DNA from: Pseudonocardia sp.
Lineage (GTDB): Bacteria > Actinomycetota > Actinomycetes > Mycobacteriales > Pseudonocardiaceae
Assembly (NCBI GenBank): GCA_025869365.1
Contig: JAOZVV010000056.1
Location: forward strand, 1-64,000
Direction of reading: 5' to 3'
DNA length: 64,000 nucleotides
Shown here: in pieces, positions 1 through 64,000 of the stretch
Numbering within the stretch: position 1 is the first letter of the stretch
Layout: each line of letters starts with the position of its first letter
Notes under the pieces: model-generated
Told to the model about the DNA's origin: nothing
The model's input: only the letters and a program-made list of their open reading frames with translations
The model's database searches: none
Program-made: the position numbers and the translations under genes

Positions 1-42
1 GTTCAGCCTCGACTACCGAGCGCACGCCGCTTGACAACAGCA

Positions 43-291
43 TTAGGCAGCCTCCACGCGCAGGGCGTCCTTGTCGTGCCGGGTGATCCGGCTGTCCCGG
101 GCCACCCCGGCGATGCACGAGTACCAGACGGCGTGCCGGCAGCCCGTCGCGCGACGGTCGATCACGACCGGACCGTCCGCGGAGATCGCGAAGTACGGCC
201 CGATCCGCCCCACCGTCACGGCGGGATCCTCGGCGGCGACCTTCGCGACCGCGGTGTTCTCCGGGACGTCGAGCACGTAGAGCGTGCTCAT
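43..291 (-). CDS. small hypothetical protein in catabolic operon
   Basis: An 82-residue protein whose ATG overlaps the stop of the upstream VOC gene (ATGA, 288-291), so it is probably translationally coupled to it. The sequence starts MSTLYVLDVPEN. It has a central basic and Cys-containing stretch (ATGCRHAVWYSCIAG), no signal peptide, no membrane segment and no motif I recognise. It is the last gene of the VOC transcription unit. Its partner suggests a role in the same aromatic-acid pathway, but that is inference. Function unknown. Confidence 0.6.
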   Translation of the reverse strand: MSTLYVLDVPENTAVAKVAAEDPAVTVGRIGPYFAISADGPVVIDRRATGCRHAVWYSCIAGVARDSRITRHDKDALRVEAA

Positions 292-917
292 CGCGCCGGC
301 TCCCAGTCCGCGGCCCGCTCGACGATCAGCTCGGCCTTGCGCGCCAGCAGCTTGCCGAGGCTCGGCTCCGCCTCGCCGACGACGTCGAGCAGCGCGTCGA
401 TCGTCAGGTTCGCGTCGAGGTCCTCCTGCGGCGTGACCGGCCGCATCGCGCGGGTGATCTCGACCATGTAGCCGTTCGGGTCGTGGGTGTAGATCGACTC
501 GATGGTCTCGTGCTGGATCTGCATCTCCACCGGCCAGGAGCTCGCGTCGAGCCGGCGGCGGTACTCCAGCAGGTCCGGCTCGGAGTCGACGTGGATCGCG
601 AGGTGCCGGGAGCGCACGAAGTACTCCGGGACGTCGGCGCCGAAGCGGGCGTGGACGTCGCCCTTCACACCGGCCTCGCCGGCCACCGACGGGGAGGTGC
701 CGAAGTAGTAGAAGAACGCGATCCGGTCGGCGTTGCCGATGTCGAAGAAGAAGTGGATGAAGTCCGGGTGGTCCTCGGGACCCCAGCCTGCCGCGCAGAT
801 CGAGTGCACGACCGGGAACCCCAGGACGTCCCGGTAGAAGCGGACGGTCGCGGCCGGGTCGAAGGTCGGGAACGCGACGTGATCGACCCCCTGCACCCGG
901 TGGTCCAGCTCGCTCAT
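288..917 (-). CDS. VOC family (glyoxalase/extradiol-type) protein
   Basis: A 209-residue vicinal-oxygen-chelate protein. The N-terminal beta-alpha-beta unit begins VDHVAFPTFDPAATVRFYRD. Candidate metal ligands are His in DHVAF, His in HLAIHVDS and Glu in YMVEITR, the usual H/H/E pattern of one VOC metal site. The C-terminal 40 residues are helical and charged, outside the core fold. Family members include extradiol dioxygenases, glyoxalases and epimerases, and the substrate cannot be read from sequence. It is transcribed away from a leader with a short palindrome at 974-987 and is followed by the overlapping 82-residue gene. The neighbourhood suggests an aromatic breakdown step. Confidence 0.85.
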   Translation of the reverse strand: MSELDHRVQGVDHVAFPTFDPAATVRFYRDVLGFPVVHSICAAGWGPEDHPDFIHFFFDIGNADRIAFFYYFGTSPSVAGEAGVKGDVHARFGADVPEYFVRSRHLAIHVDSEPDLLEYRRRLDASSWPVEMQIQHETIESIYTHDPNGYMVEITRAMRPVTPQEDLDANLTIDALLDVVGEAEPSLGKLLARKAELIVERAADWEPAR

Positions 918-973
918 GTACTGCCTCCTCGTCGTTCGTACGACACCGACGGTACGCCGGTCTCTACGATTGA

Positions 974-987
974 GTCAACAGTTTGAC
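974..987. promoter_or_regulatory. short inverted repeat upstream of VOC gene
   Basis: GTCAA-CAGT-TTGAC forms a 5-bp inverted repeat about 57 bp upstream of the VOC start codon. Size and place suit a repressor operator. The neighbouring TetR regulator is the obvious candidate binder, but this is inference. A GTCAA-GG-TTGAC variant occurs at 5857-5868 in the divergent promoter region of the same locus. Confidence 0.35.
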
Positions 988-1010
988 ACATGTGATGGAG
1001 GACCGGAAAA

Positions 1011-1037
1011 GGGCCCTCCACCTGCGGTGGAGGGCCC
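1011..1037 (-). terminator. strong hairpin after tetR gene
   Basis: A perfect 12-bp stem (GGGCCCTCCACC / GGTGGAGGGCCC) with a 3-nt TGC loop lies directly downstream of the minus-strand tetR stop at 1062. A run of A on the plus strand (1007-1010) becomes a short T run on the transcript side. It fits an intrinsic terminator closing the 5.8-1.1 kb minus-strand group before the VOC promoter. Confidence 0.7.
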
Positions 1038-1061
1038 GGTCAGAGGCCGAGTGAACGGCGG

Positions 1062-1838
1062 TCAGAGGTCGAGGACGCGTTCGAGATGGTCGAGGTCCTG
1101 GCGGAGCTGCTTCAGTGCCGCGGCCGGCCCGCCGCCGTCGAGGGCCTGGTGGTCCGGCCGCTGCAGGGCGCCCACCGCCATGTCCGCGAACTGGCCGACG
1201 ACCGTGTCCGCACCGGCCGGCCCGCCGTCGTGGTACCACCAGGCCACCCAGTTGCACATGCCCAGCACCCCGAGCGCGGCGACCCGCGGATCGACCGGGC
1301 GGAACAACCCGGCCCGGACCCCGTCGTCGACGACGCCGGCGACCGCCTTCAGCACGGCGCGGCGGCTCGCGTCGTAGGCCGCGGTGAGCTCGGCGGGCAG
1401 TTCGGCCTCGGAGCGGATCAGCAGCCGGAAGCGGTCCGGCTGGCGCGTGTGCCGAGCGACGATGATCTCGACGATCCCCCGCAGCTGGGCCGCCGGATCG
1501 AGACCGGGCCGGGCCAGCAGCGCGTTCACGTCCTCGAGCGGGCCGTCCGTGACCTCGGTGACCAGCTTCGCGAGCAGCTCGTCCTTGCTCTTGACGTAGT
1601 AGTAGAGCGCCGGCCGGGTGATCCCCAGCGCGTCGGCGATGTCCTGCAGGCTCGTCCCGGCGAACCCGCGCTCGGCGAAGAGCCGGGTGGCGTGCTCGTA
1701 GATCTCGTTCTCCACGAGCTCGCGACGGGCGGTGCTGCTCGCCCGCACGGGCGCGGCGCCACCCCCGGTGCCCCCGGTGCCCCCGGTGCCCCGACGGGGT
1801 GCCGCCTTCCGTCCCGCGCGCGGTGCGCTGCCACTCAT
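1062..1838 (-). CDS. TetR family transcriptional regulator
   Basis: A 258-residue TetR regulator. The start is MSGSAPRAG. After about 40 disordered basic and Gly/Thr-rich residues comes the TetR HTH (ENEIYEHATRLFAERGFAGT, then LQDIADALGITRPALYYYVK). The C-terminal ligand domain carries a KstR2/TetR_C-like helical segment and a Trp-rich WVAWWYHDGG stretch. A longer reading frame continues upstream through the isomerase gene but has no domain support. It lies downstream of the maleate-isomerase-like gene, so it is probably the local regulator of the ligase/monooxygenase/hyuAB locus, with inverted repeats at 5829-5891 and 974-987 as candidate targets. Confidence 0.85.
   Translation of the reverse strand: MSGSAPRAGRKAAPRRGTGGTGGTGGGAAPVRASSTARRELVENEIYEHATRLFAERGFAGTSLQDIADALGITRPALYYYVKSKDELLAKLVTEVTDGPLEDVNALLARPGLDPAAQLRGIVEIIVARHTRQPDRFRLLIRSEAELPAELTAAYDASRRAVLKAVAGVVDDGVRAGLFRPVDPRVAALGVLGMCNWVAWWYHDGGPAGADTVVGQFADMAVGALQRPDHQALDGGGPAAALKQLRQDLDHLERVLDL
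1762..1788. repeat. 9-bp tandem repeat inside tetR
   Basis: Three perfect copies of CCCCCGGTG encode the GTGGTGGTGG linker at residues 18-27 of the TetR protein. The unit is a multiple of three, so copy-number change would lengthen or shorten the disordered N-terminal tail without a frameshift. Confidence 0.7.
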
Positions 1839-1878
1839 GGCGCGATCGTAGGCGGCGGACCCGCCGGGGGCGCGGGCC

Positions 1879-2619
1879 TCACGCCGGACCCGCGAGCAGC
1901 CGGCCGGCGCCGGGGAGCACCGGGTCCAGGCCGAGGTGGGTGAGCAGCGCGTACGCGCCGGCGGTGGCGGCGGAGAGGACCGGCAGCCCGAACTCCTCCT
2001 CGGCCGGGGCGACCAGCTCCAGCGACGGCATCTGCACGCAGGCCGAGATGACCAGCGCGTCCGCGCCGGACAGGTCCAGCCCGCGCGCGGCCTCCAGCAC
2101 CCGGTCACCGGGGATGCACCCGACCTCGGCGTTGTCCCCGACCTCGAGCGCCGCCCAGTCCACGACCGTGAACCCCTCGGACTCCAGGTACCCGACGACC
2201 TGCTCGGCCAGCGGCCGCAGGTAGGGCGTGACCAGCGCGATCCGCCGGGCGCCGAGGGCGTGCAGACCCTCCACGAGTGCGCCGGCGCTGGAGAGCACCA
2301 CCGTCTCGATCTTCGCAGCGTCGATCTGCCCGCGTACCGTCTTCTCGACCCGCTGGTGCTCGCCCGGCCCCTGCGCCATCAGCGCGACCAGGCAGGCGTA
2401 GAGCAGGGCGTCGACGCGGGCGTCCGCCAGCTCGTCGACGCACCGCTCCCGCTGGGCGTTCATCGCCTTCAGCTCCTCCGGCGACACCTGGTGCATCCGC
2501 ATCCGGCTGGAGTGGAAGGAGAACCGCTCCCCGGCGTGCCGGGCCAGCAGGGCCGGTACCTCGGTCTCGACGGTCACGTTGGAGCTGGGGACGACCAGCC
2601 CGATCCGGTACAGGCTCAC
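1879..2619 (-). CDS. maleate isomerase / Asp-Glu racemase superfamily protein
   Basis: A 246-residue protein starting at GTG, which overlaps the ligase stop (GTGA). The N-terminus is LYRIGLVVPSSNVTVETEVP, typical of maleate cis-trans isomerases and arylmalonate decarboxylases. The two catalytic cysteines expected for the family are visible in YACLVALMAQG (Cys in the first half) and ISACVQMPS (second half). Family members interconvert maleate and fumarate or racemise or decarboxylate related diacids. In this operon it could handle a C4 product of ring cleavage (gentisate- or nicotinate-type routes), which is inference. Confidence 0.8.
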   Translation of the reverse strand: MSLYRIGLVVPSSNVTVETEVPALLARHAGERFSFHSSRMRMHQVSPEELKAMNAQRERCVDELADARVDALLYACLVALMAQGPGEHQRVEKTVRGQIDAAKIETVVLSSAGALVEGLHALGARRIALVTPYLRPLAEQVVGYLESEGFTVVDWAALEVGDNAEVGCIPGDRVLEAARGLDLSGADALVISACVQMPSLELVAPAEEEFGLPVLSAATAGAYALLTHLGLDPVLPGAGRLLAGPA

Positions 2620-4256
2620 AGCACTCCCACTCTCTGCGCGATCTCGTGCTCGATCTTGCGTGCGACGTCCGCGGCCAGGGCCTTCTTGTCGATCTTGCCG
2701 ACGAGCGTGCGCGGGATCTCGGCGAGATGCTCGATGCGCTCGGGCCACTTGAACTTCGCGACGTCCAGCGCGGCGAAGTGCTCCCGGACCTCGGGCAGGG
2801 TCAGCTCCGCGCCGCGGACCACCACGTACGCGCAGGTCCGCTCGCCGAGGCGTGGATCCGGCATGGCGACGACGGCCACCGACGCGACCCGCGGATGGCG
2901 GAGCAGCAGCAGCTCGACCTCCTCGGCGTTGATCTTCTCCCCGCCCCGGTTGATCAGGTCCTTGATCCGGCCCTCGATCGAGACGTAGTACTCCCCCTCG
3001 ATCTCCACGAGCGAGGCGAGGTCGCCGGTGCGGTAGAAGCCGTCCGGGGTGAAGGCGCGGGCGTTGTGCTCGGGGGCGTCGAAGTAGCCGCGCAGCGTGT
3101 ACGGCCCACGGCAGCACAGCTCACCGATCTCGCCCGGCGACACCTCCGTCTCCCCGTCCGGTTCGAGGATCCGAACCTCGTCCAGGCCCGAGAGCGGCGT
3201 GCCGACGGTCGTCGCGCGGGCCTCGCGCGGCGTGCCGGGCCGGGTGGTGAGGAAGAGCCCCTCGCCCATCCCGAACAGCTGCCCGGACCAGAGCCCGCGG
3301 GCCTCCAGCCCGTCGAACAGGGCGGGCGGGACCTTGCTGCCGGAGAGGACCACCTGGGTGACCGCCGCGGTGGCCGCGCCGAAGTCCGGATGGTCCGCGG
3401 CGCGGTAGTGCCCGTGCCCGAGCAGCACGTGCGTGGCGCCCTCGCTGGCCATCAGCGGCAGGGACTCGTCGAGATCGGGGGTGCCCAGGACCAGGCAGGC
3501 ACCCACGCTGTGGGCGCCGTGCACCGCGCAGACGATCCCGGCGTTGTGGATGATCGGGATCAGGTGCGCGACGCGCGTCCGCGGCGTCCAGCCCCAGGAC
3601 CGGGCGTACTCGGCGGCGTTGTACCAGTACTCGGCGTGTCGCCGCGGGATCAGCTTGGGGACGCCGGTGGTGCCGCCGGAGAGCTGGTGGACCGCGACGT
3701 CGTCGGGGTCGATCTCCGACTGGACGGCCTCCACCAGCGCCCGGGCCGCGGCCGGGTCCGCCGCCGCACCGGTGGGGTACGGGAGGTCACCGAGCACCAG
3801 GACGTGGCGCAGCGTGGGATGGCCCCCGGCCTGCCGGCGGGCGAACGCGACCAGATCGACGCCCCGGGTGCCGGGCTCGACCAGGTGGGCCACCGCCCCG
3901 ATCCGCCGGCTGATCTCGCCGACCTCGTGCCCGCGGTGCGCGGCGAGCGTGGCCACGGGGACCAGGCCGGCCTTGAGCACCCCGTACCAGGCGACGACGG
4001 CCTCCAGCCGGTTCGTCACCTGGAACAGGACGGGGTCGCCGGGTCGTAACCCGAGCGCGGCCAGCCCGGCGGCGAGCAGATCCGTGCGCAGGTCCAGCTC
4101 GGCGTAGGTGAGCCGGCCGTCCAGGGCCGCGACGGCGTCGCGCTCCGGATGGGCGAGGGCGACGCGGTGCAGCTCGGTGCCGATCGTGGCGGTGCCCCAC
4201 AGCCCGGCGGCACGGTAGGCGCGGACGGCGTCCTCGGGGTACGGGACGAGCCTCAT
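2616..4256 (-). CDS. aryl acid AMP/CoA ligase (DhbE/EntE-like, salicylate-type)
   Basis: A 546-residue ANL-superfamily adenylating enzyme. It has the P-loop-like QLSGGTTGVPKLIPR, the A5-type GMGEGLF, the hinge region YRTGDLASL and the C-terminal lysine motif TLVGKIDKKAL. The architecture (PYPEDAVRAYRAAGLW at the N-terminus, GGEKINAEEVE near the end) matches 2,3-dihydroxybenzoate/salicylate-AMP ligases (DhbE, EntE, SdgA) better than fatty acyl-CoA ligases. No carrier protein is present, so transfer to CoA is more likely than siderophore synthesis. It overlaps the FAD monooxygenase by 4 bp. With that enzyme it would form an aryl-CoA hydroxylation route of the SdgA/SdgC kind. The substrate is an inference. 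Confidence 0.85.
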   Translation of the reverse strand: MRLVPYPEDAVRAYRAAGLWGTATIGTELHRVALAHPERDAVAALDGRLTYAELDLRTDLLAAGLAALGLRPGDPVLFQVTNRLEAVVAWYGVLKAGLVPVATLAAHRGHEVGEISRRIGAVAHLVEPGTRGVDLVAFARRQAGGHPTLRHVLVLGDLPYPTGAAADPAAARALVEAVQSEIDPDDVAVHQLSGGTTGVPKLIPRRHAEYWYNAAEYARSWGWTPRTRVAHLIPIIHNAGIVCAVHGAHSVGACLVLGTPDLDESLPLMASEGATHVLLGHGHYRAADHPDFGAATAAVTQVVLSGSKVPPALFDGLEARGLWSGQLFGMGEGLFLTTRPGTPREARATTVGTPLSGLDEVRILEPDGETEVSPGEIGELCCRGPYTLRGYFDAPEHNARAFTPDGFYRTGDLASLVEIEGEYYVSIEGRIKDLINRGGEKINAEEVELLLLRHPRVASVAVVAMPDPRLGERTCAYVVVRGAELTLPEVREHFAALDVAKFKWPERIEHLAEIPRTLVGKIDKKALAADVARKIEHEIAQRVGVL

Positions 4257-5788
4257 GCGGACTCCTCGGTGAGCACTACCAGGTCGGTACGGCCGCTGAC
4301 CAGCCCGGCCACCAGATCATCCCGTAACGCGGCCGGTCCCTCCACCGCCGTCAGCACGCCCGACTCCAGGCGCACCCGCTCGGCCACGTCCAGGCGGGTG
4401 AGCAGGGCCGGACGGTCGGCGGGGCCGGTGAGCCGGACACCGCCGGTGCCGCGCGCGCGGGCGACGAGCGCGTCGCCCGCCGGCGACCACGGGTCGTCGA
4501 GATCGGACGCCAACGGCACCAGGTCCGGGACCGTCGTGCGATCCGGGAACGTGCGGTTCCCGTGCGTCAGCGGGCTCGCGAGCACCCGCTCCGCGAGGCC
4601 GTCCGGGCCCGGGAGCTCTTCGGCGGGCGCGCCCGCGTACTGCTGCAGGGCGGCGTGGACGACGTCGGGTGCGGTCACGGCGAACCGGTCCAGCGGCACG
4701 TTCCCGGCGCGGGACATGTAGGCCACCATGAGGCGCTCGACGGGCAGCTCCGTGCGCGAGGGGAACGACTCCCACCACAGCTGGCTGCGCCGGGCCAGCT
4801 CCTGCAGCCGCTCGACGGACGGCCTGCGCACCTGCTCGTAGCGGGCGAACGCCGCCGCCCGGTCCGGCTCGGCGCGCAGGGCGTCGACCAGCGCGATCGC
4901 ATCCTCCATCGCCAGCTTGGTGCCGGAGCCGATCGAGAAGTGCGCGGTGTGCGCCGCGTCGCCGAGCAGCACGGTGTTCCCCTCCGACCAGCGCTCTGTC
5001 CGGACGGTGCGGAAGCGCAGCCAGCGGGTGCGGTTGCCGATCAGCGGCCGCCCGCGCAGCTGCTCGGCGAACACTCCCTCCAGATAGCGCAGCGACGTCT
5101 CGTCGGAGGCGTCGAAGGGGGTGGCCTCGACCTCCAGCGCCGCGGTGGAGGCGTCGAACCCGGCGCGCCGCCAGGTCCGTTCGTCGGTCTCGACGAGGAA
5201 CGTCGAGCGGCCGCCGGAGTACGGGTAGGCATGGGTGACGAACACCCCGTGCTCGGTCTCCACCGGGGCGAAGACGGCGTCGTCGAGCGGGAAGTCCGCG
5301 CCGCACCACAGGTAGAGGCCCTTGCCGACCTCGACCCGGCCGCCGAACGGCCCGCGCTCCCGGGTGGCGCTGCTGACCCCGTCCGCGGCGACGACCACGT
5401 CTGCGTCGAGCTCGCCGGCCGTGCGGCGGGACCCGAACTCGAGCTCGACGCCGGCCTTCTCCGCGTGCCGCTGCAGCACGCCGAGCAGCTCGGTGCGGGC
5501 CAGGCCGACCAGCCGGTCGTTGCGCACCCGGGTGACGTGCGGCCCGACCTGCATCGTCATGTCGTGCCGCAGCCCGGCGGCCACGAGCTCGTGCAACGTG
5601 TCCGGGTCCGCGGCCTCCAGCCGGCGCTGCGTGCCGGCGGCGAGTCCGACGCCGAACCCGAACGTCGTGTCCGGGTCGCCCTGCTCGTGGACCCGGACCT
5701 CGCACGCGGGGTTCGCGAGCTTCAGCAGGCGGGCGGCGTAGAGCCCGCCAGGCCCACCGCCCAGCACCGCGACCCGTCGTAGCTGCAT
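4253..5788 (-). CDS. FAD-dependent monooxygenase, salicylyl/anthraniloyl-CoA hydroxylase-like
   Basis: A 511-residue group A flavoprotein monooxygenase. The N-terminal dinucleotide fold is VAVLGGGPGGLYAARLLK, with DVVVAADGVSS in the middle and the second FAD motif NTVLLGDAAHTAHFSIGSG. The sequence FGFGVGLAAGTQRRLE and the LWWESFPSRTELP segment resemble the monooxygenase half of salicylyl-CoA 5-hydroxylase and anthraniloyl-CoA monooxygenase. Those bifunctional proteins (about 780 residues) carry a C-terminal old-yellow-enzyme domain that is absent here. It is the first gene of the minus-strand operon and is divergent from hyuA. I infer aryl-CoA ring hydroxylation. Confidence 0.8.
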   Translation of the reverse strand: MQLRRVAVLGGGPGGLYAARLLKLANPACEVRVHEQGDPDTTFGFGVGLAAGTQRRLEAADPDTLHELVAAGLRHDMTMQVGPHVTRVRNDRLVGLARTELLGVLQRHAEKAGVELEFGSRRTAGELDADVVVAADGVSSATRERGPFGGRVEVGKGLYLWCGADFPLDDAVFAPVETEHGVFVTHAYPYSGGRSTFLVETDERTWRRAGFDASTAALEVEATPFDASDETSLRYLEGVFAEQLRGRPLIGNRTRWLRFRTVRTERWSEGNTVLLGDAAHTAHFSIGSGTKLAMEDAIALVDALRAEPDRAAAFARYEQVRRPSVERLQELARRSQLWWESFPSRTELPVERLMVAYMSRAGNVPLDRFAVTAPDVVHAALQQYAGAPAEELPGPDGLAERVLASPLTHGNRTFPDRTTVPDLVPLASDLDDPWSPAGDALVARARGTGGVRLTGPADRPALLTRLDVAERVRLESGVLTAVEGPAALRDDLVAGLVSGRTDLVVLTEESA

Positions 5789-5828
5789 CGCCAGACCTCC
5801 GTACGCACGTATTTTGACTTGCTCGTTT

Positions 5829-5893
5829 ACTATTCGACACTTTGGCAGACGTCCTCGTCAAGGTTGACTTCTGTCGGATGTGTTGAATAGTCT
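5829..5893. promoter_or_regulatory. divergent promoter region with 12-bp dyad
   Basis: The sequence GTGTYGAATAGT occurs on the plus strand at 5880-5891 and, inverted with one mismatch, at 5829-5840. Each copy covers a probable -10 region. For hyuA a promoter TTGACT (5864-5869), 18-bp spacer, TAGTCT (5888-5893) is visible. GTCAAGGTTGAC (5857-5868) is a second small palindrome over the -35. The symmetry suggests one regulator, perhaps the local TetR, controls both directions. Confidence 0.55.
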
Positions 5894-5937
5894 ACGCAAC
5901 CGTTAGCCCTGACCCACTGCGCGAAGGAGCGCCTGCC

Positions 5938-8049
5938 ATGGCCTATGTCATCGGCGTGGACGTGGGCGGCACGTTCACCGACGCCGTGCTCGACGACGAC
6001 GCCGGGACCGTGCTCGCCGCGAAGTCCCCGTCCACCCCGCCGGACTACTCGCGGGGCGTGCTGGACGTGCTGGAACTGCTCGCCGAACAGCTCGGCCGGA
6101 GCCTGCCGGAGATGCTGGCGGACACCCACCACATCGCCCACGGCACGACCTCGTCGCTCAACGCGCTGGTCATGGGCGACGTGCCCCCGGTCGGCTTCCT
6201 CACCACGAAGGGCCACCGCGACTCGATCTTCATCATGAACGTCGAGGGGCGCTACCTCGGACGTTCGCCGCACGAGCTGCAGAACGTCCTGGGCCAGGAC
6301 AAGCAGCACGGGCTGATCCCGAAGCGGCACGCGCTGGAGGTGACCGAGCGGATCGACCGGGACGGCACGGTCGTCGTCGCGCTCGACGAGGACGAGGCAC
6401 GCGCCGCGATCCGCTCCCTGGTCGCGGACGGCGTCCGGGCGATCGCCGTCTCGCTGCTGTGGTCGTTCCGCAACCCGGCCCACGAGCGCCGGCTGCGCGA
6501 GCTGATCGCCGAGGTGGACCCGGAGCTCTTCGTGGCGCTGTCCAGCGAGGTCAGCCCGCGGATCCGGGAGTTCGCCCGCAACGCCACGACGATCATGAGC
6601 ACCCAGATCGGGCCCGGTCTGCGGGACTACCTCTCCACCCTGGAGTCCACGCTGCGGGAGAACAGCCTCGCCGGCCCGCTGCTGGTCATGCAGAGCAACG
6701 GGGGCGCGGTGGCCGCGGCCGAGGCCCCGGCCACCGCGATCAGCACCGTCGGTTCCGTGCTCACCGGCGGCGTGGTCGGGTCCGTCGCCCTGGGCCGCCA
6801 GCTCGGCCACCGCAACATCATCTCGACCGACGTCGGCGGCACGACGTTCCTCGCCGGGCTCATCGTCGACGGCGAGCCGGTCCGGGACACCACCACGGTG
6901 ATCAACCACCACCCGATCAACGTGCCCACCCTGCGGGTCGACGCCATCGGCTCGGGCGGCGGCGCCATCGCCTGGCTCGATGCCGGCGGGAACCTGCGGA
7001 TCGGCCCGCACAGCGCGCAGGCCGTGCCGGGTCCCGCCTGCTACGGCAACGGCGGGACGGAGCCGACCAACACCGACGCGAACCTGGTGCTGGGCATCCT
7101 CCCGGAGCGCGGCCTGCTCGGCGGGCGCAAGCCCCTCTCCCTCGAGCTCGCCCGGCAGGCGATCGACATCCGGATCGCCAAGCCCCTGGGGCTGACGGTC
7201 GAGGAGGCCGCAGCCGCGATCTACACCGTGCAGAACGCGCAGACCGGCGACCTGCTGCGCAAGACCGTGGTCGAGGCGGGCCACGACCCGCGCGACTTCG
7301 TGCTCTACGCGTTCGGCGGGGCCGGCCCCGCGCACTGCGCCGGGTACGCGGCCGAGGTCGGCGTCGACGAGGTCGTCGTCCCGCTCGGGCCGGTGGCCTC
7401 CGCGTTCTCCGCGTTCGGCCTGGCGTCCTCGGACATCGTGCTGGCCGCCGAGCTGTCCGACCCGACCGTCGTACCGTTCGACCCCACCCGCGCCGAGCGC
7501 AACTTCGCCGACCTGGAACAGCGGGTCCGCGACGGCCTGGCGCGCCAGGGCGTGCGGTTCGAGACCGTGCAGGTGCACCGCGAGATCGACATGCGGTACA
7601 CGATGCAGCTCGCCGAGCTCACCGCCCCGGTCGCGAACGGGCCGCTGGACATCACCGCGATCGAGGCCGCCGCGGCCGCGTTCGAGAAGCGCTACGCCGA
7701 GATGTTCGGCAAGGACGCCGGCTTCCGCGAGGCCGGGATCCAGGCGATCACCTTCCGGGTGCGCGGGGTCGGCGTCCTGCCCTTCAGCCCCGAGCTGCCG
7801 ACGGTCGCCGAGGCCACCGGGCCGGCGGAGCCCGCGAGCAGGCGACCGGTCTGCCTCGCCGCGGCGGCCGGGTTCGTGGACACGCCGGTCTACGACTACC
7901 GCGAGCTGCGCGCGGGCCACGTCCTGACGGGGCCCGCCGTCGTCGAGGTGCCCACCACCACCGTCGTGCTCCCCGCCGGCACGACGGGCACGGTCGATCA
8001 CCTCGGCAGCCTCACCATCCGCACCGCGCCCGCAGGGAGTCCGTCATGA
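5938..8049 (+). CDS. hyuA: hydantoinase/oxoprolinase subunit A (HyuA; acetone-carboxylase beta-like)
   Basis: A 703-residue HyuA protein. The N-terminal ASKHA-type phosphate motif is VIGVDVGGTFTDAVLDD. AHGTTSSLNALV follows, then the central STDVGGTTFLAGLI and the late FGGAGPAHCAGYAAEVG, all standard for N-methylhydantoinase A and the ATP-using subunits of acetone/acetophenone carboxylases. It overlaps hyuB by 4 bp, and the pair would form one ATP-dependent enzyme. Substrates in this superfamily range from hydantoins and 5-oxoproline to ketones. The flanking aryl-CoA genes point to carboxylation or hydrolysis of an aromatic-related compound, which is inference. Confidence 0.9.
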   Translation: MAYVIGVDVGGTFTDAVLDDDAGTVLAAKSPSTPPDYSRGVLDVLELLAEQLGRSLPEMLADTHHIAHGTTSSLNALVMGDVPPVGFLTTKGHRDSIFIMNVEGRYLGRSPHELQNVLGQDKQHGLIPKRHALEVTERIDRDGTVVVALDEDEARAAIRSLVADGVRAIAVSLLWSFRNPAHERRLRELIAEVDPELFVALSSEVSPRIREFARNATTIMSTQIGPGLRDYLSTLESTLRENSLAGPLLVMQSNGGAVAAAEAPATAISTVGSVLTGGVVGSVALGRQLGHRNIISTDVGGTTFLAGLIVDGEPVRDTTTVINHHPINVPTLRVDAIGSGGGAIAWLDAGGNLRIGPHSAQAVPGPACYGNGGTEPTNTDANLVLGILPERGLLGGRKPLSLELARQAIDIRIAKPLGLTVEEAAAAIYTVQNAQTGDLLRKTVVEAGHDPRDFVLYAFGGAGPAHCAGYAAEVGVDEVVVPLGPVASAFSAFGLASSDIVLAAELSDPTVVPFDPTRAERNFADLEQRVRDGLARQGVRFETVQVHREIDMRYTMQLAELTAPVANGPLDITAIEAAAAAFEKRYAEMFGKDAGFREAGIQAITFRVRGVGVLPFSPELPTVAEATGPAEPASRRPVCLAAAAGFVDTPVYDYRELRAGHVLTGPAVVEVPTTTVVLPAGTTGTVDHLGSLTIRTAPAGSPS

Positions 8050-10352
8050 CCATGCCGATCCCCGGCTCCGAGCAGTTCTCGAGCCGCCCCGTCGACCCGG
8101 ACGAGCTCGCCCGCTCGCTGCCCTCGTCGCTCACCGTGCACACGGTGGACCAGGAGCAGATCGACTCCCTCGACCCGCTGACCTACGAGGTGATCCGGCA
8201 CCGGCTGTGGTCGGTCACCGACGAGATGGGCGAAGCCCTCAAGCGGCAGTCCGGCTCCCCGATCGTCACCGACGCGAACGACTTCGACTTCGCCATCTCC
8301 GACGAGCTGGGCCAGGAGGTGCAGGTCGGGCTCTACAACACGATGCTCGTCGGCGCCGTGGACCTCGCCATCTACTGGACGCTGCGCAACCGGGCGGACA
8401 ACCCGGGCATCGAGTCCGGCGACATGTTCCTCACCAACGACCCGTGGGTCGGCGGCGGGCTGCACCAGAACGACGTCATGGTCTACCAGCCGGTCTTCCA
8501 CGAGGGGAAGCTCTTCGCCTGGACCAGCGCGATCGCCCACCAGCCGGACCTCGGCGGCGTCGGGCTCGGGTCCTTCTCCCCCGCCGCGCAGGACGTGTTC
8601 TCCGAGTCCCTGCCCACCCCGCCGGTCAAGGTGGTGCGCGGCGGCGTGCTGCAGCGCGACGTCGCGGACCTCTACACCCGCCGCTCGCGGGTCCCGATGC
8701 TGGTCGGGCTGGACCTGCGGGCCAAGATCGGCGCCAACAACGTCGGCGCCGAGCGGCTGCACGCACTGATCACGCAGTACGGGCCGGACACGGTCAAGGC
8801 CGTGATGAAGCGGATGATGTCCGACGCCGAGGCGCGGCTGCGGGACAAGCTCACCGCGCTGCCCGACGGCAGCTGGACGGCCACCGGGTACCAGGACCAG
8901 TCGCACGAGGGCGACCGGAACCTGCACAAGATCACGGTGACCACGACGAAGACCGCGGACCACCTGACGTTCGACTTCACCGGCACGGACCCGCAGGCCG
9001 GCGTCATCAACTGCACCTACGCCGGGATGCGCGGCGGGGTGATGCTCGCCCTGCTGCCCATCCTCGCCAGCGACATCCCGTGGTCCGCCGGCGGCCTGAT
9101 GCGCTGCTTCGACCTGGTCACCGAGGAGGGCACGCTCAACAACGCGACCTTCCCCGCGGCCGTCGGGCGGGGGCCGATCGGGCCGGCCTGGCTCACCGGC
9201 AGCCTGATCGCCGAGTGCCTCTCGCAGATGCTCGACCGGGACCTGGAGCTGGGCAGGAACGTCCAGGCCACCTGCTGCGGCACCTGGGACACCGCCGTCA
9301 TCGCCGGGCTCGACGAACGCGGCGAGCAGCCCGCCCCGTTCCTGTCGATCATGATGGAGCCGATGGCGGGCGGCTACGGCGCCCGCCCCCACGCGGACGG
9401 GATCGACACCGGCGGACTGTTCTGCATCCCCATGGGCCGGGTGCCGGACGTCGAGATGACCGAGTTCCTCTACCCGGTCCTCACGCTGTGGCGCCGCGAG
9501 GTCCCGGACTCCGGCGGGCCGGGCCGGCACCGCGGCGGGCTGGGCGCGTCGCTGGCGATCACCCCGCACGGCACCAGCGTCCCGATGGGGCTGGTCCTGG
9601 CCTCGGCAGGCAAGGCGGTCGCCCAGAACGCCGGCCTCAGCGGCGGGCACCCGGGCAACTCGGGGCTCGACGTCGTCGCCCGGCGGAGCCGCGTCGCCGA
9701 ACTGCTGGCCGCGGGCCGGATGCCGTCCGAGCTGGAGGAGATCAGCGACGCCCTCGAACCCGCGCAGAACTACGCCTCGAGCTACCTGGCCCCCGGCGAG
9801 GTCTTCGCGATGACCTGGCAGGGCGGCGGGGGCTACGGCGACCCGCTCACCCGCGACCCCGACGCCGTCGCCCGTGACCTGCGGGAACAGAAGATCACCG
9901 CGGGCGCCGCCACCGGCGTCTACGGGGTGGTGGTCACCGACGGCAGGCCCGACGCCACGGCGACGGCGGCCGAGCGCGCGCGGTTGCGCGGCGTCCGGCG
10001 CGAGCGCTCCCGGGTGGACGGGACCACGGGCGGCAAGGCGGATCTCGGATCGGTGAAGCGGGTCGACGACAACCTGGTGGAGTCCGGGGACGCCGTCGCC
10101 TGCCGGCACTGCGGCGAGGTGCTCGGCGGCGTCGGCTCCGGCGAACGGCTCACCCTGGCCGTCTACGAGGGACCGTCGACGGACGCCGGGCCGCAGATGA
10201 TCGCCGATCCGGCGGACTACGTGGACACCCCGATCGTCTTCCGCCAGTACAGCTGCCCCTCCTGCTGGACGGCCCTCTACTCCGGGGTCGTGCCGGCGGA
10301 CCACCCGGACGGCGCGGCCACGATCGGCCGGCTCACGGTCACCACGGGCTAG
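8046..10352 (+). CDS. hyuB: hydantoinase subunit B with C-terminal zinc-ribbon (acetone-carboxylase gamma-like) domain
   Basis: A 768-residue protein. Residues about 40-620 are a HyuB domain (LDPLTYEVIRHRLWSVTDEM, DMFLTNDPWVGGGLHQNDV, then WQGGGGYGDPL at its end). The last 150 residues do not belong to ordinary HyuB. They carry two Cys pairs, CRHCGEVLG and CPSCWTAL, resembling the small zinc-binding gamma subunit of acetone/acetophenone carboxylases. The start at 8046 is set by the ATGA overlap with hyuA. A covalent HyuB-gamma fusion suggests a carboxylase-type complex made of only two polypeptides. Activity is inferred from family only. Confidence 0.85.
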   Translation: MTMPIPGSEQFSSRPVDPDELARSLPSSLTVHTVDQEQIDSLDPLTYEVIRHRLWSVTDEMGEALKRQSGSPIVTDANDFDFAISDELGQEVQVGLYNTMLVGAVDLAIYWTLRNRADNPGIESGDMFLTNDPWVGGGLHQNDVMVYQPVFHEGKLFAWTSAIAHQPDLGGVGLGSFSPAAQDVFSESLPTPPVKVVRGGVLQRDVADLYTRRSRVPMLVGLDLRAKIGANNVGAERLHALITQYGPDTVKAVMKRMMSDAEARLRDKLTALPDGSWTATGYQDQSHEGDRNLHKITVTTTKTADHLTFDFTGTDPQAGVINCTYAGMRGGVMLALLPILASDIPWSAGGLMRCFDLVTEEGTLNNATFPAAVGRGPIGPAWLTGSLIAECLSQMLDRDLELGRNVQATCCGTWDTAVIAGLDERGEQPAPFLSIMMEPMAGGYGARPHADGIDTGGLFCIPMGRVPDVEMTEFLYPVLTLWRREVPDSGGPGRHRGGLGASLAITPHGTSVPMGLVLASAGKAVAQNAGLSGGHPGNSGLDVVARRSRVAELLAAGRMPSELEEISDALEPAQNYASSYLAPGEVFAMTWQGGGGYGDPLTRDPDAVARDLREQKITAGAATGVYGVVVTDGRPDATATAAERARLRGVRRERSRVDGTTGGKADLGSVKRVDDNLVESGDAVACRHCGEVLGGVGSGERLTLAVYEGPSTDAGPQMIADPADYVDTPIVFRQYSCPSCWTALYSGVVPADHPDGAATIGRLTVTTG

Positions 10353-10427
10353 CTCCCCTCCGCCGGACCCTTTCCCGCGGGCGGTGCCGGGCGTACCGTC
10401 GCGTCACCCAGCGGGGGGAGCCGGCGA

Positions 10428-10757
10428 ATGCACGAGCTGTCCGTCACGCAGGGTGTCGTCGACGCCGTGGTCGACGCCCTCCCCGGCCGCCGCATCACCC
10501 GGGTCGACCTGGACATCGGCGCGCTGTCCGGCGTCGAGCCGGAGGCGCTGCGCTTCTGCTTCGACCTGGTGACCGCGGGGACCGGACTCGAGGGCGCCGA
10601 GCTCGTCATCGCCGAGCTGCCCGGTCGCGCCCACTGCGAGGACTGCGGCTCGGACTTCGTCCTCGACACCTGCATCCTGCTGTGCCGGTGCGGGAGCGCC
10701 GACGTGCGCGTCCGCAGCGGGCAGGAGCTGCAGATCAGATCGGTGAGGGTGGCCTGA
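10428..10757 (+). CDS. hypA: hydrogenase nickel metallochaperone HypA
   Basis: A 109-residue HypA starting MHELSVTQGVVDAV, whose N-terminal Met-His-Glu binds nickel. The zinc site is split as CEDCG near residue 66 and LLCRCG near residue 80. It delivers Ni to the hydrogenase large subunit with HypB. It lies 1 bp upstream of hypB and begins the hydrogenase cluster after a short gap behind hyuB. Confidence 0.93.
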   Translation: MHELSVTQGVVDAVVDALPGRRITRVDLDIGALSGVEPEALRFCFDLVTAGTGLEGAELVIAELPGRAHCEDCGSDFVLDTCILLCRCGSADVRVRSGQELQIRSVRVA

Positions 10758-10758
10758 G

Positions 10759-11568
10759 ATGTGCGCGACCTGTGGCTGCGGGGACGGCGCGGGCGTCCGG
10801 GTGACCGCGGTCGGGCGGGACGGGACCCCCGTCCACCCGCACCCCCATCCCCACCACCACGACCACGACGACCCGGACCACGCCCACACGGTCGTGCTCG
10901 AGCAGCGGATCCTGGCCAAGAACGACCGTCTCGCCGAGCGCAACCGCCGGTGGCTGGCCGCGCGCGGATGCGTCGTCGTCAACCTGATGAGCGCACCGGG
11001 CTCGGGCAAGACGACCCTGCTGGAGCGCACGATCGGCGAGGCGGCACTACCCCTCGCGGTCATCGAGGGAGACCAGGAGACACTCGCCGACGCCCGGCGG
11101 ATCGAGGCGACGGGGTGCCCGGTGGTGCAGATCAACACCGGCGCGGGCTGCCATCTCGACGCCGACATGACCGCCCGGGGACTGCACGCCCTGGACCCGC
11201 GGCCGGGCTCGGTGGTCGTCGTCGAGAACGTCGGCAACCTCGTGTGCCCCGCCCTGTTCGACCTGGGCGAGACGCGCCGGGTGGTGATCATGTCGACGAC
11301 GGAGGGCCCGGACAAACCCCTCAAGTACCCCCAGATGTTCCTCGGAGCCGATCTCGTCCTCGTCAACAAGATCGACCTGCTCCCGCATCTCGACCTCCGC
11401 CTGGAGGAGATCGTCGAGAACGTCCGCGCCGTCAACCCCACCGCGGATCTGCTGCCCCTCTCCGCGGCGCGGGGCGAGGGGATGACGACCTGGTACGGCT
11501 GGCTCGGCCGGCTGACGGACGCGACGGCGGCGCACCACGGCGACGCGGGCGGGACCGTCCGCTCTTAG
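10759..11568 (+). CDS. hypB: hydrogenase maturation GTPase HypB
   Basis: A 269-residue SIMIBI-class GTPase that supports Ni insertion. The N-terminal MCATCGCG is a high-affinity metal motif, followed by a His-rich nickel-storage stretch (HPHPHPHHHDHDDPDHAH, about residues 26-43). The P-loop is APGSGKTT, with GDQETLADARR, ENVGNLVCP and the base-recognition NKIDLLP further on. Domain order and length are those of full HypB. It shares its transcription unit with hypA and precedes the structural genes, which have their own promoter at 11624. Confidence 0.95.
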   Translation: MCATCGCGDGAGVRVTAVGRDGTPVHPHPHPHHHDHDDPDHAHTVVLEQRILAKNDRLAERNRRWLAARGCVVVNLMSAPGSGKTTLLERTIGEAALPLAVIEGDQETLADARRIEATGCPVVQINTGAGCHLDADMTARGLHALDPRPGSVVVVENVGNLVCPALFDLGETRRVVIMSTTEGPDKPLKYPQMFLGADLVLVNKIDLLPHLDLRLEEIVENVRAVNPTADLLPLSAARGEGMTTWYGWLGRLTDATAAHHGDAGGTVRS

Positions 11569-11623
11569 GTGTTCAGGGTCTCTACCTGCGGAGATACCGC
11601 CCGTCCGACCCGTCGGCCGCTGC

Positions 11624-11652
11624 TTGACAGTGATCCGGTGACGGCGTAGCAA
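11624..11652 (+). promoter_or_regulatory. promoter of hydrogenase structural operon
   Basis: TTGACA (11624-11629), a 17-bp spacer and TAGCAA (11647-11652) give a good SigA-type promoter about 83 bp upstream of the hhyS start. The long leader could hold regulation, but no clear palindrome was found in it. Confidence 0.65.
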
Positions 11653-11734
11653 GTGACGCACGCCACTCGTTCCGCTCTGGTCCGAGGACGCGGCTGGAGC
11701 CGCAACGGTGCGACTCCTGAACAGGAGTGACGTG

Positions 11735-12790
11735 ATGCTCTCTGCCGAAGCGATCAAGGCCGAGGAGACGTTGATCCACGTTCTCTGGATCAACGCGGGG
11801 CTCAGCTGCGACGGGGACTCCGTCGCGCTCACCGCGGCCACCCAGCCCAGCATCGAGGAGATCGCGCTCGGGGCACTGCCCGGTCTGCCGCAGGTCGCGG
11901 TGCACTGGCCGCTGATCGACTTCGAGTGCGGGCCGGCCGGGGGCGCGGACGACTTCCTGGAGTGGTTCTTCAAGGCGGACCGCGGCGAGCTCGAGCCGTT
12001 CGTCCTGGTCGTCGAGGGGTCGATCCCGAACGAGCAGCTGCACGACGAGGGCTACTGGTGCGGGTTCGGCAACGACCCCGCCACCGGCCAGCCCATGACC
12101 ACGAGCGAGTGGCTCGACCGGCTCGCCCCGAAGGCGACCGCCGTCGTCGCGGCCGGCACCTGCGCGACCTACGGCGGTATCCACGCCATGGCGGGCAACC
12201 CGACCGGGGCGATGGGGGTTCCGGACCACCTCGGCTGGGAGTGGAAGTCCAAGGCGGGCATCCCGATCGTGTGCGTGCCCGGCTGCCCGGTGCAGCCGGA
12301 CAACCTCTCCGAGACGCTGACCTACCTCCTCTACATGGCGACCGGACAGGCGCCGATGATCCCGCTGGACGACGCGCTGCGCCCCACCTGGCTCTTCGGC
12401 GCGACCGTGCACGAGGGCTGCGACCGGGCGGGGTACTACGAACAGGGCGACTTCGCCACCGAGTACGGCTCGCCGAAGTGCATCGTCAAGCTCGGCTGCT
12501 GGGGCCCGGTCGTCAAGTGCAACGTCCCCAAGCGCGGCTGGATCAACGGCGTCGGCGGCTGTCCCAACGTGGGCGGGATCTGCATCGGGTGCACGATGCC
12601 CGGCTTCCCGGACAAGTTCATGCCGTTCATGGACGAGCCGCCCGGCGGGAAGCTCTCCACCGCGGCGTCCGGCGTGTACGGCTCGGTGATCCGCAGCCTG
12701 CGCGCCGTCACGACGAAGACGGTGGACAAGGAGCCCCGCTGGCGCAAGCGCGGACGCGAGCTCACCTCCGGCGCCCGCCGCACCTGGTAG
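11735..12790 (+). CDS. hhyS: group 1h [NiFe]-hydrogenase small subunit
   Basis: A 351-residue Fe-S electron-transfer subunit. The start at 11735 is chosen for the AGGAG at 11723; a GTG lies just upstream at 11732. The proximal cluster motif reads GLSCDGDSV (Cys25, Asp28), so the usual CxxC has Asp in the second place, a hallmark of the oxygen-tolerant actinobacterial high-affinity enzymes. Other ligands sit in GTCATYGG, VPGCPVQPDN and the block between HEGCDRAGYY and GICIGCTMPGFPDKFMP. There is no Tat signal, consistent with group 1h. It would oxidise atmospheric H2 together with HhyL. Confidence 0.95.
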   Translation: MLSAEAIKAEETLIHVLWINAGLSCDGDSVALTAATQPSIEEIALGALPGLPQVAVHWPLIDFECGPAGGADDFLEWFFKADRGELEPFVLVVEGSIPNEQLHDEGYWCGFGNDPATGQPMTTSEWLDRLAPKATAVVAAGTCATYGGIHAMAGNPTGAMGVPDHLGWEWKSKAGIPIVCVPGCPVQPDNLSETLTYLLYMATGQAPMIPLDDALRPTWLFGATVHEGCDRAGYYEQGDFATEYGSPKCIVKLGCWGPVVKCNVPKRGWINGVGGCPNVGGICIGCTMPGFPDKFMPFMDEPPGGKLSTAASGVYGSVIRSLRAVTTKTVDKEPRWRKRGRELTSGARRTW

Positions 12791-12792
12791 TC

Positions 12793-12817
12793 GCCGGGCG
12801 GGTCTGCCCCGCCCGGC
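12793..12817 (+). promoter_or_regulatory. intercistronic hairpin between hhyS and hhyL
   Basis: A perfect 10-bp stem, GCCGGGCGGG / CCCGCCCGGC, with a 5-nt loop sits just after the hhyS stop inside the 101-bp gap to hhyL. There is no T tract. It more likely tunes mRNA stability or relative subunit expression than terminates fully. Confidence 0.5.
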
Positions 12818-12891
12818 TCCTCGTCCTCCCGGGCCTCGCGCCTCCTCGTACGTTCCGCCGTCCACCACCGGCTGCTCAGTTAGGCGACACG

Positions 12892-14691
12892 ATGACGTCG
12901 ACCATCCCGAACCCGTCCAAGTCCGGCGAGACACCCGGCCGCGAGCTCGTCGACATGGCGTGGGACCCGATCACCCGCATCGTCGGCAGCCTCGGGATCT
13001 ACACCAAGATCGACTTCAAGCAGCGGGAGGTCGTGGAGTGCCACAGCACGTCCTCGATCTTCCGCGGCTACTCGATCTTCATGAAGGGCAAGGACCCGCG
13101 CGACGCGCACTTCATCACCAGCCGCATCTGCGGGATCTGCGGGGACAACCACGCCACCTGCTCCTGCTACGCGCAGAACATGGCCTACGGGGTGAAGCCG
13201 CCGCACATCGGTGAGTGGATCGTCAACCTCGGCGAGGCGGCCGAGTACATGTTCGACCACAACATCTTCCAGGAGAACCTGGTCGGGGTCGACTACTGCG
13301 AGAAGATGGTCGCCGAGACCAACCCCGGCGTGCTGAAGGCGGCCAACCGCGCCGAGGCCCCGCACGCCGGTGAGCACGGCTACCGGACGGTCGGGGACAT
13401 CATGCGGTCCCTCAACCCGTTCACCGGGGAGTTCTACCGCGAGGCGCTGCAGGTCAGCCGGATGACCCGGGAGATGTTCTGCCTGATGGAGGGGCGCCAC
13501 GTCCACCCCTCCACGCTGTACCCGGGCGGCGTCGGGACCGTCGCGACCATCCAGCTCATGACCGACTACCTGACGCGGCTCATGCGCTACGTCGAGTTCA
13601 TGAAGAAGGTCGTGCCGATGCACGACGACCTCTTCGACTTCTTCTACGAGGCGCTGCCGGGCTACGAGAAGGTCGGCCTGCGCCGCACCCTGCTGGGCTG
13701 CTGGGGCTCGTTCCAGGACCCGGAGTACTGCAACTTCGCCTACAAGGACATGACCGACTGGGGACGCCGGATGTTCGTCACCCCGGGCGTCGTCGTGGAC
13801 GGCAAGCTCGTCACGACGGACCTGGTGGCCATCAACCTCGGCATCCGGATCCTGCTCGGCTCCTCCTACTACGAGGACTGGCAGGGCCAGGAGAAGTTCG
13901 TGAAGCGGGACCCGCTGGGCAACCCCGTCGACGACCGGCACCCGTGGAACCAGCACACGAACCCGATGCCGCAGAAGCGGGACTTCGACGACAAGTACAG
14001 CTGGGTGATGTCCCCGCGCTGGTTCGACGGCAAGGACCACCTGGCGCTGGACACCGGCGGCGGCCCGCTGGCCCGGCTGTGGTCCACCGCGCTGGCCCGG
14101 CTGGTCGACATCGGCTACGTGCAGTCGACGGGCACCAGCGTCAAGATCAACCTGCCGAAGACCGCGCTGAAGGGCCCGGTCGAGCTGGAGTGGAAGATCC
14201 CGGCCGCCGGGTCGAACACCCTCGAGCGCAACCGGGCCCGTACCTACTTCCAGGCCTACGCGGCGGCCTGCGCGCTGCACTTCGCCGAGAAGGCGCTCGC
14301 CGAGATCCGCGCCGGGAACACCAAGACCTGGGAGACGTTCGAGGTCCCGGACGAGGGCATCGGCTGCGGGTTCACCGAGGCCGTGCGCGGTGTCCTGTCC
14401 CACCACATGGTCATCAGGGACGGCAAGATCGCGAACTACCACCCGTACCCGCCGACCCCGTGGAACGCGAACCCGCGGGACTCCTACGGCACGCCGGGCC
14501 CCTACGAGGACGCGGTACAGGGCCAGCCGATCTTCGAGGAGAACGACCGGGAGCACTTCAAGGGCATCGACATCATGCGCACGGTGCGCAGCTTCGACCC
14601 GTGCCTGCCCTGCGGCGTGCACATGTACCTCGGCGGCGGGAAGAAGCTCGACCTGCTGCACTCGCCGACCCAGTCGGTCACGGGCGACTAG
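12892..14691 (+). CDS. hhyL: group 1h [NiFe]-hydrogenase large subunit
   Basis: A 599-residue catalytic subunit. The L1 motif RICGICGDNHATCSC (about residue 76) and the C-terminal L2 motif FDPCLPCGVHM supply the four Cys that hold the NiFe(CN)2CO centre. About 20 residues after CGVH form the C-terminal extension removed by the maturation protease. The N-terminus PITRIVGSLGIYTKIDF is typical of the family. The start MTSTIPNPSKSGE is preferred because upstream frame extensions run antisense or through hhyS. It ends directly before the NifU-like gene (TAG-ATG). Confidence 0.95.
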   Translation: MTSTIPNPSKSGETPGRELVDMAWDPITRIVGSLGIYTKIDFKQREVVECHSTSSIFRGYSIFMKGKDPRDAHFITSRICGICGDNHATCSCYAQNMAYGVKPPHIGEWIVNLGEAAEYMFDHNIFQENLVGVDYCEKMVAETNPGVLKAANRAEAPHAGEHGYRTVGDIMRSLNPFTGEFYREALQVSRMTREMFCLMEGRHVHPSTLYPGGVGTVATIQLMTDYLTRLMRYVEFMKKVVPMHDDLFDFFYEALPGYEKVGLRRTLLGCWGSFQDPEYCNFAYKDMTDWGRRMFVTPGVVVDGKLVTTDLVAINLGIRILLGSSYYEDWQGQEKFVKRDPLGNPVDDRHPWNQHTNPMPQKRDFDDKYSWVMSPRWFDGKDHLALDTGGGPLARLWSTALARLVDIGYVQSTGTSVKINLPKTALKGPVELEWKIPAAGSNTLERNRARTYFQAYAAACALHFAEKALAEIRAGNTKTWETFEVPDEGIGCGFTEAVRGVLSHHMVIRDGKIANYHPYPPTPWNANPRDSYGTPGPYEDAVQGQPIFEENDREHFKGIDIMRTVRSFDPCLPCGVHMYLGGGKKLDLLHSPTQSVTGD

Positions 14692-15261
14692 ATGTCGTCC
14701 GAGTCCGACCTGCGCGCGGCGGGCGAGCGGATCGAGATGCTGCTCGACGCCAGCTCGGCCCACGGGACGGTGGTCCGCGAGCGCAGCGAGGAGCTCGTCC
14801 GCCTGGTCGCCGACCTCTACGGCGCGGGGCTCGGCAGGGTCCTGGACATCGTCTACGACTGCGGCCGCCTCGACGACGAGGTGCTCGACGCCCTCGCGGC
14901 GGACGACCTCGTCGCCGGCCTGCTGCTGGTGCACGGGCTGCACCCCTACGACGTGACGACCCGGATCGAGCGCGCGCTGGCCGAGGTCCGCCCCTACCTG
15001 GGCTCCCACGGCGGGGACGTCGAGCTGCTCGGGGTCACCGAGGCGGGCGTGGCCCGGCTGCGCCTGCTCGGCAGCTGCGACGGCTGCGGGTCGTCCTCGG
15101 TCACCCTCACCCGAGCCGTCGAGGAGGCGGTGGAGGCCGCGGCCCCCGAGATCACCGGCATCGAGGTCGACTCCCGGGGCGACCACGGTGCCGACGCCAC
15201 GGTCATCCCCCTCAGCGCCCTGCGCGTGCGGCTCGACGAGCTCGCGGAGGGGGCACCGTGA
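14692..15261 (+). CDS. NifU C-terminal-domain protein of hydrogenase cluster
   Basis: A 189-residue protein whose ATG directly follows the hhyL stop. Residues about 85-165 form a NifU-like Fe-S scaffold domain: VRPYLGSHGGDVELLGV, then GSCDGCGSSSVTLTRAVEEA with its CxxC. The N-terminal 80 residues are helical and specific to hydrogenase-linked members. It probably supplies or carries an Fe-S cluster for the hydrogenase or its electron path. This gene is commonly found next to group 1h structural genes. Confidence 0.85.
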   Translation: MSSESDLRAAGERIEMLLDASSAHGTVVRERSEELVRLVADLYGAGLGRVLDIVYDCGRLDDEVLDALAADDLVAGLLLVHGLHPYDVTTRIERALAEVRPYLGSHGGDVELLGVTEAGVARLRLLGSCDGCGSSSVTLTRAVEEAVEAAAPEITGIEVDSRGDHGADATVIPLSALRVRLDELAEGAP

Positions 15262-15929
15262 CCGGCCCCCCGCCGCCGCGGGAGGCCGGGGGCTCACCGA
15301 TCGCCGTCCTCGGGCGGATCCGCGCCCGCCGGCCGCCGCGGGTCGACGGCCTGCGCTGCGAGATGTGCGCCGAGGCGATCGGCGACGTCCACCCCCACGT
15401 CGTCAACGTCTCCGCCCGCAGCCTGCTGTGCACCTGCCGGGCGTGCTACCTGCTCTTCACCGACGAGCACGCCGAGCTCCGCTTCCGGTCGGTCCCGGAC
15501 CGCTTCCTGTCCTTCCCGGACCTCCGTCTCGACCAGCGGCAGTGGGACGCCCTGGAGATCCCCGTCGGGCTCGCGTTCCTGTTCCGCAACTCCGAGCTGG
15601 GCCGCACCGTCGCCTTCTACCCGGGGCCGGCGGGCGCGGCCGAGTCCGAGCTGCCGCTGGGCGCCTGGGACGACGTCGTCGCCGCCAACCCCGCGCTGCG
15701 CCTGCTCGTCCCCGACGTCGAGGCGATCATCGTCCGCGGGCCGGGTGGGGAGCGCGCCGGGTTCGAGTGCTTCCTGGTGCCCGTCGACGCCTGCTACGAG
15801 CTGGTGGGCGGGCTGCGGCAGGTCTGGCGCGGTTTCGACGGCGGCCAGGACGCGCGCGCCCTGATCGACCGGTTCTTCGCCACCGCGGCCTCCCGCAGCC
15901 GCCCCGCGCCGTCGGGGACCCGGCCGTGA
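15258..15929 (+). CDS. hydrogenase-associated protein (DUF5947-like)
   Basis: A 223-residue cytoplasmic protein starting at a GTG that overlaps the preceding stop (GTGA). The N-terminal part has CEMCAEAIGDVHPH and LLCTCRACYLLF, two Cys pairs that could form a zinc or Fe-S knuckle. The rest is mixed alpha/beta without known catalytic residues. I recall this as the DUF5947 family, which recurs in actinobacterial group 1h clusters. A role in assembly or electron transfer is inferred from context. Confidence 0.75.
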   Translation: MTGPPPPREAGGSPIAVLGRIRARRPPRVDGLRCEMCAEAIGDVHPHVVNVSARSLLCTCRACYLLFTDEHAELRFRSVPDRFLSFPDLRLDQRQWDALEIPVGLAFLFRNSELGRTVAFYPGPAGAAESELPLGAWDDVVAANPALRLLVPDVEAIIVRGPGGERAGFECFLVPVDACYELVGGLRQVWRGFDGGQDARALIDRFFATAASRSRPAPSGTRP

Positions 15930-16567
15930 CACAGCTGGAGTTCGCCGTCCTCGACATCGTCGCCGAGCCCTACGCCGCCGCACCGACCCTGATCGCCAAG
16001 CTCCGCGTCGAGGAGACCTCCGGCGAGCCGGTGCACGCCCTCGTGCTGCACGCGCAGGTCCGCATCGACGCGCACCGCCGCCCGTACGGGCCCGCGGAGG
16101 AGCACGGCCTGCTCGACCTGTTCGGGCCGCGCGCCCGCTGGGCGGACACCCTCAAGCCGTTCCTGTGGATGCACGCCACCGCCGTGGTCCAGGGCTTCAC
16201 CGGCTCGACCGAGGCCGACCTGGCGCTGCCCTGCACCTACGACTTCGACGTGGCGGGCGCGAAGTACCTGCACGCGCTGCGCGAGGGAACCGTCCCGCTG
16301 GAGCTGCTGTTCAGCGGCACCGTCTTCGCCCGGGGCGGGACCGGGTTCTCGGTCACCCCGATCCCGTGGGACCGCGAGGCCCGCCACGACATGCCGGTGG
16401 CGGTGTGGCGCTCGCTGATGGACCGGTACTTCCCCGGGGCCGGCTGGGTGCGGCTCGACCGCGCGACGCTCGACGCGTTGTCGCACTACAGGTCCGCCCA
16501 CGGGCTCACCAGCTGGGAGGCGGCGCTGGCGCAGCTGCTGGCCGGGGCGGGGGAGGCGGCGCGATGA
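15926..16567 (+). CDS. hydrogenase-associated protein (DUF6084-like)
   Basis: A 213-residue protein, GTG start in a GTGA overlap. The sequence is beta-rich (LEFAVLDIVAEPYAAAPTLI, VHALVLHAQVRIDAHRRPYG) with Trp-rich middle parts (KPFLWMHATAVVQGF) and no Cys cluster. It matches my recollection of DUF6084, found only beside actinobacterial hydrogenases. A structural or assembly role is inferred from the tight overlap with its neighbours. Confidence 0.72.
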   Translation: MTQLEFAVLDIVAEPYAAAPTLIAKLRVEETSGEPVHALVLHAQVRIDAHRRPYGPAEEHGLLDLFGPRARWADTLKPFLWMHATAVVQGFTGSTEADLALPCTYDFDVAGAKYLHALREGTVPLELLFSGTVFARGGTGFSVTPIPWDREARHDMPVAVWRSLMDRYFPGAGWVRLDRATLDALSHYRSAHGLTSWEAALAQLLAGAGEAAR

Positions 16568-17916
16568 CCGTGGACCGGGCGCGGCTCGTGGCGGACGCCG
16601 TCCTCTACGAGGGCTACCTCCTCTACCCCTACCGGGCGACGTCGGGCAAGAACCAGGCCCGCTGGCAGTTCGGCGTGCTGGCCCCCGCGGGCGCGGCCGC
16701 CGCGGGGCTGGGCGAGGAGTCCGGCCTGGCCGTGCAGACGCTGCTGCGCCCCGGCCCGGGCGCCGCGGTGCGGGTCGCCGTGCGCTGCCTGCAGCTGCAG
16801 ACGCGCGGGGTCGAGCGGGCCGAGGCGGACGGCGGGTTCACCCCGGTCCGCGAGCTGATGGTCGACGGCACGAGCCGGCTGAGCTGGGACGAGGCGGTCG
16901 AGCAGGAGGTCGCGAGCGGGCCGTTCACCCTCGCCGAGCTGGCCGAGGGCGTCACCGCGCCGATCGAGATCGAGGGCGGTGAGGAACGGGAGACCCTGCT
17001 CGACGCCACGGGGGCGGTGGCCGGCCGGGTGGTGCGCCGCCGCCGCCCGCTGGCCGCGACGCTGCGGCTCGGCGCGGAGCCGGACGACGGCGTCGTCCGG
17101 CTCACGGCCGAGGTCGAGAACACCGGACCGGGTGCACGGGACGCCGCCGACGCGATCCGCCGCTCGCTCATCGGGACCCACCTGCTGCTCACCACGCACG
17201 ACGCGGAGTTCCTGTCCGTCATCGACCCGCCCACCGGCGCCGCCGCCGCCGCGCGCCGGTGCCGGCAGCGGCGCTGCTGGCCCGTGCTGGCCGGTCCACC
17301 CGGGCAGACCGACGTGGTGCTCGGGCTGCCGATCATCCTCGACGACCACCCCGAGATCGCCCCGCAGAGCGCCGGGGCCCTGTTCGACTCCACCGAGATC
17401 GACGAGATCCTGACCTTGCGGGTGATGACCTTGACCGACGACGAGAAGGCGCAGGCCCGGGCCACCGACCCGCGGGCGGCGGCCGTCATCGACCGCTGCG
17501 AACGGATGACGCCGGAGCAGATGCAGGGCCTGCACGGGGTGCTGCGGGACCCGCACGCCGGCACGTCCACCCCGACCGGCGACGACTGGTGGGCGGCCGA
17601 GGCCGCCGCCGACGTGACGCCGGAGACCGACACGGTGGTCGTCGCCGGCGTCCCCGTCGGCCGCGGCAGCCTGGTGCGGCTGCACCCCTCCCGCCGCGCC
17701 GACGCCCAGGACCTGTTCCTGGCCGACCTGGAGGCCCGGGTCAGCGGTGTCCACGTCGATCTCGACGGGGAGACCCACGTGGCCGTCACCCTGCTCGACG
17801 ATCCCGCCGCCGACCTGCACGACTGGTACGGCCGCTACCTCTACTTCGCCCCCGACGAGCTCGAACCGCTCGCCGGGGCCGCAGATCCCGACCGGCGAGA
17901 GGAGACCACGTCATGA
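16564..17916 (+). CDS. hydrogenase-cluster protein of unknown function
   Basis: A 450-residue protein, ATGA-coupled to the gene before. It begins VDRARLVADAVLYEGYLLYPYRAT and contains NQARWQFGVLAP and LIGTHLLLTTHDAEFLSVIDPP. No Cys or His metal site, signal peptide or membrane helix stands out. Large proteins starting with this LYEGYLLYPYR signature recur in group 1h clusters. The conserved position between DUF6084 and the small membrane protein suggests a dedicated maturation or anchoring factor. Function unknown. Confidence 0.75.
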   Translation: MTVDRARLVADAVLYEGYLLYPYRATSGKNQARWQFGVLAPAGAAAAGLGEESGLAVQTLLRPGPGAAVRVAVRCLQLQTRGVERAEADGGFTPVRELMVDGTSRLSWDEAVEQEVASGPFTLAELAEGVTAPIEIEGGEERETLLDATGAVAGRVVRRRRPLAATLRLGAEPDDGVVRLTAEVENTGPGARDAADAIRRSLIGTHLLLTTHDAEFLSVIDPPTGAAAAARRCRQRRCWPVLAGPPGQTDVVLGLPIILDDHPEIAPQSAGALFDSTEIDEILTLRVMTLTDDEKAQARATDPRAAAVIDRCERMTPEQMQGLHGVLRDPHAGTSTPTGDDWWAAEAAADVTPETDTVVVAGVPVGRGSLVRLHPSRRADAQDLFLADLEARVSGVHVDLDGETHVAVTLLDDPAADLHDWYGRYLYFAPDELEPLAGAADPDRREETTS

Positions 17917-18032
17917 AGGCGCTCGGAACGGTGCTCACGGTGCTTCTGGTGGCGGCCACGGCGGGGGCCGTCGTGCTGGGTGTCCGGTCGGTCCCGGACG
18001 TCAAGCGCTATCTCGCGATCCGCCGGATGTAG
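17913..18032 (+). CDS. 39-residue single-span membrane protein (DUF6893-like)
   Basis: A tiny gene in ATGA overlap with its upstream neighbour. The product is one hydrophobic helix (LGTVLTVLLVAATAGAVVLG) followed by a basic tail (SVPDVKRYLAIRRM), which predicts N-out/C-in or monotopic insertion. Small proteins of this look are recurrent in hydrogenase loci (DUF6893 as I recall). It could anchor the soluble hydrogenase complex to the membrane near quinone reduction, which is inference. A 17-bp-spaced duplication of CGGATGTAGC (18024 and 18041) overlaps its stop codon. Confidence 0.7.
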   Translation: MKALGTVLTVLLVAATAGAVVLGVRSVPDVKRYLAIRRM

Positions 18033-18092
18033 CGCGGGGCCGGATGTAGCGCAGGGAGGTCCCGGCCCCGCAGGTACCCGAGGAGGAGAGTG

Positions 18093-18635
18093 ATGACCGC
18101 AACGGTGGAGCGACGGATCCTGGTCGCCGGGATCGGGAACATCTTCTGCCGCGACGACGGGTTCGGGCCCGCGGTGGCCGGGCGGCTCCTCGGGCGCCCG
18201 CGGCGCCCCGCGGTGCGCGTCGTGGACTACGGCATCCGCGGCATGCACCTGGCCTTCGACCTGCTCGACGACGTCGATGCGCTCGTCCTCGTCGACGCGC
18301 TGCCCGGGGACGGCGGACCCGGCGAGCTGACGGTGCTGCAGGTGGGGCCCGGCGACATCGGGGACGCCCCGTTCGACGCCCACGCCATGAGCCCGGTCGC
18401 GGTGCTCGCGAGCCTCGGGTCGCTGGGCGGACAGCTCCCGCCGACGATCGTCGTCGGGTGCCGGCCCCTCGACGTCGGCCCCGGGATCGGGCTGACCCCG
18501 GTCATCCGCAGGGCGGTCCCGCACGCCGTCGCCGAGGTGGAGCGGCTGGTCGAGCGCCTTGCCGGGGAGCTCCCGGAGGTGGCGGAGCTGCCGGCGTCCC
18601 ACGCGGCGGGGTCCACGCCACGGCCCGGGCCCTGA
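18093..18635 (+). CDS. hydrogenase maturation protease (HupD/HyaD family)
   Basis: A 180-residue endopeptidase that trims the C-terminus of HhyL after Ni insertion. Family motifs are GIGNIFCRDDGFGPAVA (Asp/Glu-type metal ligand in the GNxxxxDDGxG loop), VVDYGIRGMHL and LVDALPGDG. A conserved His lies in DAHAMSPVAVL. The start at 18093 is chosen for AGGAGG at 18081-18086; GTG at 18090 is an alternative. It is followed 1 bp later by hypC. Confidence 0.9.
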   Translation: MTATVERRILVAGIGNIFCRDDGFGPAVAGRLLGRPRRPAVRVVDYGIRGMHLAFDLLDDVDALVLVDALPGDGGPGELTVLQVGPGDIGDAPFDAHAMSPVAVLASLGSLGGQLPPTIVVGCRPLDVGPGIGLTPVIRRAVPHAVAEVERLVERLAGELPEVAELPASHAAGSTPRPGP

Positions 18636-18636
18636 G

Positions 18637-18906
18637 ATGTGTCTCGGGATCCCCGGCCGCGTCGTCGGGCACGTCGAGGGCTACGGCGGCCAGCTCGTGC
18701 TCGTCGACGTCCAGGGCGCCCGGCGCAAGGTCAACATCGGCATGCTCGCGGACGAGGACCAGGCGCTCGCCGCCGGGGACTGGGTGCTCATCCACATGGG
18801 GTTCGCCGTCGAACGGGTCGACGCCGCCGGGGCGGAGCGGGCGATGACCGGACTGGAGCTGATGGGGCGTCCGCGGGACGACCCGGGACCGGGCGGTCCG
18901 CCATGA
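18637..18906 (+). CDS. hypC: HypC/HybG family hydrogenase chaperone (first copy)
   Basis: An 89-residue chaperone with the essential N-terminal MCLGIPGRV (Cys2 carries the Fe(CN)2CO unit with HypD). The body GARRKVNIGMLAD and GDWVLIHMGFAVERVD is typical. It transfers the iron centre to HhyL. Its stop overlaps the hypF start by 4 bp. A second hypC lies beyond hypF. Confidence 0.93.
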   Translation: MCLGIPGRVVGHVEGYGGQLVLVDVQGARRKVNIGMLADEDQALAAGDWVLIHMGFAVERVDAAGAERAMTGLELMGRPRDDPGPGGPP

Positions 18907-21236
18907 GCACCGGATCGCCCCTCATCCGGTCCGGGGCCCTCCCCGTCCGGTGCCGGTACCGGGTGGTGGGGCTGGTGCAGGGCGTGGGCTTCCGGCCCTT
19001 CGTCCACGCCACCGCGACGGCGCTCGGGCTCTCCGGCACGGTCGCCAACGACTCGGCCGGGGTCGTGGTCGAGGCCGAGGGCGACGCGGCGGCCGTGGCG
19101 GAGCTGGGGGCCGCCCTCGGCCGCGACGCCCCGCCGCTCGCGGTGGTGGAACGGATCGAGTCCGCCGCCGTCGCCGTCCGGGGCGGCGCCGGGTTCCGGA
19201 TCGTGGAGTCGCGCCACGTGGACGGCGGGCGCACCCTCGCCTCCCCCGACGTCGCGACGTGCGACGACTGCCTGCGCGAGCTCGCCGACCCGGCGGACCG
19301 CCGCTACCGGCACCCGTTCGTCACCTGCACCAACTGCGGGCCGCGCTTCACCATCATCACCGACCTGCCCTACGACCGGCCGTCGACGACCATGGCCGGC
19401 TTCCCGATGTGCGCCGACTGCGCCCGGGAGTACGCCGACCCGGCCGACCGCCGGTTCCACGCCCAGCCCATCGCCTGCCCCGGCTGCGGACCGCGGCTCG
19501 AGCTCGTCACGGGCCCGGACCCGGTTGCCGGTGGCCCGGTTCTCGGTGAGGCCGCGCTGGCCGGGGCCCGCGCGCTGCTCGCCGCCGGCGCGGTCGTCGC
19601 CGTCAAGGGTCTCGGCGGGTACCACCTGGCCTGCGACGCCACGGACGAGGACGCCGTCGCCACGTTGCGCCGCCGCAAGGCCCGCGGCGCGAAGCCATTC
19701 GCGGTGATGGTGCCGGACCTGGCCACCGCGCAGGAGCTGGCCGTCGTCGGGGACCTCGATGCGGCGCTGCTCACCGGCCCCCGGCGCCCGGTCGTGCTCG
19801 TCGAGCGGCGGGCCGCAGCCCGGACCGCGCCGTCGGTCTCCCCCGCGAACCCGGACCTCGGTCTGCTGCTGCCCTACACGCCGGTGCACGCGCTGCTGCT
19901 GGGGCTGCCGGGCGACGAGCCCGGCCCCCGGGTCCTGGTGATGACCTCGGGCAACCTCTCGGGCGAGCCCATCGTCACCGACGACGCGGACGCGCTGGTC
20001 CGCCTCGCCGGCCTCGCCGACGCCTGGCTGCGCCACGACCGGCCCATCCGGGTCCCCTGCGACGACTCGGTGACCCGCGTCGTCGAGGACGCGGAGCTGC
20101 CGATCCGCCGATCCCGCGGGTATGCGCCGCTGCCGGTGACCCTCCCCGTGGCGGTCCCGCCGACCCTGGCCGTCGGCGCCGACCTGAAGAACACCTGCGC
20201 GGTCGGGGCGGGCCGCCACGCCTGGCTCTCCCAGCACGTCGGCGACATGGACGACCTGCGGACCCTCGACGCGTTCGGCGCCACCCAGGAGCACCTGCGG
20301 ATGCTCACCGGCGTCGCCCCCACCCACCTCGCCGCCGATGACCACCCGCTCTACCGGTCCACGCACTGGGCGCGCCGTGAACGGGGTGGGCGCGTGCTGA
20401 TCGGGGTGCAGCACCACCACGCCCACACCGCGTCGGTGATGGCCGAGCACGGCCTCGACGGGACGCGTCCGGTCATCGGGATCGCCTTCGACGGAACGGG
20501 CTACGGAAGCGACGGCGCGGTCTGGGGCGGCGAGGTGCTGGTCGCCGACTACGCGGGCTTCGAGCGGATCGGACACCTGGGCTACGTGCCGCTGCCCGGC
20601 GGCGACGCGAGCGTGCGCCGCCCCTACCGGATGGCCCTGGCCCACCTGCGCGCCGCGGGCGTCGAATGGACCGACGACCTGCCCTGTGTCGGCGCCTGCC
20701 CCGCCGCCGAGCGCGCCGTCCTCGACCACCAGCTCAGCACCGGACTCGGCTGCGTCCCCACGTCGAGCATGGGCCGGCTGTTCGACGCCGTCAGCGCGCT
20801 GGCCGGGGTCTGCCAGGTCGCCGACCACGAGGGACAGGCCGCCGTCGAGCTCGAAGGGGCCGGGCGCGGGATCCGGGCCCCCGACGGCTACCGGTTCGGC
20901 GAAGCCATGGACCCCACCCCGGTCGTCCGGGCCGTCGCCGCCGACGTCCGGGCCGGGGTGGCGCGCGCCGTCGTCAGCGCCCGCTTCCACGCCGCCGTCG
21001 TCGACCTGATCGCCGGCGTCGCCACGACCGCCCGCGCGGCCACCGGCCTGTCCACCGTGGCGCTCAGCGGCGGGGCGTTCCAGAACCCGACCCTGCTGGC
21101 CGGGGCCTGCCAGGCCCTGCGCCGCAACGACTTCACCGTTCTCCGCCACCGCGTGGTGCCGCCCAACGACGGCGGTATCGCGTTGGGCCAACTCATGATC
21201 GCCGCCGACCGCTCGAGGGGTCTCCCATGTGCCTAG
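18903..21236 (+). CDS. hypF: carbamoyltransferase HypF
   Basis: A 777-residue multidomain enzyme making the cyanide ligand precursor from carbamoyl phosphate. In order: acylphosphatase domain ([16 protein letters not shown]), two zinc fingers ([41 protein letters not shown]), a YrdC-like domain ([23 protein letters not shown]) and a Kae1-like domain ([38 protein letters not shown]). Full length and all motifs are present. It acts with HypE. Confidence 0.95.
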
Positions 21237-21535
21237 CCGTACCGGGCCGCATCGTCCGCACCTACGAACAGGACCTGACCCCCATGGCCGAGGTCGACTT
21301 CGGCGGGGTCGGGAAGGAGGTCTGCCTCCAGTACGTCCCGGACGCCGTCGTCGGCGAGTACGTGATCGTGCACGTCGGTTTCGCGATCCAGCGGCTCGAC
21401 GAGGTGTCGGCCCTGGACACGCTGCGCGCCTTCGCGGGCATGGGCGTCCTCGAGGAGGAGTTCGGCGACGGGTTCGAGCGTGCGGCACGGGCCGTGCGGC
21501 ACCCCGGAACGACGACGGAAGGAGCAGCACGATGA
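21227..21535 (+). CDS. hypC: HypC family chaperone (second copy)
   Basis: A 102-residue second HypC with [10 protein letters not shown] at the start. Its ATG lies 10 bp inside the hypF 3-prime end. It differs clearly from the first copy ([20 protein letters not shown]) and has a 25-residue acidic then basic tail. Two HypC-type chaperones may serve HypD and the large subunit separately, or two steps of one pathway, as for HypC/HybG in enterics. It overlaps hypD by 4 bp. Confidence 0.92.
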
Positions 21536-22641
21536 GGTACCTGGACGAGTTCAGCGACCCCGATCTCGCGGCCCGGCTCCTCGACCGGATCCACGCCGCG
21601 ACCACCCGGCCCTGGGCGATCATGGAGGTCTGCGGCGGCCAGACGCACTCGATCATCAGGCACGGCATCGACCAGCTGCTGCCCGACGACGTGGAGATGA
21701 TCCACGGCCCCGGCTGCCCCGTCTGCGTCACCCCGCTGGAGATCATCGACCGGGCGCTGTCCATCGCGGCTCGGCCGGACGTCGTCTTCTGCTCCTTCGG
21801 CGACATGCTCCGCGTCCCCGGCAGTGACAAGGACCTGTTCCGGATCAAGAGCGAGGGCGGCGACGTCCGCGTCGTCTACTCCCCCCTGGACGCGCTGACG
21901 CTGGCCCGGGAGAACCCGGACAAGCAGGTCGTGTTCTTCGGCATCGGCTTCGAGACCACCGCACCGGCCAACGCGATGACCGTCCACCAGGCCGCGCGGC
22001 TGGGGATCGGGAACTTCTCGCTGCTGGTCTCGCACGTCCTCGTCCCCCCGGCGATCGCGGCCATCATGGAGTCGCCCACGTGCCGGGTCCAGGGGTTCCT
22101 GGCCGCGGGGCACGTCTGCAGCGTCATGGGCACGGCCGAGTACCCGCCGCTGGCCGAGCGGTACCGGGTGCCGATCGTGGTCACCGGGTTCGAGCCGCTG
22201 GACATCCTCGAGGGCATCCGGCGCACCGTCCTGCAGCTCGAGTCGGGCCGGCACGAGCTGGACAACGCCTACACCCGGGCCGTCCCCGCCGAGGGGAACC
22301 TGCCCGCCAAGGCCATGCTGAGCGACGTCTTCGAGGTCACCGACCGGGCCTGGCGCGGCATCGGGACGATCCCGCGGAGCGGGTGGCGGCTCTCGGAGCG
22401 CTACCGGGAGTTCGATGCCGAGCAGCGGTTCGACGTCCACGGGATCCACACCGCCGAGTCGGCCGTCTGCCGCTCCGGGGAGGTCCTGCAGGGCCTGATC
22501 ACACCTCACGAGTGCGCCGCGTTCGGTCGCGAGTGCACGCCGCGAAACCCCTTGGGCGCCACCATGGTCTCGGCCGAGGGGGCCTGCGCCGCCTACTACA
22601 CCTACCGGCGTCTCGAGCTCACGGAGGCGACCGGTGCCTGA
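21532..22641 (+). CDS. hypD: hydrogenase maturation protein HypD
   Basis: A 369-residue Fe-S protein, scaffold for the Fe(CN)2CO unit with HypC. Visible motifs: [46 protein letters not shown] and, near the C-terminus, the Cys-bearing [10 protein letters not shown] and [16 protein letters not shown]. The start overlaps the hypC stop (ATGA) and the end overlaps hypE by 8 bp. Confidence 0.95.
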
Positions 22642-23710
22642 CACCTCCCCCACCGGGGCGACGGTCGACATGGACGGCTGGGCGTGCCCGCTGCCGCTGC
22701 GGGACTCACCGACGGTCGTGATGGGACACGGCGGCGGCGGCGCGCTGTCCGCCGAGCTCGTCGAGCATCTCTTCCTGCCCGCCTTCGGGGACGCGGGCCG
22801 GGCCGAGCTGGGTGACTCGGCCGTCCTGGACGTCGGGCCCGGCCGGCTCGCGTTCTCCACGGACTCGTTCGTCGTCAGGCCGCTGTTCTTCCCGGGCGGC
22901 AGCATCGGCGACCTCGCCGTCAACGGGACGGTCAACGACCTGGCCATGTCCGGGGCGCGCCCGCTCCACCTCTCGACCGCGTTCATCCTCGAGGAGGGCA
23001 CCCCGCTGCGGGAGATCGGGCGGGTGGCCGAGGCGATGGGCCGCGCGGCCTCGGTCGCCGGGGTCGGCCTGGTCACCGGCGACACCAAGGTCGTCGACGC
23101 GGGACACGGCGACGGGATCTACATCACCACGGCCGGCATCGGCGTCCTCGACGACGGCGTCGACATCCGGGCCGAGCGGGCCGCCGTCGGCGACGTGGTG
23201 ATCGTCAGCGGCCGGATCGGGGTGCACGGCGTGGCCGTCCTCAGCTGCCGGGAGGGCCTGAGCTTCGGGACCACGGTCGAGAGCGACTGCGCCGCGCTGC
23301 ACGGCCTGGTCGCGGCGATGCTGGCCACGGGCGCGGACGTGCACGTGCTGCGCGACCCCACCCGCGGCGGGGTCGCGGCGTCGCTCAACGAGATCGCCCG
23401 CGCGGCAGGGGTGGGCGTCGAGCTGGTCGAGCGGGCGCTGCCCGTGCCGGACGGCGTCGCGGACGCCTGCAGCCTGCTCGGTCTCGATCCGCTCTACGTG
23501 GCCAACGAGGGCAAGCTCGTCGCCTTCGTCCCCGCGCCGGAGGCGGAGCGTGTGCTCGCCGCCATGCGGGCGCACGAGCTCGGCAAGGAGGCCGTCGCCA
23601 TCGGCCGCTGCGTCGACGCCCACCCCGGGATGGTCGTGGCGAGGACCGGGCTCGGCGGCACCCGCGTGGTCGACCTGCCGCTCGGCGAGCAGCTCCCCCG
23701 GATCTGCTGA
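22634..23710 (+). CDS. hypE: hydrogenase maturation protein HypE
   Basis: A 358-residue PurM-like ATPase that dehydrates the HypF-made thiocarboxamide on its C-terminal cysteine. The N-terminal [13 protein letters not shown] and GDSAVLD, the middle [20 protein letters not shown] and [19 protein letters not shown] are family motifs. The conserved C-terminal tetrapeptide PRIC is intact. GTG start. A 65-bp stretch of this gene (23466-23530) is 89% identical to a remnant at 30820-30884. Confidence 0.95.
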
Positions 23711-24523
23711 ATGCCGCCCGCCGCCCCCGGGGAGGTGCTCTTCGCCCGCTACGCCTACCCGCCCACGGAGCTCGGTTACTGCGGACCGGCCGACGCCGAG
23801 CCCGTCTTCGACGTCGCGGCCGGCGCGGGCGGGCCCGGCCCGGACGTGCGGGCGTTCGACGGCGCCGTCGTCTACCTCGAGGTCATCGCCGCCGCAAACG
23901 GCCTGGCGCCGCTCGACCCGCGGGTGGTGGAGGCCTATTGGGTGGGCAACGAGCTGCTCGACGAGGTGGATCCGGCGGGGTTCGTGAAGGAGGTCCGGGT
24001 GCGCTTCGCGGGTGAGGCCGGCCCGGCCCGGGACCTCCGCACCGGCGGCACGTCCGCCGTTCCGCACCACAGCTTCCAGGTGTTCACGGTCTACCCGTGG
24101 GTACGGCTGCTGCCGCGGGGCGGGCCGGCCCTGCACATCCTGGACAGGTGCCGGATCCGGGACGGCACCGTGCTCGCCGTCGACGGCGACGAGGTCGTGG
24201 TCCGGTCCCGGCCGCTCACGTGGGACGGCCACGCGCTCGGCCTCGGGGACCCCGTCGAGGAACGGGCGCGATGGGCGCGGGCCGGGCGCGGGCTGCCGGA
24301 CGCGGTCGCCCCCGGGGACACGGTGGCCCTGCACTGGGACTGGGTCTGCGACCGCCTCACCCCGCGACGGCGGGACGAGCTGCGCCGCCGCACCGCGGCC
24401 CAGCTCGCCCTGACCAACGCGGCCCGGACCAGCGCGGCCCAGACCAGCGCGGCCCGGACGAACGCGACACGGACCGGCGCGACACGGGAGGCCGCCGCTC
24501 CCGTCCCGCCCCCACCGCGGTGA
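23711..24523 (+). CDS. hydrogenase-associated protein (DUF6390-like)
   Basis: A 270-residue protein starting directly after the hypE stop. The body has FARYAYPPTELGYCGPAD, VEAYWVGNELLDEV and PHHSFQVFTVYPWVRLL, a pattern I recall as DUF6390, found at the end of actinobacterial hydrogenase operons. The C-terminal 40 residues are a low-complexity Arg/Thr/Ala tail made by five 15-bp DNA repeats. A role late in maturation or in regulation is inferred from operon position only. Confidence 0.75.
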   Translation: MPPAAPGEVLFARYAYPPTELGYCGPADAEPVFDVAAGAGGPGPDVRAFDGAVVYLEVIAAANGLAPLDPRVVEAYWVGNELLDEVDPAGFVKEVRVRFAGEAGPARDLRTGGTSAVPHHSFQVFTVYPWVRLLPRGGPALHILDRCRIRDGTVLAVDGDEVVVRSRPLTWDGHALGLGDPVEERARWARAGRGLPDAVAPGDTVALHWDWVCDRLTPRRRDELRRRTAAQLALTNAARTSAAQTSAARTNATRTGATREAAAPVPPPPR

Positions 24524-24827
24524 GGGCGAGAGCGGGAAGGGCCGTCACAGGTCGATCCGAGGGACCGGCCCGGGCTGCGGCTCGCCCGGCTGTGCCGGCG
24601 GCGGGAGCGTTCTCAGCGGGGAGGGGGCGGGCGGCCCCGGGGTGAGCGGCCCCGGACCGAGCGGCCCCGGGGGGCGGCGCCCGGTGGACGAGCAGCTGGC
24701 GCAGCAGCTCGTTCGTCTCGAGGGCGGCGTGGTAGGCGGCGAGACCCGCATGCGCCGCGGCGTCGTCGTCCGCGATGTGGGACGCGGCCAGCTCGGCATG
24801 CCGACGTGCCTCTTCCCCGTGGTCCAT
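24357..24827 (-). CDS. possible small Ala/Pro-rich protein
   Basis: A 156-codon frame whose first 45 residues look protein-like and acidic (MDHGEEARRHAELAASHIAD, ALETNELLRQLLVHRA). The rest is Ala/Pro/Arg-rich and runs antisense into the DUF6390-like gene for 167 bp. The overlap argues against the full length. The 5-prime part may be a genuine short gene that has lost its stop. Low confidence. Confidence 0.3.
   Translation of the reverse strand: MDHGEEARRHAELAASHIADDDAAAHAGLAAYHAALETNELLRQLLVHRAPPPGAARSGAAHPGAARPLPAENAPAAGTAGRAAARAGPSDRPVTALPALALTAVGAGRERRPPVSRRSVSRSSGPRWSGPRWSGPRWSGRAGPRCGGAARPAVAG
24413..24487. repeat. five 15-bp tandem repeats in 3-prime end of DUF6390-like gene
   Basis: Imperfect units of the form ACCAGCGCGGCCCGG encode the T(S/N)AAR-type tail (residues about 235-259). 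In-frame units suggest slippage-driven length variation outside the folded domain. Confidence 0.7.
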
Positions 24828-24922
24828 CGAGCCAGTCTTCGCCCACCGCGGCACGACGGCAATGCCGCCGGCCGGGCCCTCCGGTCCCGCCCGTCCGGGC
24901 CACGACGACGTCATGATGTATC

Positions 24923-24942
24923 GTGTCATCACCTGTTGACAC
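24923..24942. promoter_or_regulatory. ArsR-type operator upstream of arsR-like gene
   Basis: GTGTCATCACCTGTTGACAC contains a perfect inverted repeat GTGTCA / TGACAC with an 8-bp spacer, 31 bp upstream of the regulator start. It shares the right half GTTGACA and overall 20-bp frame with the site at 26947-26966, so the regulator probably controls itself and the nitrile hydratase operon. Confidence 0.6.
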
Positions 24943-24973
24943 GTGAGGCCGAAAGCGCGGGAGAGGAGGACCG

Positions 24974-25345
24974 ATGACGTCCGACCTGGCGTTCGACGCC
25001 CTCGCCGATCCGGTCCGCCGGCAGATCCTGGCGGTGTTGTCGGGGACGGACGAGTGCAGCTCCGGTGCGCTCGCCGAGCAGATCACCTCGGTCGGCCGGA
25101 CGGCGGTGTCGACCCACCTTCGCGTGCTCAAGGTGGCGGGTCTGGTCACCGAGCGGAAGGCCGGCCGTTACCGGTTCTACTCGATCGACCCGTCCGGCTC
25201 GGCCCGGGACGTCCTGGCCCTGCTCAACCAGGTCTTCCGGTCCGGCCTGCTCGCGGTGAACGACGCGGTGCCGAACCGCTCGGTACCGGAGGACTCCCCG
25301 CCGGACGCCGCCCCGACGGACACCCCGCACAGACGACCTGCCTGA
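24974..25345 (+). CDS. ArsR-family regulator of nitrile hydratase operon (NhlD-like)
   Basis: A 123-residue winged-helix protein: FDALADPVRRQILAVLSG, EQITSVGRTAVSTHLRVLKV, GLVTERKAGRYRFYSID. No metal-binding Cys pair (CxC) is present, so it probably senses something other than soft metals or relies on the partner sensor. In Rhodococcus rhodochrous J1, NhlD (ArsR-like repressor) and NhlC (AmiC-like) regulate the low-molecular-mass nitrile hydratase. This gene and the next occupy the same place. The disordered acidic C-terminus is not part of the fold. Confidence 0.85.
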   Translation: MTSDLAFDALADPVRRQILAVLSGTDECSSGALAEQITSVGRTAVSTHLRVLKVAGLVTERKAGRYRFYSIDPSGSARDVLALLNQVFRSGLLAVNDAVPNRSVPEDSPPDAAPTDTPHRRPA

Positions 25346-25513
25346 CGCCCGTACCGCGCACGCTGTCGCTCTCTGCACTACTCCCGTCGCACGGCCGCTG
25401 TCACACTGTCGACCTCGGGTGATCCGGGACCTGGCACGACAGACGACCGCCCGACGCCGGGAGCCCGCCCGGCGCGGCCGGTGGTGCCCTACGACGCCCT
25501 CCCCGGAGGCTCG

Positions 25514-26941
25514 ATGTCCGTACTGGTTCTGGCCGTGCAGGAAGAGGTGACCGCGCCACCGCAGGTGGTCTACGACCTCTTCGGTGCCGGCGCGGGGGCA
25601 GGCTGGGTGTTCGACGCGCTCTGCGACCGCGTGGCTCCCGGGGCCGCGGTGACGCTCCGGGCCCCGCTGGACCCGGCCGGGCCGCCGGTCGAGATCCTGG
25701 GGCGCATCGGGACCCTCGAGGCCGGGCGGCTGATCGAGATCGTGCACGACCAGCCCTGGCGCGGCCGGACCGTGCTCCGCTTCGCGGCGCACGGCACCGG
25801 CACCAGGGTGCGCCTGCAGTCCGAGCTCGACCGGCAGGGATTCGAGTGGCTGCTGCGCAGGCGGGGGCACGCCGTCCGCAGCGCGCCGCGCGACGATCCC
25901 GCCCTGGGCCTGCTGACCCCCAAGTCCGGGCCCGGGAACCTGTTCGCGGCGGCGTCGGACAACATGGCGACGCTGGCACTGGAGCAGGTCAACGCGGACG
26001 GCGGCGTGCGGGGACGACCGGTCGAACTGATGATCGGTGACGACGCGACGGACCCGGCGACCGGCGCCCGCGAGGCCCGGCGGCTCGCCGCGGCGGGCTG
26101 CCGGACCATCCTGGTCGCGACCACGTCGGCGACCTTCGTCGCCGTGTCCGACGCGCTGGCGGACACGCAGGTCCTGCTCGTCCAGACCCTGATGAACGAG
26201 GGCGGGATCGGCGGGCGGTTGCGGGTGCAGCTCGGGGAGCGCCCCGCGGACCAGCTGGGCGCCGCGGCCGTCCCCCTCATGCGCGCGGCGGGCGGAAAGC
26301 GCTGGTTCCTCGCGGGGAACGACTACTGCTGGCCCCGGAGCACCCACGCCGCCGCCCGCGAGGTGCTGCCCCGGCTGGGCGGCCGGCTCGTCGGGGAACG
26401 GTTCGCCCCGCTGGGGACGACGGACTTCGCCGCGGTGATCGAGGCCATCGACCGGTCCGGGGCGGACGTCGTCCTGTCCACGTTCGTGGGCGCCGACGCC
26501 GCCGCCTTCCAGCGCCAGTGTCACGGGTCCGGCCTGCATCACCGCCGACTGACCCTGGCGCCCGCGATGGACGAGTCGACCCTCGCCCGCATCGGGCCTG
26601 CGGCGACCGAGGGCCTGCATGCGGTGTCGGGATACGTCGAGTCGCTGGACACCGAGCGCAACGCCGATCTGGTGGCGGCCTACCGGGGACGGTTCGGCCG
26701 ATGGGCGCCGCCGCTCTCGTCGCTGAGCGAGTCGGTGTTCGAGGCCGTGCACATCTGGTGTTCCGCCGCTCGCCGGGCCGGCACCGACGAGCCGCACGCC
26801 GTCGCGGCGGCCATGCACGGTGCCCGGTTCGAGCTGCCGCGCGGCACCGTCACCCTCGACGAGAACGGCGTGGTCGCCCAGCGGCTCCGCGTCGCGGAGG
26901 CCGTCGGCACCGAGCTCCGGGTGACGACTGCCGGCTTCTAG
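25514..26941 (+). CDS. SRPBCC domain fused to AmiC-like amide-binding domain (NhlC-like sensor)
   Basis: A 475-residue cytoplasmic protein with no signal peptide. Residues 1-115 are an SRPBCC/START-like domain (VTAPPQVVYDLFGAGAGAGW, then LIEIVHDQPWRGRTVLRF). Residues about 125-475 are a type I periplasmic-binding fold of the AmiC/FmdD/urea-binding class (SDNMATLALEQVNADGGVRG, ATTSATFVAVSDALADTQVL, GNDYCWPRSTHAAAREVLP). AmiC proteins sense amides and control a partner regulator. NhlC does so for nitrile hydratase. The added SRPBCC pocket is unusual and could bind a second ligand. The start at 25514 has GGAGG at 25505-25509. GTG at 25481 is an alternative. Confidence 0.82.
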   Translation: MSVLVLAVQEEVTAPPQVVYDLFGAGAGAGWVFDALCDRVAPGAAVTLRAPLDPAGPPVEILGRIGTLEAGRLIEIVHDQPWRGRTVLRFAAHGTGTRVRLQSELDRQGFEWLLRRRGHAVRSAPRDDPALGLLTPKSGPGNLFAAASDNMATLALEQVNADGGVRGRPVELMIGDDATDPATGAREARRLAAAGCRTILVATTSATFVAVSDALADTQVLLVQTLMNEGGIGGRLRVQLGERPADQLGAAAVPLMRAAGGKRWFLAGNDYCWPRSTHAAAREVLPRLGGRLVGERFAPLGTTDFAAVIEAIDRSGADVVLSTFVGADAAAFQRQCHGSGLHHRRLTLAPAMDESTLARIGPAATEGLHAVSGYVESLDTERNADLVAAYRGRFGRWAPPLSSLSESVFEAVHIWCSAARRAGTDEPHAVAAAMHGARFELPRGTVTLDENGVVAQRLRVAEAVGTELRVTTAGF

Positions 26942-26946
26942 TCAAT

Positions 26947-26988
26947 ATGTGCAGAAACGTTGACATGATTCTGCGGCCTTCGTATCTT
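26947..26988 (+). promoter_or_regulatory. amidase/nitrile hydratase promoter with overlapping operator
   Basis: TTGACA (26960-26965), a 17-bp spacer and TATCTT (26983-26988) form a near-consensus promoter 30 bp before the amidase start. ATGTGCAGAAACGTTGACAT (26947-26966) overlays the -35 and resembles the arsR operator, sharing GTTGACA on the right and TGT on the left at identical 20-bp spacing. Repressor binding here would block RNA polymerase. Confidence 0.65.
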
Positions 26989-27017
26989 TCGCTCACCCGA
27001 GAGCCACAGGAGGCCTC

Positions 27018-28565
27018 ATGGCTGTCCCCGTACCCGATGGCCCGCGCCTCGCGGCGCTCGCCGAGTACTTCCACCTCGGCCTGTCGAGCGCCGAGCTGGC
27101 CGACTTCGCCCCCGCCGTCGCGGGCACCTTCGCCTCCACCGACGCCGTCGAGGCGCTGTACCGGCGCTCGGCGCCGAGCGCACCGGCGCGGGACTGGTCG
27201 CCCGGCGAGCACCCGCTCGGCGCCTGGTACGTCACCACCGAGCTGACCGACCCCGCCGGCGCCGGCGGTCCGCTGGCCGGCCGCACGGTCGCGATCAAGG
27301 ACAACGTCGCCGTCGCCGGCGTGCCGATGATGAACGGGTCGGCGACCGTCGAGGGCTTCGTCCCCACCCGGGACGCGACGACCGTACGACGCCTGCTCGC
27401 CGCGGGCGCCACCGTTGCCGGCAAGGCCGTCTGCGAGGACCTCTGCTTCTCCGGCGCCAGCTTCACCTCGAAGCCGGCCCCGGTCCGCAACCCCGGGCCA
27501 CCCGCCCGCCCCGGGGGGGGGTCGTCCAGCGGCAGCGCCGTGCTGGTCGCGACCGGCGCGGTCGACCTCGCCCTGGGCGGGGACCAGGGTGGTTCGGTCC
27601 GGATCCCCAGCTCGTTCTGCGGGACCGTCGGGCACAAGCCGACCTTCGGCCTGGTGCCGTACACCGGCGCCTTCCCGATCGAGCAGACGATCGACCATCT
27701 CGGACCGATCACCCGCACCGTCGCCGACGCGGCCCTGATGCTCGGGACCCTCGCGGGCACCGACGGGCACGACCCCCGGCAGCCCACGGTCATCGACCCT
27801 GTGGACTATGCGGCCGCGCTGGCCGAGCCCGCCGCCGGCCTGCGCGTCGGCGTCGTCACCGAGGGCTTCGGCCACCCGAACTCCGATCCCGGCGTGGACG
27901 CCGCCGTCCGCGAGGCGGCGGAGGTGCTCCGGTCCGCCGGGCTCGCGGTCGAGGAGGTGTCGATCCCCTGGCACCTCGACGCGATGCACGTCTGGAACGT
28001 GATCGCGACCGAGGGCGCCGCCTACCAGATGGTCGCCGGCAACAGCCACGGGATGAACTGGTCCGGGCTCTACGATCCCGAGCTCATCGCCCACTACCAC
28101 CGCGGCCGGGCCGAGCGCGGCGCCGAGCTGTCCAAGACGGTCAAGCTGGTCGCGATGTCCGGATGGCACACCTTCGAGGTGGGCGGCGGGTCGTACTACG
28201 CCATGGCGCAGAACCTCGTCCCGGAGCTGCGCGCGGCCTACGACGCCGCGCTCGCACAGTACGACGTCCTGGTCATGCCCACCCTGCCCTACACCGCCCG
28301 GGAGATCCCCGGGTCCGACGCCACGCTCGGCGAGTACCTGGACACGGCGCTGTCGATGATCGGCAACACCGCGCCGTTCGACGTCAGCGGGCATCCCGCG
28401 TGCAGCGTCCCGACCGAGCTGGTCGGCGGCCTGCCCGCCGGGATGATGATCGTCGGCCGGCACTTCGACGACGCGACCGTGCTCCGCGTCGCCCACACCT
28501 ACGAGCAGGCCCGCGGCGGATTCCCCGCCCCACCCACCCTGACCAGCACAGGAGCCACCTCATGA
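27018..28565 (+). CDS. amidase signature family amidase
   Basis: A 515-residue enzyme hydrolysing amides to acids and ammonia, the step after nitrile hydratase. The Ser-cisSer-Lys core is visible: VAIKDNVAV (Lys), RPGGGSSSGSAVLVATG (cis-Ser) and GGDQGGSVRIPSSFCG (nucleophile Ser). A nine-G run (27513-27521) lies in the GGSSSGS motif but the frame is intact. An N-terminal helical domain of about 80 residues matches amidases linked to nitrile hydratases. AGGAGG precedes the ATG. Overlaps the beta-subunit gene by 4 bp. Confidence 0.92.
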   Translation: MAVPVPDGPRLAALAEYFHLGLSSAELADFAPAVAGTFASTDAVEALYRRSAPSAPARDWSPGEHPLGAWYVTTELTDPAGAGGPLAGRTVAIKDNVAVAGVPMMNGSATVEGFVPTRDATTVRRLLAAGATVAGKAVCEDLCFSGASFTSKPAPVRNPGPPARPGGGSSSGSAVLVATGAVDLALGGDQGGSVRIPSSFCGTVGHKPTFGLVPYTGAFPIEQTIDHLGPITRTVADAALMLGTLAGTDGHDPRQPTVIDPVDYAAALAEPAAGLRVGVVTEGFGHPNSDPGVDAAVREAAEVLRSAGLAVEEVSIPWHLDAMHVWNVIATEGAAYQMVAGNSHGMNWSGLYDPELIAHYHRGRAERGAELSKTVKLVAMSGWHTFEVGGGSYYAMAQNLVPELRAAYDAALAQYDVLVMPTLPYTAREIPGSDATLGEYLDTALSMIGNTAPFDVSGHPACSVPTELVGGLPAGMMIVGRHFDDATVLRVAHTYEQARGGFPAPPTLTSTGATS

Positions 28566-29245
28566 ACGGCGTCTTCGATCTCGGTGGGACCGACGGACTG
28601 GGCCCGGTCGTCACCGACGAGAACGAGCCCGTCTTCCGCGCGGAATGGGAGAAGGCCGCGTTCGCGATGTTCTCCAACTGCTTCCGCGCCGGATTCTTCG
28701 GCATCGACTCCTTCCGGCACAGCATCGAGAAGATGGATCCCGCGGAGTACCTGCTGTCCAACTACTACGAACACTGGATGCACGTCATCGAGGACTTCGG
28801 GGCGCAGAAGGGCGTGATCGACCCCGCCGAGCTCGAGGAGCGCACCCGGTTCTTCCTGGAGAACCCGGACGCCCCGATGCCGGACCGCACGGATCCCGAC
28901 CTGCTCGCGTTCGTCGACGCCGTGGTCAGGTCCGGGGCACCGGCGAACCGTCCCATCGACAAGGTCGCGAAGTTCGCGGTCGGGGACCGGGTGACCGTGC
29001 TCGCCGACAGCCCGTACGGGCACACCCGCCGAGCCCGCTACGTCCGCGGCCGCACCGGCGAGATCACCGGCGCGCACGGTGGAGCCATCTACCCGGACAG
29101 CGCGGGCAACGGCGGGCCCGAGGCCCCGGAGCATCTCTACACGGTGCGCTTCACCGCCGAGGAGCTGTGGGGGCCGGAGGTCGCCGAGCCGAACAACGTC
29201 ACCTACGTCGATCTGTGGGAGCCCTACCTCTCCCTCGCGTCCTGA
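28562..29245 (+). CDS. nthB: nitrile hydratase beta subunit
   Basis: A 227-residue beta subunit: [16 protein letters not shown] at the N-terminus, [14 protein letters not shown] and [13 protein letters not shown] in the helical part. The C-terminal SH3-like barrel is [10 protein letters not shown] through [14 protein letters not shown] to VDLWEPYL. The two conserved Arg that contact the metal site are probably in the N-terminal half. Order beta then alpha is that of cobalt-type enzymes. ATGA overlap with amidase. Confidence 0.93.
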
Positions 29246-29276
29246 TCACCCTTTCTCCTCGGACCCGGAGCAACCC

Positions 29277-29906
29277 GTGACCCCAGACCCCTCCCCCGCC
29301 CCCACCGACACCCGGCTGCGCACCCAGGACGAGATCGCCGCTCGCGTCAAGGCCCTCGAGTCCATGCTGATCGAGAAGGGCATCATGACCACCGAGGCGA
29401 TCGACCGCCTCGCCGAGATCTACGAGAACGAGGTCGGCCCCCAGCTCGGCGCGAAGGTCGTCGCCCGGGCGTGGACCGATCCCGAGTTCAAGCAGCGCCT
29501 GCTCGCCGACGCCTCGGCCGCCTGTGCGGACATGGGCATCGGCGGCCTGCAGGGCGAGGAGATGGTGGTCGTCGAGAACACCGACACCGTGCACAACGCC
29601 ATCGTCTGCACGCTGTGCTCCTGTTACCCGTGGCCGGTGCTCGGACTGCCGCCCAACTGGTACAAGGCCCCGGCCTACCGCTCCCGCATCGTGCGCGAGC
29701 CGCGCAAGGTGCTGGCCGAGGACTTCGGCTTCGAGATTCCGGACTCGGTCGAGATCCGGCTCTGGGACTCCAGCTCCGAGCTGCGCTACTGGGTGCTGCC
29801 GAAGCGGCCCGAGGGCACCGAGGACATGGGGGCCTTCGAGCTCGCCGCGCTCGTCACGCGGGACTCGATGATCGGTGTGGGGCCTGCTGCCTCACCCACG
29901 GCCTGA
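29277..29906 (+). CDS. nthA: nitrile hydratase alpha subunit, cobalt type
   Basis: A 209-residue catalytic subunit. The metal-binding claw is [10 protein letters not shown] (Cys111, Cys114, Ser115, Cys116). Thr between the first two Cys and Tyr after the last mark the Co(III) type, whereas Fe-type enzymes have VCSLCSCT. Cys114 and Cys116 would be oxidised to sulfinate and sulfenate. The GTG start has GGAG about 8 bp upstream. The enzyme hydrates nitriles to amides in the cytoplasm. No cobalt permease (NhlF-type) is seen in the window. Confidence 0.93.
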
Positions 29907-29916
29907 GGGGGATCGG

Positions 29917-30321
29917 ATGCGCACCGACAGCACCGAGCTCGGCGACGCCCGTCGCCGCGTCGAGGCCCTGGTCTGCGACCTCCCCGGCGGCGGCGTCGAC
30001 GAGCGGATGTTCACCGAGCCGTGGGAGCTGCGCGCCTTCGCCATGGCGGTCGCGGCGTACCACAGTGGCCGGTACGAGTGGTCCGAGTTCCAGCTCTCGC
30101 TGATCCGGGCGATCAAACAGTGGGAGGACGGCCACGCGAGCGAGCCGTGGAGCTACTACGAGCACTGGCTCACCGCGCTCGAGACCGTGCTCGCGGACAA
30201 CGGCGTGCTCTCCGACGCCGCGATCGACGAGCGCACCCGCGAGGTCCTCGCCATCCCTCGCACCGCCAACCATCACAAGGCACATCGCGAGCCGGTGGCG
30301 GTGTCGCCCGCCGTGGTGTGA
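29917..30321 (+). CDS. nitrile hydratase activator / cobalt chaperone (NhlE/P14K-like)
   Basis: A 134-residue protein resembling the N-terminal domain of the beta subunit: EPWELRAFAMAVAAYHSGRY, WSEFQLSLIRAIKQWE and SYYEHWLTALETVLADNGVL. Such activators carry the cobalt-loaded alpha subunit and exchange it into the apo enzyme (self-subunit swapping). The C-terminus is basic and His-bearing (RTANHHKAHREP), fitting metal delivery. The ATG at 29917 lies 10 bp after the alpha stop. Confidence 0.88.
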   Translation: MRTDSTELGDARRRVEALVCDLPGGGVDERMFTEPWELRAFAMAVAAYHSGRYEWSEFQLSLIRAIKQWEDGHASEPWSYYEHWLTALETVLADNGVLSDAAIDERTREVLAIPRTANHHKAHREPVAVSPAVV

Positions 30322-30345
30322 TGCCCTGCCCACGGAACTGACCGA

Positions 30346-30379
30346 CCGCGCGGCCGCCGGCACCACGGTGGCCGCGCGG
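30346..30379. terminator. bidirectional terminator
   Basis: CCGCGCGGCC / GGCCGCGCGG is a perfect 10-bp stem with a 14-nt loop between the nitrile hydratase activator (plus) and the convergent small gene at 30393 (minus). Confidence 0.65.
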
Positions 30380-30392
30380 ACGCCCGGGCCGG

Positions 30393-30695
30393 TCAGGCGC
30401 GATCCGCGGCCGCTGCGGCCGGATCGTCGAGCATGTACCAGGGCACCATGTTGATCGCCCCGTTCAGGCCCGGCATCGGGACCCCCTGTGCGGTGAGCCC
30501 GCGCTCGGCGTCGGTGGCCACGACCATCCACCGCCCGGCCGTGTCCACGCTCAGCTCGACCTCGACGGTCTGGTCCTCGCCGTCCGGTCGCGAGCGGTAG
30601 ATCCGGTGTCTCCGGGCGATCTCCCAGATCTGGGCGTCGGCCAGATGGGGAACCTTCTCGAGGATCGCGAGCGTGTCGACGTCGTCGTGGGACAT
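30393..30695 (-). CDS. hypothetical protein, 100 residues
   Basis: Begins MSHDDVDTLAILEKVPHLAD and contains IWEIARRHRIYRSRP, a beta-rich stretch (TVEVELSVDTAGRWMVVAT) and PMPGLNGAINMVPWYML. Not a family I recognise. Composition is ordinary for the genome and the protein looks folded. It is convergent with the nitrile hydratase operon and has a copy of the 26-bp repeat 44 bp upstream of its start. Confidence 0.6.
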   Translation of the reverse strand: MSHDDVDTLAILEKVPHLADAQIWEIARRHRIYRSRPDGEDQTVEVELSVDTAGRWMVVATDAERGLTAQGVPMPGLNGAINMVPWYMLDDPAAAAADRA

Positions 30696-30738
30696 GGCCG
30701 CACCGTATCCGTTCGCCCCCGCCACGGGCGCGGTCGGA

Positions 30739-30809
30739 GTGCGCCACTCTGATACGCCCCCGACAGTGGGTCCTCGCCGCGCTACAGCTGCACTGTCAGC
30801 AGGCCGGCC
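30739..30809. repeat. left copy of direct repeat with nitronate monooxygenase tail remnant
   Basis: GTGCGCCACTCTGATACGCC and six more bases (30739-30764) are identical to 38070-38095. The block 30781-30809 then matches 38132-38160 with 2 mismatches. The latter is the 3-prime end of the nitronate monooxygenase gene, and the left copy read on the minus strand still encodes AGLLTVQL-stop against AGLLRVQV-stop. The unit is therefore a remnant of a second monooxygenase 3-prime end. The two copies bracket the ABC importer region. Confidence 0.65.
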
Positions 30810-30819
30810 GGCGGCCATC

Positions 30820-30917
30820 CCTGCAGCCTGCTCCGTCTCGATCCGCCCTACGAGACCAACGAGGGCAACCTCCTCGCCTTCCTCGACGGCGGCCGTCGAG
30901 AGAGCGTGGCCCTCGCC
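30820..30917 (+). pseudogene. hypE: hypE fragment
   Basis: In one frame from 30822 the DNA reads CSLLRLDPPYETNEGNLLAF against [20 protein letters not shown] of the intact HypE. At the DNA level 58 of 65 bases match 23466-23530. No start, no upstream or downstream HypE sequence and no coding context remain. It is a scar from duplication or recombination involving a hypE gene, about 7 kb from the intact copy. Confidence 0.75.
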
Positions 30918-30976
30918 GAGGACCGAGCCGGACAACCTTCTCAAACGTGATCTATCCGACTCCGAACCCGAGCATC

Positions 30977-31037
30977 TTGCGTCACACTGGCCTGCTACTT
31001 AGGGATACGTCACCTCATGAAGGTGAGGCTAAGTTAA
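30977..31037 (+). promoter_or_regulatory. promoter and iron-box-like site upstream of ABC importer
   Basis: TTGCGT (30977), a 17-bp spacer and TAGGGA (31000-31005) may be the promoter. Positions 31019-31037, read on the minus strand as TTAACTTAGCCTCACCTTC, match the DtxR/IdeR iron-box consensus (TTAGGTTAGGCTAACCTAA) at 14 of 19 positions. It also overlaps TCACCT-CATGA-AGGTGA, a perfect 6-bp inverted repeat (31010-31026). This predicts repression of the importer when iron is sufficient. Confidence 0.5.
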
Positions 31038-31113
31038 TCCGAACGGAGCACGACAGGATGTCGACCAACGGCCGCCGGCCTCGGTACGGCGCCTCGTCCC
31101 CGCAGTCCTCGTC

Positions 31114-32682
31114 ATGCTGATGGCGACCGGCTGTGCGGGCAGCGCCGAATCACCCTCCGCGGAGCGCCTGACCATCGCCCTGCCGGCCGCGGTCGGCGGT
31201 CCGCTCAATCCCTTCGTCACCTTCACCGAACAGGTCAGCGAGCTCGTCTACGACAAGCTCCTCGCCCCCTCCCCCTACGTCGACGACCCGCAGCCGTGGC
31301 TGGCCTCCCAGGTCACGATGGTCGACCCGACCACCTGGGAGGTGACGCTGCGCGACGACGTGACCTGGCACGACGGCGAGAAGCTCACCGCTGGCGACGT
31401 CGCCTTCACCTTCCACTACGCGCACGCGGCGCCGACCGGGCGTTTCACCCACCACGTCAACGAGATCCCCGACATCTCCTCGGTCGAGGTGCTCGCCGCC
31501 GACAAGGTGCGCTTCACCTGCGCGTTCGCCTGCCCGGAGCTCGGTCCCGTCACCCTCGCCGACCTGCCGATCCTGCCCGAGCACATCTGGTCGACGGTGC
31601 CGCCCGGCGAGGTGAAGAACTACGCCGCGCTGCCGGTGGGCACCGGTCCCTACCGGCTGGTCGCGTTCGACCAGACCACCGGCTACCGCTTCGAGGCCAA
31701 TCCGGACTACTTCGCGGGCGCACCGGTCGTGCGCGAACTGGTGATGCCGATCATCGCCGACCCGTCCGCGACGTTCACGGCGTTGCAGGCAGGTGAGATC
31801 GATGCCGCGTTCCGGCCCGTGTCCCCGGAGCTGATCGAGCAGTTCAGTGCCTCGACGGACGTCTCTGTCGTCGAGACCAGGCCGTTGCGCTTCCCTGAGC
31901 TGCGTCTCAACTTCGAGCGCGCGCCCTTCGACGAGCCCCGCTTCCGCAAGGTGCTCAGCCTTGCACTGGACCGCCGAGAGCTCCTCGACACCGTGTTTCT
32001 GGGCCAGGGTCGCGTCGCGGACAAGGGCTACCCCCACCCGGACTCCCCCTGGACCGACCCGACGCTGTCCACCCCGTCGGACCCGGCCGGGGCGAAGGCG
32101 GTGCTCGACGAGCTCGGGTTCACAGACCGCGACGGCGACGGCGTCCGCGAGAGCCCGGCGGGCCCGCTGCGCTTCACGATCTCCGCAGCGGGGTCGGAGC
32201 CGACCCAGGTCCGGGCGGCCGAGATCGTGGCCGAGCAGCTCACCGAGGTCGGTATCGCGGCCACCGTGCAGGGTCTCGACGCCGGCACGTTCGCCGACCT
32301 GGCCACGTCGCGGAACTTCGACATCTTCGTCAACACGATCACCGCGCACGGCGTCGCCGACCCGACGCAGTCCATCATGTCGCACCGGTCCGGCTACCTC
32401 TGGGACGCTCCCGATCTGCCCTACCCGGCCTGGGACACACTCTTCGAACGGTGGAAGGCGACCACCACCATCGAGGATCGCCGTGAGGTGGCCTTCGAGA
32501 TGCAGCGCATGTTCAACGAGCAGCCGACCTCGATCCCGCTGTACTACCCGGACGAGCACTGGGCCTTCCGCCCGGCCTCGTTCGCCGGCTGGGTGGAGTC
32601 GCCGGGCTTCGGGATCGTGCACAAGTGGTCGCTGCTGCCGCGCACGGTCTCCGAGACGGCCGGCGCGATCGTCACCAACTGA
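31114..32682 (+). CDS. ABC transporter family 5 substrate-binding lipoprotein (peptide/metal type); probable N-terminal frameshift
   Basis: A solute-binding protein of the DppA/NikA class: NPFVTFTEQVSELVYDKLLA, VTWHDGEKLTAGDVAFTFHY, LPVGTGPYRL, RFRKVLSLALDRRELLDTV, and a C-terminal EQPTSIPLYYPDEHWAF. The frame from 31114 gives only MLMATGC as leader. The bases upstream encode VRRLVPAVLV in the same frame but without a start. A well-placed ATG at 31058 (AGG upstream) encodes MSTNGRRPR in another frame. One missing base near 31083 would join them into a normal lipoprotein signal ending at the ATGC lipobox. Either a sequencing error or a recent mutation. Confidence 0.85.
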   Translation: MLMATGCAGSAESPSAERLTIALPAAVGGPLNPFVTFTEQVSELVYDKLLAPSPYVDDPQPWLASQVTMVDPTTWEVTLRDDVTWHDGEKLTAGDVAFTFHYAHAAPTGRFTHHVNEIPDISSVEVLAADKVRFTCAFACPELGPVTLADLPILPEHIWSTVPPGEVKNYAALPVGTGPYRLVAFDQTTGYRFEANPDYFAGAPVVRELVMPIIADPSATFTALQAGEIDAAFRPVSPELIEQFSASTDVSVVETRPLRFPELRLNFERAPFDEPRFRKVLSLALDRRELLDTVFLGQGRVADKGYPHPDSPWTDPTLSTPSDPAGAKAVLDELGFTDRDGDGVRESPAGPLRFTISAAGSEPTQVRAAEIVAEQLTEVGIAATVQGLDAGTFADLATSRNFDIFVNTITAHGVADPTQSIMSHRSGYLWDAPDLPYPAWDTLFERWKATTTIEDRREVAFEMQRMFNEQPTSIPLYYPDEHWAFRPASFAGWVESPGFGIVHKWSLLPRTVSETAGAIVTN

Positions 32683-33716
32683 TGGGAGCCGAGCGGAGCG
32701 CCCCGCATGGTGGGGACACCTTGCGGCATGGCGGCGCCAAGGTGGGCCAGTACGGTGTGGTGGTGTGGGCGGCGGCGACGCTGAACTTCGCCCTGCCGCA
32801 CATGGCTCCGGGCGACCCCGTGCAGTACCTCTACGGCGGGGACTCGCTCGGGCTCGCTCCCGAACTGGTCGCCCAGGTGCGCGCGGGCTACGGGCTGGAC
32901 CGTCCGCTGGCCGAGCAGTACGGGGCGTTCTGGACGGGGCTGTTCACGGGCGATCTCGGCCGGTCGGTGCAGTACAACCGCCCCGTCGTCGACGTGCTGC
33001 TCGAGTACCTGCCCTGGACGGTCGTCCTGGTCGGGGTCTCGACGGTGCTGGCGCTCCTGCTCGGCGTGGCCCTGGGGGCGTGGGCGGCGTGGCACCGCGG
33101 GAAGCGTCGCGACGCCGTCGCCGTGGCCGCTGTGCTCACGCTGGACTCGATGCCGGGCTTCTGGATCGGGATGATCCTCATCGCGGTGTTCGCCGTGGGG
33201 CTGGGTTGGTTCCCCTCCTACGGCGGCGCCGCGATCGACGGCACGGGCGCGGCCTGGCTGGCCGATGCTCTGTCCCGGATGGTGCTGCCCGGCCTCACCC
33301 TGACCCTGGCGACCTTCGGCGGGTTCTTCCTGCTCACCAGGGCCGCCATGGTGACCGTCCTGGACGAGCCCTTCATCCGGCTCGCCCGGGCGAAGGGCGT
33401 GCGGGACCGGTCGGTCGCGCTGCACCATGCGCTGCGCACCGCGCTGCTGCCGGTCTCGACGAACCTCACCCTCGTCCTCGGCTCGCTGCTGTCCGGCGCC
33501 GTGGTGGTGGAGAGCGTCTTCGCCTACCCCGGCCTCGGCCGGCTGATCTTCGAGGCCGTCTCCGCGCGGGACTACCCCCTGCTGCAGGGCGCCTTCCTGC
33601 TGGTCACCCTCGGCGTCGTGGCGGCGAACGTGCTCGCCGACCTGCTCTACCCGCTGCTGGACCCCCGGGTGCGGCGAGGCGGGGCCCGATCCGCACCGGG
33701 GGAGGTGACGGTGTGA
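32682..33716 (+). CDS. ABC transporter permease (DppB type)
   Basis: A 344-residue inner-membrane permease. The start overlaps the binding-protein stop (TGATG). The N-terminal helix VVVWAAATLNFALPHMAPGDP, the DppB signature GYGLDRPLAEQYGAFWTGLF and LGRSVQYNRPV, the core helices and the ATPase-contact EAA loop (RLARAKGVRDRSVALHHALR) are all present. The final part AYPGLGRLIFEAVSARDYPLLQ is typical. It forms the importer pore with the permease half of the next gene. Confidence 0.9.
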   Translation: MGAERSAPHGGDTLRHGGAKVGQYGVVVWAAATLNFALPHMAPGDPVQYLYGGDSLGLAPELVAQVRAGYGLDRPLAEQYGAFWTGLFTGDLGRSVQYNRPVVDVLLEYLPWTVVLVGVSTVLALLLGVALGAWAAWHRGKRRDAVAVAAVLTLDSMPGFWIGMILIAVFAVGLGWFPSYGGAAIDGTGAAWLADALSRMVLPGLTLTLATFGGFFLLTRAAMVTVLDEPFIRLARAKGVRDRSVALHHALRTALLPVSTNLTLVLGSLLSGAVVVESVFAYPGLGRLIFEAVSARDYPLLQGAFLLVTLGVVAANVLADLLYPLLDPRVRRGGARSAPGEVTV

Positions 33717-35377
33717 ACCGGGGCCTCTCTCGGGGGCTGGCGATCGGCGGGGTCGTCCTCCTGGCGATCCTCCTGCTGGTCGCGCTGGCGGCGCCGCTGC
33801 TGGCTCCCTACGACCCCGACGAGCGCTCCGGACGCCCGTTCGCGAGGCCGTCGGCCGAGCACCTGCTCGGCACCAACGACGTCGGCCACGACCTGCTCTC
33901 GGAGCTGATCCACGGCGGCCGGGTGTCGTTGCTGGTGGGGGTGGTCGCCGCGCTGGTCGCGACGCTGATCGGCGCGGCCGTCGGGGTGGCGGCGGGCTAC
34001 GCCAGGGGTTGGGTCGACACCGTGCTGATGCGGGCGGTCGACGTCGTGCTGTCGCTGCCGACCCTGCCGCTGACGATCGTGATCGGCGTGTTCGCCGGGC
34101 CGGGTCTGGGCACCCAGATCCTCGTCATCGCCACCGTCATGTGGGCCGGTGTCGCCCGGGAGCTGCGCGCGCAGGTGCTGTCGCTGCGCGAGCGGGACCA
34201 CATCCAGGCGTTGCGGGCCATGGGTGCGAGCCCCGTGCACGTGGTGTCGCACCACCTGCTGCCCGCGGTCACACCGCTGGTCGTGCCGCAGTTCGTGCTC
34301 GCCACGAAGACCGCGATCCTGCTGGAGGCGTCGCTGGCGTTCCTCGGCCTCGGCGACATCACCGCGAAGAGCTGGGGCACCATGCTGTCCCTCGCCCACT
34401 CCCGGAGCGCGTTCCTGACCGACGCCTGGCTGTGGTGGGTGCTGCCGCCCGGGCTGGCGATCGCGCTGACGGTGCTGGCCTTCGCGCTGCTGGGGTTCGC
34501 GTTCGAGGAACGGGCCCGCCCGTCGTTGCGGGTCCGCTCACGCCCGGCCCGCTCGGGCCCGGCGCCCCGGCGAGTGGCACGGGGCGACGGCCCGGCGCTG
34601 GTGATCGAGAACCTCGCCGTGACCTACACCGGGGACGCCGCCGCCGTTGCGGACGTCGCCCTCACGGTCTCGGCGGGCGAGCTCGTCGGTCTGGTCGGCG
34701 AGTCCGGCAGCGGCAAGTCCACCGTGGCGGCGGCCGCGGCCGGGCTTCTCCCGCTCGCGGGTGAGATCACCGCGGGTGCGGTCCTCGTCGAGGGTCGGGA
34801 CATCGCGACGCTACCCGCCGACGAGCTGCGGCGCATGCGGGGCAACCGGATCGCGCTGATCCCCCAGGAGGCGATGAGCGCGCTGAACCCGGTGCACCCC
34901 GTCGCCGAGCAGCTCGCGGAGGCCGTCCTGGTACACCGGCGGGTCGGCAAGCAGGCGGCCCGGCGGCGCGCGGCGGAGCTACTCACCCTGGTCGGCATCG
35001 ACCCGGGACGGGGGCGCGACTACCCCCATCAGTTCTCCGGCGGGATGCGCCAACGCGTCGTGATCGCGATGGCGCTGGCCAACGACCCCGCCGTCGTGAT
35101 CGCCGACGAGCCGACCACCGGACTCGACGTGCTCGTCCAGGAGGAGGTGCTCGCCCTGCTCGACACGCTGCGCCGCACCATCGGCATTGCACTGCTGGTC
35201 GTCACCCACGATCTGCCGGTCATCGAGACCGTCGCGGACCGCATCGTCGTGATGAAGGACGGCCGGGTCGTCGAGGCCGGTCCGGCGGCGCAGGTGCTCA
35301 CCGCGCCCGAGCATCCCTACACCCGGCTGCTGCTCGGATCCGCGCTGCGCCTGCAGGTCCCGGAGCCGGCGCCGTGA
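33713..35377 (+). CDS. fused ABC permease-ATPase (DppC-DppD type)
   Basis: A 554-residue fusion. Residues 1-270 are a DppC-type permease (LGTNDVGHDLLSELIHGGRV, EAA loop around ALRAMGASPVHVVSHHLLP, LEASLAFLGLGD). Residues about 300-554 are a DppD-type ATPase with Walker A GESGSGKST, Q-loop IPQEAMSALNP, signature FSGGMRQRV, Walker B VIADEPTTGLD and H-loop VTHD, ending HPYTRLLL. In most systems these are separate genes. No frameshift or stop lies at the junction (SRPARSGPAPRRVARGDGPA linker). GTG start, GTGA overlap. Confidence 0.9.
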   Translation: MNRGLSRGLAIGGVVLLAILLLVALAAPLLAPYDPDERSGRPFARPSAEHLLGTNDVGHDLLSELIHGGRVSLLVGVVAALVATLIGAAVGVAAGYARGWVDTVLMRAVDVVLSLPTLPLTIVIGVFAGPGLGTQILVIATVMWAGVARELRAQVLSLRERDHIQALRAMGASPVHVVSHHLLPAVTPLVVPQFVLATKTAILLEASLAFLGLGDITAKSWGTMLSLAHSRSAFLTDAWLWWVLPPGLAIALTVLAFALLGFAFEERARPSLRVRSRPARSGPAPRRVARGDGPALVIENLAVTYTGDAAAVADVALTVSAGELVGLVGESGSGKSTVAAAAAGLLPLAGEITAGAVLVEGRDIATLPADELRRMRGNRIALIPQEAMSALNPVHPVAEQLAEAVLVHRRVGKQAARRRAAELLTLVGIDPGRGRDYPHQFSGGMRQRVVIAMALANDPAVVIADEPTTGLDVLVQEEVLALLDTLRRTIGIALLVVTHDLPVIETVADRIVVMKDGRVVEAGPAAQVLTAPEHPYTRLLLGSALRLQVPEPAP

Positions 35378-36147
35378 GCCCGGTACTCGCCGTCGAGGGG
35401 CTCACGGTGTCCTTCCGGGGCAAGATTCCCGCGGTCTCCGACGTGGACCTGACCGTGGGCGGCGGTGAGATCGTCGGGCTCATCGGCGGATCGGGAGCGG
35501 GGAAGTCGACCGTGGCCCGCGCCGTCGCCGGGCTGGTTCGTCCGGACCACGGTTCGATCCGGATCGCCGGGTCCGAGCTGCTCGGAGCCCGACGGGCCGA
35601 GGTGCGCAGGCTCAGGCGGATGCTGCACCTGGTCTTCCGGGACCCTTACGCCTCGCTCCCGCCGACCGCGCGGGTCGCGGACATCGTCGCGGAACCACTG
35701 GCCATCCATCGCGTCGGGAACCGCGGTGAGCGCGCGGACCGGGCCGCCGAGGCCGTCGAGGCCGTCGGGCTGCCCACCGCCCTGCTCCGCAGCTTCTCCC
35801 ACCAGCTCTCGGGCGGGGAACGGCAACGGGTCGCCTTCGCCCGGGCGCTGGTCACCCGGCCCCGGCTGATCCTGGCCGACGAGCCCACCCAGATGCTCGA
35901 CGCCTCGCTGCGCCGCGACATGGTCGACCTGATCGACGAGCTCGCCAACGACCGGCGGATCGCCATCCTGCACGTGACCCACGACCTGGGCCTGGCCCAA
36001 CACAGTTGTGCGCGGCTGGTGGTGATGTGCCGCGGACACGTGGTGGAGAGCGGCCCGACCGCCGAGCTGCTCGCCGCGCCCCGGCACGGCTACACCGCGG
36101 CCCTCATCGCCGCCGCGCAGCACCGTCCCTCGAAAGGACTCTCGTGA
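35374..36147 (+). CDS. ABC transporter ATPase (DppF type)
   Basis: A 257-residue second ATPase: Walker A GGSGAGKST, Q-loop VFRDPYASLPP (Arg in place of the usual Gln), signature LSGGERQRV, Walker B LILADEPTQMLD, H-loop VTHDLG. The QMLD D-loop and shortened C-terminus are like NikE/DppF. It energises import jointly with the fused ATPase. GTGA overlaps at both ends show tight coupling with the next gene. Confidence 0.9.
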   Translation: MSPVLAVEGLTVSFRGKIPAVSDVDLTVGGGEIVGLIGGSGAGKSTVARAVAGLVRPDHGSIRIAGSELLGARRAEVRRLRRMLHLVFRDPYASLPPTARVADIVAEPLAIHRVGNRGERADRAAEAVEAVGLPTALLRSFSHQLSGGERQRVAFARALVTRPRLILADEPTQMLDASLRRDMVDLIDELANDRRIAILHVTHDLGLAQHSCARLVVMCRGHVVESGPTAELLAAPRHGYTAALIAAAQHRPSKGLS

Positions 36148-37460
36148 ACGACACCCTGCCCGACGTCGCCGTGATCGACATGGATGTCCGCAGCCCGGAA
36201 CAGCGTCGACGGGGCGACCGGATCGACTGCTACGCCCTCGACCGCACCGACCTGAGCCGCTATGCGCTGCTCGTCGTCTCCGGGACGGTCGACCAGGAGC
36301 ACCTCGCCCGGCACCGCGGCGTGATCCGCACGTTCCTCGACGGCGGCGGCGTGCTGCTGTTCAGCGGGCAGCTGCACCGGGACTGGGTGCCCGGCGCGTC
36401 GTCCTTCGTCCCGCTGGCGCACCCGTCGCTGGCCGCCTACCGGGTGGCCTGGCTGGCCGAGCATCCGATCTTCGCCGGGATCGAACCCGACGACCTGACC
36501 TTCCGCCGCGGGGTCGCCGGGTTCTTCGCCCGTGGCCACCACCCCGTGCCCGAAGGCGCCGAGGTGCTCGTCCGCCTCGGTGGCGGCGAACCCGCCACCT
36601 ATGTAGACCGGGTGTCCACCCGCGGCACGATCCTCGTCCACGCCAGCGGTGACCTGCTCGGCTACGACGGCGACGGGACCACCGCGAGCCGGCTGAGCGG
36701 GCAGCTCCTCGACTGGGCCCGGGCCGAGGCCGCCGCCCGGCGGGCCGCGCTGCGGTCCGGCGACCCGGAGCCGTCGTCGTCCGTACCGGAGCCGGAGCCT
36801 CTCCGCACGCCGCCCGCCCAGGGTCGTGGCCTCGCCGCGGTCCACGGCGGATCGGCGCCGCACCTGCGGGCCCTGACGACGCCGAAGTACGCCCGCCACC
36901 TCACCGGCGGGCTGCACTACCTGCCCGACCTGGCCGATGACGACCTCACCGGCCTCGACGGGCTGATCATCCCCGAGCGGTTGCACCGAGACCGGCTGCA
37001 GGCCGCGGGCGCCCGGGTGCGAGACCTGCTCGACGCGGGCGGCACGGTGGTCTCCTTCGCCGGCGGCGAGCCGACCCCGGAGTTCCTGCCCTCGATCCAG
37101 TGGGAGCACCGGCCGACGAACTTCTGGTGGTGGCTCGAACCGGGCGCGGACCTCGGGCTGCGCACCCCGGACCCCGAGCACCGGCTGTTCGACCACCTCA
37201 CCATCCGGGACTGCACCTGGCACTACCACGGCGTGCTCACCCCGCCGGACGGCGCGGAGGTGCTGATCACCCTGCCCACCGGGGAGGCCCTGCTCTACGT
37301 CGACCGCGTCAGCACCGCCGGGACGCTTGTCGTGTCCACCCTCGATCCGATGAGCCACTACGGGAGTCACTTCATGCCTGCCACCGAACGTTTCCTCGAC
37401 GGCTTCATGCCGTGGATCGCCGAGGCCGTCGCCCAGAACACGACGGCGGGTGCACGATGA
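36144..37460 (+). CDS. tandem-duplicated amidotransferase-like-fold protein of unknown function
   Basis: A 438-residue soluble protein made of two similar halves. VIRTFLDGGGVLLFSGQ (first) pairs with VRDLLDAGGTVVSFAGG (second). GAEVLVRLGGGEPATYVDRV pairs with GAEVLITLPTGEALLYVDRV. The pattern (alpha/beta with a Gly-rich beta-turn, then HPIFAGIEPDD / EHRLFDHLTIRD) suggests class I glutamine-amidotransferase-like or ThuA-like domains. No nucleophile Cys elbow is visible, so catalysis is doubtful. The linker (residues about 205-235) is Pro-rich. Coupled to the ABC importer by GTGA overlap. It probably handles or senses the imported compound (inference). Confidence 0.75.
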   Translation: MNDTLPDVAVIDMDVRSPEQRRRGDRIDCYALDRTDLSRYALLVVSGTVDQEHLARHRGVIRTFLDGGGVLLFSGQLHRDWVPGASSFVPLAHPSLAAYRVAWLAEHPIFAGIEPDDLTFRRGVAGFFARGHHPVPEGAEVLVRLGGGEPATYVDRVSTRGTILVHASGDLLGYDGDGTTASRLSGQLLDWARAEAAARRAALRSGDPEPSSSVPEPEPLRTPPAQGRGLAAVHGGSAPHLRALTTPKYARHLTGGLHYLPDLADDDLTGLDGLIIPERLHRDRLQAAGARVRDLLDAGGTVVSFAGGEPTPEFLPSIQWEHRPTNFWWWLEPGADLGLRTPDPEHRLFDHLTIRDCTWHYHGVLTPPDGAEVLITLPTGEALLYVDRVSTAGTLVVSTLDPMSHYGSHFMPATERFLDGFMPWIAEAVAQNTTAGAR

Positions 37461-37981
37461 CGCGCGACGCCGCCACTCCCACCCTCGAGGTCCTCGACGC
37501 GGGGACCGTGCTGACGTTCGGCCTCGAGGACCTGATGCGCTACCACGGACCGGGGTTCCCCGGCGGGGTCGCCCACGGCTTCACCGCGATGCGCCGGGCC
37601 TGGCCGTTGCTCGACCCGGCGGGCCCGCCCGAGCGTCGGTCGATCCGGATCGAGACCGCCTTCCGGGGCCCAGGCGGCCGGGACGCGATCGAGCTGGTGA
37701 CCCGCGCCGTCACCGAGGACCGCTTCGTGGTCTCCGCGGACCTGGAGCGCCGCGAGCGCGGCACCACCCTCGAGCGGTACGTCTTCCGCTTCCACCACCG
37801 CGAGCGCACCGTCACCGTGCAGATCCGCGACGGCTTCGTCACCGACGAGTTCATCGCCCTCTCCCGCACCCCGGACCGGTCCGCGGCCCAGGAGGACCAC
37901 CTCACGGTCCTCAAGCAGGAAATGGCGAACCGGCTTCTGGCCCCGGCGCCGGAGTCGGTCTACGACGTCGTCGAGGAGTAG
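37457..37981 (+). CDS. FmdE-like hypothetical protein, last gene of ABC operon
   Basis: A 174-residue protein, ATGA-coupled to the preceding gene. The segment DLMRYHGPGFPGGVAHGFTA resembles the HG...PG...G metal-binding start of FmdE (formylmethanofuran dehydrogenase subunit E-like) domains, though the usual Cys is replaced by Phe. The rest is beta-rich (VSADLERRERGTTLERYVFR). A metal- or cofactor-binding role is plausible but unproven. Confidence 0.65.
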   Translation: MTRDAATPTLEVLDAGTVLTFGLEDLMRYHGPGFPGGVAHGFTAMRRAWPLLDPAGPPERRSIRIETAFRGPGGRDAIELVTRAVTEDRFVVSADLERRERGTTLERYVFRFHHRERTVTVQIRDGFVTDEFIALSRTPDRSAAQEDHLTVLKQEMANRLLAPAPESVYDVVEE

Positions 37982-38069
37982 CAACCCGGGCCCATGGTCG
38001 ACCCCGTCGGACCGACAGGTGCCGTGTCCGGCTGCCTCGACATCGCCGACCTGGTCGGTCGATGACGCC

Positions 38070-38160
38070 GTGCGCCACTCTGATACGCCCCCGACGGTGT
38101 GGCCGCCCGGGTCCGGCAACCGGAGCCCGTCGCTACACCTGCACTCTCAGCAGGCCGGCC
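38070..38160. repeat. right copy of direct repeat at 3-prime end of nitronate monooxygenase
   Basis: Positions 38070-38095 are identical to 30739-30764, and 38132-38160 match 30781-30809 with 2 mismatches; the spacing differs by 20 bp. The second block is the coding 3-prime end of the nitronate monooxygenase gene, so this copy is the parent-like one. No transposase lies between the copies. Confidence 0.65.
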
Positions 38161-39095
38161 AGCCGCCCCATCTCCGACCAGAACACCTCGACCGTCTCGT
38201 CGATGATCTCCGCCACCGGCTTGACGCCGTCGATGAGCGTGGCGGACTCGCCGCACCCCGCCATGGCCTTGTCCAACCGGCCGTTCTCGAACAGTTCGCG
38301 GAACGGTCCCGCGTACGGGCTGCCGTTCGGGTCGACCTCGCCCCGGGCGACGGCGTCGCTGAAGTCGTTGCGCACGACGCGCATCCGGACTCCCTTGCTG
38401 CCGGTCTCGATGCTCAGGGTCTCGGCGCAGTCCGCGATGGCGTCCTTCCAGTTCTGGTGGACCGGGCTCTCCGCGGCGCTGATGAACCGCGTGCCCATCA
38501 TCACGCCCTCCGCGCCGAGGGCGAACGCGCCGGCCATGCCGAAGCCGTCCGCGATACCGCCGGCGGCGATGATCGGGACGTCCACCCGGGCACGGACCTG
38601 CTGCAGCAGCGAGAACAGGTGCAACGCGCGCGGACCCCGCAGGCCACCGCTCTCCGCACCCTCGACGATGAGGCCGTCCACGCCCGCGTCGACGGCGCGC
38701 AGGGCCTCGTCCACCCCACCGACCTGGTGGTAGTAGGTCGCACCCGAGTCCTTGATCCGCTCGGCGACCAGCGCGGGTTTGCCGACACAGCTCACGACGA
38801 AGGAGGTGCGGCCGTCGAGGGCCCAGTCCAGCACCTCGTCGAGCCGGTCCTGGCCGAGCAGGACCCGGAGGAACAGCTGGATGCCGACCGGCGCGTCCGT
38901 CCGCTCACGGATGGCGTCGAACTCCGCCGAGACGTCGGCCAGCGGGGCGGAGCTCGTCTCCATCAGGCCGGCGCCACCGGCCGCGGACACCGCGCCCGCC
39001 AGCTCGGCGCGCGCGAAGTAGCCGATCGGGGCGTTGAGGATCGGATAGGTCGCACCGGTGTCCCGTACGACCCGGTTCCCTGCGAACGAGCTCAT
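38133..39095 (-). CDS. nitronate monooxygenase / 2-nitropropane dioxygenase family flavoprotein
   Basis: A 320-residue FMN-dependent TIM-barrel enzyme. N-terminal YPILNAPIGYFARAELAGAVSAAGG, then VGIQLFL, FVVSCVGKP, VDGLIVEGAESGGLRG (FMN phosphate loop), IIAAGGIADGFGMAGAFALG and GTRFISAAESPVHQNWK. The central His of class I nitronate monooxygenases is not obvious (EGAESGG instead of EGxEAGGH), so the substrate may differ; enoyl reductases of this family also exist. A perfect TetR-like palindrome lies 31 bp upstream. Confidence 0.85.
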   Translation of the reverse strand: MSSFAGNRVVRDTGATYPILNAPIGYFARAELAGAVSAAGGAGLMETSSAPLADVSAEFDAIRERTDAPVGIQLFLRVLLGQDRLDEVLDWALDGRTSFVVSCVGKPALVAERIKDSGATYYHQVGGVDEALRAVDAGVDGLIVEGAESGGLRGPRALHLFSLLQQVRARVDVPIIAAGGIADGFGMAGAFALGAEGVMMGTRFISAAESPVHQNWKDAIADCAETLSIETGSKGVRMRVVRNDFSDAVARGEVDPNGSPYAGPFRELFENGRLDKAMAGCGESATLIDGVKPVAEIIDETVEVFWSEMGRLAGLLRVQV

Positions 39096-39125
39096 CTCCC
39101 CGCTCCTGCCTTCCGGACCACCTCG

Positions 39126-39143
39126 CCTGAACGATCGTTCAGG
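39126..39143. promoter_or_regulatory. perfect 18-bp palindrome (TetR-type operator)
   Basis: CCTGAACGATCGTTCAGG is fully palindromic and sits 31 bp upstream of the nitronate monooxygenase start. Its length and sequence type match operators of TetR regulators of fatty/branched acid catabolism. The cognate regulator is not adjacent. Confidence 0.65.
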
Positions 39144-39307
39144 TCAATGCGGGCAGCATCGCACAGCGTCGCCCCCGGCCGGAAGGTCCGGCACCGAGCA
39201 CACGGCACGGGCTCCGCGGTGTCCGGCCGGCACACGGCGACGGAACTCGGACAGCGGGGAGCAATCACCCCCCGACGTTCACCCGCCGCGACAGGGGTCG
39301 GCGGCCG

Positions 39308-39574
39308 TCACGACGCCTCCTCGAGCCGGGGCGGAGTGCGCCAGACCGCGGCCAGATCCTGGATCGGCAGGTCGAGCACCTCACTGAGGCAGGCGATCGT
39401 GCCGAACGCGGGGGTCGGGAGCCGACCGGTCTCGATCTTGCGCAACGTCTCCGGCGACATGCCCGCCGCGTGCGCAACGTCACCGAGATCACGGCCTGCT
39501 CGCGCCTCACGCAGCAGCATCCCGAGACGCCTGCCTGCCTCGACCTGTTCGGGCGTGAGCGGATTGCGGACCAC
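39308..39574 (-). CDS. XRE-family HTH regulator
   Basis: An 88-residue single-domain regulator: GRRLGMLLREARAGRDLGDV, AHAAGMSPETLRKIETGRLP (recognition helix), FGTIACLSEVLDLPIQDLA. GTG start VVRNPLTPEQ. It is divergent from methionine aminopeptidase across two nearly identical palindromes, a layout suggesting it represses itself and the peptidase gene. A longer upstream reading frame runs antisense to the peptidase and was discarded. Confidence 0.88.
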   Translation of the reverse strand: MVRNPLTPEQVEAGRRLGMLLREARAGRDLGDVAHAAGMSPETLRKIETGRLPTPAFGTIACLSEVLDLPIQDLAAVWRTPPRLEEAS

Positions 39575-39591
39575 GCGACCAGGATACGGTT

Positions 39592-39633
39592 GGTATTTTA
39601 ATACCGCAATTGCTAGCGTGGTATTTAAATACC
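39592..39633. promoter_or_regulatory. twin operators GGTATTTAAATACC between xre and map
   Basis: GGTATTTTAATACC (39592-39605) and GGTATTTAAATACC (39620-39633) are 14-bp palindromes (the first with one central asymmetry) with starts 28 bp apart, close to three helical turns, so two dimers could bind the same DNA face. Their AT-rich cores may double as -10 elements in this GC-rich genome. Confidence 0.75.
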
Positions 39634-39655
39634 GCCGCACCACGTGAGGACACCC

Positions 39656-40444
39656 ATGATCGAGTTGAAGTCGCCCGCGGAGATCGAACGGATGCGCACC
39701 ACCGGGCAGTTCGTCGCCCGGATCCTGTCCGAGCTCGGCGAGCTCGCCGCCGTGGGCGTCAACCTCCTCGACCTGGAGCACCACGTCCGCAACCGGATCC
39801 GCGAACGCGGTGCACGGTCCTGCTACTGGGACTACGCCCCGTCCTTCGGCAGCGGCCCGTTCCGCAACGTCACCTGCCTGTCGGTCAACGACGCCGTGCT
39901 CCACGGACTGCCCCACGACTACGCGCTGCGCGACGGGGACATCCTCAGCATGGACCTCGCGGTCGAGATCGACGGCTGGGTCGCGGACTCCGCCCGGACC
40001 GTCATCGTGGGCACGCCGGCCGAGGACGACCTGCGGCTCCTGCGCGCGACCGAGGAGGCGCTCACCGCCGGCATCGAGGCCGCGCGGCCGGACAACCGGC
40101 TGGGGGACGTCTCGGCGGCGATCGAGGCGGTCGCCACCGGCTACGGCTACCCGATCAACACGGAGTTCGGCGGCCACGGGCTCGGACGGACGATGCACGA
40201 GGACCCCCACGTCCCCAACAAGGGGCGTGCCGGCCGCGGCCTGAAACTCCGACCGGGTATGACCTTGGCGCTCGAACCCTGGCTCGCCCGCACCACCGAT
40301 CGGATCGTCTTCGACCCCGACGGCTGGACCCTCCGCTCGGCCGACGGCTCGCGCACCGCCCACTCCGAGCACACGATCGCGATCACCGAGGACGGCCCCC
40401 TGGTGCTCACCGAACGCCGGCCCCACCACGCGGCCTCGGCCTGA
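39656..40444 (+). CDS. map: type I methionine aminopeptidase
   Basis: A 262-residue peptidase removing N-terminal Met. Begins MIELKSPAEIERMRTTGQFV. Metal ligands are in LSMDLAVEIDGWVADSARTV (two Asp), GGHGLGRTMHEDPHVPN (His), LALEPWL (Glu) and the final Glu in TAHSEHTIAI. SVNDAVLHGLP carries the substrate-pocket His. Housekeeping copies are normally near secY or rpsM. This one with its own regulator is likely a second, conditional enzyme. Confidence 0.93.
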   Translation: MIELKSPAEIERMRTTGQFVARILSELGELAAVGVNLLDLEHHVRNRIRERGARSCYWDYAPSFGSGPFRNVTCLSVNDAVLHGLPHDYALRDGDILSMDLAVEIDGWVADSARTVIVGTPAEDDLRLLRATEEALTAGIEAARPDNRLGDVSAAIEAVATGYGYPINTEFGGHGLGRTMHEDPHVPNKGRAGRGLKLRPGMTLALEPWLARTTDRIVFDPDGWTLRSADGSRTAHSEHTIAITEDGPLVLTERRPHHAASA

Positions 40445-40459
40445 GCTCGGCCCGTCGGG

Positions 40460-40486
40460 TCCGGGCCCCGCGGCCCGCGGCCCGGA
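40460..40486. terminator. convergent terminator hairpin
   Basis: TCCGGGCC / GGCCCGGA, an 8-bp stem with an 11-nt loop, fills the gap between map (plus) and the TauE-type permease (minus). Confidence 0.5.
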
Positions 40487-41311
40487 TCAGGTGAGCACCT
40501 GCACGAGGTACGCGGTGGCGAGCCCCACCGCGAGGAGGCCGAGCAGGATGCGCAGCGCCGCGTCGGGGACCCAGGGCGCCAGGCGTGCACCGAGGTAGCC
40601 GCCGAGGAGGCCTCCGATCCCGCAGAGGATGCCGGTGCTCCAGTCCGGGCCGACCGGGCCGGGGGCGACGAGCGCCAGCACGCCGTAGGTCACCACGCCC
40701 GCGACCGAGGTGACGAACGTGGAGGCGAGCGCGGCCGGAGCGACGGCGGCGATCGGCATACCGAGCCCGACGAGGAGCGGCCCGAGCAGCGAGCCTCCCC
40801 CGATCCCGTAGATCCCGCCGATGATGCCGACCGCGACGCCGAGCGTCGTGATGGTCACCGGCCCGGGTCCGGTGACGGTCTCCGGGGACCTCGGCTGCCG
40901 CCGCAGGACGAGCCACAGGCCGAGCGGCCCCAGCAGGCAGGCGGCGAGGACCCGGAAGACGCCTTCACCGGGTGCGACGTAGACACGCAGGATGCTGCCC
41001 GCGATCACACCGGGGACGGTCCCGGCGAGCAGGCGAGGGACGAGGGGACCCCCGAGCCTGCCGGTGCGGTGGTACCGCAGCAGCGCTCCCGGGGTCGCGA
41101 TGACGTTGAACAACAGGTTCGTCGGGGTGACCGCCGGGCTCGGGACACGGAGCACGTCGAGCTGGATCGGCAGGAGGAAGACCGCTCCCGAGACGCCGAC
41201 CGGGGTGGTCACGACCGCGACGAGGAGTCCTGCGCCCAGCGCCAGCAGGCCGTTCGGCAGAGGGCTCACGGCCGGATCGTGCCGAAGAGAGCCGAGGGTG
41301 TCACCTTTCAC
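40487..41311 (-). CDS. TauE/SafE family sulfite/anion exporter
   Basis: A 274-residue membrane protein with about 8 helices: LLALGAGLLVAVVTTPVGVSG at the N-terminus and, repeated in the second half, GVAVGIIGGIYGIGGGSLLG, the two GxxxGxGGG-type repeats of TauE permeases. NLLFNVIATPGALLRYHRTG is the conserved loop after the first repeat. Substrates in the family are sulfite, sulfoacetate or related anions. No clue for this one. A GTG at 41269 (VSPLPNGL) may be the true start. Confidence 0.85.
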   Translation of the reverse strand: MKGDTLGSLRHDPAVSPLPNGLLALGAGLLVAVVTTPVGVSGAVFLLPIQLDVLRVPSPAVTPTNLLFNVIATPGALLRYHRTGRLGGPLVPRLLAGTVPGVIAGSILRVYVAPGEGVFRVLAACLLGPLGLWLVLRRQPRSPETVTGPGPVTITTLGVAVGIIGGIYGIGGGSLLGPLLVGLGMPIAAVAPAALASTFVTSVAGVVTYGVLALVAPGPVGPDWSTGILCGIGGLLGGYLGARLAPWVPDAALRILLGLLAVGLATAYLVQVLT

Positions 41312-41576
41312 CCGCGACCCGCTGGGCAGCAGTCACGGCGCTCGCGGCGGCTCGGCGCCGAACTTCCGGCCTTCTCGTCCCGGCCCGCTCGCGTTTCCGG
41401 ATCCCGCCGGCGACCGACCCGGTCCGGGCTCGGGGAGTCGTCGGAGGTCGGCAGCGGACCCGGCCGCGCGACTGCGCGCCGTGGTAGTGGCCGTAGCCCG
41501 CTACGAACCGGGACCTTCGTCCCTGTCGAGCGCGGGTGACGGGAGCACAATCCGTAGCACTCGGGGGAGGTTGGAC

Positions 41577-41864
41577 ATGGCGGCCTACGCATACCGTTGT
41601 GCGGTCCACGGAGAGTTCGAGCTGAGACTCGCGATGGGCACCGCCCCGGCGCGCGGGTCGTGCCCGGAATGTCTCGGTGATGCCGCCCGGGTGTTCTCCG
41701 CCCCGCGGCTGTCACTCGGGTCCCGCACCGTGACGGCCCTGATCGACCACACCGAGAAGTCCCGGGACGAGCCCGAGGTCGTCCGCACACCGGCCGGTTC
41801 CCCGCGCCGGCGGACGCCGATGGCCCCGCCGAACCCGGCGCTGGCCCGGCTTCCCCGTCCCTGA
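41577..41864 (+). CDS. fmdB: FmdB-type zinc-ribbon protein
   Basis: A 95-residue protein with MAAYAYRCAVHGEFELRLAM and CPECLGDAARVFSAPRL. One Cys and a His (CAVH) plus CPEC form the FmdB zinc ribbon. The tail is basic and disordered (SPRRRTPMAPP). FmdB accompanies formamidase genes and is thought to regulate them. Here fmdA follows after a hairpin. AGG precedes the ATG. Confidence 0.85.
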   Translation: MAAYAYRCAVHGEFELRLAMGTAPARGSCPECLGDAARVFSAPRLSLGSRTVTALIDHTEKSRDEPEVVRTPAGSPRRRTPMAPPNPALARLPRP

Positions 41865-41871
41865 CGAACCC

Positions 41872-41917
41872 GCGACCGCCCCGGGTGCCCGGTTCCCGCA
41901 CCCGCCCGGGCGGTCGC
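41872..41917 (+). terminator. hairpin between fmdB and fmdA
   Basis: GCGACCGCCC / GGGCGGTCGC, a 10-bp stem separated by 26 nt that themselves contain CGGGTGC/GCACCCG pairing, making a long stem-loop. It may terminate fmdB transcripts or attenuate fmdA expression. Confidence 0.45.
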
Positions 41918-41982
41918 TGTGCAGGATCCATCGAGGCGCCGGGACCGGGTGCGCCCGCAGTCACCGCAGTGAGGAGTCACCC

Positions 41983-43236
41983 ATGCCTGAGGTTGTGTTC
42001 CCGCTCGACTCGATGAAGAAGTTCACGGAACAGCGCATCGTCGGCCACAACCGGTGGCACCCCGACATCCCGGCCCTGGTCGAGGTCACGCCCGGTGACA
42101 CGTTCCGGGTCGACTGCCGGGAGTGGTTCGACGGCGCCATCCACAACAACGACTCGGCCGACGACGTCCTGCACGCCCCGCTACCGGGGGTGCACGTGCT
42201 GTCCGGTCCGATCGCGGTCCGCGGAGCCGAGCCGGGCGACCTGCTGATCGTCGACATCCTCGACGTCGGCCCGATCCCGCAGGAGGACTCCGGCCCGCTC
42301 GCCGGCCAGGGATGGGGCTACACCGGCGTGTTCGCCACCGGCAACGGCGGCGGCTTCCTCACCGAGCAGTTCCCCGACGCCTACAAGGTGATCTGGGACT
42401 TCCAGGGCGGGAAGGCCACCTCCCGGCACGTCCCCGGGGTGTCGTTCACCGGGATCGTGCACCCGGGCCTGATGGGCACCGCCCCGTCGGCGGAACTGCT
42501 GCGGAAGTGGAACGCCCGCGAGGGTGCCCTCATCGCCACCGACCCGAACCGTGTCCCTCCGCTCGCCCTGCCCCCGTTGCCCGACTCGGCGATCCTGGGC
42601 AACCTGAGCGGAGACGAGTTCGACCGGGTCGCCGGTGAGGCCGCGCGCACGGCGCCGCCACGGGAGAACGGCGGCAACCAGGACATCAAGAACCTCACCA
42701 AGGGCTCGCGGGTGTTCTACCCGGTGTTCGTCAAGGACGCGAAGCTGTCGATGGGGGACCTGCACTTCTCCCAGGGCGACGGGGAGATCACGTTCTGCGG
42801 CGCGATCGAGATGGGCGGGTTCATGGACCTGCACGTCGACCTGATCAAGGGCGGCATGGCGACCTACGGCGTCAGCGAGAACGCGATCTTCATGCCGGGC
42901 AACGTCGACCCCCGCTACGACCAGTGGCTGGCGTTCTCCGGCACCTCGGTCACGCTCGACGGCGAGCAGCGCTACCTCGACTCGCACCTGTCCTACCAGC
43001 GGGCGTGCCTGCACGCGATCGACTACCTGCAGAAGTTCGGCTACAGCGACATCCAGGCCTACATGATCCTCGGTGCCGCGCCGATCGAGGGCCGCCTGTC
43101 CGGGGTGGTGGACATCCCGAACTCCTGCTCCACGGTCTACATCCCGACCGCGATCTTCGACATCGACGTGCGACCCGGCAAGAACGGACCCGCGCAGATC
43201 GACCCGGGCATCGGCGTGCCGAAGGCCAGCGCCTGA
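41983..43236 (+). CDS. fmdA: acetamidase/formamidase
   Basis: A 417-residue FmdA/AmdA-family amidohydrolase releasing ammonia from formamide or acetamide. Motifs: DTFRVDCREWFDGAIHNNDS, HVLSGPIAVRGAEPGDLL, GIVHPGLMGTAPS, ENGGNQDIKNLTKGSRVFYP (metal-site region), FSQGDGEITFCGAIEMGG. The length matches Methylophilus formamidase. Followed by the amide channel gene amiS, so it forms an amide uptake and hydrolysis module that complements the nitrile hydratase locus. Confidence 0.94.
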   Translation: MPEVVFPLDSMKKFTEQRIVGHNRWHPDIPALVEVTPGDTFRVDCREWFDGAIHNNDSADDVLHAPLPGVHVLSGPIAVRGAEPGDLLIVDILDVGPIPQEDSGPLAGQGWGYTGVFATGNGGGFLTEQFPDAYKVIWDFQGGKATSRHVPGVSFTGIVHPGLMGTAPSAELLRKWNAREGALIATDPNRVPPLALPPLPDSAILGNLSGDEFDRVAGEAARTAPPRENGGNQDIKNLTKGSRVFYPVFVKDAKLSMGDLHFSQGDGEITFCGAIEMGGFMDLHVDLIKGGMATYGVSENAIFMPGNVDPRYDQWLAFSGTSVTLDGEQRYLDSHLSYQRACLHAIDYLQKFGYSDIQAYMILGAAPIEGRLSGVVDIPNSCSTVYIPTAIFDIDVRPGKNGPAQIDPGIGVPKASA

Positions 43237-43326
43237 CGGTCCGGCACGTCACCACGAGCGACGGGTGGGGCCGGGCCCCGGACGGGCCCGGCCCCCTCGC
43301 CCTCCCGTCTCGGAAAGGTGTGACCC

Positions 43327-43968
43327 ATGGGATCCGTGGGACTGCTGTTCGTCGGCGCCGTCCTGTTCATCAACGGCGTGATGCTGCTGGGCTGGGTCGA
43401 CGCGAAGTCGGCGGCGCCGATCAACTTCTTCGTCGGCGCCCTGCAGATCATCACCCCGACCTACCTGATCTTCACCGCCAACGGCGACGCCGACACCATC
43501 CTGGCTGCGGCCGGCCTCTACCTGTTCGCGTTCACCTACCTCTACGTCGGGATCAACCTCACCTTCGACCTCGACGGCACCGGGCTCGGCTACTTCTGCC
43601 TGTTCGTCTTCGTCTCCGCGCTCGTCTACTCCGGTCTCAACTTCGTCCGGTTCGACGACCCGGGGTTTGGGGTGATCTGGCTGTACTGGGCGTTCCTGTG
43701 GCTGCTGTTCTTCCTGGTGCTCGGCCTCAAGCGCGAGAGCCTGACCCGCTACACCGGCGCGGTCTGTGCCATCCAGGGATGGGTCACCGCGTGGGTCCCG
43801 GCATTCCTGCTGCTCACCGGCAGCTACACCGGATACAGCAGGCAGATCGCCATCGCGCTCGCCATCTTCGCCGTCGTGGTCTTCGGCGGCCTCTACGTGA
43901 CGATCGGACGCCGCGGAGCGACTCCGGCACCGACCCATGCCGCAACCGGCGGCCACGTCACCGCGTGA
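43327..43968 (+). CDS. amiS: AmiS/UreI family amide channel
   Basis: A 213-residue inner-membrane protein with six helices: VGLLFVGAVLFINGVMLLG, INFFVGALQIITPTYLIFTA, LFAFTYLYVGINLTFDLDG, LYWAFLWLLFFLVLGLKRES, GWVTAWVPAFLLLTGSYTGY. These match AmiS/UreI channels for short amides and urea. Located 90 bp after fmdA. Confidence 0.93.
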   Translation: MGSVGLLFVGAVLFINGVMLLGWVDAKSAAPINFFVGALQIITPTYLIFTANGDADTILAAAGLYLFAFTYLYVGINLTFDLDGTGLGYFCLFVFVSALVYSGLNFVRFDDPGFGVIWLYWAFLWLLFFLVLGLKRESLTRYTGAVCAIQGWVTAWVPAFLLLTGSYTGYSRQIAIALAIFAVVVFGGLYVTIGRRGATPAPTHAATGGHVTA

Positions 43969-43994
43969 GGACGCGGGTTGGGTGACAGCCGCGA

Positions 43995-44873
43995 TCAGCG
44001 ACGGCGGCGTGCCGTGATGATCCAGGCACGCGAGTCGAAGTACACGCCGCCGTCGGTGTGGTGGGCGGCGAGGGTGGTGCGTAGCCGCGTGCGGGCGCGC
44101 TCGGCCGCCGCGGCGTCGAGGCCGGCGAGCAGGTCCTTGACCTCCCAGAGCCGGAGCACCGCGTCGAAGGCGGCGGCGGCGTCCGGGCCGTAGTAGACGG
44201 GCTCGTGCACGTCGGTGAAGGTGACGTCCGCGAAGCCGGCCGCTGCCAGGACGCCCTCCGCGACGGCCGGGTCCGCGAGGGAGAACGGGTCCGGACCGCG
44301 GGGGGTGACCGATGTGGCGGTGAGGGTCCGACGGATGGCGGTGGCCCACTCGTTGCGGTCGCGCTCCTGCCAGACCAGCAGCACCAGACGCGCCGCCGGG
44401 CGCAGGGCGCGCCCGATGTTGGTGAACGCGGCGACCGGGTCGGCGAAGAACATCGTCCCGAACCTGCTGATGCAGAGATCGAACAGCGCCGGTGGAAAGC
44501 GGTGGTCCTGGGCGTCCGCGTGCTCGAAGGTGATGTTGGTCAGCCCCTCGCCGTCGCTGAGCCGACGGGCCCGTTCGAGCATCGGCACGGAGAGATCGAC
44601 GCCGAGGACGCTCCCGGTGACGGCGGCGCGGGCGGCCTCGCGCGTGGACTGGCCCGTGCCACAGCCGATGTCGAGCACACGGTCGCCAGGGCCGACACCG
44701 GCCGCGGCGCGGAAGAGGTCGTTGTGCAGCCGCAACTCCGCGTCGTAGTCGAACAGGTCGGACATCACCGCCACCGCGTCCTCTCGATACCGATTCTCGA
44801 CCGGGCCGTCGCGGAGTATGCCTCTCCCCTGGTCCCGCGACACCGTCTCCGGCGCGAACCCCGCCGGGTTCAC
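43995..44873 (-). CDS. class I SAM-dependent methyltransferase
   Basis: A 292-codon frame. The conserved domain starts at MSDLFDYDAELRLHNDLF (ATG 44765), while the GTG at 44873 overlaps the MarR stop (GTGA) and allows coupling. SAM motif I is DRVLDIGCGTGQSTREAAR, motif II FDLCISRFGTMFF, motif III LRPAARLVLLVWQ. It resembles ubiquinone-type or small-molecule methyltransferases. The partner MarR gene suggests a detoxification or signalling role, which is inference. Confidence 0.8.
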   Translation of the reverse strand: MNPAGFAPETVSRDQGRGILRDGPVENRYREDAVAVMSDLFDYDAELRLHNDLFRAAAGVGPGDRVLDIGCGTGQSTREAARAAVTGSVLGVDLSVPMLERARRLSDGEGLTNITFEHADAQDHRFPPALFDLCISRFGTMFFADPVAAFTNIGRALRPAARLVLLVWQERDRNEWATAIRRTLTATSVTPRGPDPFSLADPAVAEGVLAAAGFADVTFTDVHEPVYYGPDAAAAFDAVLRLWEVKDLLAGLDAAAAERARTRLRTTLAAHHTDGGVYFDSRAWIITARRRR

Positions 44874-45307
44874 GTCCCCGCCACCCCGGGACCGCTGTCT
44901 CCCGGGCGGTCCGCGTCATGGTCGATCAGCCGCTCCAGGGCCGGTAGCGCCCTGCCGATGGCCTGGCGGTCATCGGAGCTGAGTCCCGCCAACCGGCGTC
45001 CGAACGAGGACGCCCGCCGATCGAGCATCTCTGCAAGACGTTCGCCGCCATCGCGCGTCAGCGTGAGCGCGGTCCTTCGGGCATCGCCGTCGTCGATGGA
45101 GCGAACGACCTGGCCGCCGCGCACCAGCGCACCGACAGCGCGGGACATGGTCGACAGCGTCACACCCTCACGCCGAGCAAGCTCGGACAGGGACAGCGGG
45201 CCGTCCTTGTCGATCGTGGACAGGACGGCGAGCTGCAGCGGCGAGGAGTCACCCCCCTTCGTGCGGCACAGTCCCCGACGCCGCGCATGAACCGCGCGCC
45301 CGCACAT
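44870..45307 (-). CDS. MarR family regulator (short N-terminus)
   Basis: A 145-residue winged-helix protein: SPLQLAVLSTIDKDGPLSLS, ELARREGVTLSTMSRAVGAL (recognition helix), DGDARRTALTLTRDGGERLA. The first 21 residues (MCGRAVHARRRGLCRTKGGD) replace the usual dimerisation helix, so the gene may be 5-prime truncated or have an atypical start. Its 5-prime end faces the gntR promoter and operator at 45360. Confidence 0.75.
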   Translation of the reverse strand: MCGRAVHARRRGLCRTKGGDSSPLQLAVLSTIDKDGPLSLSELARREGVTLSTMSRAVGALVRGGQVVRSIDDGDARRTALTLTRDGGERLAEMLDRRASSFGRRLAGLSSDDRQAIGRALPALERLIDHDADRPGDSGPGVAGT

Positions 45308-45359
45308 CAGGGCGGAGACGCTGTCCGGTGATCGAGTCCTGCACGGACGTCCTCGACCG

Positions 45360-45392
45360 TTGCTGCATCCAGACTCGCCGGTTTAGGATGCA
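45360..45392 (+). promoter_or_regulatory. gntR promoter with inverted repeat TGCATCC-N15-GGATGCA
   Basis: TTGCTG (45360-45365), 17-bp spacer, TTAGGA (45383-45388) is a plausible promoter. TGCATCC (45364-45370) and GGATGCA (45386-45392) are perfect inverted half-sites flanking the spacer. The same ATCC-N15-GGAT arrangement occurs at 48187-48209, and the half-site recurs at 46624, 53008 and 54779. Autoregulation by the GntR protein is the simplest reading. Confidence 0.6.
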
Positions 45393-45476
45393 CGCGAGCG
45401 CAGTTCGAGGCCTTCCCGGAGCCCGCGGCACGCGGTCTCGGGAACGGGCAGGATCTGCTCCGACCAGACTGGGGTG

Positions 45477-46214
45477 ATGGGCGAGGTGACCGTGACAGAT
45501 GCCGGTACGCAGGTCGAGGACCGCGACCTGGTCGACTCCCTCGTCGAGGATCTCCAGGAGCGCATCAGCACCGGCCAGATCCCCGCCGGCACGTGGCTGC
45601 GGCAGGCACACCTGGCCGAAGAGCTGGGCGTCAGCCGCACGCCCGTCCGGGAGGCGATCCGCCGGCTCCAGGCCATGGGCACGGTCGAGGTGATCGCGAA
45701 CCGGGGCGCCCGGGTCCGGCTGCCGTCCGCCCGGGACATCATCGAGGTCTACGAACTGCACGGCGTGCTGCAGGGACACGCGGGAGCGGCCGCCGCCGGA
45801 CTGATCACCTCGGAGCAGCTCGACCGGCTCGCGGCGGCCGAGAAGATGTTCCGCGCCGTCGTCGAGGACCTCAAGGCGGCCGGGGGCGACGCCACCGACG
45901 CGCAGCAGCGGTGGCACGAGGCGAACACGCAGTTCCACATGGTCATCATCGAGGCCGGCGGCAACACCCACCTCGCCGAGGTCATCGAGAGCCTGCATCG
46001 CAAGGTCCCCCGCAACCTCACCTGGATCGCGCTGGGCAATGACATCCGCCGGCTCGAGAAGGACGCGGCGGAGCACGCCGGGATACTCGATGCGATCAGC
46101 TCCGGAGACGCGACGGCGGCGCGTACCCAGCTGATCGGTCACGCCAAGCGGGCCAGCGACCTCCTCATCCGCACGGTGGACAAGATCGGGCAGGGGCCGC
46201 TCGAGCGGCGGTGA
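45477..46214 (+). CDS. GntR family (FCD domain) regulator
   Basis: A 245-residue FadR-type regulator. Winged helix: LVDSLVEDLQERISTGQIPAGTWL, then AHLAEELGVSRTPVREAIRR and EVIANRGARV. The FCD ligand domain follows (YELHGVLQGHAGAAAAGLIT, FHMVIIEAGGNTHLAEVIE, DAISSGDATAARTQLIGHAK) with metal-binding His/Asp residues expected for the family. Start ATG 45477 or GTG 45474. Likely regulator of the 46-58 kb catabolic genes through the GGATNCA/TGNATCC sites. Confidence 0.9.
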   Translation: MGEVTVTDAGTQVEDRDLVDSLVEDLQERISTGQIPAGTWLRQAHLAEELGVSRTPVREAIRRLQAMGTVEVIANRGARVRLPSARDIIEVYELHGVLQGHAGAAAAGLITSEQLDRLAAAEKMFRAVVEDLKAAGGDATDAQQRWHEANTQFHMVIIEAGGNTHLAEVIESLHRKVPRNLTWIALGNDIRRLEKDAAEHAGILDAISSGDATAARTQLIGHAKRASDLLIRTVDKIGQGPLERR

Positions 46215-46470
46215 CCACCTGGCATGACCCGGTTCGCATCGATCTCGGCCTCGGCCGCTCGACGGCCGGCCCGCTCATCGACCTCGCCCTGCGTCGCGAC
46301 CGCGACTCCCGGCCGGTCGACGACGTCACCCACCAGGTCCAGGAGATCCTCGGCTACTACCACGCCTTCCCTGCGGGTCACCGCTTCGCGGCCGTCGACC
46401 TGACCAGTGCGGTGGACGGCGTGCCCGATGTCCGGGTCCTCGGCTCGTCCGTTCGAACGGGGTGCCGTCG
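46215..46470. other. non-coding scar between gntR and caiB remnant
   Basis: About 256 bp with long shadow frames on both strands but no domain, no plausible start with a ribosome site and no coding continuity. Probably what is left of deleted genes together with the caiB fragment. Confidence 0.4.
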
Positions 46471-46572
46471 GCCGGCGATCCCGCTCGAGAGATCCACGAC
46501 CGTGTGGTCGTCGAGCGGGGCGGCCCCTGCCGCTCTCCCGCTCACGCCGGGCCCGCCGGTGTCCGTTCCCAC
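46471..46572 (-). pseudogene. 5-prime remnant of a CaiB/BaiF CoA-transferase gene
   Basis: From GTG 46572, with GGAGGGAGG as a good ribosome site, the frame reads 34 residues ending APLDDHTVVDLSSGIAG. That is the N-terminal strand of class III CoA-transferases (compare PLDGVTVVALEHAVAG of the intact CaiB gene here). Similarity stops abruptly after IAG. Promoter, operator and ribosome site are preserved upstream, so only the body of the gene was lost. Confidence 0.65.
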
Positions 46573-46610
46573 GAGCCCTCCCTCCACCCGGCCTGGCGAC
46601 CGCCGCGCCC

Positions 46611-46650
46611 ACCCTAGTTTGTGGGATGCAAAATCGTCAAGATTGCATCC
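46611..46650 (-). promoter_or_regulatory. GntR-type operator over minus-strand promoter (caiB remnant)
   Basis: A 27-bp site (46624-46650) with perfect arms GGATGCA and TGCATCC has TTGAC (minus strand) at its centre, positions 13-17. TTGACG (46640-46635), an 18-bp spacer and TAGGGT (46616-46611) form a promoter reading toward the caiB remnant. The site overlaps the last codons of the acyl-CoA ligase gene. Same geometry as at 52996 and 54766. Confidence 0.65.
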
Positions 46651-48139
46651 CAAACGCCAACTCGTCGCGAAGCACGCGGCGGAGCAGCTTCCCGGTCTCG
46701 TTGTAGGGCAGCGCGTCACGGACCTCGATCACCGTCGGAGCACAGGTGGACCGCAGCCGCAGCCGCACGTGCTCACGGAGCACGTCGACGGCCACCTCCT
46801 CACCCTCGGCGAACACGACCGCCGCAGCGACCGTCTCCCCCCACTCCGGATCCGGCACGCCGCACACCGCAGCGTCGGCGACGGCGGGATGTTCGAGCAG
46901 GGCCTGCTCGATCTCGCCGGGCGAGAGGTTCTCCCCGCCCCGGACGATGACGTCGTCCAGACGGCCGAGGACGTAGAGGTACCCGTCCCGGTCGAGGAGG
47001 CCCGCGTCCCGGGTCGGGAACCAGCCGTCCTCGCGGGTCGCCCGCCGTCCGACGTACTCCCCCGACACCTGCTCCCCACGCACCCAGATCTCTCCCCGTT
47101 CGCCGGCCGGCAGCACCTCGCCGTCCGCGCCCCGGATACCCACCTCGAGCGACGGCAGCGGCCTGCCCACCGACCCGAGCCGGTCCCGGATCCGGGGATC
47201 CGCACTCGCCGCCGCCGATCTGTGGTCCTCGGGTCCGAGGACGGCGATGGTGCTGGAGGTCTCGGTGAGGCCGTAGGCGTTCACGAAGTCGACCCGCGGC
47301 AGCGCCGCCAGCGCCCGGCGGATCACCGCCACCGGCATCGGACCACCGCCGTAGGACAGCGACCTCAGGTGCGGCAGGCCCTCGTCGCCCAGCTCGTCGA
47401 GGATCCGGCCGAGCATGGTGGGCACGACCATCGCGTGGGTGATGTGTTCCGCTCGCGCCGTCGCCACCCACGAACGCGCGTCGAAGGACTCCATCCGGAC
47501 GGCGCGCCTGCCCGCGAAGACGTTCGACAGCACGCCGGAGACACCCGCGATGTGGTACGGCGGGACACCGACCAGGACGGCTTCGGTCTCCTCCGCGCCG
47601 GCGAACTCGACGGACGACAGGACGTAGGAGACGAGGTTCTGGTGGCGCAGGATCGCCGCCTTCGGTTCGCCGGCGGTGCCGCTGGTGAACAGCAGGACCG
47701 CGGTCCGGCCCGGCTCGTCGGGCGCGTCCTCGACCGGAACGATCCCGGGATCCGCCGCGGCGTCGAGCAGCTCCTGTCTGCGCAGCACCACGATGCCCGG
47801 CGGCGCGCCGATCCGGTCCGCGACCGCATCGTCCTCGACGAGGACGGTCGCGGGGGCGAGCCGCTCCACCAGCGCTCGGAGCTTGTCGTCGGCGAGGCGG
47901 TAGTTGAGCGGTGCGAAGGGGATCCCCGCATAGGCCGCTCCGAACAGCGCCAGCGGGACGGCGTCGGAGTTGAGGTCGATCATCCCGAGCCGTTCGACGG
48001 ACTCGTCGGCGAGCAGCCGGGCGACCCGACGCGCCCGCAGGTCGAGGTCGGCGAAGGTCATCCCGTCGAGGCGTCCTCCGGTGGCGATCCGCTGCCCCAC
48101 ACCGTCCGCCGCCATCGCGAGCAGCATCGTGATGCTCAT
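46637..48139 (-). CDS. acyl-CoA ligase (ANL superfamily)
   Basis: A 500-residue AMP-forming ligase. LLFTSGTAGEPKAAILRHQN (P-loop), YGLTETSS, PTRDAGLLDRDGYLYVLGR, VRGGENLSPGEIEQ and the C-terminal LPYNETGKLLRR (catalytic Lys) are all present. Compact N-terminus starting MSITMLLAMAADGVGQR. The substrate class (fatty or aromatic acid) is not readable. It lies in the GntR region, divergent from the 48.3 kb unknown pair, and would activate the substrate for the CaiB/SDR enzymes. Confidence 0.9.
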   Translation of the reverse strand: MSITMLLAMAADGVGQRIATGGRLDGMTFADLDLRARRVARLLADESVERLGMIDLNSDAVPLALFGAAYAGIPFAPLNYRLADDKLRALVERLAPATVLVEDDAVADRIGAPPGIVVLRRQELLDAAADPGIVPVEDAPDEPGRTAVLLFTSGTAGEPKAAILRHQNLVSYVLSSVEFAGAEETEAVLVGVPPYHIAGVSGVLSNVFAGRRAVRMESFDARSWVATARAEHITHAMVVPTMLGRILDELGDEGLPHLRSLSYGGGPMPVAVIRRALAALPRVDFVNAYGLTETSSTIAVLGPEDHRSAAASADPRIRDRLGSVGRPLPSLEVGIRGADGEVLPAGERGEIWVRGEQVSGEYVGRRATREDGWFPTRDAGLLDRDGYLYVLGRLDDVIVRGGENLSPGEIEQALLEHPAVADAAVCGVPDPEWGETVAAAVVFAEGEEVAVDVLREHVRLRLRSTCAPTVIEVRDALPYNETGKLLRRVLRDELAFGMQS

Positions 48140-48174
48140 GCCGGTCGACCCGATGATCGGAGACCGCGGGACTC

Positions 48175-48211
48175 TTGCCGTGTTGTATCCACGCTGACTA
48201 TCTTAGGATCC
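48175..48211. promoter_or_regulatory. divergent promoter/operator region, TGTATCC-N15-GGATCC
   Basis: TTGCCG (48175-48180), an 18-bp spacer and TATCTT (48199-48204) give a plus-strand promoter for the 48.3 kb pair. Half-sites TGTATCC (48184-48190) and GGATCC (48206-48211) have the same 15-bp spacing as at the gntR promoter. Confidence 0.55.
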
Positions 48212-48275
48212 CGTTTAGGTGCCGTCGAGAGCTCGGCGTGAAATCGCACCGCAACCCGACCCGGAAAGGCACAGC

Positions 48276-48581
48276 ATGACCGCGTCCCCGTTGCGATCCG
48301 GCCTGCGACTGCAGAGCAGGACAAGTACGACCGAGGTGATCGTGGTCCGCCCCGGGCCTGCGGGCGCGGCCCTCGAATGCGGTGGTCTCCCCATGGCGCC
48401 CGGCGCGGACCCCGTGGAGGTGGTCTCCGGATCCGGTCCCGCGGTCCAGCTCGGGAAGCGCTACACCGACGCGTCCGGCTCGCTCGAGGTGCTCTGCACC
48501 AAGGCGGGCGCCGGGCCGCTGGCCCTCGACGGCGTCCTGCTGGAGATCAAGGCCGCCGCCCAGCTGCCGGCATCGGACTGA
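48276..48581 (+). CDS. uncharacterised 101-residue protein (first of an unknown pair)
   Basis: Starts MTASPLRSGLRLQSRTSTTE with GGAAAGG 8 bp upstream. Beta-rich: EVIVVRPGPAGAALECGGLP, QLGKRYTDASGSLEVLCTKA, LDGVLLEIKAAAQLPASD. Two Cys (LECGG, VLCTK) could bind metal. Family not recognised. It is 27 bp from the 457-residue gene and shares its promoter, so the two probably act together. Confidence 0.75.
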   Translation: MTASPLRSGLRLQSRTSTTEVIVVRPGPAGAALECGGLPMAPGADPVEVVSGSGPAVQLGKRYTDASGSLEVLCTKAGAGPLALDGVLLEIKAAAQLPASD

Positions 48582-48608
48582 TCGACGGACATCGGAAAGG
48601 GCAACAGG

Positions 48609-49982
48609 ATGACGGACAGTGTCAGCACCCCATCGCGGCAGGAGCCGCCGCCCGACGCAGCCCTCACTGCGGACGGGCTCACCCGGCTCCACCAGCGCCT
48701 CTGGACCGAACGCGGCAACCGCATCGGCCGGGACCTCACGGTGCCGCCGTGTCCCTACACCGCCGACGAGCTCGCCGCGCTCGCTGCCGGGAACCGCAGG
48801 GTCGGGTACCTCCCGCCGGAGGTCGCCACTCGCGCCACGCGCCACCTGCTCGGCGCGATGTTCCCGGCGATGGACTGCTACAGCCTTCAGCCGGACAACG
48901 AGGTGGAGAACCTCGTCACCAGGCCGGGATGGTTCGACTACGAGGCGGCGATCGACGCGCCCTACGGCGACACCACCGAGGCGGAACTCCGGCGGCGGGT
49001 GGCCGACGACGGCCGCGAGCTGCTGAACCTGAACCAGTACATCGTCGCGGCGCAGGACAGCAGACTGTTCACCGGGCACTACCTGGACGAGCGGCGGACC
49101 TGGCCTCGCATCGGCATCCTGGTCACCGGCCGCATCGTCTGCGTGCGTGTCGACGGCGACGAGATGGCCGAGGGGCTGGGCGACGAGCCGCCGCAGCCGG
49201 GAGCACTGCTGACCGCCTACGACCTCCACCACGACTTCAAGGCCCCTTACACGGGCGGGCGGTCGTTCGGAGTCGCCCGCAGCGAACGGGCCGCGAGCGT
49301 GACACCCGAGCCCCCGGCTCCGGCGCGCGGCATCCACGCCTCCCAGCTGGGACCGACGGACCCGGACGCGGAGTGGCGCCGCCAGGTCGACCGGCTCGTC
49401 GACGCCGGCGTCGCGGCCGAGCTGGGGCTGACCCCCGAGCAGTACGCCGCCTCGCTGCCGCGCTTCACGGCCCGACCCCCGACCTACGCCGGACGGTTCG
49501 ATGCCCCGGTGATCGTCGAGACCCGGGTCGAGTGGCGCCGGCTGTTCGAGCTGTTCGGGATCCGCGTCTCGCCGATCCTCGCCGTCTTCCCGCCGGCCGT
49601 GCCCACCGGAGCGGACTCGGCCCACCGCGACGAGCCGTACGCCGCGTGGTTCACCCGCTGGGGACAGCGGTTCGACGGACCGACCTCGCCCGAGGAGGCA
49701 CGTGCAGCGCTGCGCGCCGACGAGGTCGGGGCGAACCTCGTGGAGGGCGGTGCCGTCGCCCACGCGTTCCCCGAGCTCGTCGAGTCCGCCCGGTTCTTCG
49801 ACCACATCGGCGAGGTGCTGCCGGCGGCCGAGATCGCCGGGCCGTTGCCGTTCGAGCCGATCGACCGCACGCCGGGGATCTGCCGCTGGCGCGGCATCCC
49901 GGAGTTCGGCTGCAACCTCTATCCCCTGGCGTTCAGCGTCTTCCGGCCGCTCGTCCGGGGCCGGGAGATCACGACGGCGTGA
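48609..49982 (+). CDS. uncharacterised 457-residue protein (second of an unknown pair)
   Basis: Soluble protein beginning with a disordered PSRQEPPPDAA segment. Then LTRLHQRLWTERGNRIGRDL, GAMFPAMDCYSLQPDNEVEN, LNLNQYIVAAQDSRLFTGHY, LLTAYDLHHDFKAPYTGGRS, VEWRRLFELFGIRVSPILAV and the C-terminal CRWRGIPEFGCNLYPLAFSV. Conserved-looking His (YDLHHDF) and Cys residues may be functional. No known domain was recognised. Its GntR-region context points to carboxylic-acid catabolism. Confidence 0.75.
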   Translation: MTDSVSTPSRQEPPPDAALTADGLTRLHQRLWTERGNRIGRDLTVPPCPYTADELAALAAGNRRVGYLPPEVATRATRHLLGAMFPAMDCYSLQPDNEVENLVTRPGWFDYEAAIDAPYGDTTEAELRRRVADDGRELLNLNQYIVAAQDSRLFTGHYLDERRTWPRIGILVTGRIVCVRVDGDEMAEGLGDEPPQPGALLTAYDLHHDFKAPYTGGRSFGVARSERAASVTPEPPAPARGIHASQLGPTDPDAEWRRQVDRLVDAGVAAELGLTPEQYAASLPRFTARPPTYAGRFDAPVIVETRVEWRRLFELFGIRVSPILAVFPPAVPTGADSAHRDEPYAAWFTRWGQRFDGPTSPEEARAALRADEVGANLVEGGAVAHAFPELVESARFFDHIGEVLPAAEIAGPLPFEPIDRTPGICRWRGIPEFGCNLYPLAFSVFRPLVRGREITTA

Positions 49983-49986
49983 GACG

Positions 49987-50023
49987 CGGTCGGCCGCGTG
50001 CCACGGTGGCGCGCGGCCGACCG
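49987..50023. terminator. bidirectional terminator
   Basis: CGGTCGGCCGCG / CGCGGCCGACCG, a perfect 12-bp stem with a 13-nt loop, lies between the convergent 457-residue gene and the SDR gene. Confidence 0.75.
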
Positions 50024-50033
50024 TGCCGGGGCC

Positions 50034-50792
50034 TCAGGTGTGCGGGCCCCCGGCGACATAGAGCACCTGGCCGGAGACGAACCCCGATCGCTCGTCGGTC
50101 AGGAAGGACACGGCGTGGGCGATGTCCTCGCCCGCGCCCGCCCGCCGGACCGGGATCGCGTCGGCCCGCTGCTGGAGGTAGTCCTCCCAGGGTGTCCCGA
50201 TCCGCTCGGCCGTCGCTCTCGTCATCTCGGTCACGACGAAGCCGGGCGCGACGCAGTTCGCCGTGATGCCGAAGCGGCCCAGCTCGAACGCGAGGGTCTT
50301 CGTGAAGCCCTGCAGACCCGCCTTGGCGGCCGCGTAGTTGGCCTGACCGCGCTTGCCCAGGGCCGAGGTGGACGACACCGTCACGATCCGGCCCCACCCG
50401 GCGTCGACCATGTGTCTCTGGGCCGCCCGGCTCATCAGGAACGCCCCCTTGAGGTGCACCCCCATCACGGAGTCCCAGTCCTGCTCGCTCATGCGGAACA
50501 GCAGGTTGTCCCGGGTGATGCCGGCGTTGTTGACCAGCACCGTCGGTGGTCCGAGTTCGGCGGCGACCCGGTCCACGGCGGCCTGGACGGCACCGGCGTC
50601 CGAGACGTCGGCCGCCACCGCGATGGCCGTGCCCCCTTCTGCCGTGACGGCGTCGGCAGAGGCCTTCGCGGCGGCCTCGTCGAGGTCGAGAACGGCGACA
50701 GCACGCCCGTCCCGGGCGAGGCGCAACGCGGTCGCGGCGCCGATCCCCCGGGCGGCTCCGGTCACGATGGCGACACGATGGTGCTCTGACAT
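50034..50792 (-). CDS. short-chain dehydrogenase/reductase (FabG-like)
   Basis: A 252-residue SDR: cofactor motif VTGAARGIGAATALRL with Asp after the second strand (VLDLDEA, suggesting NAD preference), NNAG, catalytic Ser-Tyr-Lys (VSSTSALGKRGQANYAAAKAG), APGFVVTEM and C-terminal GQVLYVAGG. Probably a 3-hydroxyacyl-CoA dehydrogenase or ketoreductase in the CaiB pathway. Last gene of the hydrolase-CaiB-SDR unit, 13 bp after caiB. Confidence 0.9.
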   Translation of the reverse strand: MSEHHRVAIVTGAARGIGAATALRLARDGRAVAVLDLDEAAAKASADAVTAEGGTAIAVAADVSDAGAVQAAVDRVAAELGPPTVLVNNAGITRDNLLFRMSEQDWDSVMGVHLKGAFLMSRAAQRHMVDAGWGRIVTVSSTSALGKRGQANYAAAKAGLQGFTKTLAFELGRFGITANCVAPGFVVTEMTRATAERIGTPWEDYLQQRADAIPVRRAGAGEDIAHAVSFLTDERSGFVSGQVLYVAGGPHT

Positions 50793-50805
50793 TGCGCTGA
50801 CTCCT

Positions 50806-52008
50806 TCAGCAGTGGTCGGGCCGGGACCCGTCGGCGGGCACCGGTTCGGCGAGCCCGAGTTCGGCGAGGATCGCCGCGGTGTGTTCACCGAGGGCCGGAA
50901 CCGGTCCCATCGGCAGTTCGACATCCCGGAAGGTCATCGGCGGCAGCACGGCACGGACGTCGCCGACCTCGGTGGAGACCGCACGCCACCGATCCCGCTC
51001 CGTCAGCTGCGGATGCTCCACGAGCTCGGCGGTGCCGTTGACCTGGGCCGCGGGGATCCCGGCCGCGGCCAGGTGCTCGTCGAGCTCCGCGGTCGTCCGG
51101 AGCCGGGTGAACCCCGAGACGAGCGCATCGCACTCGGCCCGGTGGGCGACCCTCTCGACGTTCGTGGCGAACCGCGGGTCCGCGGCGAGCTCCGGGGCCC
51201 CGAACACCTCGGAGACCAGCGACCGCCAGCCGCGGTCGTTCTGGATGCCGATCAGGATCTGGCCGTCCGCGGTCGGGTACGCGTCGTACGGTGCGATCGC
51301 CGCATGGCTCAACCCCATCCGTGGGACCTGCCTGCCCCCGTAGAGCTGCATGTAGAGCGGATGTCCCATCCATTCGACGGCCGCGTCGAACATCGACACG
51401 TCGACCACCGCACCGCCACCCGTGCGCGCACGGCGGACCAACGCGCCCAGCACCGAGACCGTCGAGTACAGGCCCGCCGCGATGTCCGCGTTGGGCACGC
51501 CGGTCTTGGTCGCGGTCTCGGGGGTGCCGGTCACGGCCACCATCCCGGACTCCGCCTGGATCAGCATGTCGTAGGCCTTGCGATCCCGGCGCGGCCCGCC
51601 CGTCCCGTACCCGGACACGTTCACCACGATCAGCCGCGGATCGGCGGCGCGCAGGGTGTCCGCATCCAGGCCGAGCCGCTCGACGACGCCGGGCGCGCTG
51701 TTGTGCAGGAAGACGTCCGCCCGCGCGATCAGGGCCCGCGCGACCCGCAGACCCCCGGCGGACTTCAGGTCGAGCTCGACGGACTCCTTGCCCCGGTTCA
51801 GCCACACGAAGTGGGTGGCGATGCCGCGCACCGCGTCGTCGTAGCGGCGCGCGAAGTCGCCCTCGCCCGGCCGTTCGATCTTGATCACCCGGGCGCCCAG
51901 GTCCGCCAGGTGCCGGGTCGCCAGTGGCCCGGCGACCGCGTGCTCCAGCGCGACGACGGTCACGCCGTCGAGCGGCAGCTCCGGGTGAGGTCCCTCCCCC
52001 GCGCTCAC
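50806..52008 (-). CDS. CaiB/BaiF family CoA-transferase
   Basis: A 400-residue class III CoA-transferase. LPLDGVTVVALEHAVAGPLA, ADLGARVIKIERPGEGDFAR, FVWLNRGKESVELDLKSAGG and DVFLHNSAPGVVERLG are the family N-terminal motifs, with the catalytic Asp expected in KTGVPNADIAAGLY. The C-terminal half is GWRSLVSEVFGAPELAADPR onward. GTG start overlapping the hydrolase stop. It moves CoA between acids. A truncated relative lies at 46471. Confidence 0.9.
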   Translation of the reverse strand: MSAGEGPHPELPLDGVTVVALEHAVAGPLATRHLADLGARVIKIERPGEGDFARRYDDAVRGIATHFVWLNRGKESVELDLKSAGGLRVARALIARADVFLHNSAPGVVERLGLDADTLRAADPRLIVVNVSGYGTGGPRRDRKAYDMLIQAESGMVAVTGTPETATKTGVPNADIAAGLYSTVSVLGALVRRARTGGGAVVDVSMFDAAVEWMGHPLYMQLYGGRQVPRMGLSHAAIAPYDAYPTADGQILIGIQNDRGWRSLVSEVFGAPELAADPRFATNVERVAHRAECDALVSGFTRLRTTAELDEHLAAAGIPAAQVNGTAELVEHPQLTERDRWRAVSTEVGDVRAVLPPMTFRDVELPMGPVPALGEHTAAILAELGLAEPVPADGSRPDHC

Positions 52009-52901
52009 GGAGCCGACCGGCGCGCGGTGGCGGCGACCTCGGCGATGACCGTGTCCTGGACCCCGGCCGGGAACTCGTGGCCGAGCCCGGACACGACGAC
52101 GAGGCGCGCGTCCGGGATCGCGGCCGCCGTGGCCTCGCCGCCGTCGACCCCGACGAGGGGGTCCTCGGAGCCGTGGATGACGACCGTGGGCACCCGGAGC
52201 CCGCCGAGCGCCGACGTGCGGTCCGCGGCCACCAGCACCGCCGCCTGCTGGCGCAGCTTGCCCTCCGGATAGTGGCGGCGGTCGTAGGAACGCTCCGCCT
52301 GCGCCCGCGCCCGCGACTCGTCGAAAGGGAACCCGCTGCCCGCCAGTGCCCGCCCCACGGCCACCTGGGCCGCGACGACCTCGCCGCGCGAGCTCGGCGT
52401 GCCCGACCGGAGGATCGCGAGCGCCTCCGGTCGCGGCCGGCCGACATCCGGCGCGCCGGTGGTGGACATGATCGAGCACAACGACCGGACCCGGGCCGGA
52501 TGCCGGACCGCGAGGATCTGGGCGATCATGCCGCCCATGGACGCACCCAGGACGTGCGCACTGCGGACGTCCAGCGCGTCCAGCAGACCCGCGGCGTCGT
52601 CCGCCATGTCCTCGAGGCCGTACACCGCCCCCGACCGATCTCGCAGCCGCGCCCGCGCGATGTCCGGCAGCAGGCCGTCGAAGTCCGTGGACAGACCGAC
52701 GTCGCGATTGTCGAAGCGGATGACGAAGAAGCCCGCCTCCACGAAGCCCTCGACGAAGCTCGGCTCCCATCCGGTCAGCTGCACGCCGTGGCCCATGAGA
52801 AGCAGCAGCGCCGGGTCCGCCGGATCGCCGAGCGTCTCGTAGCAGAGCTCGATGCCGTTGGACCGGGCGACGCCGCCGGAGCGGCGCGCCGATCCGCTCA
52901 C
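52005..52901 (-). CDS. alpha/beta hydrolase
   Basis: A 298-residue hydrolase: SNGIELCYETLGDPADPALL, LMGHGVQLTGWEP (oxyanion region), HVLGASMGGMIAQILAVRHP (nucleophile Ser elbow GASMGG), IHGSEDPLVGVDGG (Asp), GLGHEFPAG (His). GTG 52901 is chosen because GGAG lies 6 bp upstream and because a promoter at 52996-53024 would put longer starts before the transcript. An ATG at 53024 is in frame but overlaps the -35. Confidence 0.8.
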   Translation of the reverse strand: MSGSARRSGGVARSNGIELCYETLGDPADPALLLLMGHGVQLTGWEPSFVEGFVEAGFFVIRFDNRDVGLSTDFDGLLPDIARARLRDRSGAVYGLEDMADDAAGLLDALDVRSAHVLGASMGGMIAQILAVRHPARVRSLCSIMSTTGAPDVGRPRPEALAILRSGTPSSRGEVVAAQVAVGRALAGSGFPFDESRARAQAERSYDRRHYPEGKLRQQAAVLVAADRTSALGGLRVPTVVIHGSEDPLVGVDGGEATAAAIPDARLVVVSGLGHEFPAGVQDTVIAEVAATARRSAP

Positions 52902-52995
52902 CGCGATCTCCGGGGTCCGTACGGCCCGGCATGCCGTGACGTGACGGACGAATCCGACATCCCGTCCCCCTTCCGTGAGCGGCGCACTCCCGCGA

Positions 52996-53034
52996 ACCCT
53001 ATCGTTAGGATGCATATAAGTCAATGTTGGATCC
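52996..53034 (-). promoter_or_regulatory. promoter and GntR-type operator of hydrolase-CaiB-SDR operon
   Basis: TTGACT (53024-53019, minus strand), a 17-bp spacer and TAGGGT (53001-52996). The 27-bp site 53008-53034 has arms GGATGCA and TGGATCC and carries the TTGAC at positions 13-17, as at 46624 and 54779. Confidence 0.65.
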
Positions 53035-53063
53035 TATCTCTACCTATCTCTGCCTATCTCTGT
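53034..53063. repeat. 10-bp tandem repeat x3
   Basis: CTATCTCTAC, CTATCTCTGC and CTATCTCTGT follow one another between the operator and the 3-prime end of the cyclase gene. Pyrimidine-rich on the plus strand. No function is apparent. Confidence 0.7.
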
Positions 53064-53097
53064 CGGCACGGCCCCGGACTCCTCGCCGGATTGCGGC

Positions 53098-54012
53098 CTA
53101 CTTGACGGCCAACGGGTTCACCGGTGACCCCACGGCCCCGACGAACTTGATCGGCGGGGCGGTGAAGAAGAAGTCGTAGACACCGTCCTGGGCGCAGTCC
53201 GCGGCCAGTTCCTCGAAATCCAGTATCTCGCCGAGCGGCATTCCCATGTCCCTGATGAGGACACAATGCACCGGATACTTGTCCGTCCCCTCGCCGGGCA
53301 GCGCCTCGATCGCCCAGTTGTCGGAACACAATGCCGCGACCTGTCGGCGGTGCAACCATTCCGTGCAGGCCAGGCCGATTCCCGGCTCCCCGTCCATGAA
53401 CTGCCGGGAGTCACCGGTCGTGGTGAAGACCTGACGCCAGCCGGTCCGGACGAGCAGGATGTCCCCCGTTCCGACGGTGACCCCCTGCCGCTCGGCGGCC
53501 GCGTCGAGGTCGTCGGGGGTGATGACGTGGTTGCGCCCGAGCCAGTCGACCCCTTCGAGCCGGGCGATGTCGAGCAGCACCCCCCGTCCGACGATTCCCC
53601 GGCCGAGCTTGTCCACCGCGAGCCGCTTCGCACCGTGCGGTCCCACGTCGGAGGCGGGGTAGCCGTTGTAGAGCTGGTCGTCGTAGAAGATGTGGGACAG
53701 GCCGTCCCACTGCGACGCGGCCTGGAGCGGCATGAAGACGTAGTCGTCCGCGTAGTGGGCGCCACCCGGGAGGTCCTGGCCCGCACCGGTGTCCCGCATG
53801 AGATGCACCGGGTTGATCCGGCCACCGCCGCCGACCTGCGGCCCGTCGGAGGAGAACGGGATGCCGAGGTCGAAGACCCGTCCGCTCCGCACCCGGCCCG
53901 CCGCGGCGAGGACGAGGTCCGGGGTGATCAGGTTGAGCGTGCCCTTCTCGTCCTCGGGGCCCCACCGGTTCCAGTTGCTGAGCCTCGCGCCCACCTCACG
54001 GAAACTCTCCAC
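53098..54012 (-). CDS. cyclase family (kynurenine-formamidase-like) hydrolase
   Basis: A 304-residue metal-dependent hydrolase: RLSNWNRWGPEDEKGTLNLI, RSGRVFDLGIPFSSDGPQVG, QAASQWDGLSHIFYDDQLYN (metal-binding His and Asp region), VLLDIARLEGVDWLG, ILLVRTGWRQVF, CSDNWAIEALPG and PVHCVLIRDMGMPLGEILDF. Members open lactones, imides or formamides. Divergent from the NTF2-like gene. It fits ring-opening chemistry in the same catabolic set. Confidence 0.88.
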   Translation of the reverse strand: MESFREVGARLSNWNRWGPEDEKGTLNLITPDLVLAAAGRVRSGRVFDLGIPFSSDGPQVGGGGRINPVHLMRDTGAGQDLPGGAHYADDYVFMPLQAASQWDGLSHIFYDDQLYNGYPASDVGPHGAKRLAVDKLGRGIVGRGVLLDIARLEGVDWLGRNHVITPDDLDAAAERQGVTVGTGDILLVRTGWRQVFTTTGDSRQFMDGEPGIGLACTEWLHRRQVAALCSDNWAIEALPGEGTDKYPVHCVLIRDMGMPLGEILDFEELAADCAQDGVYDFFFTAPPIKFVGAVGSPVNPLAVK

Positions 54013-54053
54013 GTCGCGGTCCTCCGATCATGTGTGAATGGTGTGGTCAGCGA

Positions 54054-54082
54054 TTGCCGCAAACCATTCTCGGGTCTAATGT
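54054..54082 (+). promoter_or_regulatory. promoter of NTF2-like gene
   Basis: TTGCCG (54054-54059), 17-bp spacer, TAATGT (54077-54082), about 40 bp before the ATG at 54123. No GGATNCA half-site is present, so it is probably outside the GntR regulon. Confidence 0.5.
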
Positions 54083-54122
54083 GGAGCCGTCCGCCAGGCC
54101 ACTTCCAGTACTCCGGAGAATC

Positions 54123-54533
54123 ATGTCCGCGAACCCGACCGTCGGCGTCGAGAACACCATCGGTGCAGCGTACGACGACTATTTCGCCGATTTCCAGCGA
54201 CAGGACGCCCTCGTGGCCGCGGACCATTTCACCGTCCCCTTGAGCCGGGTGGCGAACGGTCGGATCACCGTGGCCGCCACCAGGGCGGACGTGGAGGCGA
54301 TGCTGACCTCGATCTGGGCGAGCCTCGCGACGAGGCGGTACGGCAGGTCCGCCCTCGCGGACCGGACCGTCACGGTGCTGGACGAGCGCTGCGCCCAGTT
54401 GCGGGCTCGCGGGACCCGGTACGACCTCACCGACGACCCCATGGAGGACTTCGACGTGCTGTACACCCTCGTGCGGGGAGCCGACGACCGGTGGCGGATC
54501 GCGGTCATCACCTCGCTCACGGGAGGCCGCTGA
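54123..54533 (+). CDS. NTF2-like/SnoaL-fold protein
   Basis: A 136-residue cone-fold protein: VENTIGAAYDDYFADFQRQD, AADHFTVPLSRVANGRITVA, ADVEAMLTSIWASLATRRYG, DVLYTLVRGADDRWRIAVIT. Typical of isomerase-like or accessory proteins of unknown substrate. Divergent from the cyclase and probably acts in the same route. ATG preceded by GGAG. Confidence 0.8.
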   Translation: MSANPTVGVENTIGAAYDDYFADFQRQDALVAADHFTVPLSRVANGRITVAATRADVEAMLTSIWASLATRRYGRSALADRTVTVLDERCAQLRARGTRYDLTDDPMEDFDVLYTLVRGADDRWRIAVITSLTGGR

Positions 54534-54693
54534 GCGGTCCCCGGATCCCGATCGCACGGCCCACCAGATCGCGGTGGCGGCCGGGGGTACCGAGGAGGAA
54601 CCCGCTGCTCCTGACCCGCTCGAAGGAGTCGGCGCGCGCCGCATCCTGCGCGGCGGAGCGGGCCGACTCGGCCCGGCGCTGGCTCTCGTTCAC
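54517..54693 (-). CDS. possible 58-residue protein
   Basis: A short frame from GTG 54693 with GGAGG 7 bp upstream. Product VNESQRRAESARSAAQDAAR... has an Ala/Arg-rich helix followed by SSGFLLGTPGRHRDLVGRAI. It lies behind a promoter/operator of the GntR type (54766-54805), which supports expression. Its tail overlaps the NTF2-like gene by 17 bp. Family unknown. Confidence 0.4.
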   Translation of the reverse strand: MNESQRRAESARSAAQDAARADSFERVRSSGFLLGTPGRHRDLVGRAIGIRGPLSGLP

Positions 54694-54765
54694 TTCGCGA
54701 CCTCCATGTCGACCTGCCGGCACGGGGGAACGGCACCCGGCGGCCCGCGCGCTCCGTCCACTCGC

Positions 54766-54805
54766 ACACTAGGTCTTAGGATTCATTCTGGTCAAGACTG
54801 TATCC
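54766..54805 (-). promoter_or_regulatory. GntR-type operator over minus-strand promoter
   Basis: TTGACC (54795-54790, minus strand), 18-bp spacer, TAGTGT (54771-54766). The 27-bp site 54779-54805 has arms GGATTCA and TGTATCC with TTGAC at positions 13-17. Third copy of the same promoter architecture. Confidence 0.6.
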
Positions 54806-55154
54806 AGTTGGAGTGGATGTGGACGACTCCTGTGGACGCCGGCGGCGTGCGTTCGCCCCCGGCCGAGTTCACGATGTCCCCGGCCCGCCTCAGCCGGTGG
54901 TGGCCGATGCCTCCTGCGCCGTCGGACCACAGTGGCCCGAGGCCCGCAGCGGTGGCACCGGACGGAGTCCCGGCCGTTGGCCCGCCGACGAGCCGTCGCC
55001 CAGAGCGGGCGCTGGGCCATTGGCCCAAGATTGTCGAGGGTTCTTGGCAGCATGCGTGCGTTCAGGCCTATCGTCCGGCCAGAACTCATCCATCCCGCCC
55101 ACACGACGGCCATCCGGCCATCGAGCCGGGCCGTCCATCCACAGGGAAGTAGCC
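54806..55154. other. leader region of indolepyruvate oxidoreductase gene
   Basis: About 350 bp with no supported gene; open frames here lack domains and ribosome sites. It contains CTGGGCCATTGGCCCAAG near 55014-55031, a small palindrome, about 125 bp before the start codon, that may be a regulator site. No clear -35/-10 pair was found. Confidence 0.4.
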
Positions 55155-58100
55155 ATGACGGCCACCACCGCCACCAGTGGCGCCTTCAGCCTCGACGACC
55201 GGTACCGACTGCCCGAGGGCACGGTGTACCTGTCCGGCGTCCAGGGCCTCGTCCGCATTCTCTTCGACCGCGCGGTCGCCGACCGCACCCGCGGCCTGCG
55301 GACCGCGACGTTCGTCTCCGGGTACGAGGGCTCACCGCTGGCGGGCTACGACCTGGAGCTGGCGCGCCGCAGGACGCTGATGGCCGAGCACGACATCGTG
55401 CACCGGCCGGGGCTGAACGAGGAGCTCGCGGCCACGGCCGTCATGGGCAGCCAGCTGGCCACCGGGGTGGGCACGTCGCAGGCCGACGGCGTGGTGGGGA
55501 TCTGGTACGGCAAGTCCCCCGGCCTCGACCGGGCGTCGGACGCGCTGCGGCACGCCAACCTCGTCGGCACCGGCCCGGCAGGCGGCGCGGTCGCCCTGGT
55601 CGGGGACGACCCGGCCGCGAAGTCCTCGAGCGTTCCCTGCGCGAGCGAGGCGACGCTGGCGGACCTGGCGATGCCGACGCTCTACCCGGCGGACTCCCAG
55701 GACGTCCTGGACTACGGCCTGCACGCCCAGTACCTGTCGCGGTTCAGCGGCCTGTGGTCCGGGCTCAAGATCACCACGGCGGTCGCGGACGCGGCGTCGA
55801 CAGCGCGCGTCGCCCCCGGCCGGGTCGTCCCCGCCCAGGGCGATGCCGGCGCCAACCCGCACACCCCCAGCTCGATGCTGCTGGGCGAGAACCTGATGGC
55901 CCTCGAGCGGAGCCTGCACGAGATCCGGCTCCCCCGGGCCGCGGAGTACGCGCGGCTCAACGGACTGAACACGATCACCCGGCGCGGACCGCAGGACCGG
56001 ATCGGCATCCTCGCGGCGGGCAAGACCTATCTGGACGTCCGCGAGGCGCTGCGGATGACGGGGCTCGGCGACGACGACCTGTCGCGCCACGGGATCCGGC
56101 TGCTCAAGCTCGGGATGATCTTCCCCCTCGAGCGCGGGATCATCGCCGAGTTCGCCGAGGGGCTCGACCAGATCGTCGTCGTCGAGGAGAAGCGGCCCTT
56201 CCTGGAGGCCGCGGTCAAGGAGGTCCTCTACGGCCGGGCGAACGCCCCCGCCGTCCTCGGCAAGACCGACCGGGACGGCAACCAGCTGTTCACCCGGTCC
56301 GGCGAGCTGGACAAGATCGCCAAGGGCCTCGCCTCCGTGCTCGCGGCGCTGGACATCGAGCCCGCCGTCGCCTGGCGACGCCGCCCGCGACCGCGCACCA
56401 CGCTGTCCCTGCCGCTGCTGTCCCGCAGCCCGTACTACTGCTCCGGCTGCCCGCACAACACCTCCACCACCTCGGGCGACGGCTCGCTCGTCGGGGCCGG
56501 CATCGGCTGCCACTCCATGGTCGTGTTCATGGACCCGGGGCAGGTCGGCACCATCGTCGGGATGACGCAGATGGGTGGCGAGGGCGCCCAGTGGCTCGGT
56601 ATCGAACCCTTCGTCGCCGACGACCACTTCGTGCAGAACGTCGGTGACGGCACCTTCATGCACTCCGGCAGCCTCGCCGTGCGCGCCTCGGTCGCGGCCG
56701 GGGTGAACGTGACCTACAAACTGCTCTACAACGGCACCGTCGCGATGACCGGCGGCCAGGACCCCGTCGGCGCACTTCCGGTCGACCGGGTCGCCGCGAT
56801 GCTGCTCGACGAGGGCGTCGCCCGGGTGATCATCACCACCGAGAACCGCTCCCGCATCCCCCGCACCCACCTGCCGAAGTCCGTGAAGGTGCTCGACCGC
56901 AACGAGATCGAGGGCGCTCTCACCGAGCTGCGCGCCGTCCCCGGCGTCACCGTGCTGATCCACGACCAGGAGTGCGCGGCGGAGAAGCGACGGGACCGCC
57001 GCCGCGGCAAGCGCGAGACCCCCGCCACCAAGGTCGTGATCAACGAGCGGATCTGCGAGGGCTGCGGCGACTGCGGCCGCAAGTCGAACTGCCTCTCCGT
57101 GCACCCCGTGTCCACCGAGTTCGGTCGCAAGACCCGGATCGACCAGTCCTCGTGCAACCTCGACTACTCCTGCCTCGAGGGCGACTGCCCGGCATTCATG
57201 ACCGTCACCCCCGGCACCCGCGCCCGCCGCACCCCGCTGCCGGACCTCGCCGCGGACGAGATCGCCGAACCCGAGCGCTCCGTCTCCGCCGACGCCTTCG
57301 GCATGCGGATCACCGGCATCGGCGGCACCGGCATCGTCACCATCTCGCAGATCCTCGCCACCGCCGCGGTGGTCGACGGGCTGCACGCCCGCAGCCTCGA
57401 CCAGACCGGGCTCGCGCAGAAGGGCGGCGCCGTGGTCTCGGACATCAGGATCACCGCCGAGCCCCTCGAGCAGGCCGCGAAGCTGGCCGCCGGCACCTGC
57501 GACCTGTACCTCGGCTGCGACCCGCTGGTCGCCACCGACCCGAAGCACCTGTCGGTGGCCGCCGCGGACCGCACCGTGGCCGTGATGACCACGACCGAGG
57601 TGCCCACCGGCAAGATGGTCGTCGACACCACCGTCTCGTTCCCCTCCCCCGAGCGGGTCCGCGGCGTGCTCGACGACGCGACCCGCGGCGTGGTCGCGCT
57701 GGACACCGGCGCACTCGCCGTCGCCCTGTTCGACGACGAGCAGTACGCGAACATGCTGCTCGTGGGCGCCGCCTTCCAGAAGGGCGTGCTCCCGCTGTCC
57801 CGCAAGGCCGTCGAGGAGGCGATCACGCTCAACGGCGTGGCCGTGGAGCGCAACGTGCAGGCGTTCCGCCGCGGACGCCAGGCCGTCGCCGACCCGGAGG
57901 CGCTGCGTGCCGCCCTGCCCGGTGCCGCCCACGAGACCGTCGACCCGGTGCTGAGCGCGGAGGCGGCCGCCCTGGTCGCCGCCGTCACCACCGACGCCGA
58001 CTCGGAGCTGCACCGGCTGCTCGCGGTCCGGGTCCCCGAGCTGATCGCCTACCAGGACCGCCGCTACGCCGAGGCCTACACGGCCTTCGTGCGCGAGGTG

Positions 58101-58652
58101 CTGGGCCGCGAGCAGGACCGCGTTCCCGGCTCCACCGCGGTGACCGAGGGCGTCGCCGCGTACCTCTACAAGCTCATGGCCTACAAGGACGAGTACGAGG
58201 TCGCCCGCCTGGCACTGGACACCGGCCTGGACGAGCAGGTCGCCGACCAGTTCGGCGAGGGCAGCCGGATCGCCTACCGGCTGCACCCGCCGGTCTTCCG
58301 CGACCTGGGCCTGAAGCACAAGCTCACACTCGGGGAGTGGTTCCGGCCCGCGTTCCGCGTCCTCCGCGCCGCGCGCAGGCTCCGCGGTACCCGCGCCGAC
58401 GTCTTCGGGTACCACCCGGTGCGCCGGATGGAGCGCGCTCTGATCGCCGAGTACCGCACGATGATCACCTCGGCCCTCGGCGTCCTGCGCCCGGAGAACC
58501 TCGACACCGTGGTCCGGATCGCCGAGCTTCCGGACGTCGTTCGCGGGTACGAGGACGTCAAGCGGGCCACGGTGGAGGACTACCGGGCCCAGGCGGCCGA
58601 GCTGGCCTCCGGGCTCCGCTCCGAGACGGCGATCGAGCCGGTGACGGCATGA
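55155..58652 (+). CDS. indolepyruvate ferredoxin oxidoreductase-type 2-oxoacid oxidoreductase, fused
   Basis: An 1165-residue single-chain enzyme decarboxylating aryl or branched 2-oxoacids to acyl-CoA with ferredoxin. Domain order: pyrimidine domain (FVSGYEGSPLAGYDLELARR, MGSQLATGVG), TPP-binding domain (YCSGCPHNTST, GIGCHSMVVF, NVGDGTFMHSGSLA, YNGTVAMTGGQ), Fe-S region (CEGCGDCGRKSNCLSVHP, CNLDYSCLEGDCP) and gamma domain (GIGGTGIVTISQILATAA, QTGLAQKGGAVVSDI). The start MTATTATSGAF is chosen at the AGGGAAG ribosome site. A longer frame upstream has no homology. Confidence 0.93.
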   Translation: MTATTATSGAFSLDDRYRLPEGTVYLSGVQGLVRILFDRAVADRTRGLRTATFVSGYEGSPLAGYDLELARRRTLMAEHDIVHRPGLNEELAATAVMGSQLATGVGTSQADGVVGIWYGKSPGLDRASDALRHANLVGTGPAGGAVALVGDDPAAKSSSVPCASEATLADLAMPTLYPADSQDVLDYGLHAQYLSRFSGLWSGLKITTAVADAASTARVAPGRVVPAQGDAGANPHTPSSMLLGENLMALERSLHEIRLPRAAEYARLNGLNTITRRGPQDRIGILAAGKTYLDVREALRMTGLGDDDLSRHGIRLLKLGMIFPLERGIIAEFAEGLDQIVVVEEKRPFLEAAVKEVLYGRANAPAVLGKTDRDGNQLFTRSGELDKIAKGLASVLAALDIEPAVAWRRRPRPRTTLSLPLLSRSPYYCSGCPHNTSTTSGDGSLVGAGIGCHSMVVFMDPGQVGTIVGMTQMGGEGAQWLGIEPFVADDHFVQNVGDGTFMHSGSLAVRASVAAGVNVTYKLLYNGTVAMTGGQDPVGALPVDRVAAMLLDEGVARVIITTENRSRIPRTHLPKSVKVLDRNEIEGALTELRAVPGVTVLIHDQECAAEKRRDRRRGKRETPATKVVINERICEGCGDCGRKSNCLSVHPVSTEFGRKTRIDQSSCNLDYSCLEGDCPAFMTVTPGTRARRTPLPDLAADEIAEPERSVSADAFGMRITGIGGTGIVTISQILATAAVVDGLHARSLDQTGLAQKGGAVVSDIRITAEPLEQAAKLAAGTCDLYLGCDPLVATDPKHLSVAAADRTVAVMTTTEVPTGKMVVDTTVSFPSPERVRGVLDDATRGVVALDTGALAVALFDDEQYANMLLVGAAFQKGVLPLSRKAVEEAITLNGVAVERNVQAFRRGRQAVADPEALRAALPGAAHETVDPVLSAEAAALVAAVTTDADSELHRLLAVRVPELIAYQDRRYAEAYTAFVREVLGREQDRVPGSTAVTEGVAAYLYKLMAYKDEYEVARLALDTGLDEQVADQFGEGSRIAYRLHPPVFRDLGLKHKLTLGEWFRPAFRVLRAARRLRGTRADVFGYHPVRRMERALIAEYRTMITSALGVLRPENLDTVVRIAELPDVVRGYEDVKRATVEDYRAQAAELASGLRSETAIEPVTA

Positions 58653-58710
58653 GCGGGAGCGACGCGATGCCCTCGCGCAGCGGCTGCTGACGACGGGCGG
58701 CGGGAGCGGC

Positions 58711-59220
58711 TCAGCGGTCCCGATCGACCTGCGCCGCCAGGTGGTCGATCAGCGGGGTGATCCGAGGCCGGATGCGACGGCTGAGCACCACCTCCGTCCG
58801 GCTCCGGATCACACCGGGGATGGACAGGATCGTCTGGATCACCGCTTCGAGGTCGGTGTTGTCGACGGCCACGATGTGGCAGAGCAGGTCGCCCTCGCCC
58901 GCGATCGAGTCCGCCGCGATGACCTGCGGGATCGCGGCGAGCTGACCGGTCGTCTCATCCAGCCGGCCCTGCGCCAGGTGCAGGTGCACGTAGGCGAGCA
59001 CGGCGAAACCCATGCCCTCCGGAGACACCTCCGGCCGGAAGCTGAGCAGCACCCGGCGTTGCTGCAGGCGCTCGATGCGGCTCTGCACCGTGCCGCGCGC
59101 GACCGCGAGCCGCCGCGCGAACTCCCGCACACCCACCCGGGGCTGCTCGACCAGGAGCCGCAGGATCGAGAGATCGAGGCGATCCAGGCTGGGCTCGCCG
59201 CGTGGCTGTGGTTCCGACAC
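58711..59220 (-). CDS. Lrp/AsnC family regulator
   Basis: A 169-residue regulator: LDRLDLSILRLLVEQPRVGV, REFARRLAVARGTVQSRIER (HTH) and a RAM domain (FAVLAYVHLHLAQGRLDET, EGDLLCHIVAVDNTDLEAVI). GTG start VSEPQPRGE. It is 110 bp after the ferredoxin reductase and last in the aryl-amine operon, so it may sense the substrate or an amino acid derived from it. Confidence 0.88.
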   Translation of the reverse strand: MSEPQPRGEPSLDRLDLSILRLLVEQPRVGVREFARRLAVARGTVQSRIERLQQRRVLLSFRPEVSPEGMGFAVLAYVHLHLAQGRLDETTGQLAAIPQVIAADSIAGEGDLLCHIVAVDNTDLEAVIQTILSIPGVIRSRTEVVLSRRIRPRITPLIDHLAAQVDRDR

Positions 59221-59330
59221 GCCGGAAGGGTAGGACCTCCCGCGTTCCTGCCCGTGCTCCACCCGCCCGTCGGCGACCGGCGTGGACCCGGTGCCCCGTG
59301 CGGAACGCGTACCCGGCGGGCACGCTCGGG

Positions 59331-60599
59331 TCACATCCGGTCGACGATCAGGTCCTTCAGCGGCACGTCCGGGTCCGCCGCGGCCTGCGGCGGGATCGTC
59401 GCCCCCCTGCCCAGCGCGCGCTTCACGGCCAGGAAGTCCTTGGGCCGGTTCACCGACTCGGACGCGATCAGTGTCTCCGCGCGGTAGTAGAGGACGCTGA
59501 CGTCCCTGGCACCCGGGTGTCCCCGGACCACGTACTCGTCGTGGCCGCCGGAGATGCCGGCGATCTGCAGCTTCAGATCCCGCTGGTCGGACCAGAACCA
59601 CGGCACGGGCGGTGCCGGCGGGGCGACGCCGACGATGCCGGCTGCGACCGCCCTGGCCTGGTCGTTGGCGTTCTGCACGGACTCCACGCCGATCAGTTCC
59701 TCGGGCAGGTGCGGATGCGCCACCACCGTGCAATCACCGGCGGCGAACACCCCCGGGTGGCTCGTGCGACCGGCACCGTCGACGGCGATGCCGCGCCGGA
59801 CCCGGAGGCCGAGCTTCTCGGCGAGGGCGGTCTGCGGCACCGCACCGACACCCACGACGACGAGGTCGGCCGCCAGTACCTGCCCGTCGGCGAGGCGCAC
59901 ACCCCGAACCTGGTCGCCGTCGTCGCCGACGATCGCCCGGACCTCGGCGCCGAGGCGGAAGCCGACGCCCCACTCCCGGTGCCGCGCGAGCAGGAAGTCC
60001 GACAGCGGGGCCGCGCCGACCCGGCTCAACAGCCGGGTCTCGCGTTCGACGACCGTGGTGGCCAGGCCGCGGGCACTGGTGACCGCGGCCGCCTCCAGCC
60101 CGATGTACCCGGCTCCGAGCACGACCACCTGCTCGGCCGACCCCAGCCGCTCGCGCAGGACCTCCGCATCGCACAGGCTCCGCAACGTGCAGACCCCGAT
60201 GAGGTCGGCCCCGTCCACGGGCAGCGCGCGGGCCCGGGCCCCCGTGGCCAGCACGAGGTGGTCGAACGCCACGGTGTCGCCGTCGTCGCAGCAGGCGGTC
60301 CCGGCGCCGGAGTCGCCGACCTCGACATGGGTGATCGTCCGGCCCGTCCGCAGGTCGATGCCGGCCTCGGCGAAGTACTCCGGGTTGCGCAGCGCCAGCG
60401 CAGTGGGGTCGCCCGTACCGTTGAGGAACGCCTTCGACAGCGGCGGCCGCTGGTAGGGACCGTGCGGCTCGTCGCCGAGCAGCAGGATCGGCTGGTCGTA
60501 GCCGAGCTCGCGCAGCGACGCGGCCACGCGTACCCCGGCCTCGCCGGCCCCCACGACGAGCACACCGGTACGGGCGGGAAGTGACTGCGAGTTCGTCAT
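59331..60599 (-). CDS. ferredoxin reductase (FAD/NAD-dependent) of dioxygenase system
   Basis: A 422-residue oxidoreductase: FAD motif VLVVGAGEAGVRVAASLREL, PYQRPPLSKAFL, ATGARARALPVDGAD, NAD motif VVVLGAGYIGLEAAAVTSAR, second FAD motif GVFAAGDCTVV and VPWFWSDQRDLKLQIAG. This is the class of separate reductases that feed [2Fe-2S] ferredoxins of ring-hydroxylating dioxygenases and P450s. ATGA overlap with the ferredoxin gene. Confidence 0.92.
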   Translation of the reverse strand: MTNSQSLPARTGVLVVGAGEAGVRVAASLRELGYDQPILLLGDEPHGPYQRPPLSKAFLNGTGDPTALALRNPEYFAEAGIDLRTGRTITHVEVGDSGAGTACCDDGDTVAFDHLVLATGARARALPVDGADLIGVCTLRSLCDAEVLRERLGSAEQVVVLGAGYIGLEAAAVTSARGLATTVVERETRLLSRVGAAPLSDFLLARHREWGVGFRLGAEVRAIVGDDGDQVRGVRLADGQVLAADLVVVGVGAVPQTALAEKLGLRVRRGIAVDGAGRTSHPGVFAAGDCTVVAHPHLPEELIGVESVQNANDQARAVAAGIVGVAPPAPPVPWFWSDQRDLKLQIAGISGGHDEYVVRGHPGARDVSVLYYRAETLIASESVNRPKDFLAVKRALGRGATIPPQAAADPDVPLKDLIVDRM

Positions 60600-60916
60600 T
60601 GCGCGGGAGCCACCGTGACCTCGACGCCGTCGAGGGCGTCCGTCATCGGGATCTGGCAGGACAGCCGGCTGGCCTCCGTGCGCTCGGCCGCGGCGTCGTC
60701 CAGCATCTCGTCCTCGAAGTCCCCGACCTCGCCGACGGCGTCCCGGAACTGCTCGGCGACATAGACGTGACAGGTGGCGCAGGCCAGCGCGCCGCCGCAC
60801 TCGGCGACGATCCCGGGAATCCCGGACCGGGTTCCGGCATCCATGATCGACGAGCCGACGCGGGTCTCGACGATCCGCTGGGAGCCGTCCGGGCAGTTGA
60901 AGACGATCTTGGGCAT
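60596..60916 (-). CDS. [2Fe-2S] ferredoxin
   Basis: A 106-residue adrenodoxin/putidaredoxin-type ferredoxin: MPKIVFNCPDGSQRIVE, cluster ligands CGGALACATCHVY and a distal Cys in SRLSCQIPM. Typical C-terminus DGVEVTVAP. It passes electrons from the reductase encoded next to the terminal dioxygenase. It is not a Rieske type, which is notable for a dioxygenase partner. Confidence 0.93.
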   Translation of the reverse strand: MPKIVFNCPDGSQRIVETRVGSSIMDAGTRSGIPGIVAECGGALACATCHVYVAEQFRDAVGEVGDFEDEMLDDAAAERTEASRLSCQIPMTDALDGVEVTVAPAQ

Positions 60917-60930
60917 GGATGTGGCCTTCT

Positions 60931-60960
60931 CGGATCGGATCGGATCGGATCGGAGCGGAG
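60931..60960. repeat. 5-bp tandem repeat (CGGAT)4(CGGAG)2
   Basis: Six pentanucleotide units lie in the gap between the glutamine-synthetase-like and ferredoxin genes, directly before the ferredoxin ribosome site region. Length change here would alter intercistronic spacing. Confidence 0.75.
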
Positions 60961-61014
60961 CGCCGGAGCCGGCCGGCGGGCGTTCCCGCCGGCCGGGCTC
61001 CGGATGTGCACGGG

Positions 61015-62508
61015 CTAGAACAACTCGAAGTACTCGCGGTGCTCCCAGTCGGTGACACCGTTGACATAGGTCTCGGGGTCGGGGTTCTCGGCGACCCAGG
61101 CCTCGTACCGGGTGATCTCGCTGCGCTTCATCGTGACCATGTAGTCGACGAAGGTGCTGCTGAACTGGCTGCGGAAGAACTGGTCGTCCTCGAGCGCCTG
61201 GACGGCGTCGGACAGGCTGGCCGGCAGCCGCGGGACGTCTGCGGTGTAGGGGTCCTCGCTCAGCGGGCCGGGCGAGGTCCGGTTGACGATGCCGTCGAGG
61301 CCGGCGACGACCTGCGACGCCATGTAGAGGTACGGGTTCGCGGACGCCTCCCCCACCCGGTTCTCCACGTGCGAGGCCTTGTCCCCGGGTGCACTGATGA
61401 CCCGCATCATCGCCGCGCGGTTGTCGTAGGCCCAGGTCAACCGGTCGGGGGCCAACGAGTAGGGGCGGCGGCGACGGTACCCGTTGATGCTCGGGGTGGT
61501 GAACACGGACGCCGCGGCACCGTGCGCCAGCTGACCGCCCACGTAGTGCTGACCGAGCTCGGAGAGCGCCTCGCCCTCACCGGGGATCATCAGGTTCTCC
61601 CCGGTGGAGCTGTCCGCGATGGAGGTGTGCAGGTGCCAGCCGCTGGCGTAGAACCCGGCGATCGCGGGCGTGCACATGAACGAGGCGAGGTACCCGTGTC
61701 GCTTGGCGGTCTGCTTGACGGCCATCTTGAACAGGCTTGCCGAGTCCGCCGCGGCGAGGCCCTCGATCACGTCGAAGGTGGTCTCGACCTGGCTCGGCGC
61801 CCACTCGTCGTCGAACGACCGCAGCGGCAGCCCCATGGCGAGCACGGACTCCCGGATCGGGGTGAGCGCGTCGTCGATCTCGTCGAGGTGGTCGACGAGC
61901 AGGTAGTTGTAGCCGCGGGCGACCGGCGCGACCAGCGGCGGGTCGGCCGGTGATCCGGGAGCCCCGAGCGAGCACGTGCCGAGCAGGTCGTCGACGATCC
62001 GGGTGAGGTACCACTCCATCTCGATGCCGGCGACGAGCGTGTAGTTGAGCTCGGCGAGCTTCGCCAACGAGTTCCGCAGGATGGTGCGCGGCGCGAGGGG
62101 GAACAGCGACCCGTTGTTCATGTAGAGATCGGCGAAGACCACCGCGGTCCTCGGCGCCCACGGCAGCAGCCGGAAGGTCTCGGGGTCCGCGACCATCGTG
62201 ACGTTCGGGCTGCCGCCCAGGCCGTCGATCTCGAACCCGCCGTCGGTGCTGAACGGGTTCAGCACGATGGCGTTCGCGGTGTCGAAGAAGAACGGCGCCA
62301 TGGTGATCTCGTTGCCGGCCTTCAGCGCGCTGAAGTACGCCGCCCTGGTCAGCGCCTTGCCGCGCAGCAGCCCGTGCTGGTCCGGCCACACCATCCGGAT
62401 GATCTCGACGTCGTGCTGCTCGACGAGCTTCTTGGACCGCTCGGCGGCCTCGATCTTCTCGGGTCCGTACAGACCGTGACGCTCGATGAACGTGCCGGTG
62501 GTGGGCAT
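61015..62508 (-). CDS. glutamine-synthetase-like enzyme, gamma-glutamylanilide-synthase type
   Basis: A 497-residue GS-fold ligase: DVEIIRMVWPDQHGLLRGKA, FEIDGLGGSPNVTMVADPET, VAGIEMEWYLTRI, FDDEWAPSQVETTFDVIEGL, SGWHLHTSIAD, VENRVGEASANPYLYMASQV. It resembles AtdA1/TdnQ, which join glutamate to aniline before dioxygenation, more than housekeeping GlnA (no adenylylation motif). The context with amidotransferase and dioxygenase subunits supports this. The arylamine substrate is inferred. Confidence 0.88.
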   Translation of the reverse strand: MPTTGTFIERHGLYGPEKIEAAERSKKLVEQHDVEIIRMVWPDQHGLLRGKALTRAAYFSALKAGNEITMAPFFFDTANAIVLNPFSTDGGFEIDGLGGSPNVTMVADPETFRLLPWAPRTAVVFADLYMNNGSLFPLAPRTILRNSLAKLAELNYTLVAGIEMEWYLTRIVDDLLGTCSLGAPGSPADPPLVAPVARGYNYLLVDHLDEIDDALTPIRESVLAMGLPLRSFDDEWAPSQVETTFDVIEGLAAADSASLFKMAVKQTAKRHGYLASFMCTPAIAGFYASGWHLHTSIADSSTGENLMIPGEGEALSELGQHYVGGQLAHGAAASVFTTPSINGYRRRRPYSLAPDRLTWAYDNRAAMMRVISAPGDKASHVENRVGEASANPYLYMASQVVAGLDGIVNRTSPGPLSEDPYTADVPRLPASLSDAVQALEDDQFFRSQFSSTFVDYMVTMKRSEITRYEAWVAENPDPETYVNGVTDWEHREYFELF

Positions 62509-62525
62509 GGGTTCTCTCCTCTGGG

Positions 62526-63209
62526 TCAGTTGCGGGAGCGGGCGGGGGCGATGTCTCGGAACCAGCGGTCCAGCAGCACCCGGGAGTCCCGGGCGCCGGT
62601 GGCGAAGTACTGCTGGGCATCGGCGCGCACCGCCGCCACATCGACGCCGAACCGTTCGAGTTTCGGACCCTCCACGGCGAGGAGGTCCTGTACGCCGTCC
62701 AGGGTCATCTCGGGGTGGAACTGGATCGCGAGGGCCGACTTCATGGCCCAGGCCTGCACGTAGCGGTCGGACTCGGCCAGGATCTCGGCGCCCGTGGGCG
62801 GGGTCATCGAATCGGAGTGGAACGAGAAGAACTCGCCGTCGATCCCGTTCGCGGCCTCGGACGGCCGGACCCGGATGATGCCGGCCTCCAGGCCTGCCTC
62901 GCCGGGCTGCGCGGTCCCCCCGAGTGCCCGTGCCAGCACCTGGGAGCCGAGACAGATCGCGAGGACCGGGACGCCGGCATCGACGGCCGCGGCCAGGAAG
63001 CGTTCCTCGTCGAGGAGGTACGGGTGGTCCTCGTAGGCGGCCTGCGGCCCGCCCAGGATCACCACCGCGTCGACCTCGCCGGGATCGGGCAGGGCCTCGC
63101 CGGCGTACGGCCGGACGATCAGGCAGGTGTGCCCGAGCTCCTGGGCGATCTCGTCGACCAGACCGACGACCGCCCCGTCGATGTGGGTGATCACGGTGAC
63201 GGGCGTCAT
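62526..63209 (-). CDS. class I glutamine amidotransferase-like hydrolase (AtdA2/TdnT-like)
   Basis: A 227-residue GATase1 protein: VVILGGPQAAYEDHPYLLDE, nucleophile elbow LAICLGSQVLARALG (Cys) and AIQFHPEMTLD (His-Pro-Glu). In aniline operons a protein of this class hydrolyses gamma-glutamylanilide or related conjugates. It overlaps the 101-residue gene by 4 bp and precedes the GS-like gene by 17 bp. Confidence 0.9.
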   Translation of the reverse strand: MTPVTVITHIDGAVVGLVDEIAQELGHTCLIVRPYAGEALPDPGEVDAVVILGGPQAAYEDHPYLLDEERFLAAAVDAGVPVLAICLGSQVLARALGGTAQPGEAGLEAGIIRVRPSEAANGIDGEFFSFHSDSMTPPTGAEILAESDRYVQAWAMKSALAIQFHPEMTLDGVQDLLAVEGPKLERFGVDVAAVRADAQQYFATGARDSRVLLDRWFRDIAPARSRN

Positions 63210-63511
63210 GGCTGCGGCCTCGGTTCGATGCTGGATCCCCAGGGGTCCCAGTGGTCGATCCCGGCGAGCGCGGCCATCAGGGACATCGCCTGCACGCGGT
63301 CCACGGCCACCCAGGTGTCGTCCGGGGTGACCTCGTAGGGCGTGAAGTCCCAGAAGGACAGGGTCCGCGCCTGCCGGATCAGCGGCGCGGCGCTCGACAG
63401 CTGCCGTTCCAGACGGGTCACCCGGCTGTGCAGCAGCGCGTTCTCGCGGTGCAGCGCGTCGACCTGCGCCTGCAGCGTGGCCGCTCCCGCGGCCGGTTCG
63501 TCGTCGGCCAT
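63206..63511 (-). CDS. 101-residue protein with N-terminal coiled coil
   Basis: Residues about 10-45 form a heptad-rich helix (LQAQVDALHRENALLHSRVT, then RLERQLSS). The C-terminal half is aromatic-rich (ARTLSFWDFTPYEVTPDD, AALAGIDHWDPW). No family recognised. Embedded between the dioxygenase beta subunit and amidotransferase with overlaps or 1-bp gaps, so surely part of the operon. It could mediate complex assembly. Confidence 0.8.
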   Translation of the reverse strand: MADDEPAAGAATLQAQVDALHRENALLHSRVTRLERQLSSAAPLIRQARTLSFWDFTPYEVTPDDTWVAVDRVQAMSLMAALAGIDHWDPWGSSIEPRPQP

Positions 63512-63512
63512 C

Positions 63513-64000
63513 TCAGAACACCAGGGTGAGGTTCTCGTGGATCTGGTCGGAGTCGAGCAGGTTGACCTGCTTCAGCCTGATCCGCCAGCCGTCGTCGGTC
63601 TGCCGCAGCACGTGGCCGTACCAGCCGGGATAGGTCTTCGTGACGCCCGCCCGGAACTCGTGCACGACGACGTTGGACCGGACGAGGCGCTCACCGGTCA
63701 CCGGGTCGACCGTCGTCTCGACGTTGCCGATCACCCGCCGGGTGCGGGAGGCCGGGATCTGGCTGAACGCCAGCCCGGTGCGCAACCAGTAGACCCGGTC
63801 GGTGAGGCGGCGCCGGTCGTCGAAGGCGTGCGACACCTCGACGGTCGGGTCCCCGGCGCCCGCGGTCACCGGGACCCAGTAGAGACAGTCGTCGGTGAAC
63901 TGCTCCAGCCAGTCGTTGAACCGGCCCACGTCGATCAGCCTGGCCTCACGGGCGAGGAAGGACTGCGCCTCGACGATCTCGGTGACACCGGCCTCCGGCC
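63513..64000 (-). CDS. ring-hydroxylating dioxygenase beta subunit (partial, 5-prime end outside window)
   Basis: The frame stays open to the window edge. Visible product: TEIVEAQSFLAREARLIDVG, RFNDWLEQFTDDCLYWVPVT, DDRRRLTDRVYWLRTG, RTRRVIGNVETTVDP and RIRLKQVNLLDSDQIHENLTLVF at the C-terminus. This is the small structural subunit of Rieske dioxygenases (NTF2 fold). The catalytic alpha subunit is expected just beyond 64000. An internal GTG at 63929 is probably not the true start because conserved residues continue upstream. Confidence 0.88.
   Translation of the reverse strand, partial: PEAGVTEIVEAQSFLAREARLIDVGRFNDWLEQFTDDCLYWVPVTAGAGDPTVEVSHAFDDRRRLTDRVYWLRTGLAFSQIPASRTRRVIGNVETTVDPVTGERLVRSNVVVHEFRAGVTKTYPGWYGHVLRQTDDGWRIRLKQVNLLDSDQIHENLTLVF

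Follow-up and report, generated by a model that had tools for sequence, protein, structure and literature searches.

Predicted operators of a VanR-like FCD GntR regulator in Pseudonocardia: paired palindromes with centres 21 bp apart

Results

Genes and sites in the window

The window, by which we mean the whole 64,000-base stretch of DNA analysed here, carries a gntR gene, a MarR-type gene, an acyl-CoA ligase gene, two genes for 101- and 457-residue proteins that gave no match in Pfam and NCBIfam searches, a hydrolase-CaiB-SDR series, and five sites, O1 to O5, that we regard as predicted operators (Table 1).

Table 1. Coordinates of the window features and of predicted operators at orthologous genes; positions without a prefix are those of the window
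Feature	Position	Strand	Remarks
Window	bases 1-64,000 of contig C56 (68,223 bp)		5.27-Mb draft genome
MarR-type protein	44870-45307		divergent from gntR around O1
Predicted operator O1, class II (everted)	45364..45392	+	over gntR promoter; exact everted match
gntR (GntR wHTH + FCD), proposed repressor	45474..46214, start 45474 or 45477	+	PF00392 59.9 bits; PF07729 74 bits
44-residue remnant below O2	46441..46572	-	monooxygenase-like start (by eye) fused to CaiB-like start
Predicted operator O2, class I	46623..46651 (27-bp match 46624-46650)	-	overlaps ligase stop codon; TTGACG-18-TAGGGT, fires leftward
AMP-dependent acyl-CoA ligase	46637..48139	-	PF00501 204.5 bits
Predicted operator O3, class II-like (everted, one mismatch GGATCCC)	48184..48212	+	between ligase and 101-/457-residue pair
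101-residue protein	48276..48581	+	homologues 65% (L157), 59% (L158)
457-residue protein	48609..49982	+	72% homologues in L157 and L158
SDR-type dehydrogenase, gene 3 below O4	50034..50792	-	PF13561 190 bits
CaiB-type CoA-transferase	50806..52008	-	PF02515 373.5 bits
Alpha/beta hydrolase, gene 1 below O4	52005..52940, start not certain	-	PF00561 78.8 bits
Predicted operator O4, class I	53007..53035 (27-bp match 53008-53034)	-	upstream of hydrolase-CaiB-SDR; TTGACT-17-TAGGGT
68-residue frame below O5	54517..54723	-	27 residues acyl-CoA dehydrogenase C-terminus-like
Predicted operator O5, class I	54778..54806 (27-bp match 54779-54805)	-	above acyl-CoA dehydrogenase fragment; TTGACC-18-TAGTGT
Orthologous operators, ligase 3' end	46623; L157:7949; L158:8079
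Orthologous operators, ligase 5' end	48184; L157:9486; L158:9616
Orthologous operators, hydrolase	53007; L048:8592 (G169)
Orthologous operators, second ligase with ECH	C186:5279; L047:8146; L206:1402; L208:779
Orthologous operators, CaiB	C186:6264; L206:4964; L208:4367; L210:11633
Orthologous operators, ABC transporter	C186:13015; L206:11633; L208:11049; L210:4814

The first-pass annotation had described five related sites, three inverted and two with the half-sites in the opposite order, and all five exist: O2, O4 and O5 match the inverted pattern GGATKCA-N13-TGNATCC exactly, and the everted pattern TGNATCC-N15-GGATNCA is matched exactly by O1 and with one mismatch by O3. Allowing up to two mismatches on both strands, the inverted pattern has six matches in the window, a frequency above chance in that none of 100 shuffles equalled it (mean 1.28, largest 5); the everted pattern has four, equalled in 4 of 100 shuffles and thus weak on its own. 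Across the genome, GGATNCA-N13-TGNATCC occurs exactly at three places, every one inside the window, and with at most one mismatch at eight, against two for the reversed control. The genome-wide scan for the everted pattern gave a single exact place, the gntR site, and six places with at most one mismatch, against two in the control. A relaxed pattern with one mismatch did not exceed the reversed control (11 places against 14), and from such matches in the own genome we therefore draw nothing.

Two of the targets originally proposed had to be given up. O2 had been read as the promoter of the ligase; its position over the stop codon, its direction away from the gene and the orthologous loci rule the ligase out as its target, and the ligase start adjoins O3. 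In G292 the counterpart of O2 precedes a flavin monooxygenase gene (identified by Pfam) with a CaiB-like start beyond, and G274 has the same arrangement as judged by translation. In the 44-residue remnant below O2, the first dozen residues are monooxygenase-like by eye and the next 20 resemble a CaiB start (80% identity to L157 over these 20). The frame is faced by a truncated gene related, at 72% over 76 residues, to a luciferase-like monooxygenase gene of G169. As judged from these sequences, the O2 promoter points at what is left of a lost operon. Below O5, the small gene that had been assumed is likewise rejected as a genuine gene and judged to be an acyl-CoA dehydrogenase fragment: 27 residues of the 68-residue frame resemble an acyl-CoA dehydrogenase C-terminus, 21 of them being identical to L207:14777-15895, although the frame alone gave nothing in a Pfam search. 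Two of the three identical promoters thus now seem to head gene remnants.

One operator geometry

The half-sites GGATNCA and TGNATCC each belong to the palindrome TGNATNCA, and the distance between palindrome centres is 21 bp for the inverted pattern and the everted pattern alike, as it is between the arm centres of all five window sites. On the sequence, inverted and everted sites are thus one geometry, in which each arm is a whole VanR-type palindrome and which lets the same half-sites appear in opposite orders. The earlier division into two operator types was dropped, since 21-bp centres occur in both and since other arm orders exist besides.

The prevalence of this spacing was assessed with a matrix-free rule, by which a pair consists of two NGNATNCN words with A/T at three or all four of the flanking bases, at spacings of 9 to 60. 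At 21 bp the window contains four such pairs, against a mean of 0.03 and a maximum of 1 in 30 Markov resamples; O2 fails the flank condition, yet its arm-matrix score is 27.0 bits. As rule and matrix were derived in part from these very sites, the weightier evidence comes from other genomes (counts exclude L055, L058, L060 and L066 as repeats of other loci). The five own loci hold five pairs at 21 bp (mean elsewhere 0.02), and the seven loci of close GntR homologues in the relatives G169, G274 and G292 hold ten (mean elsewhere 0.04), where Markov resamples gave a mean of 0.1 and at most 1 in 20. Among 30 loci of homologues with about 35-48% identity there are 22 pairs at 21 bp, with a mean of 0.55 elsewhere and a runner-up of five at 20 bp; 15 of these loci have a 21-bp pair, and the other half have none under the strict rule. 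The 81 control loci, the majority from remoter GntRs, have 7 pairs at 21 bp and 8 at 20 bp, with a mean of 2.96 elsewhere. Four class-level loci chosen by GntR homology as the sole criterion yielded four pairs at 21 bp in three of them, two at 20 bp and one or two at three more spacings; the fourth, which lacks a pair, duplicates an earlier locus, and L216 has sequence in common with L062 of the earlier locus set. The six 21-bp pairs of L205-L210 are not independent, as these loci were picked around class I promoter matches (see below).

In a set of 34 sites, comprising eight of our own and 26 from the three relatives, all 68 arms have G at position 2 and AT at the centre, and 67 have C at position 7; these counts are partly circular because the sites were gathered with a matrix rewarding those bases. 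The arms stand forward, reverse or fully palindromic, in nine kinds of combination. Some sites further afield have fully palindromic arms: TGGATCCA stands twice at L061:5133, in a Thermoleophilia MAG, and at L070:4839, in Nocardia miyunensis, and one arm of the Actinosynnema site L066:5899 reads TGCATGCA.

Promoters within the operators

As first described, the 27-bp inverted sites all carry GTCAA, the minus-strand TTGAC, at positions 13-17, followed by the -10 boxes TAGGGT, TAGGGT and TAGTGT of O2, O4 and O5 at spacers of 18, 17 and 18. We formulate this arrangement as class I: palindrome, 3 nt, TTGNNN, 4 nt, palindrome, 5-6 nt, TANNNT. Six of nine own sites conform, as do eight of 12 close and none of 35 distant ones, and none of 4200 nearby control positions does; a hand-listed site, L047:7271, scores below the cut-off of this comparison. 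Among 26 sites of the relatives, 16 are class I, three have the -10 without TTG, three are class II and four are neither. In class II, a TTGNTG overlaps the first palindrome and a TAGGAT the second, with a spacer of 18. O1 conforms to it with TTGCTG and TAGGAT, and the same class lies upstream of gntR in G292 (L157), G274 (L158) and G169 (L049); O3 has the TAGGAT and lacks the TTG -35. O1 and O3 do lie over the gntR promoter and the divergent promoter between ligase and 101-/457-residue pair, as had been claimed.

A one-mismatch site on contig C75 (47889), which was excluded from the 34-site set, has an ABC-transporter ORF 274 bp downstream but no class I promoter, and is doubtful; in our reading the C162 and C120 matches are probably fortuitous. 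Three further operators are predicted on contig C186, at 5279, 6264 and 13015.

Conservation and targets

Comparison with related genomes, suggested at the outset as a check, was favourable: in G169, G274 and G292, orthologous genes again have such operators beside them. The proposed control of hydrolase, CaiB and SDR gains support from an orthologous operator before the hydrolase in G169, and L207:8027 precedes an esterase-hydrolase pair, with L205:7724 in a like place; for O5, a search of the relatives found no orthologous operator. In G274 the orthologous operators share one contig with gntR. Of the regulon as first drawn, the window operons remain likely targets except for the ligase as target of O2 and the small gene, and to judge by the three C186 operators the regulon is probably larger. 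The genes under operators encode acyl-CoA ligases, ECH, CaiB, SDR, hydrolases, a flavin monooxygenase and an ABC transporter, a set that suggests the breakdown of some compound via CoA thioesters.

The regulator

Both domain scores of the GntR exceed the gathering scores, placing it in the FCD family; against NCBIfam it had no match above a cut-off. A profile search of solved structures returned 7xp0 as best (E 3.3e-34), followed by the 6z74 set (E 1.3e-22), which we take to be Atu1419. In an alignment read by eye, its N150, H154, H200 and H222 seem to correspond to Asn137, His141, His192 and His214 of Atu1419, which would make them candidates for the Asn-His-His-His metal-binding residues of FCD domains, and its presumed operators have the VanR-group register TGNATNCA (34 sites, a partly circular count). 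The placement of O1-O5 at the promoter of gntR itself and at promoters of catabolic operons nearby is consistent with an autoregulated local repressor. A 21-bp pair lies at most 320 bp upstream in six of nine gntR genes inspected; the upstream regions in L048 and L155 have no pair, and that in L156 has one good arm only.

The strict class I motif GGATNCA-N3-TTGAC-N8-ATCC occurs at 19 exact places in six of 390 family genomes (G000 3, G169 5, G274 4, G292 5, G192 1, G057 1), the reversed control in none of 390. The first four are the genomes that, among 62 genus genomes searched, have a GntR of at least 69% identity; the 76% homologue of G169 is also present in Pseudonocardia dioxanivorans CB1190 (L058). 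Outside the genus (249 family genomes; E cut-off 1e-40) the best homologue reaches 45%. G192 has homologues of 40-45%, its motif match lying about 2.4 kb from one, and in G057 the GntR search gave nothing at E 1e-40, its motif match looking like chance. With one mismatch allowed, the motif appears in 10 of the 62 genus genomes against one for the reversed control, and in G260 and G261, two of the five extra genomes, the match sits in the GntR homologue locus.

This co-occurrence of the strict motif with close GntR orthologues makes the GntR the best candidate, and a single regulon under its control, as first proposed, is likely. The own genome contains 14 further, weaker FCD/GntR matches, and several paralogous GntRs in G169 and G292 preclude a one-to-one matching of regulator to operator. 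It is improbable that another regulator reads the sites, either the IclR-type protein of C186 (L009:5481-6266) or the MarR-type protein of the window. The C186 operators do surround the IclR gene, an 88% IclR orthologue in G169 adjoins the operator L210:11633, and the MarR gene diverges from gntR around O1. Yet the IclR orthologue is absent at E 1e-40 from G274 and G292, which keep orthologous operators, so that C186-type operators need no IclR, and on this ground IclR was rejected; moreover, its gene carries a different palindrome upstream (L009:5445), the G169 ligase operator L047:8146 adjoins a GntR gene, and the MarR protein has no homologue above 42% identity in 13 close loci searched.

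Doubts of a similar order attach to a reading of each arm as an asymmetric half-site for one subunit, with inverted and everted sites as two operator types of one dimer. The near-symmetry of the best three window sites about their centre would fit it; the 21-bp centre distance common to both orders would not, nor would the sufficiency of single 10-bp palindromes for Atu1419 (PMC7797058), and nine kinds of arm combination over 34 sites hardly permit a rigid pairing of asymmetric half-sites. Less probable still is that O2 is a bidirectional terminator hairpin between the convergent gntR and ligase genes, as its perfect 10-bp inverted arms between two 3' ends might suggest: the orthologous sites in G292 and G274 keep the -35, the -10 and their spacing with less perfect symmetry, and in G292 the site precedes an intact monooxygenase gene.

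Discussion

What, then, do these sites tell us about their regulator? Very probably, O1-O5 are operators of the VanR-like FCD GntR encoded at 45474-46214, built as paired palindromes over promoters that would open when the repressor is released. Each site would consist of two short palindromes TGNATNCA, in their best form ATTGGATCCAAT, binding one repressor dimer apiece. Centres 21 bp apart, or two helical turns, would place the two dimers on one face of the DNA, where binding is probably cooperative or by a tetramer. Class I operators have the -35 hexamer between their two palindromes, the second of which occupies the -35/-10 spacer; those of class II, used at gntR and in part at the promoter of ligase and 101-/457-residue pair, have a palindrome over the -35 and another over the -10. 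The sequences themselves show the geometry, its conservation, the promoter register and the co-occurrence with gntR, and from these we infer binding, cooperativity and repression: the bound repressor would exclude RNA polymerase until a metabolite of the pathway, as inducer, frees the promoter. The regulon would then comprise catabolic genes of contigs C56 and C186.

As distant members keep the 21 bp without class I promoters, it is more likely the protein that sets the spacing. On a wider reading, towards which we lean neither for nor against, an actinobacterial clade of VanR-type GntRs would have its 21-bp spacing fixed by dimer-dimer contact and not by the promoter, since it persists in Arthrobacter, Nocardia, Streptomyces and Thermoleophilia without the promoter register. 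A Pseudonocardia subclade would have locked the -35 between the dimers, creating a plug-in promoter module spread across a large catabolic regulon, some copies of which outlived their genes. The rule of two TGNATNCA, 21 bp apart with a -35 between them, allows the regulons of a so far uncharacterised clade of repressors and of a catabolic cluster to be predicted, and the sites offer a natural case of how VanR-group repressors, one of them a tetramer, seat two dimers on closely spaced palindromes.

How does this compare with known systems? One stretch considered here, that of a vanillate-inducible construct, is presumably the native Pvan promoter. The VanO operator palindrome of Caulobacter VanR is ATTGGATCCAAT (PMC7970624), and the window operators have it in common. 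In the construct (PMC6538847), palindrome-N3-TTGACG gives the class I -35 register, whereas the palindromes lie 39 bp apart, against 21 bp here; the comparison covers the operators. Atu1419 of Agrobacterium fabrum, an FCD protein of the VanR group, is described in PMC7797058 as a tetramer binding the 10-bp palindrome ATGTATACAT, one dimer each; this palindrome has the same TGNATNCA register as the window arms and can sit between -10 and -35, as in class I. Its palindromes, however, are separated by 190 bp, or by 109 bp where one of them is degenerate, and act by looping. The tetramer's sites are about 10 nm apart, whereas 21 bp of straight DNA span about 7 nm, so that such a tetramer may be unable to fit here. 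AlkR likewise is an FCD repressor of a catabolic promoter with its palindrome over the promoter, freed by long-chain acyl-CoA; PMC12042122 gives a single main palindrome ATTGTCAGACAAT and two weak extra sites, and the passages covered show no 21-bp pair.

Cooperative double sites of FadR-subfamily GntRs are described in general terms, as a divergon trend, by Suvorova 2015 (PMC4494728), and in the sections covered the 21-bp rule and the promoter register were not found; the passages covered of PMC4920640 and PMC6608401 contain nothing decisive. Among the papers listed in the literature searches, mostly non-subscription, we found no published 21-bp VanR-type pair, an absence that is not proof. 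The arm palindrome was already known from VanO, and the novelty seems to lie in the invariant 21-bp distance within a pair, in the occurrence of such pairs across this GntR clade and in the stereotyped promoter register. As a catabolic repressor the system is ordinary in kind, but its operator grammar is unusually strict.

Operator spacing and further palindromes

In the 30 loci of distant GntR homologues (about 35-48% identity), the 21-bp distance between palindrome centres accounts for 22 pairs and is followed by 20 bp with 5 pairs, and in the 81 control loci, mostly of more distant GntRs, the two are level, with 8 pairs at 20 bp and 7 at 21 bp (average over spacings 2.96). From these sequence counts, the two-turn rule may exist in a looser form that is more widespread than the fixed 21-bp spacing.

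At four close gntR genes, those of L047, L156, L157 and L158, one perfect TGGATCCA palindrome lies immediately 5' of the gene and continues into a possible ATG (TGGATCCATGA). Another palindrome, found on contig C186 of the window's own genome (locus L009), differs from that of the predicted GntR operators; it may be the IclR gene's own operator.

Genes in and beside the proposed regulon

The FmdA assignment rests on 686.9 bits against an NCBIfam cut-off of 500, and the translation of the following gene points to a probable channel. Pfam and NCBIfam searches with the 101- and 457-residue proteins gave no match. At least three genes persist in the window as remnants, intact copies of which are present in relatives' versions of the cluster.

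Features in and around the proposed regulon and on contig C186
Feature	Position	Remark
101-residue and 457-residue proteins	48276-49982	homologues of both in G292 and G274 (relatives' genomes)
Formamidase FmdA gene, then probable AmiS/UreI-type channel gene	41983-43968	adjoins regulon
Palindrome TGTTTCATATTTGGAACA	L009:5445-5462	immediately ahead of IclR gene
Luciferase-like monooxygenase remnant	among 46211-46620 and 54517-54723	
Monooxygenase/CaiB fusion frame remnant	among the same two intervals	
Acyl-CoA dehydrogenase C-terminus remnant	among the same two intervals
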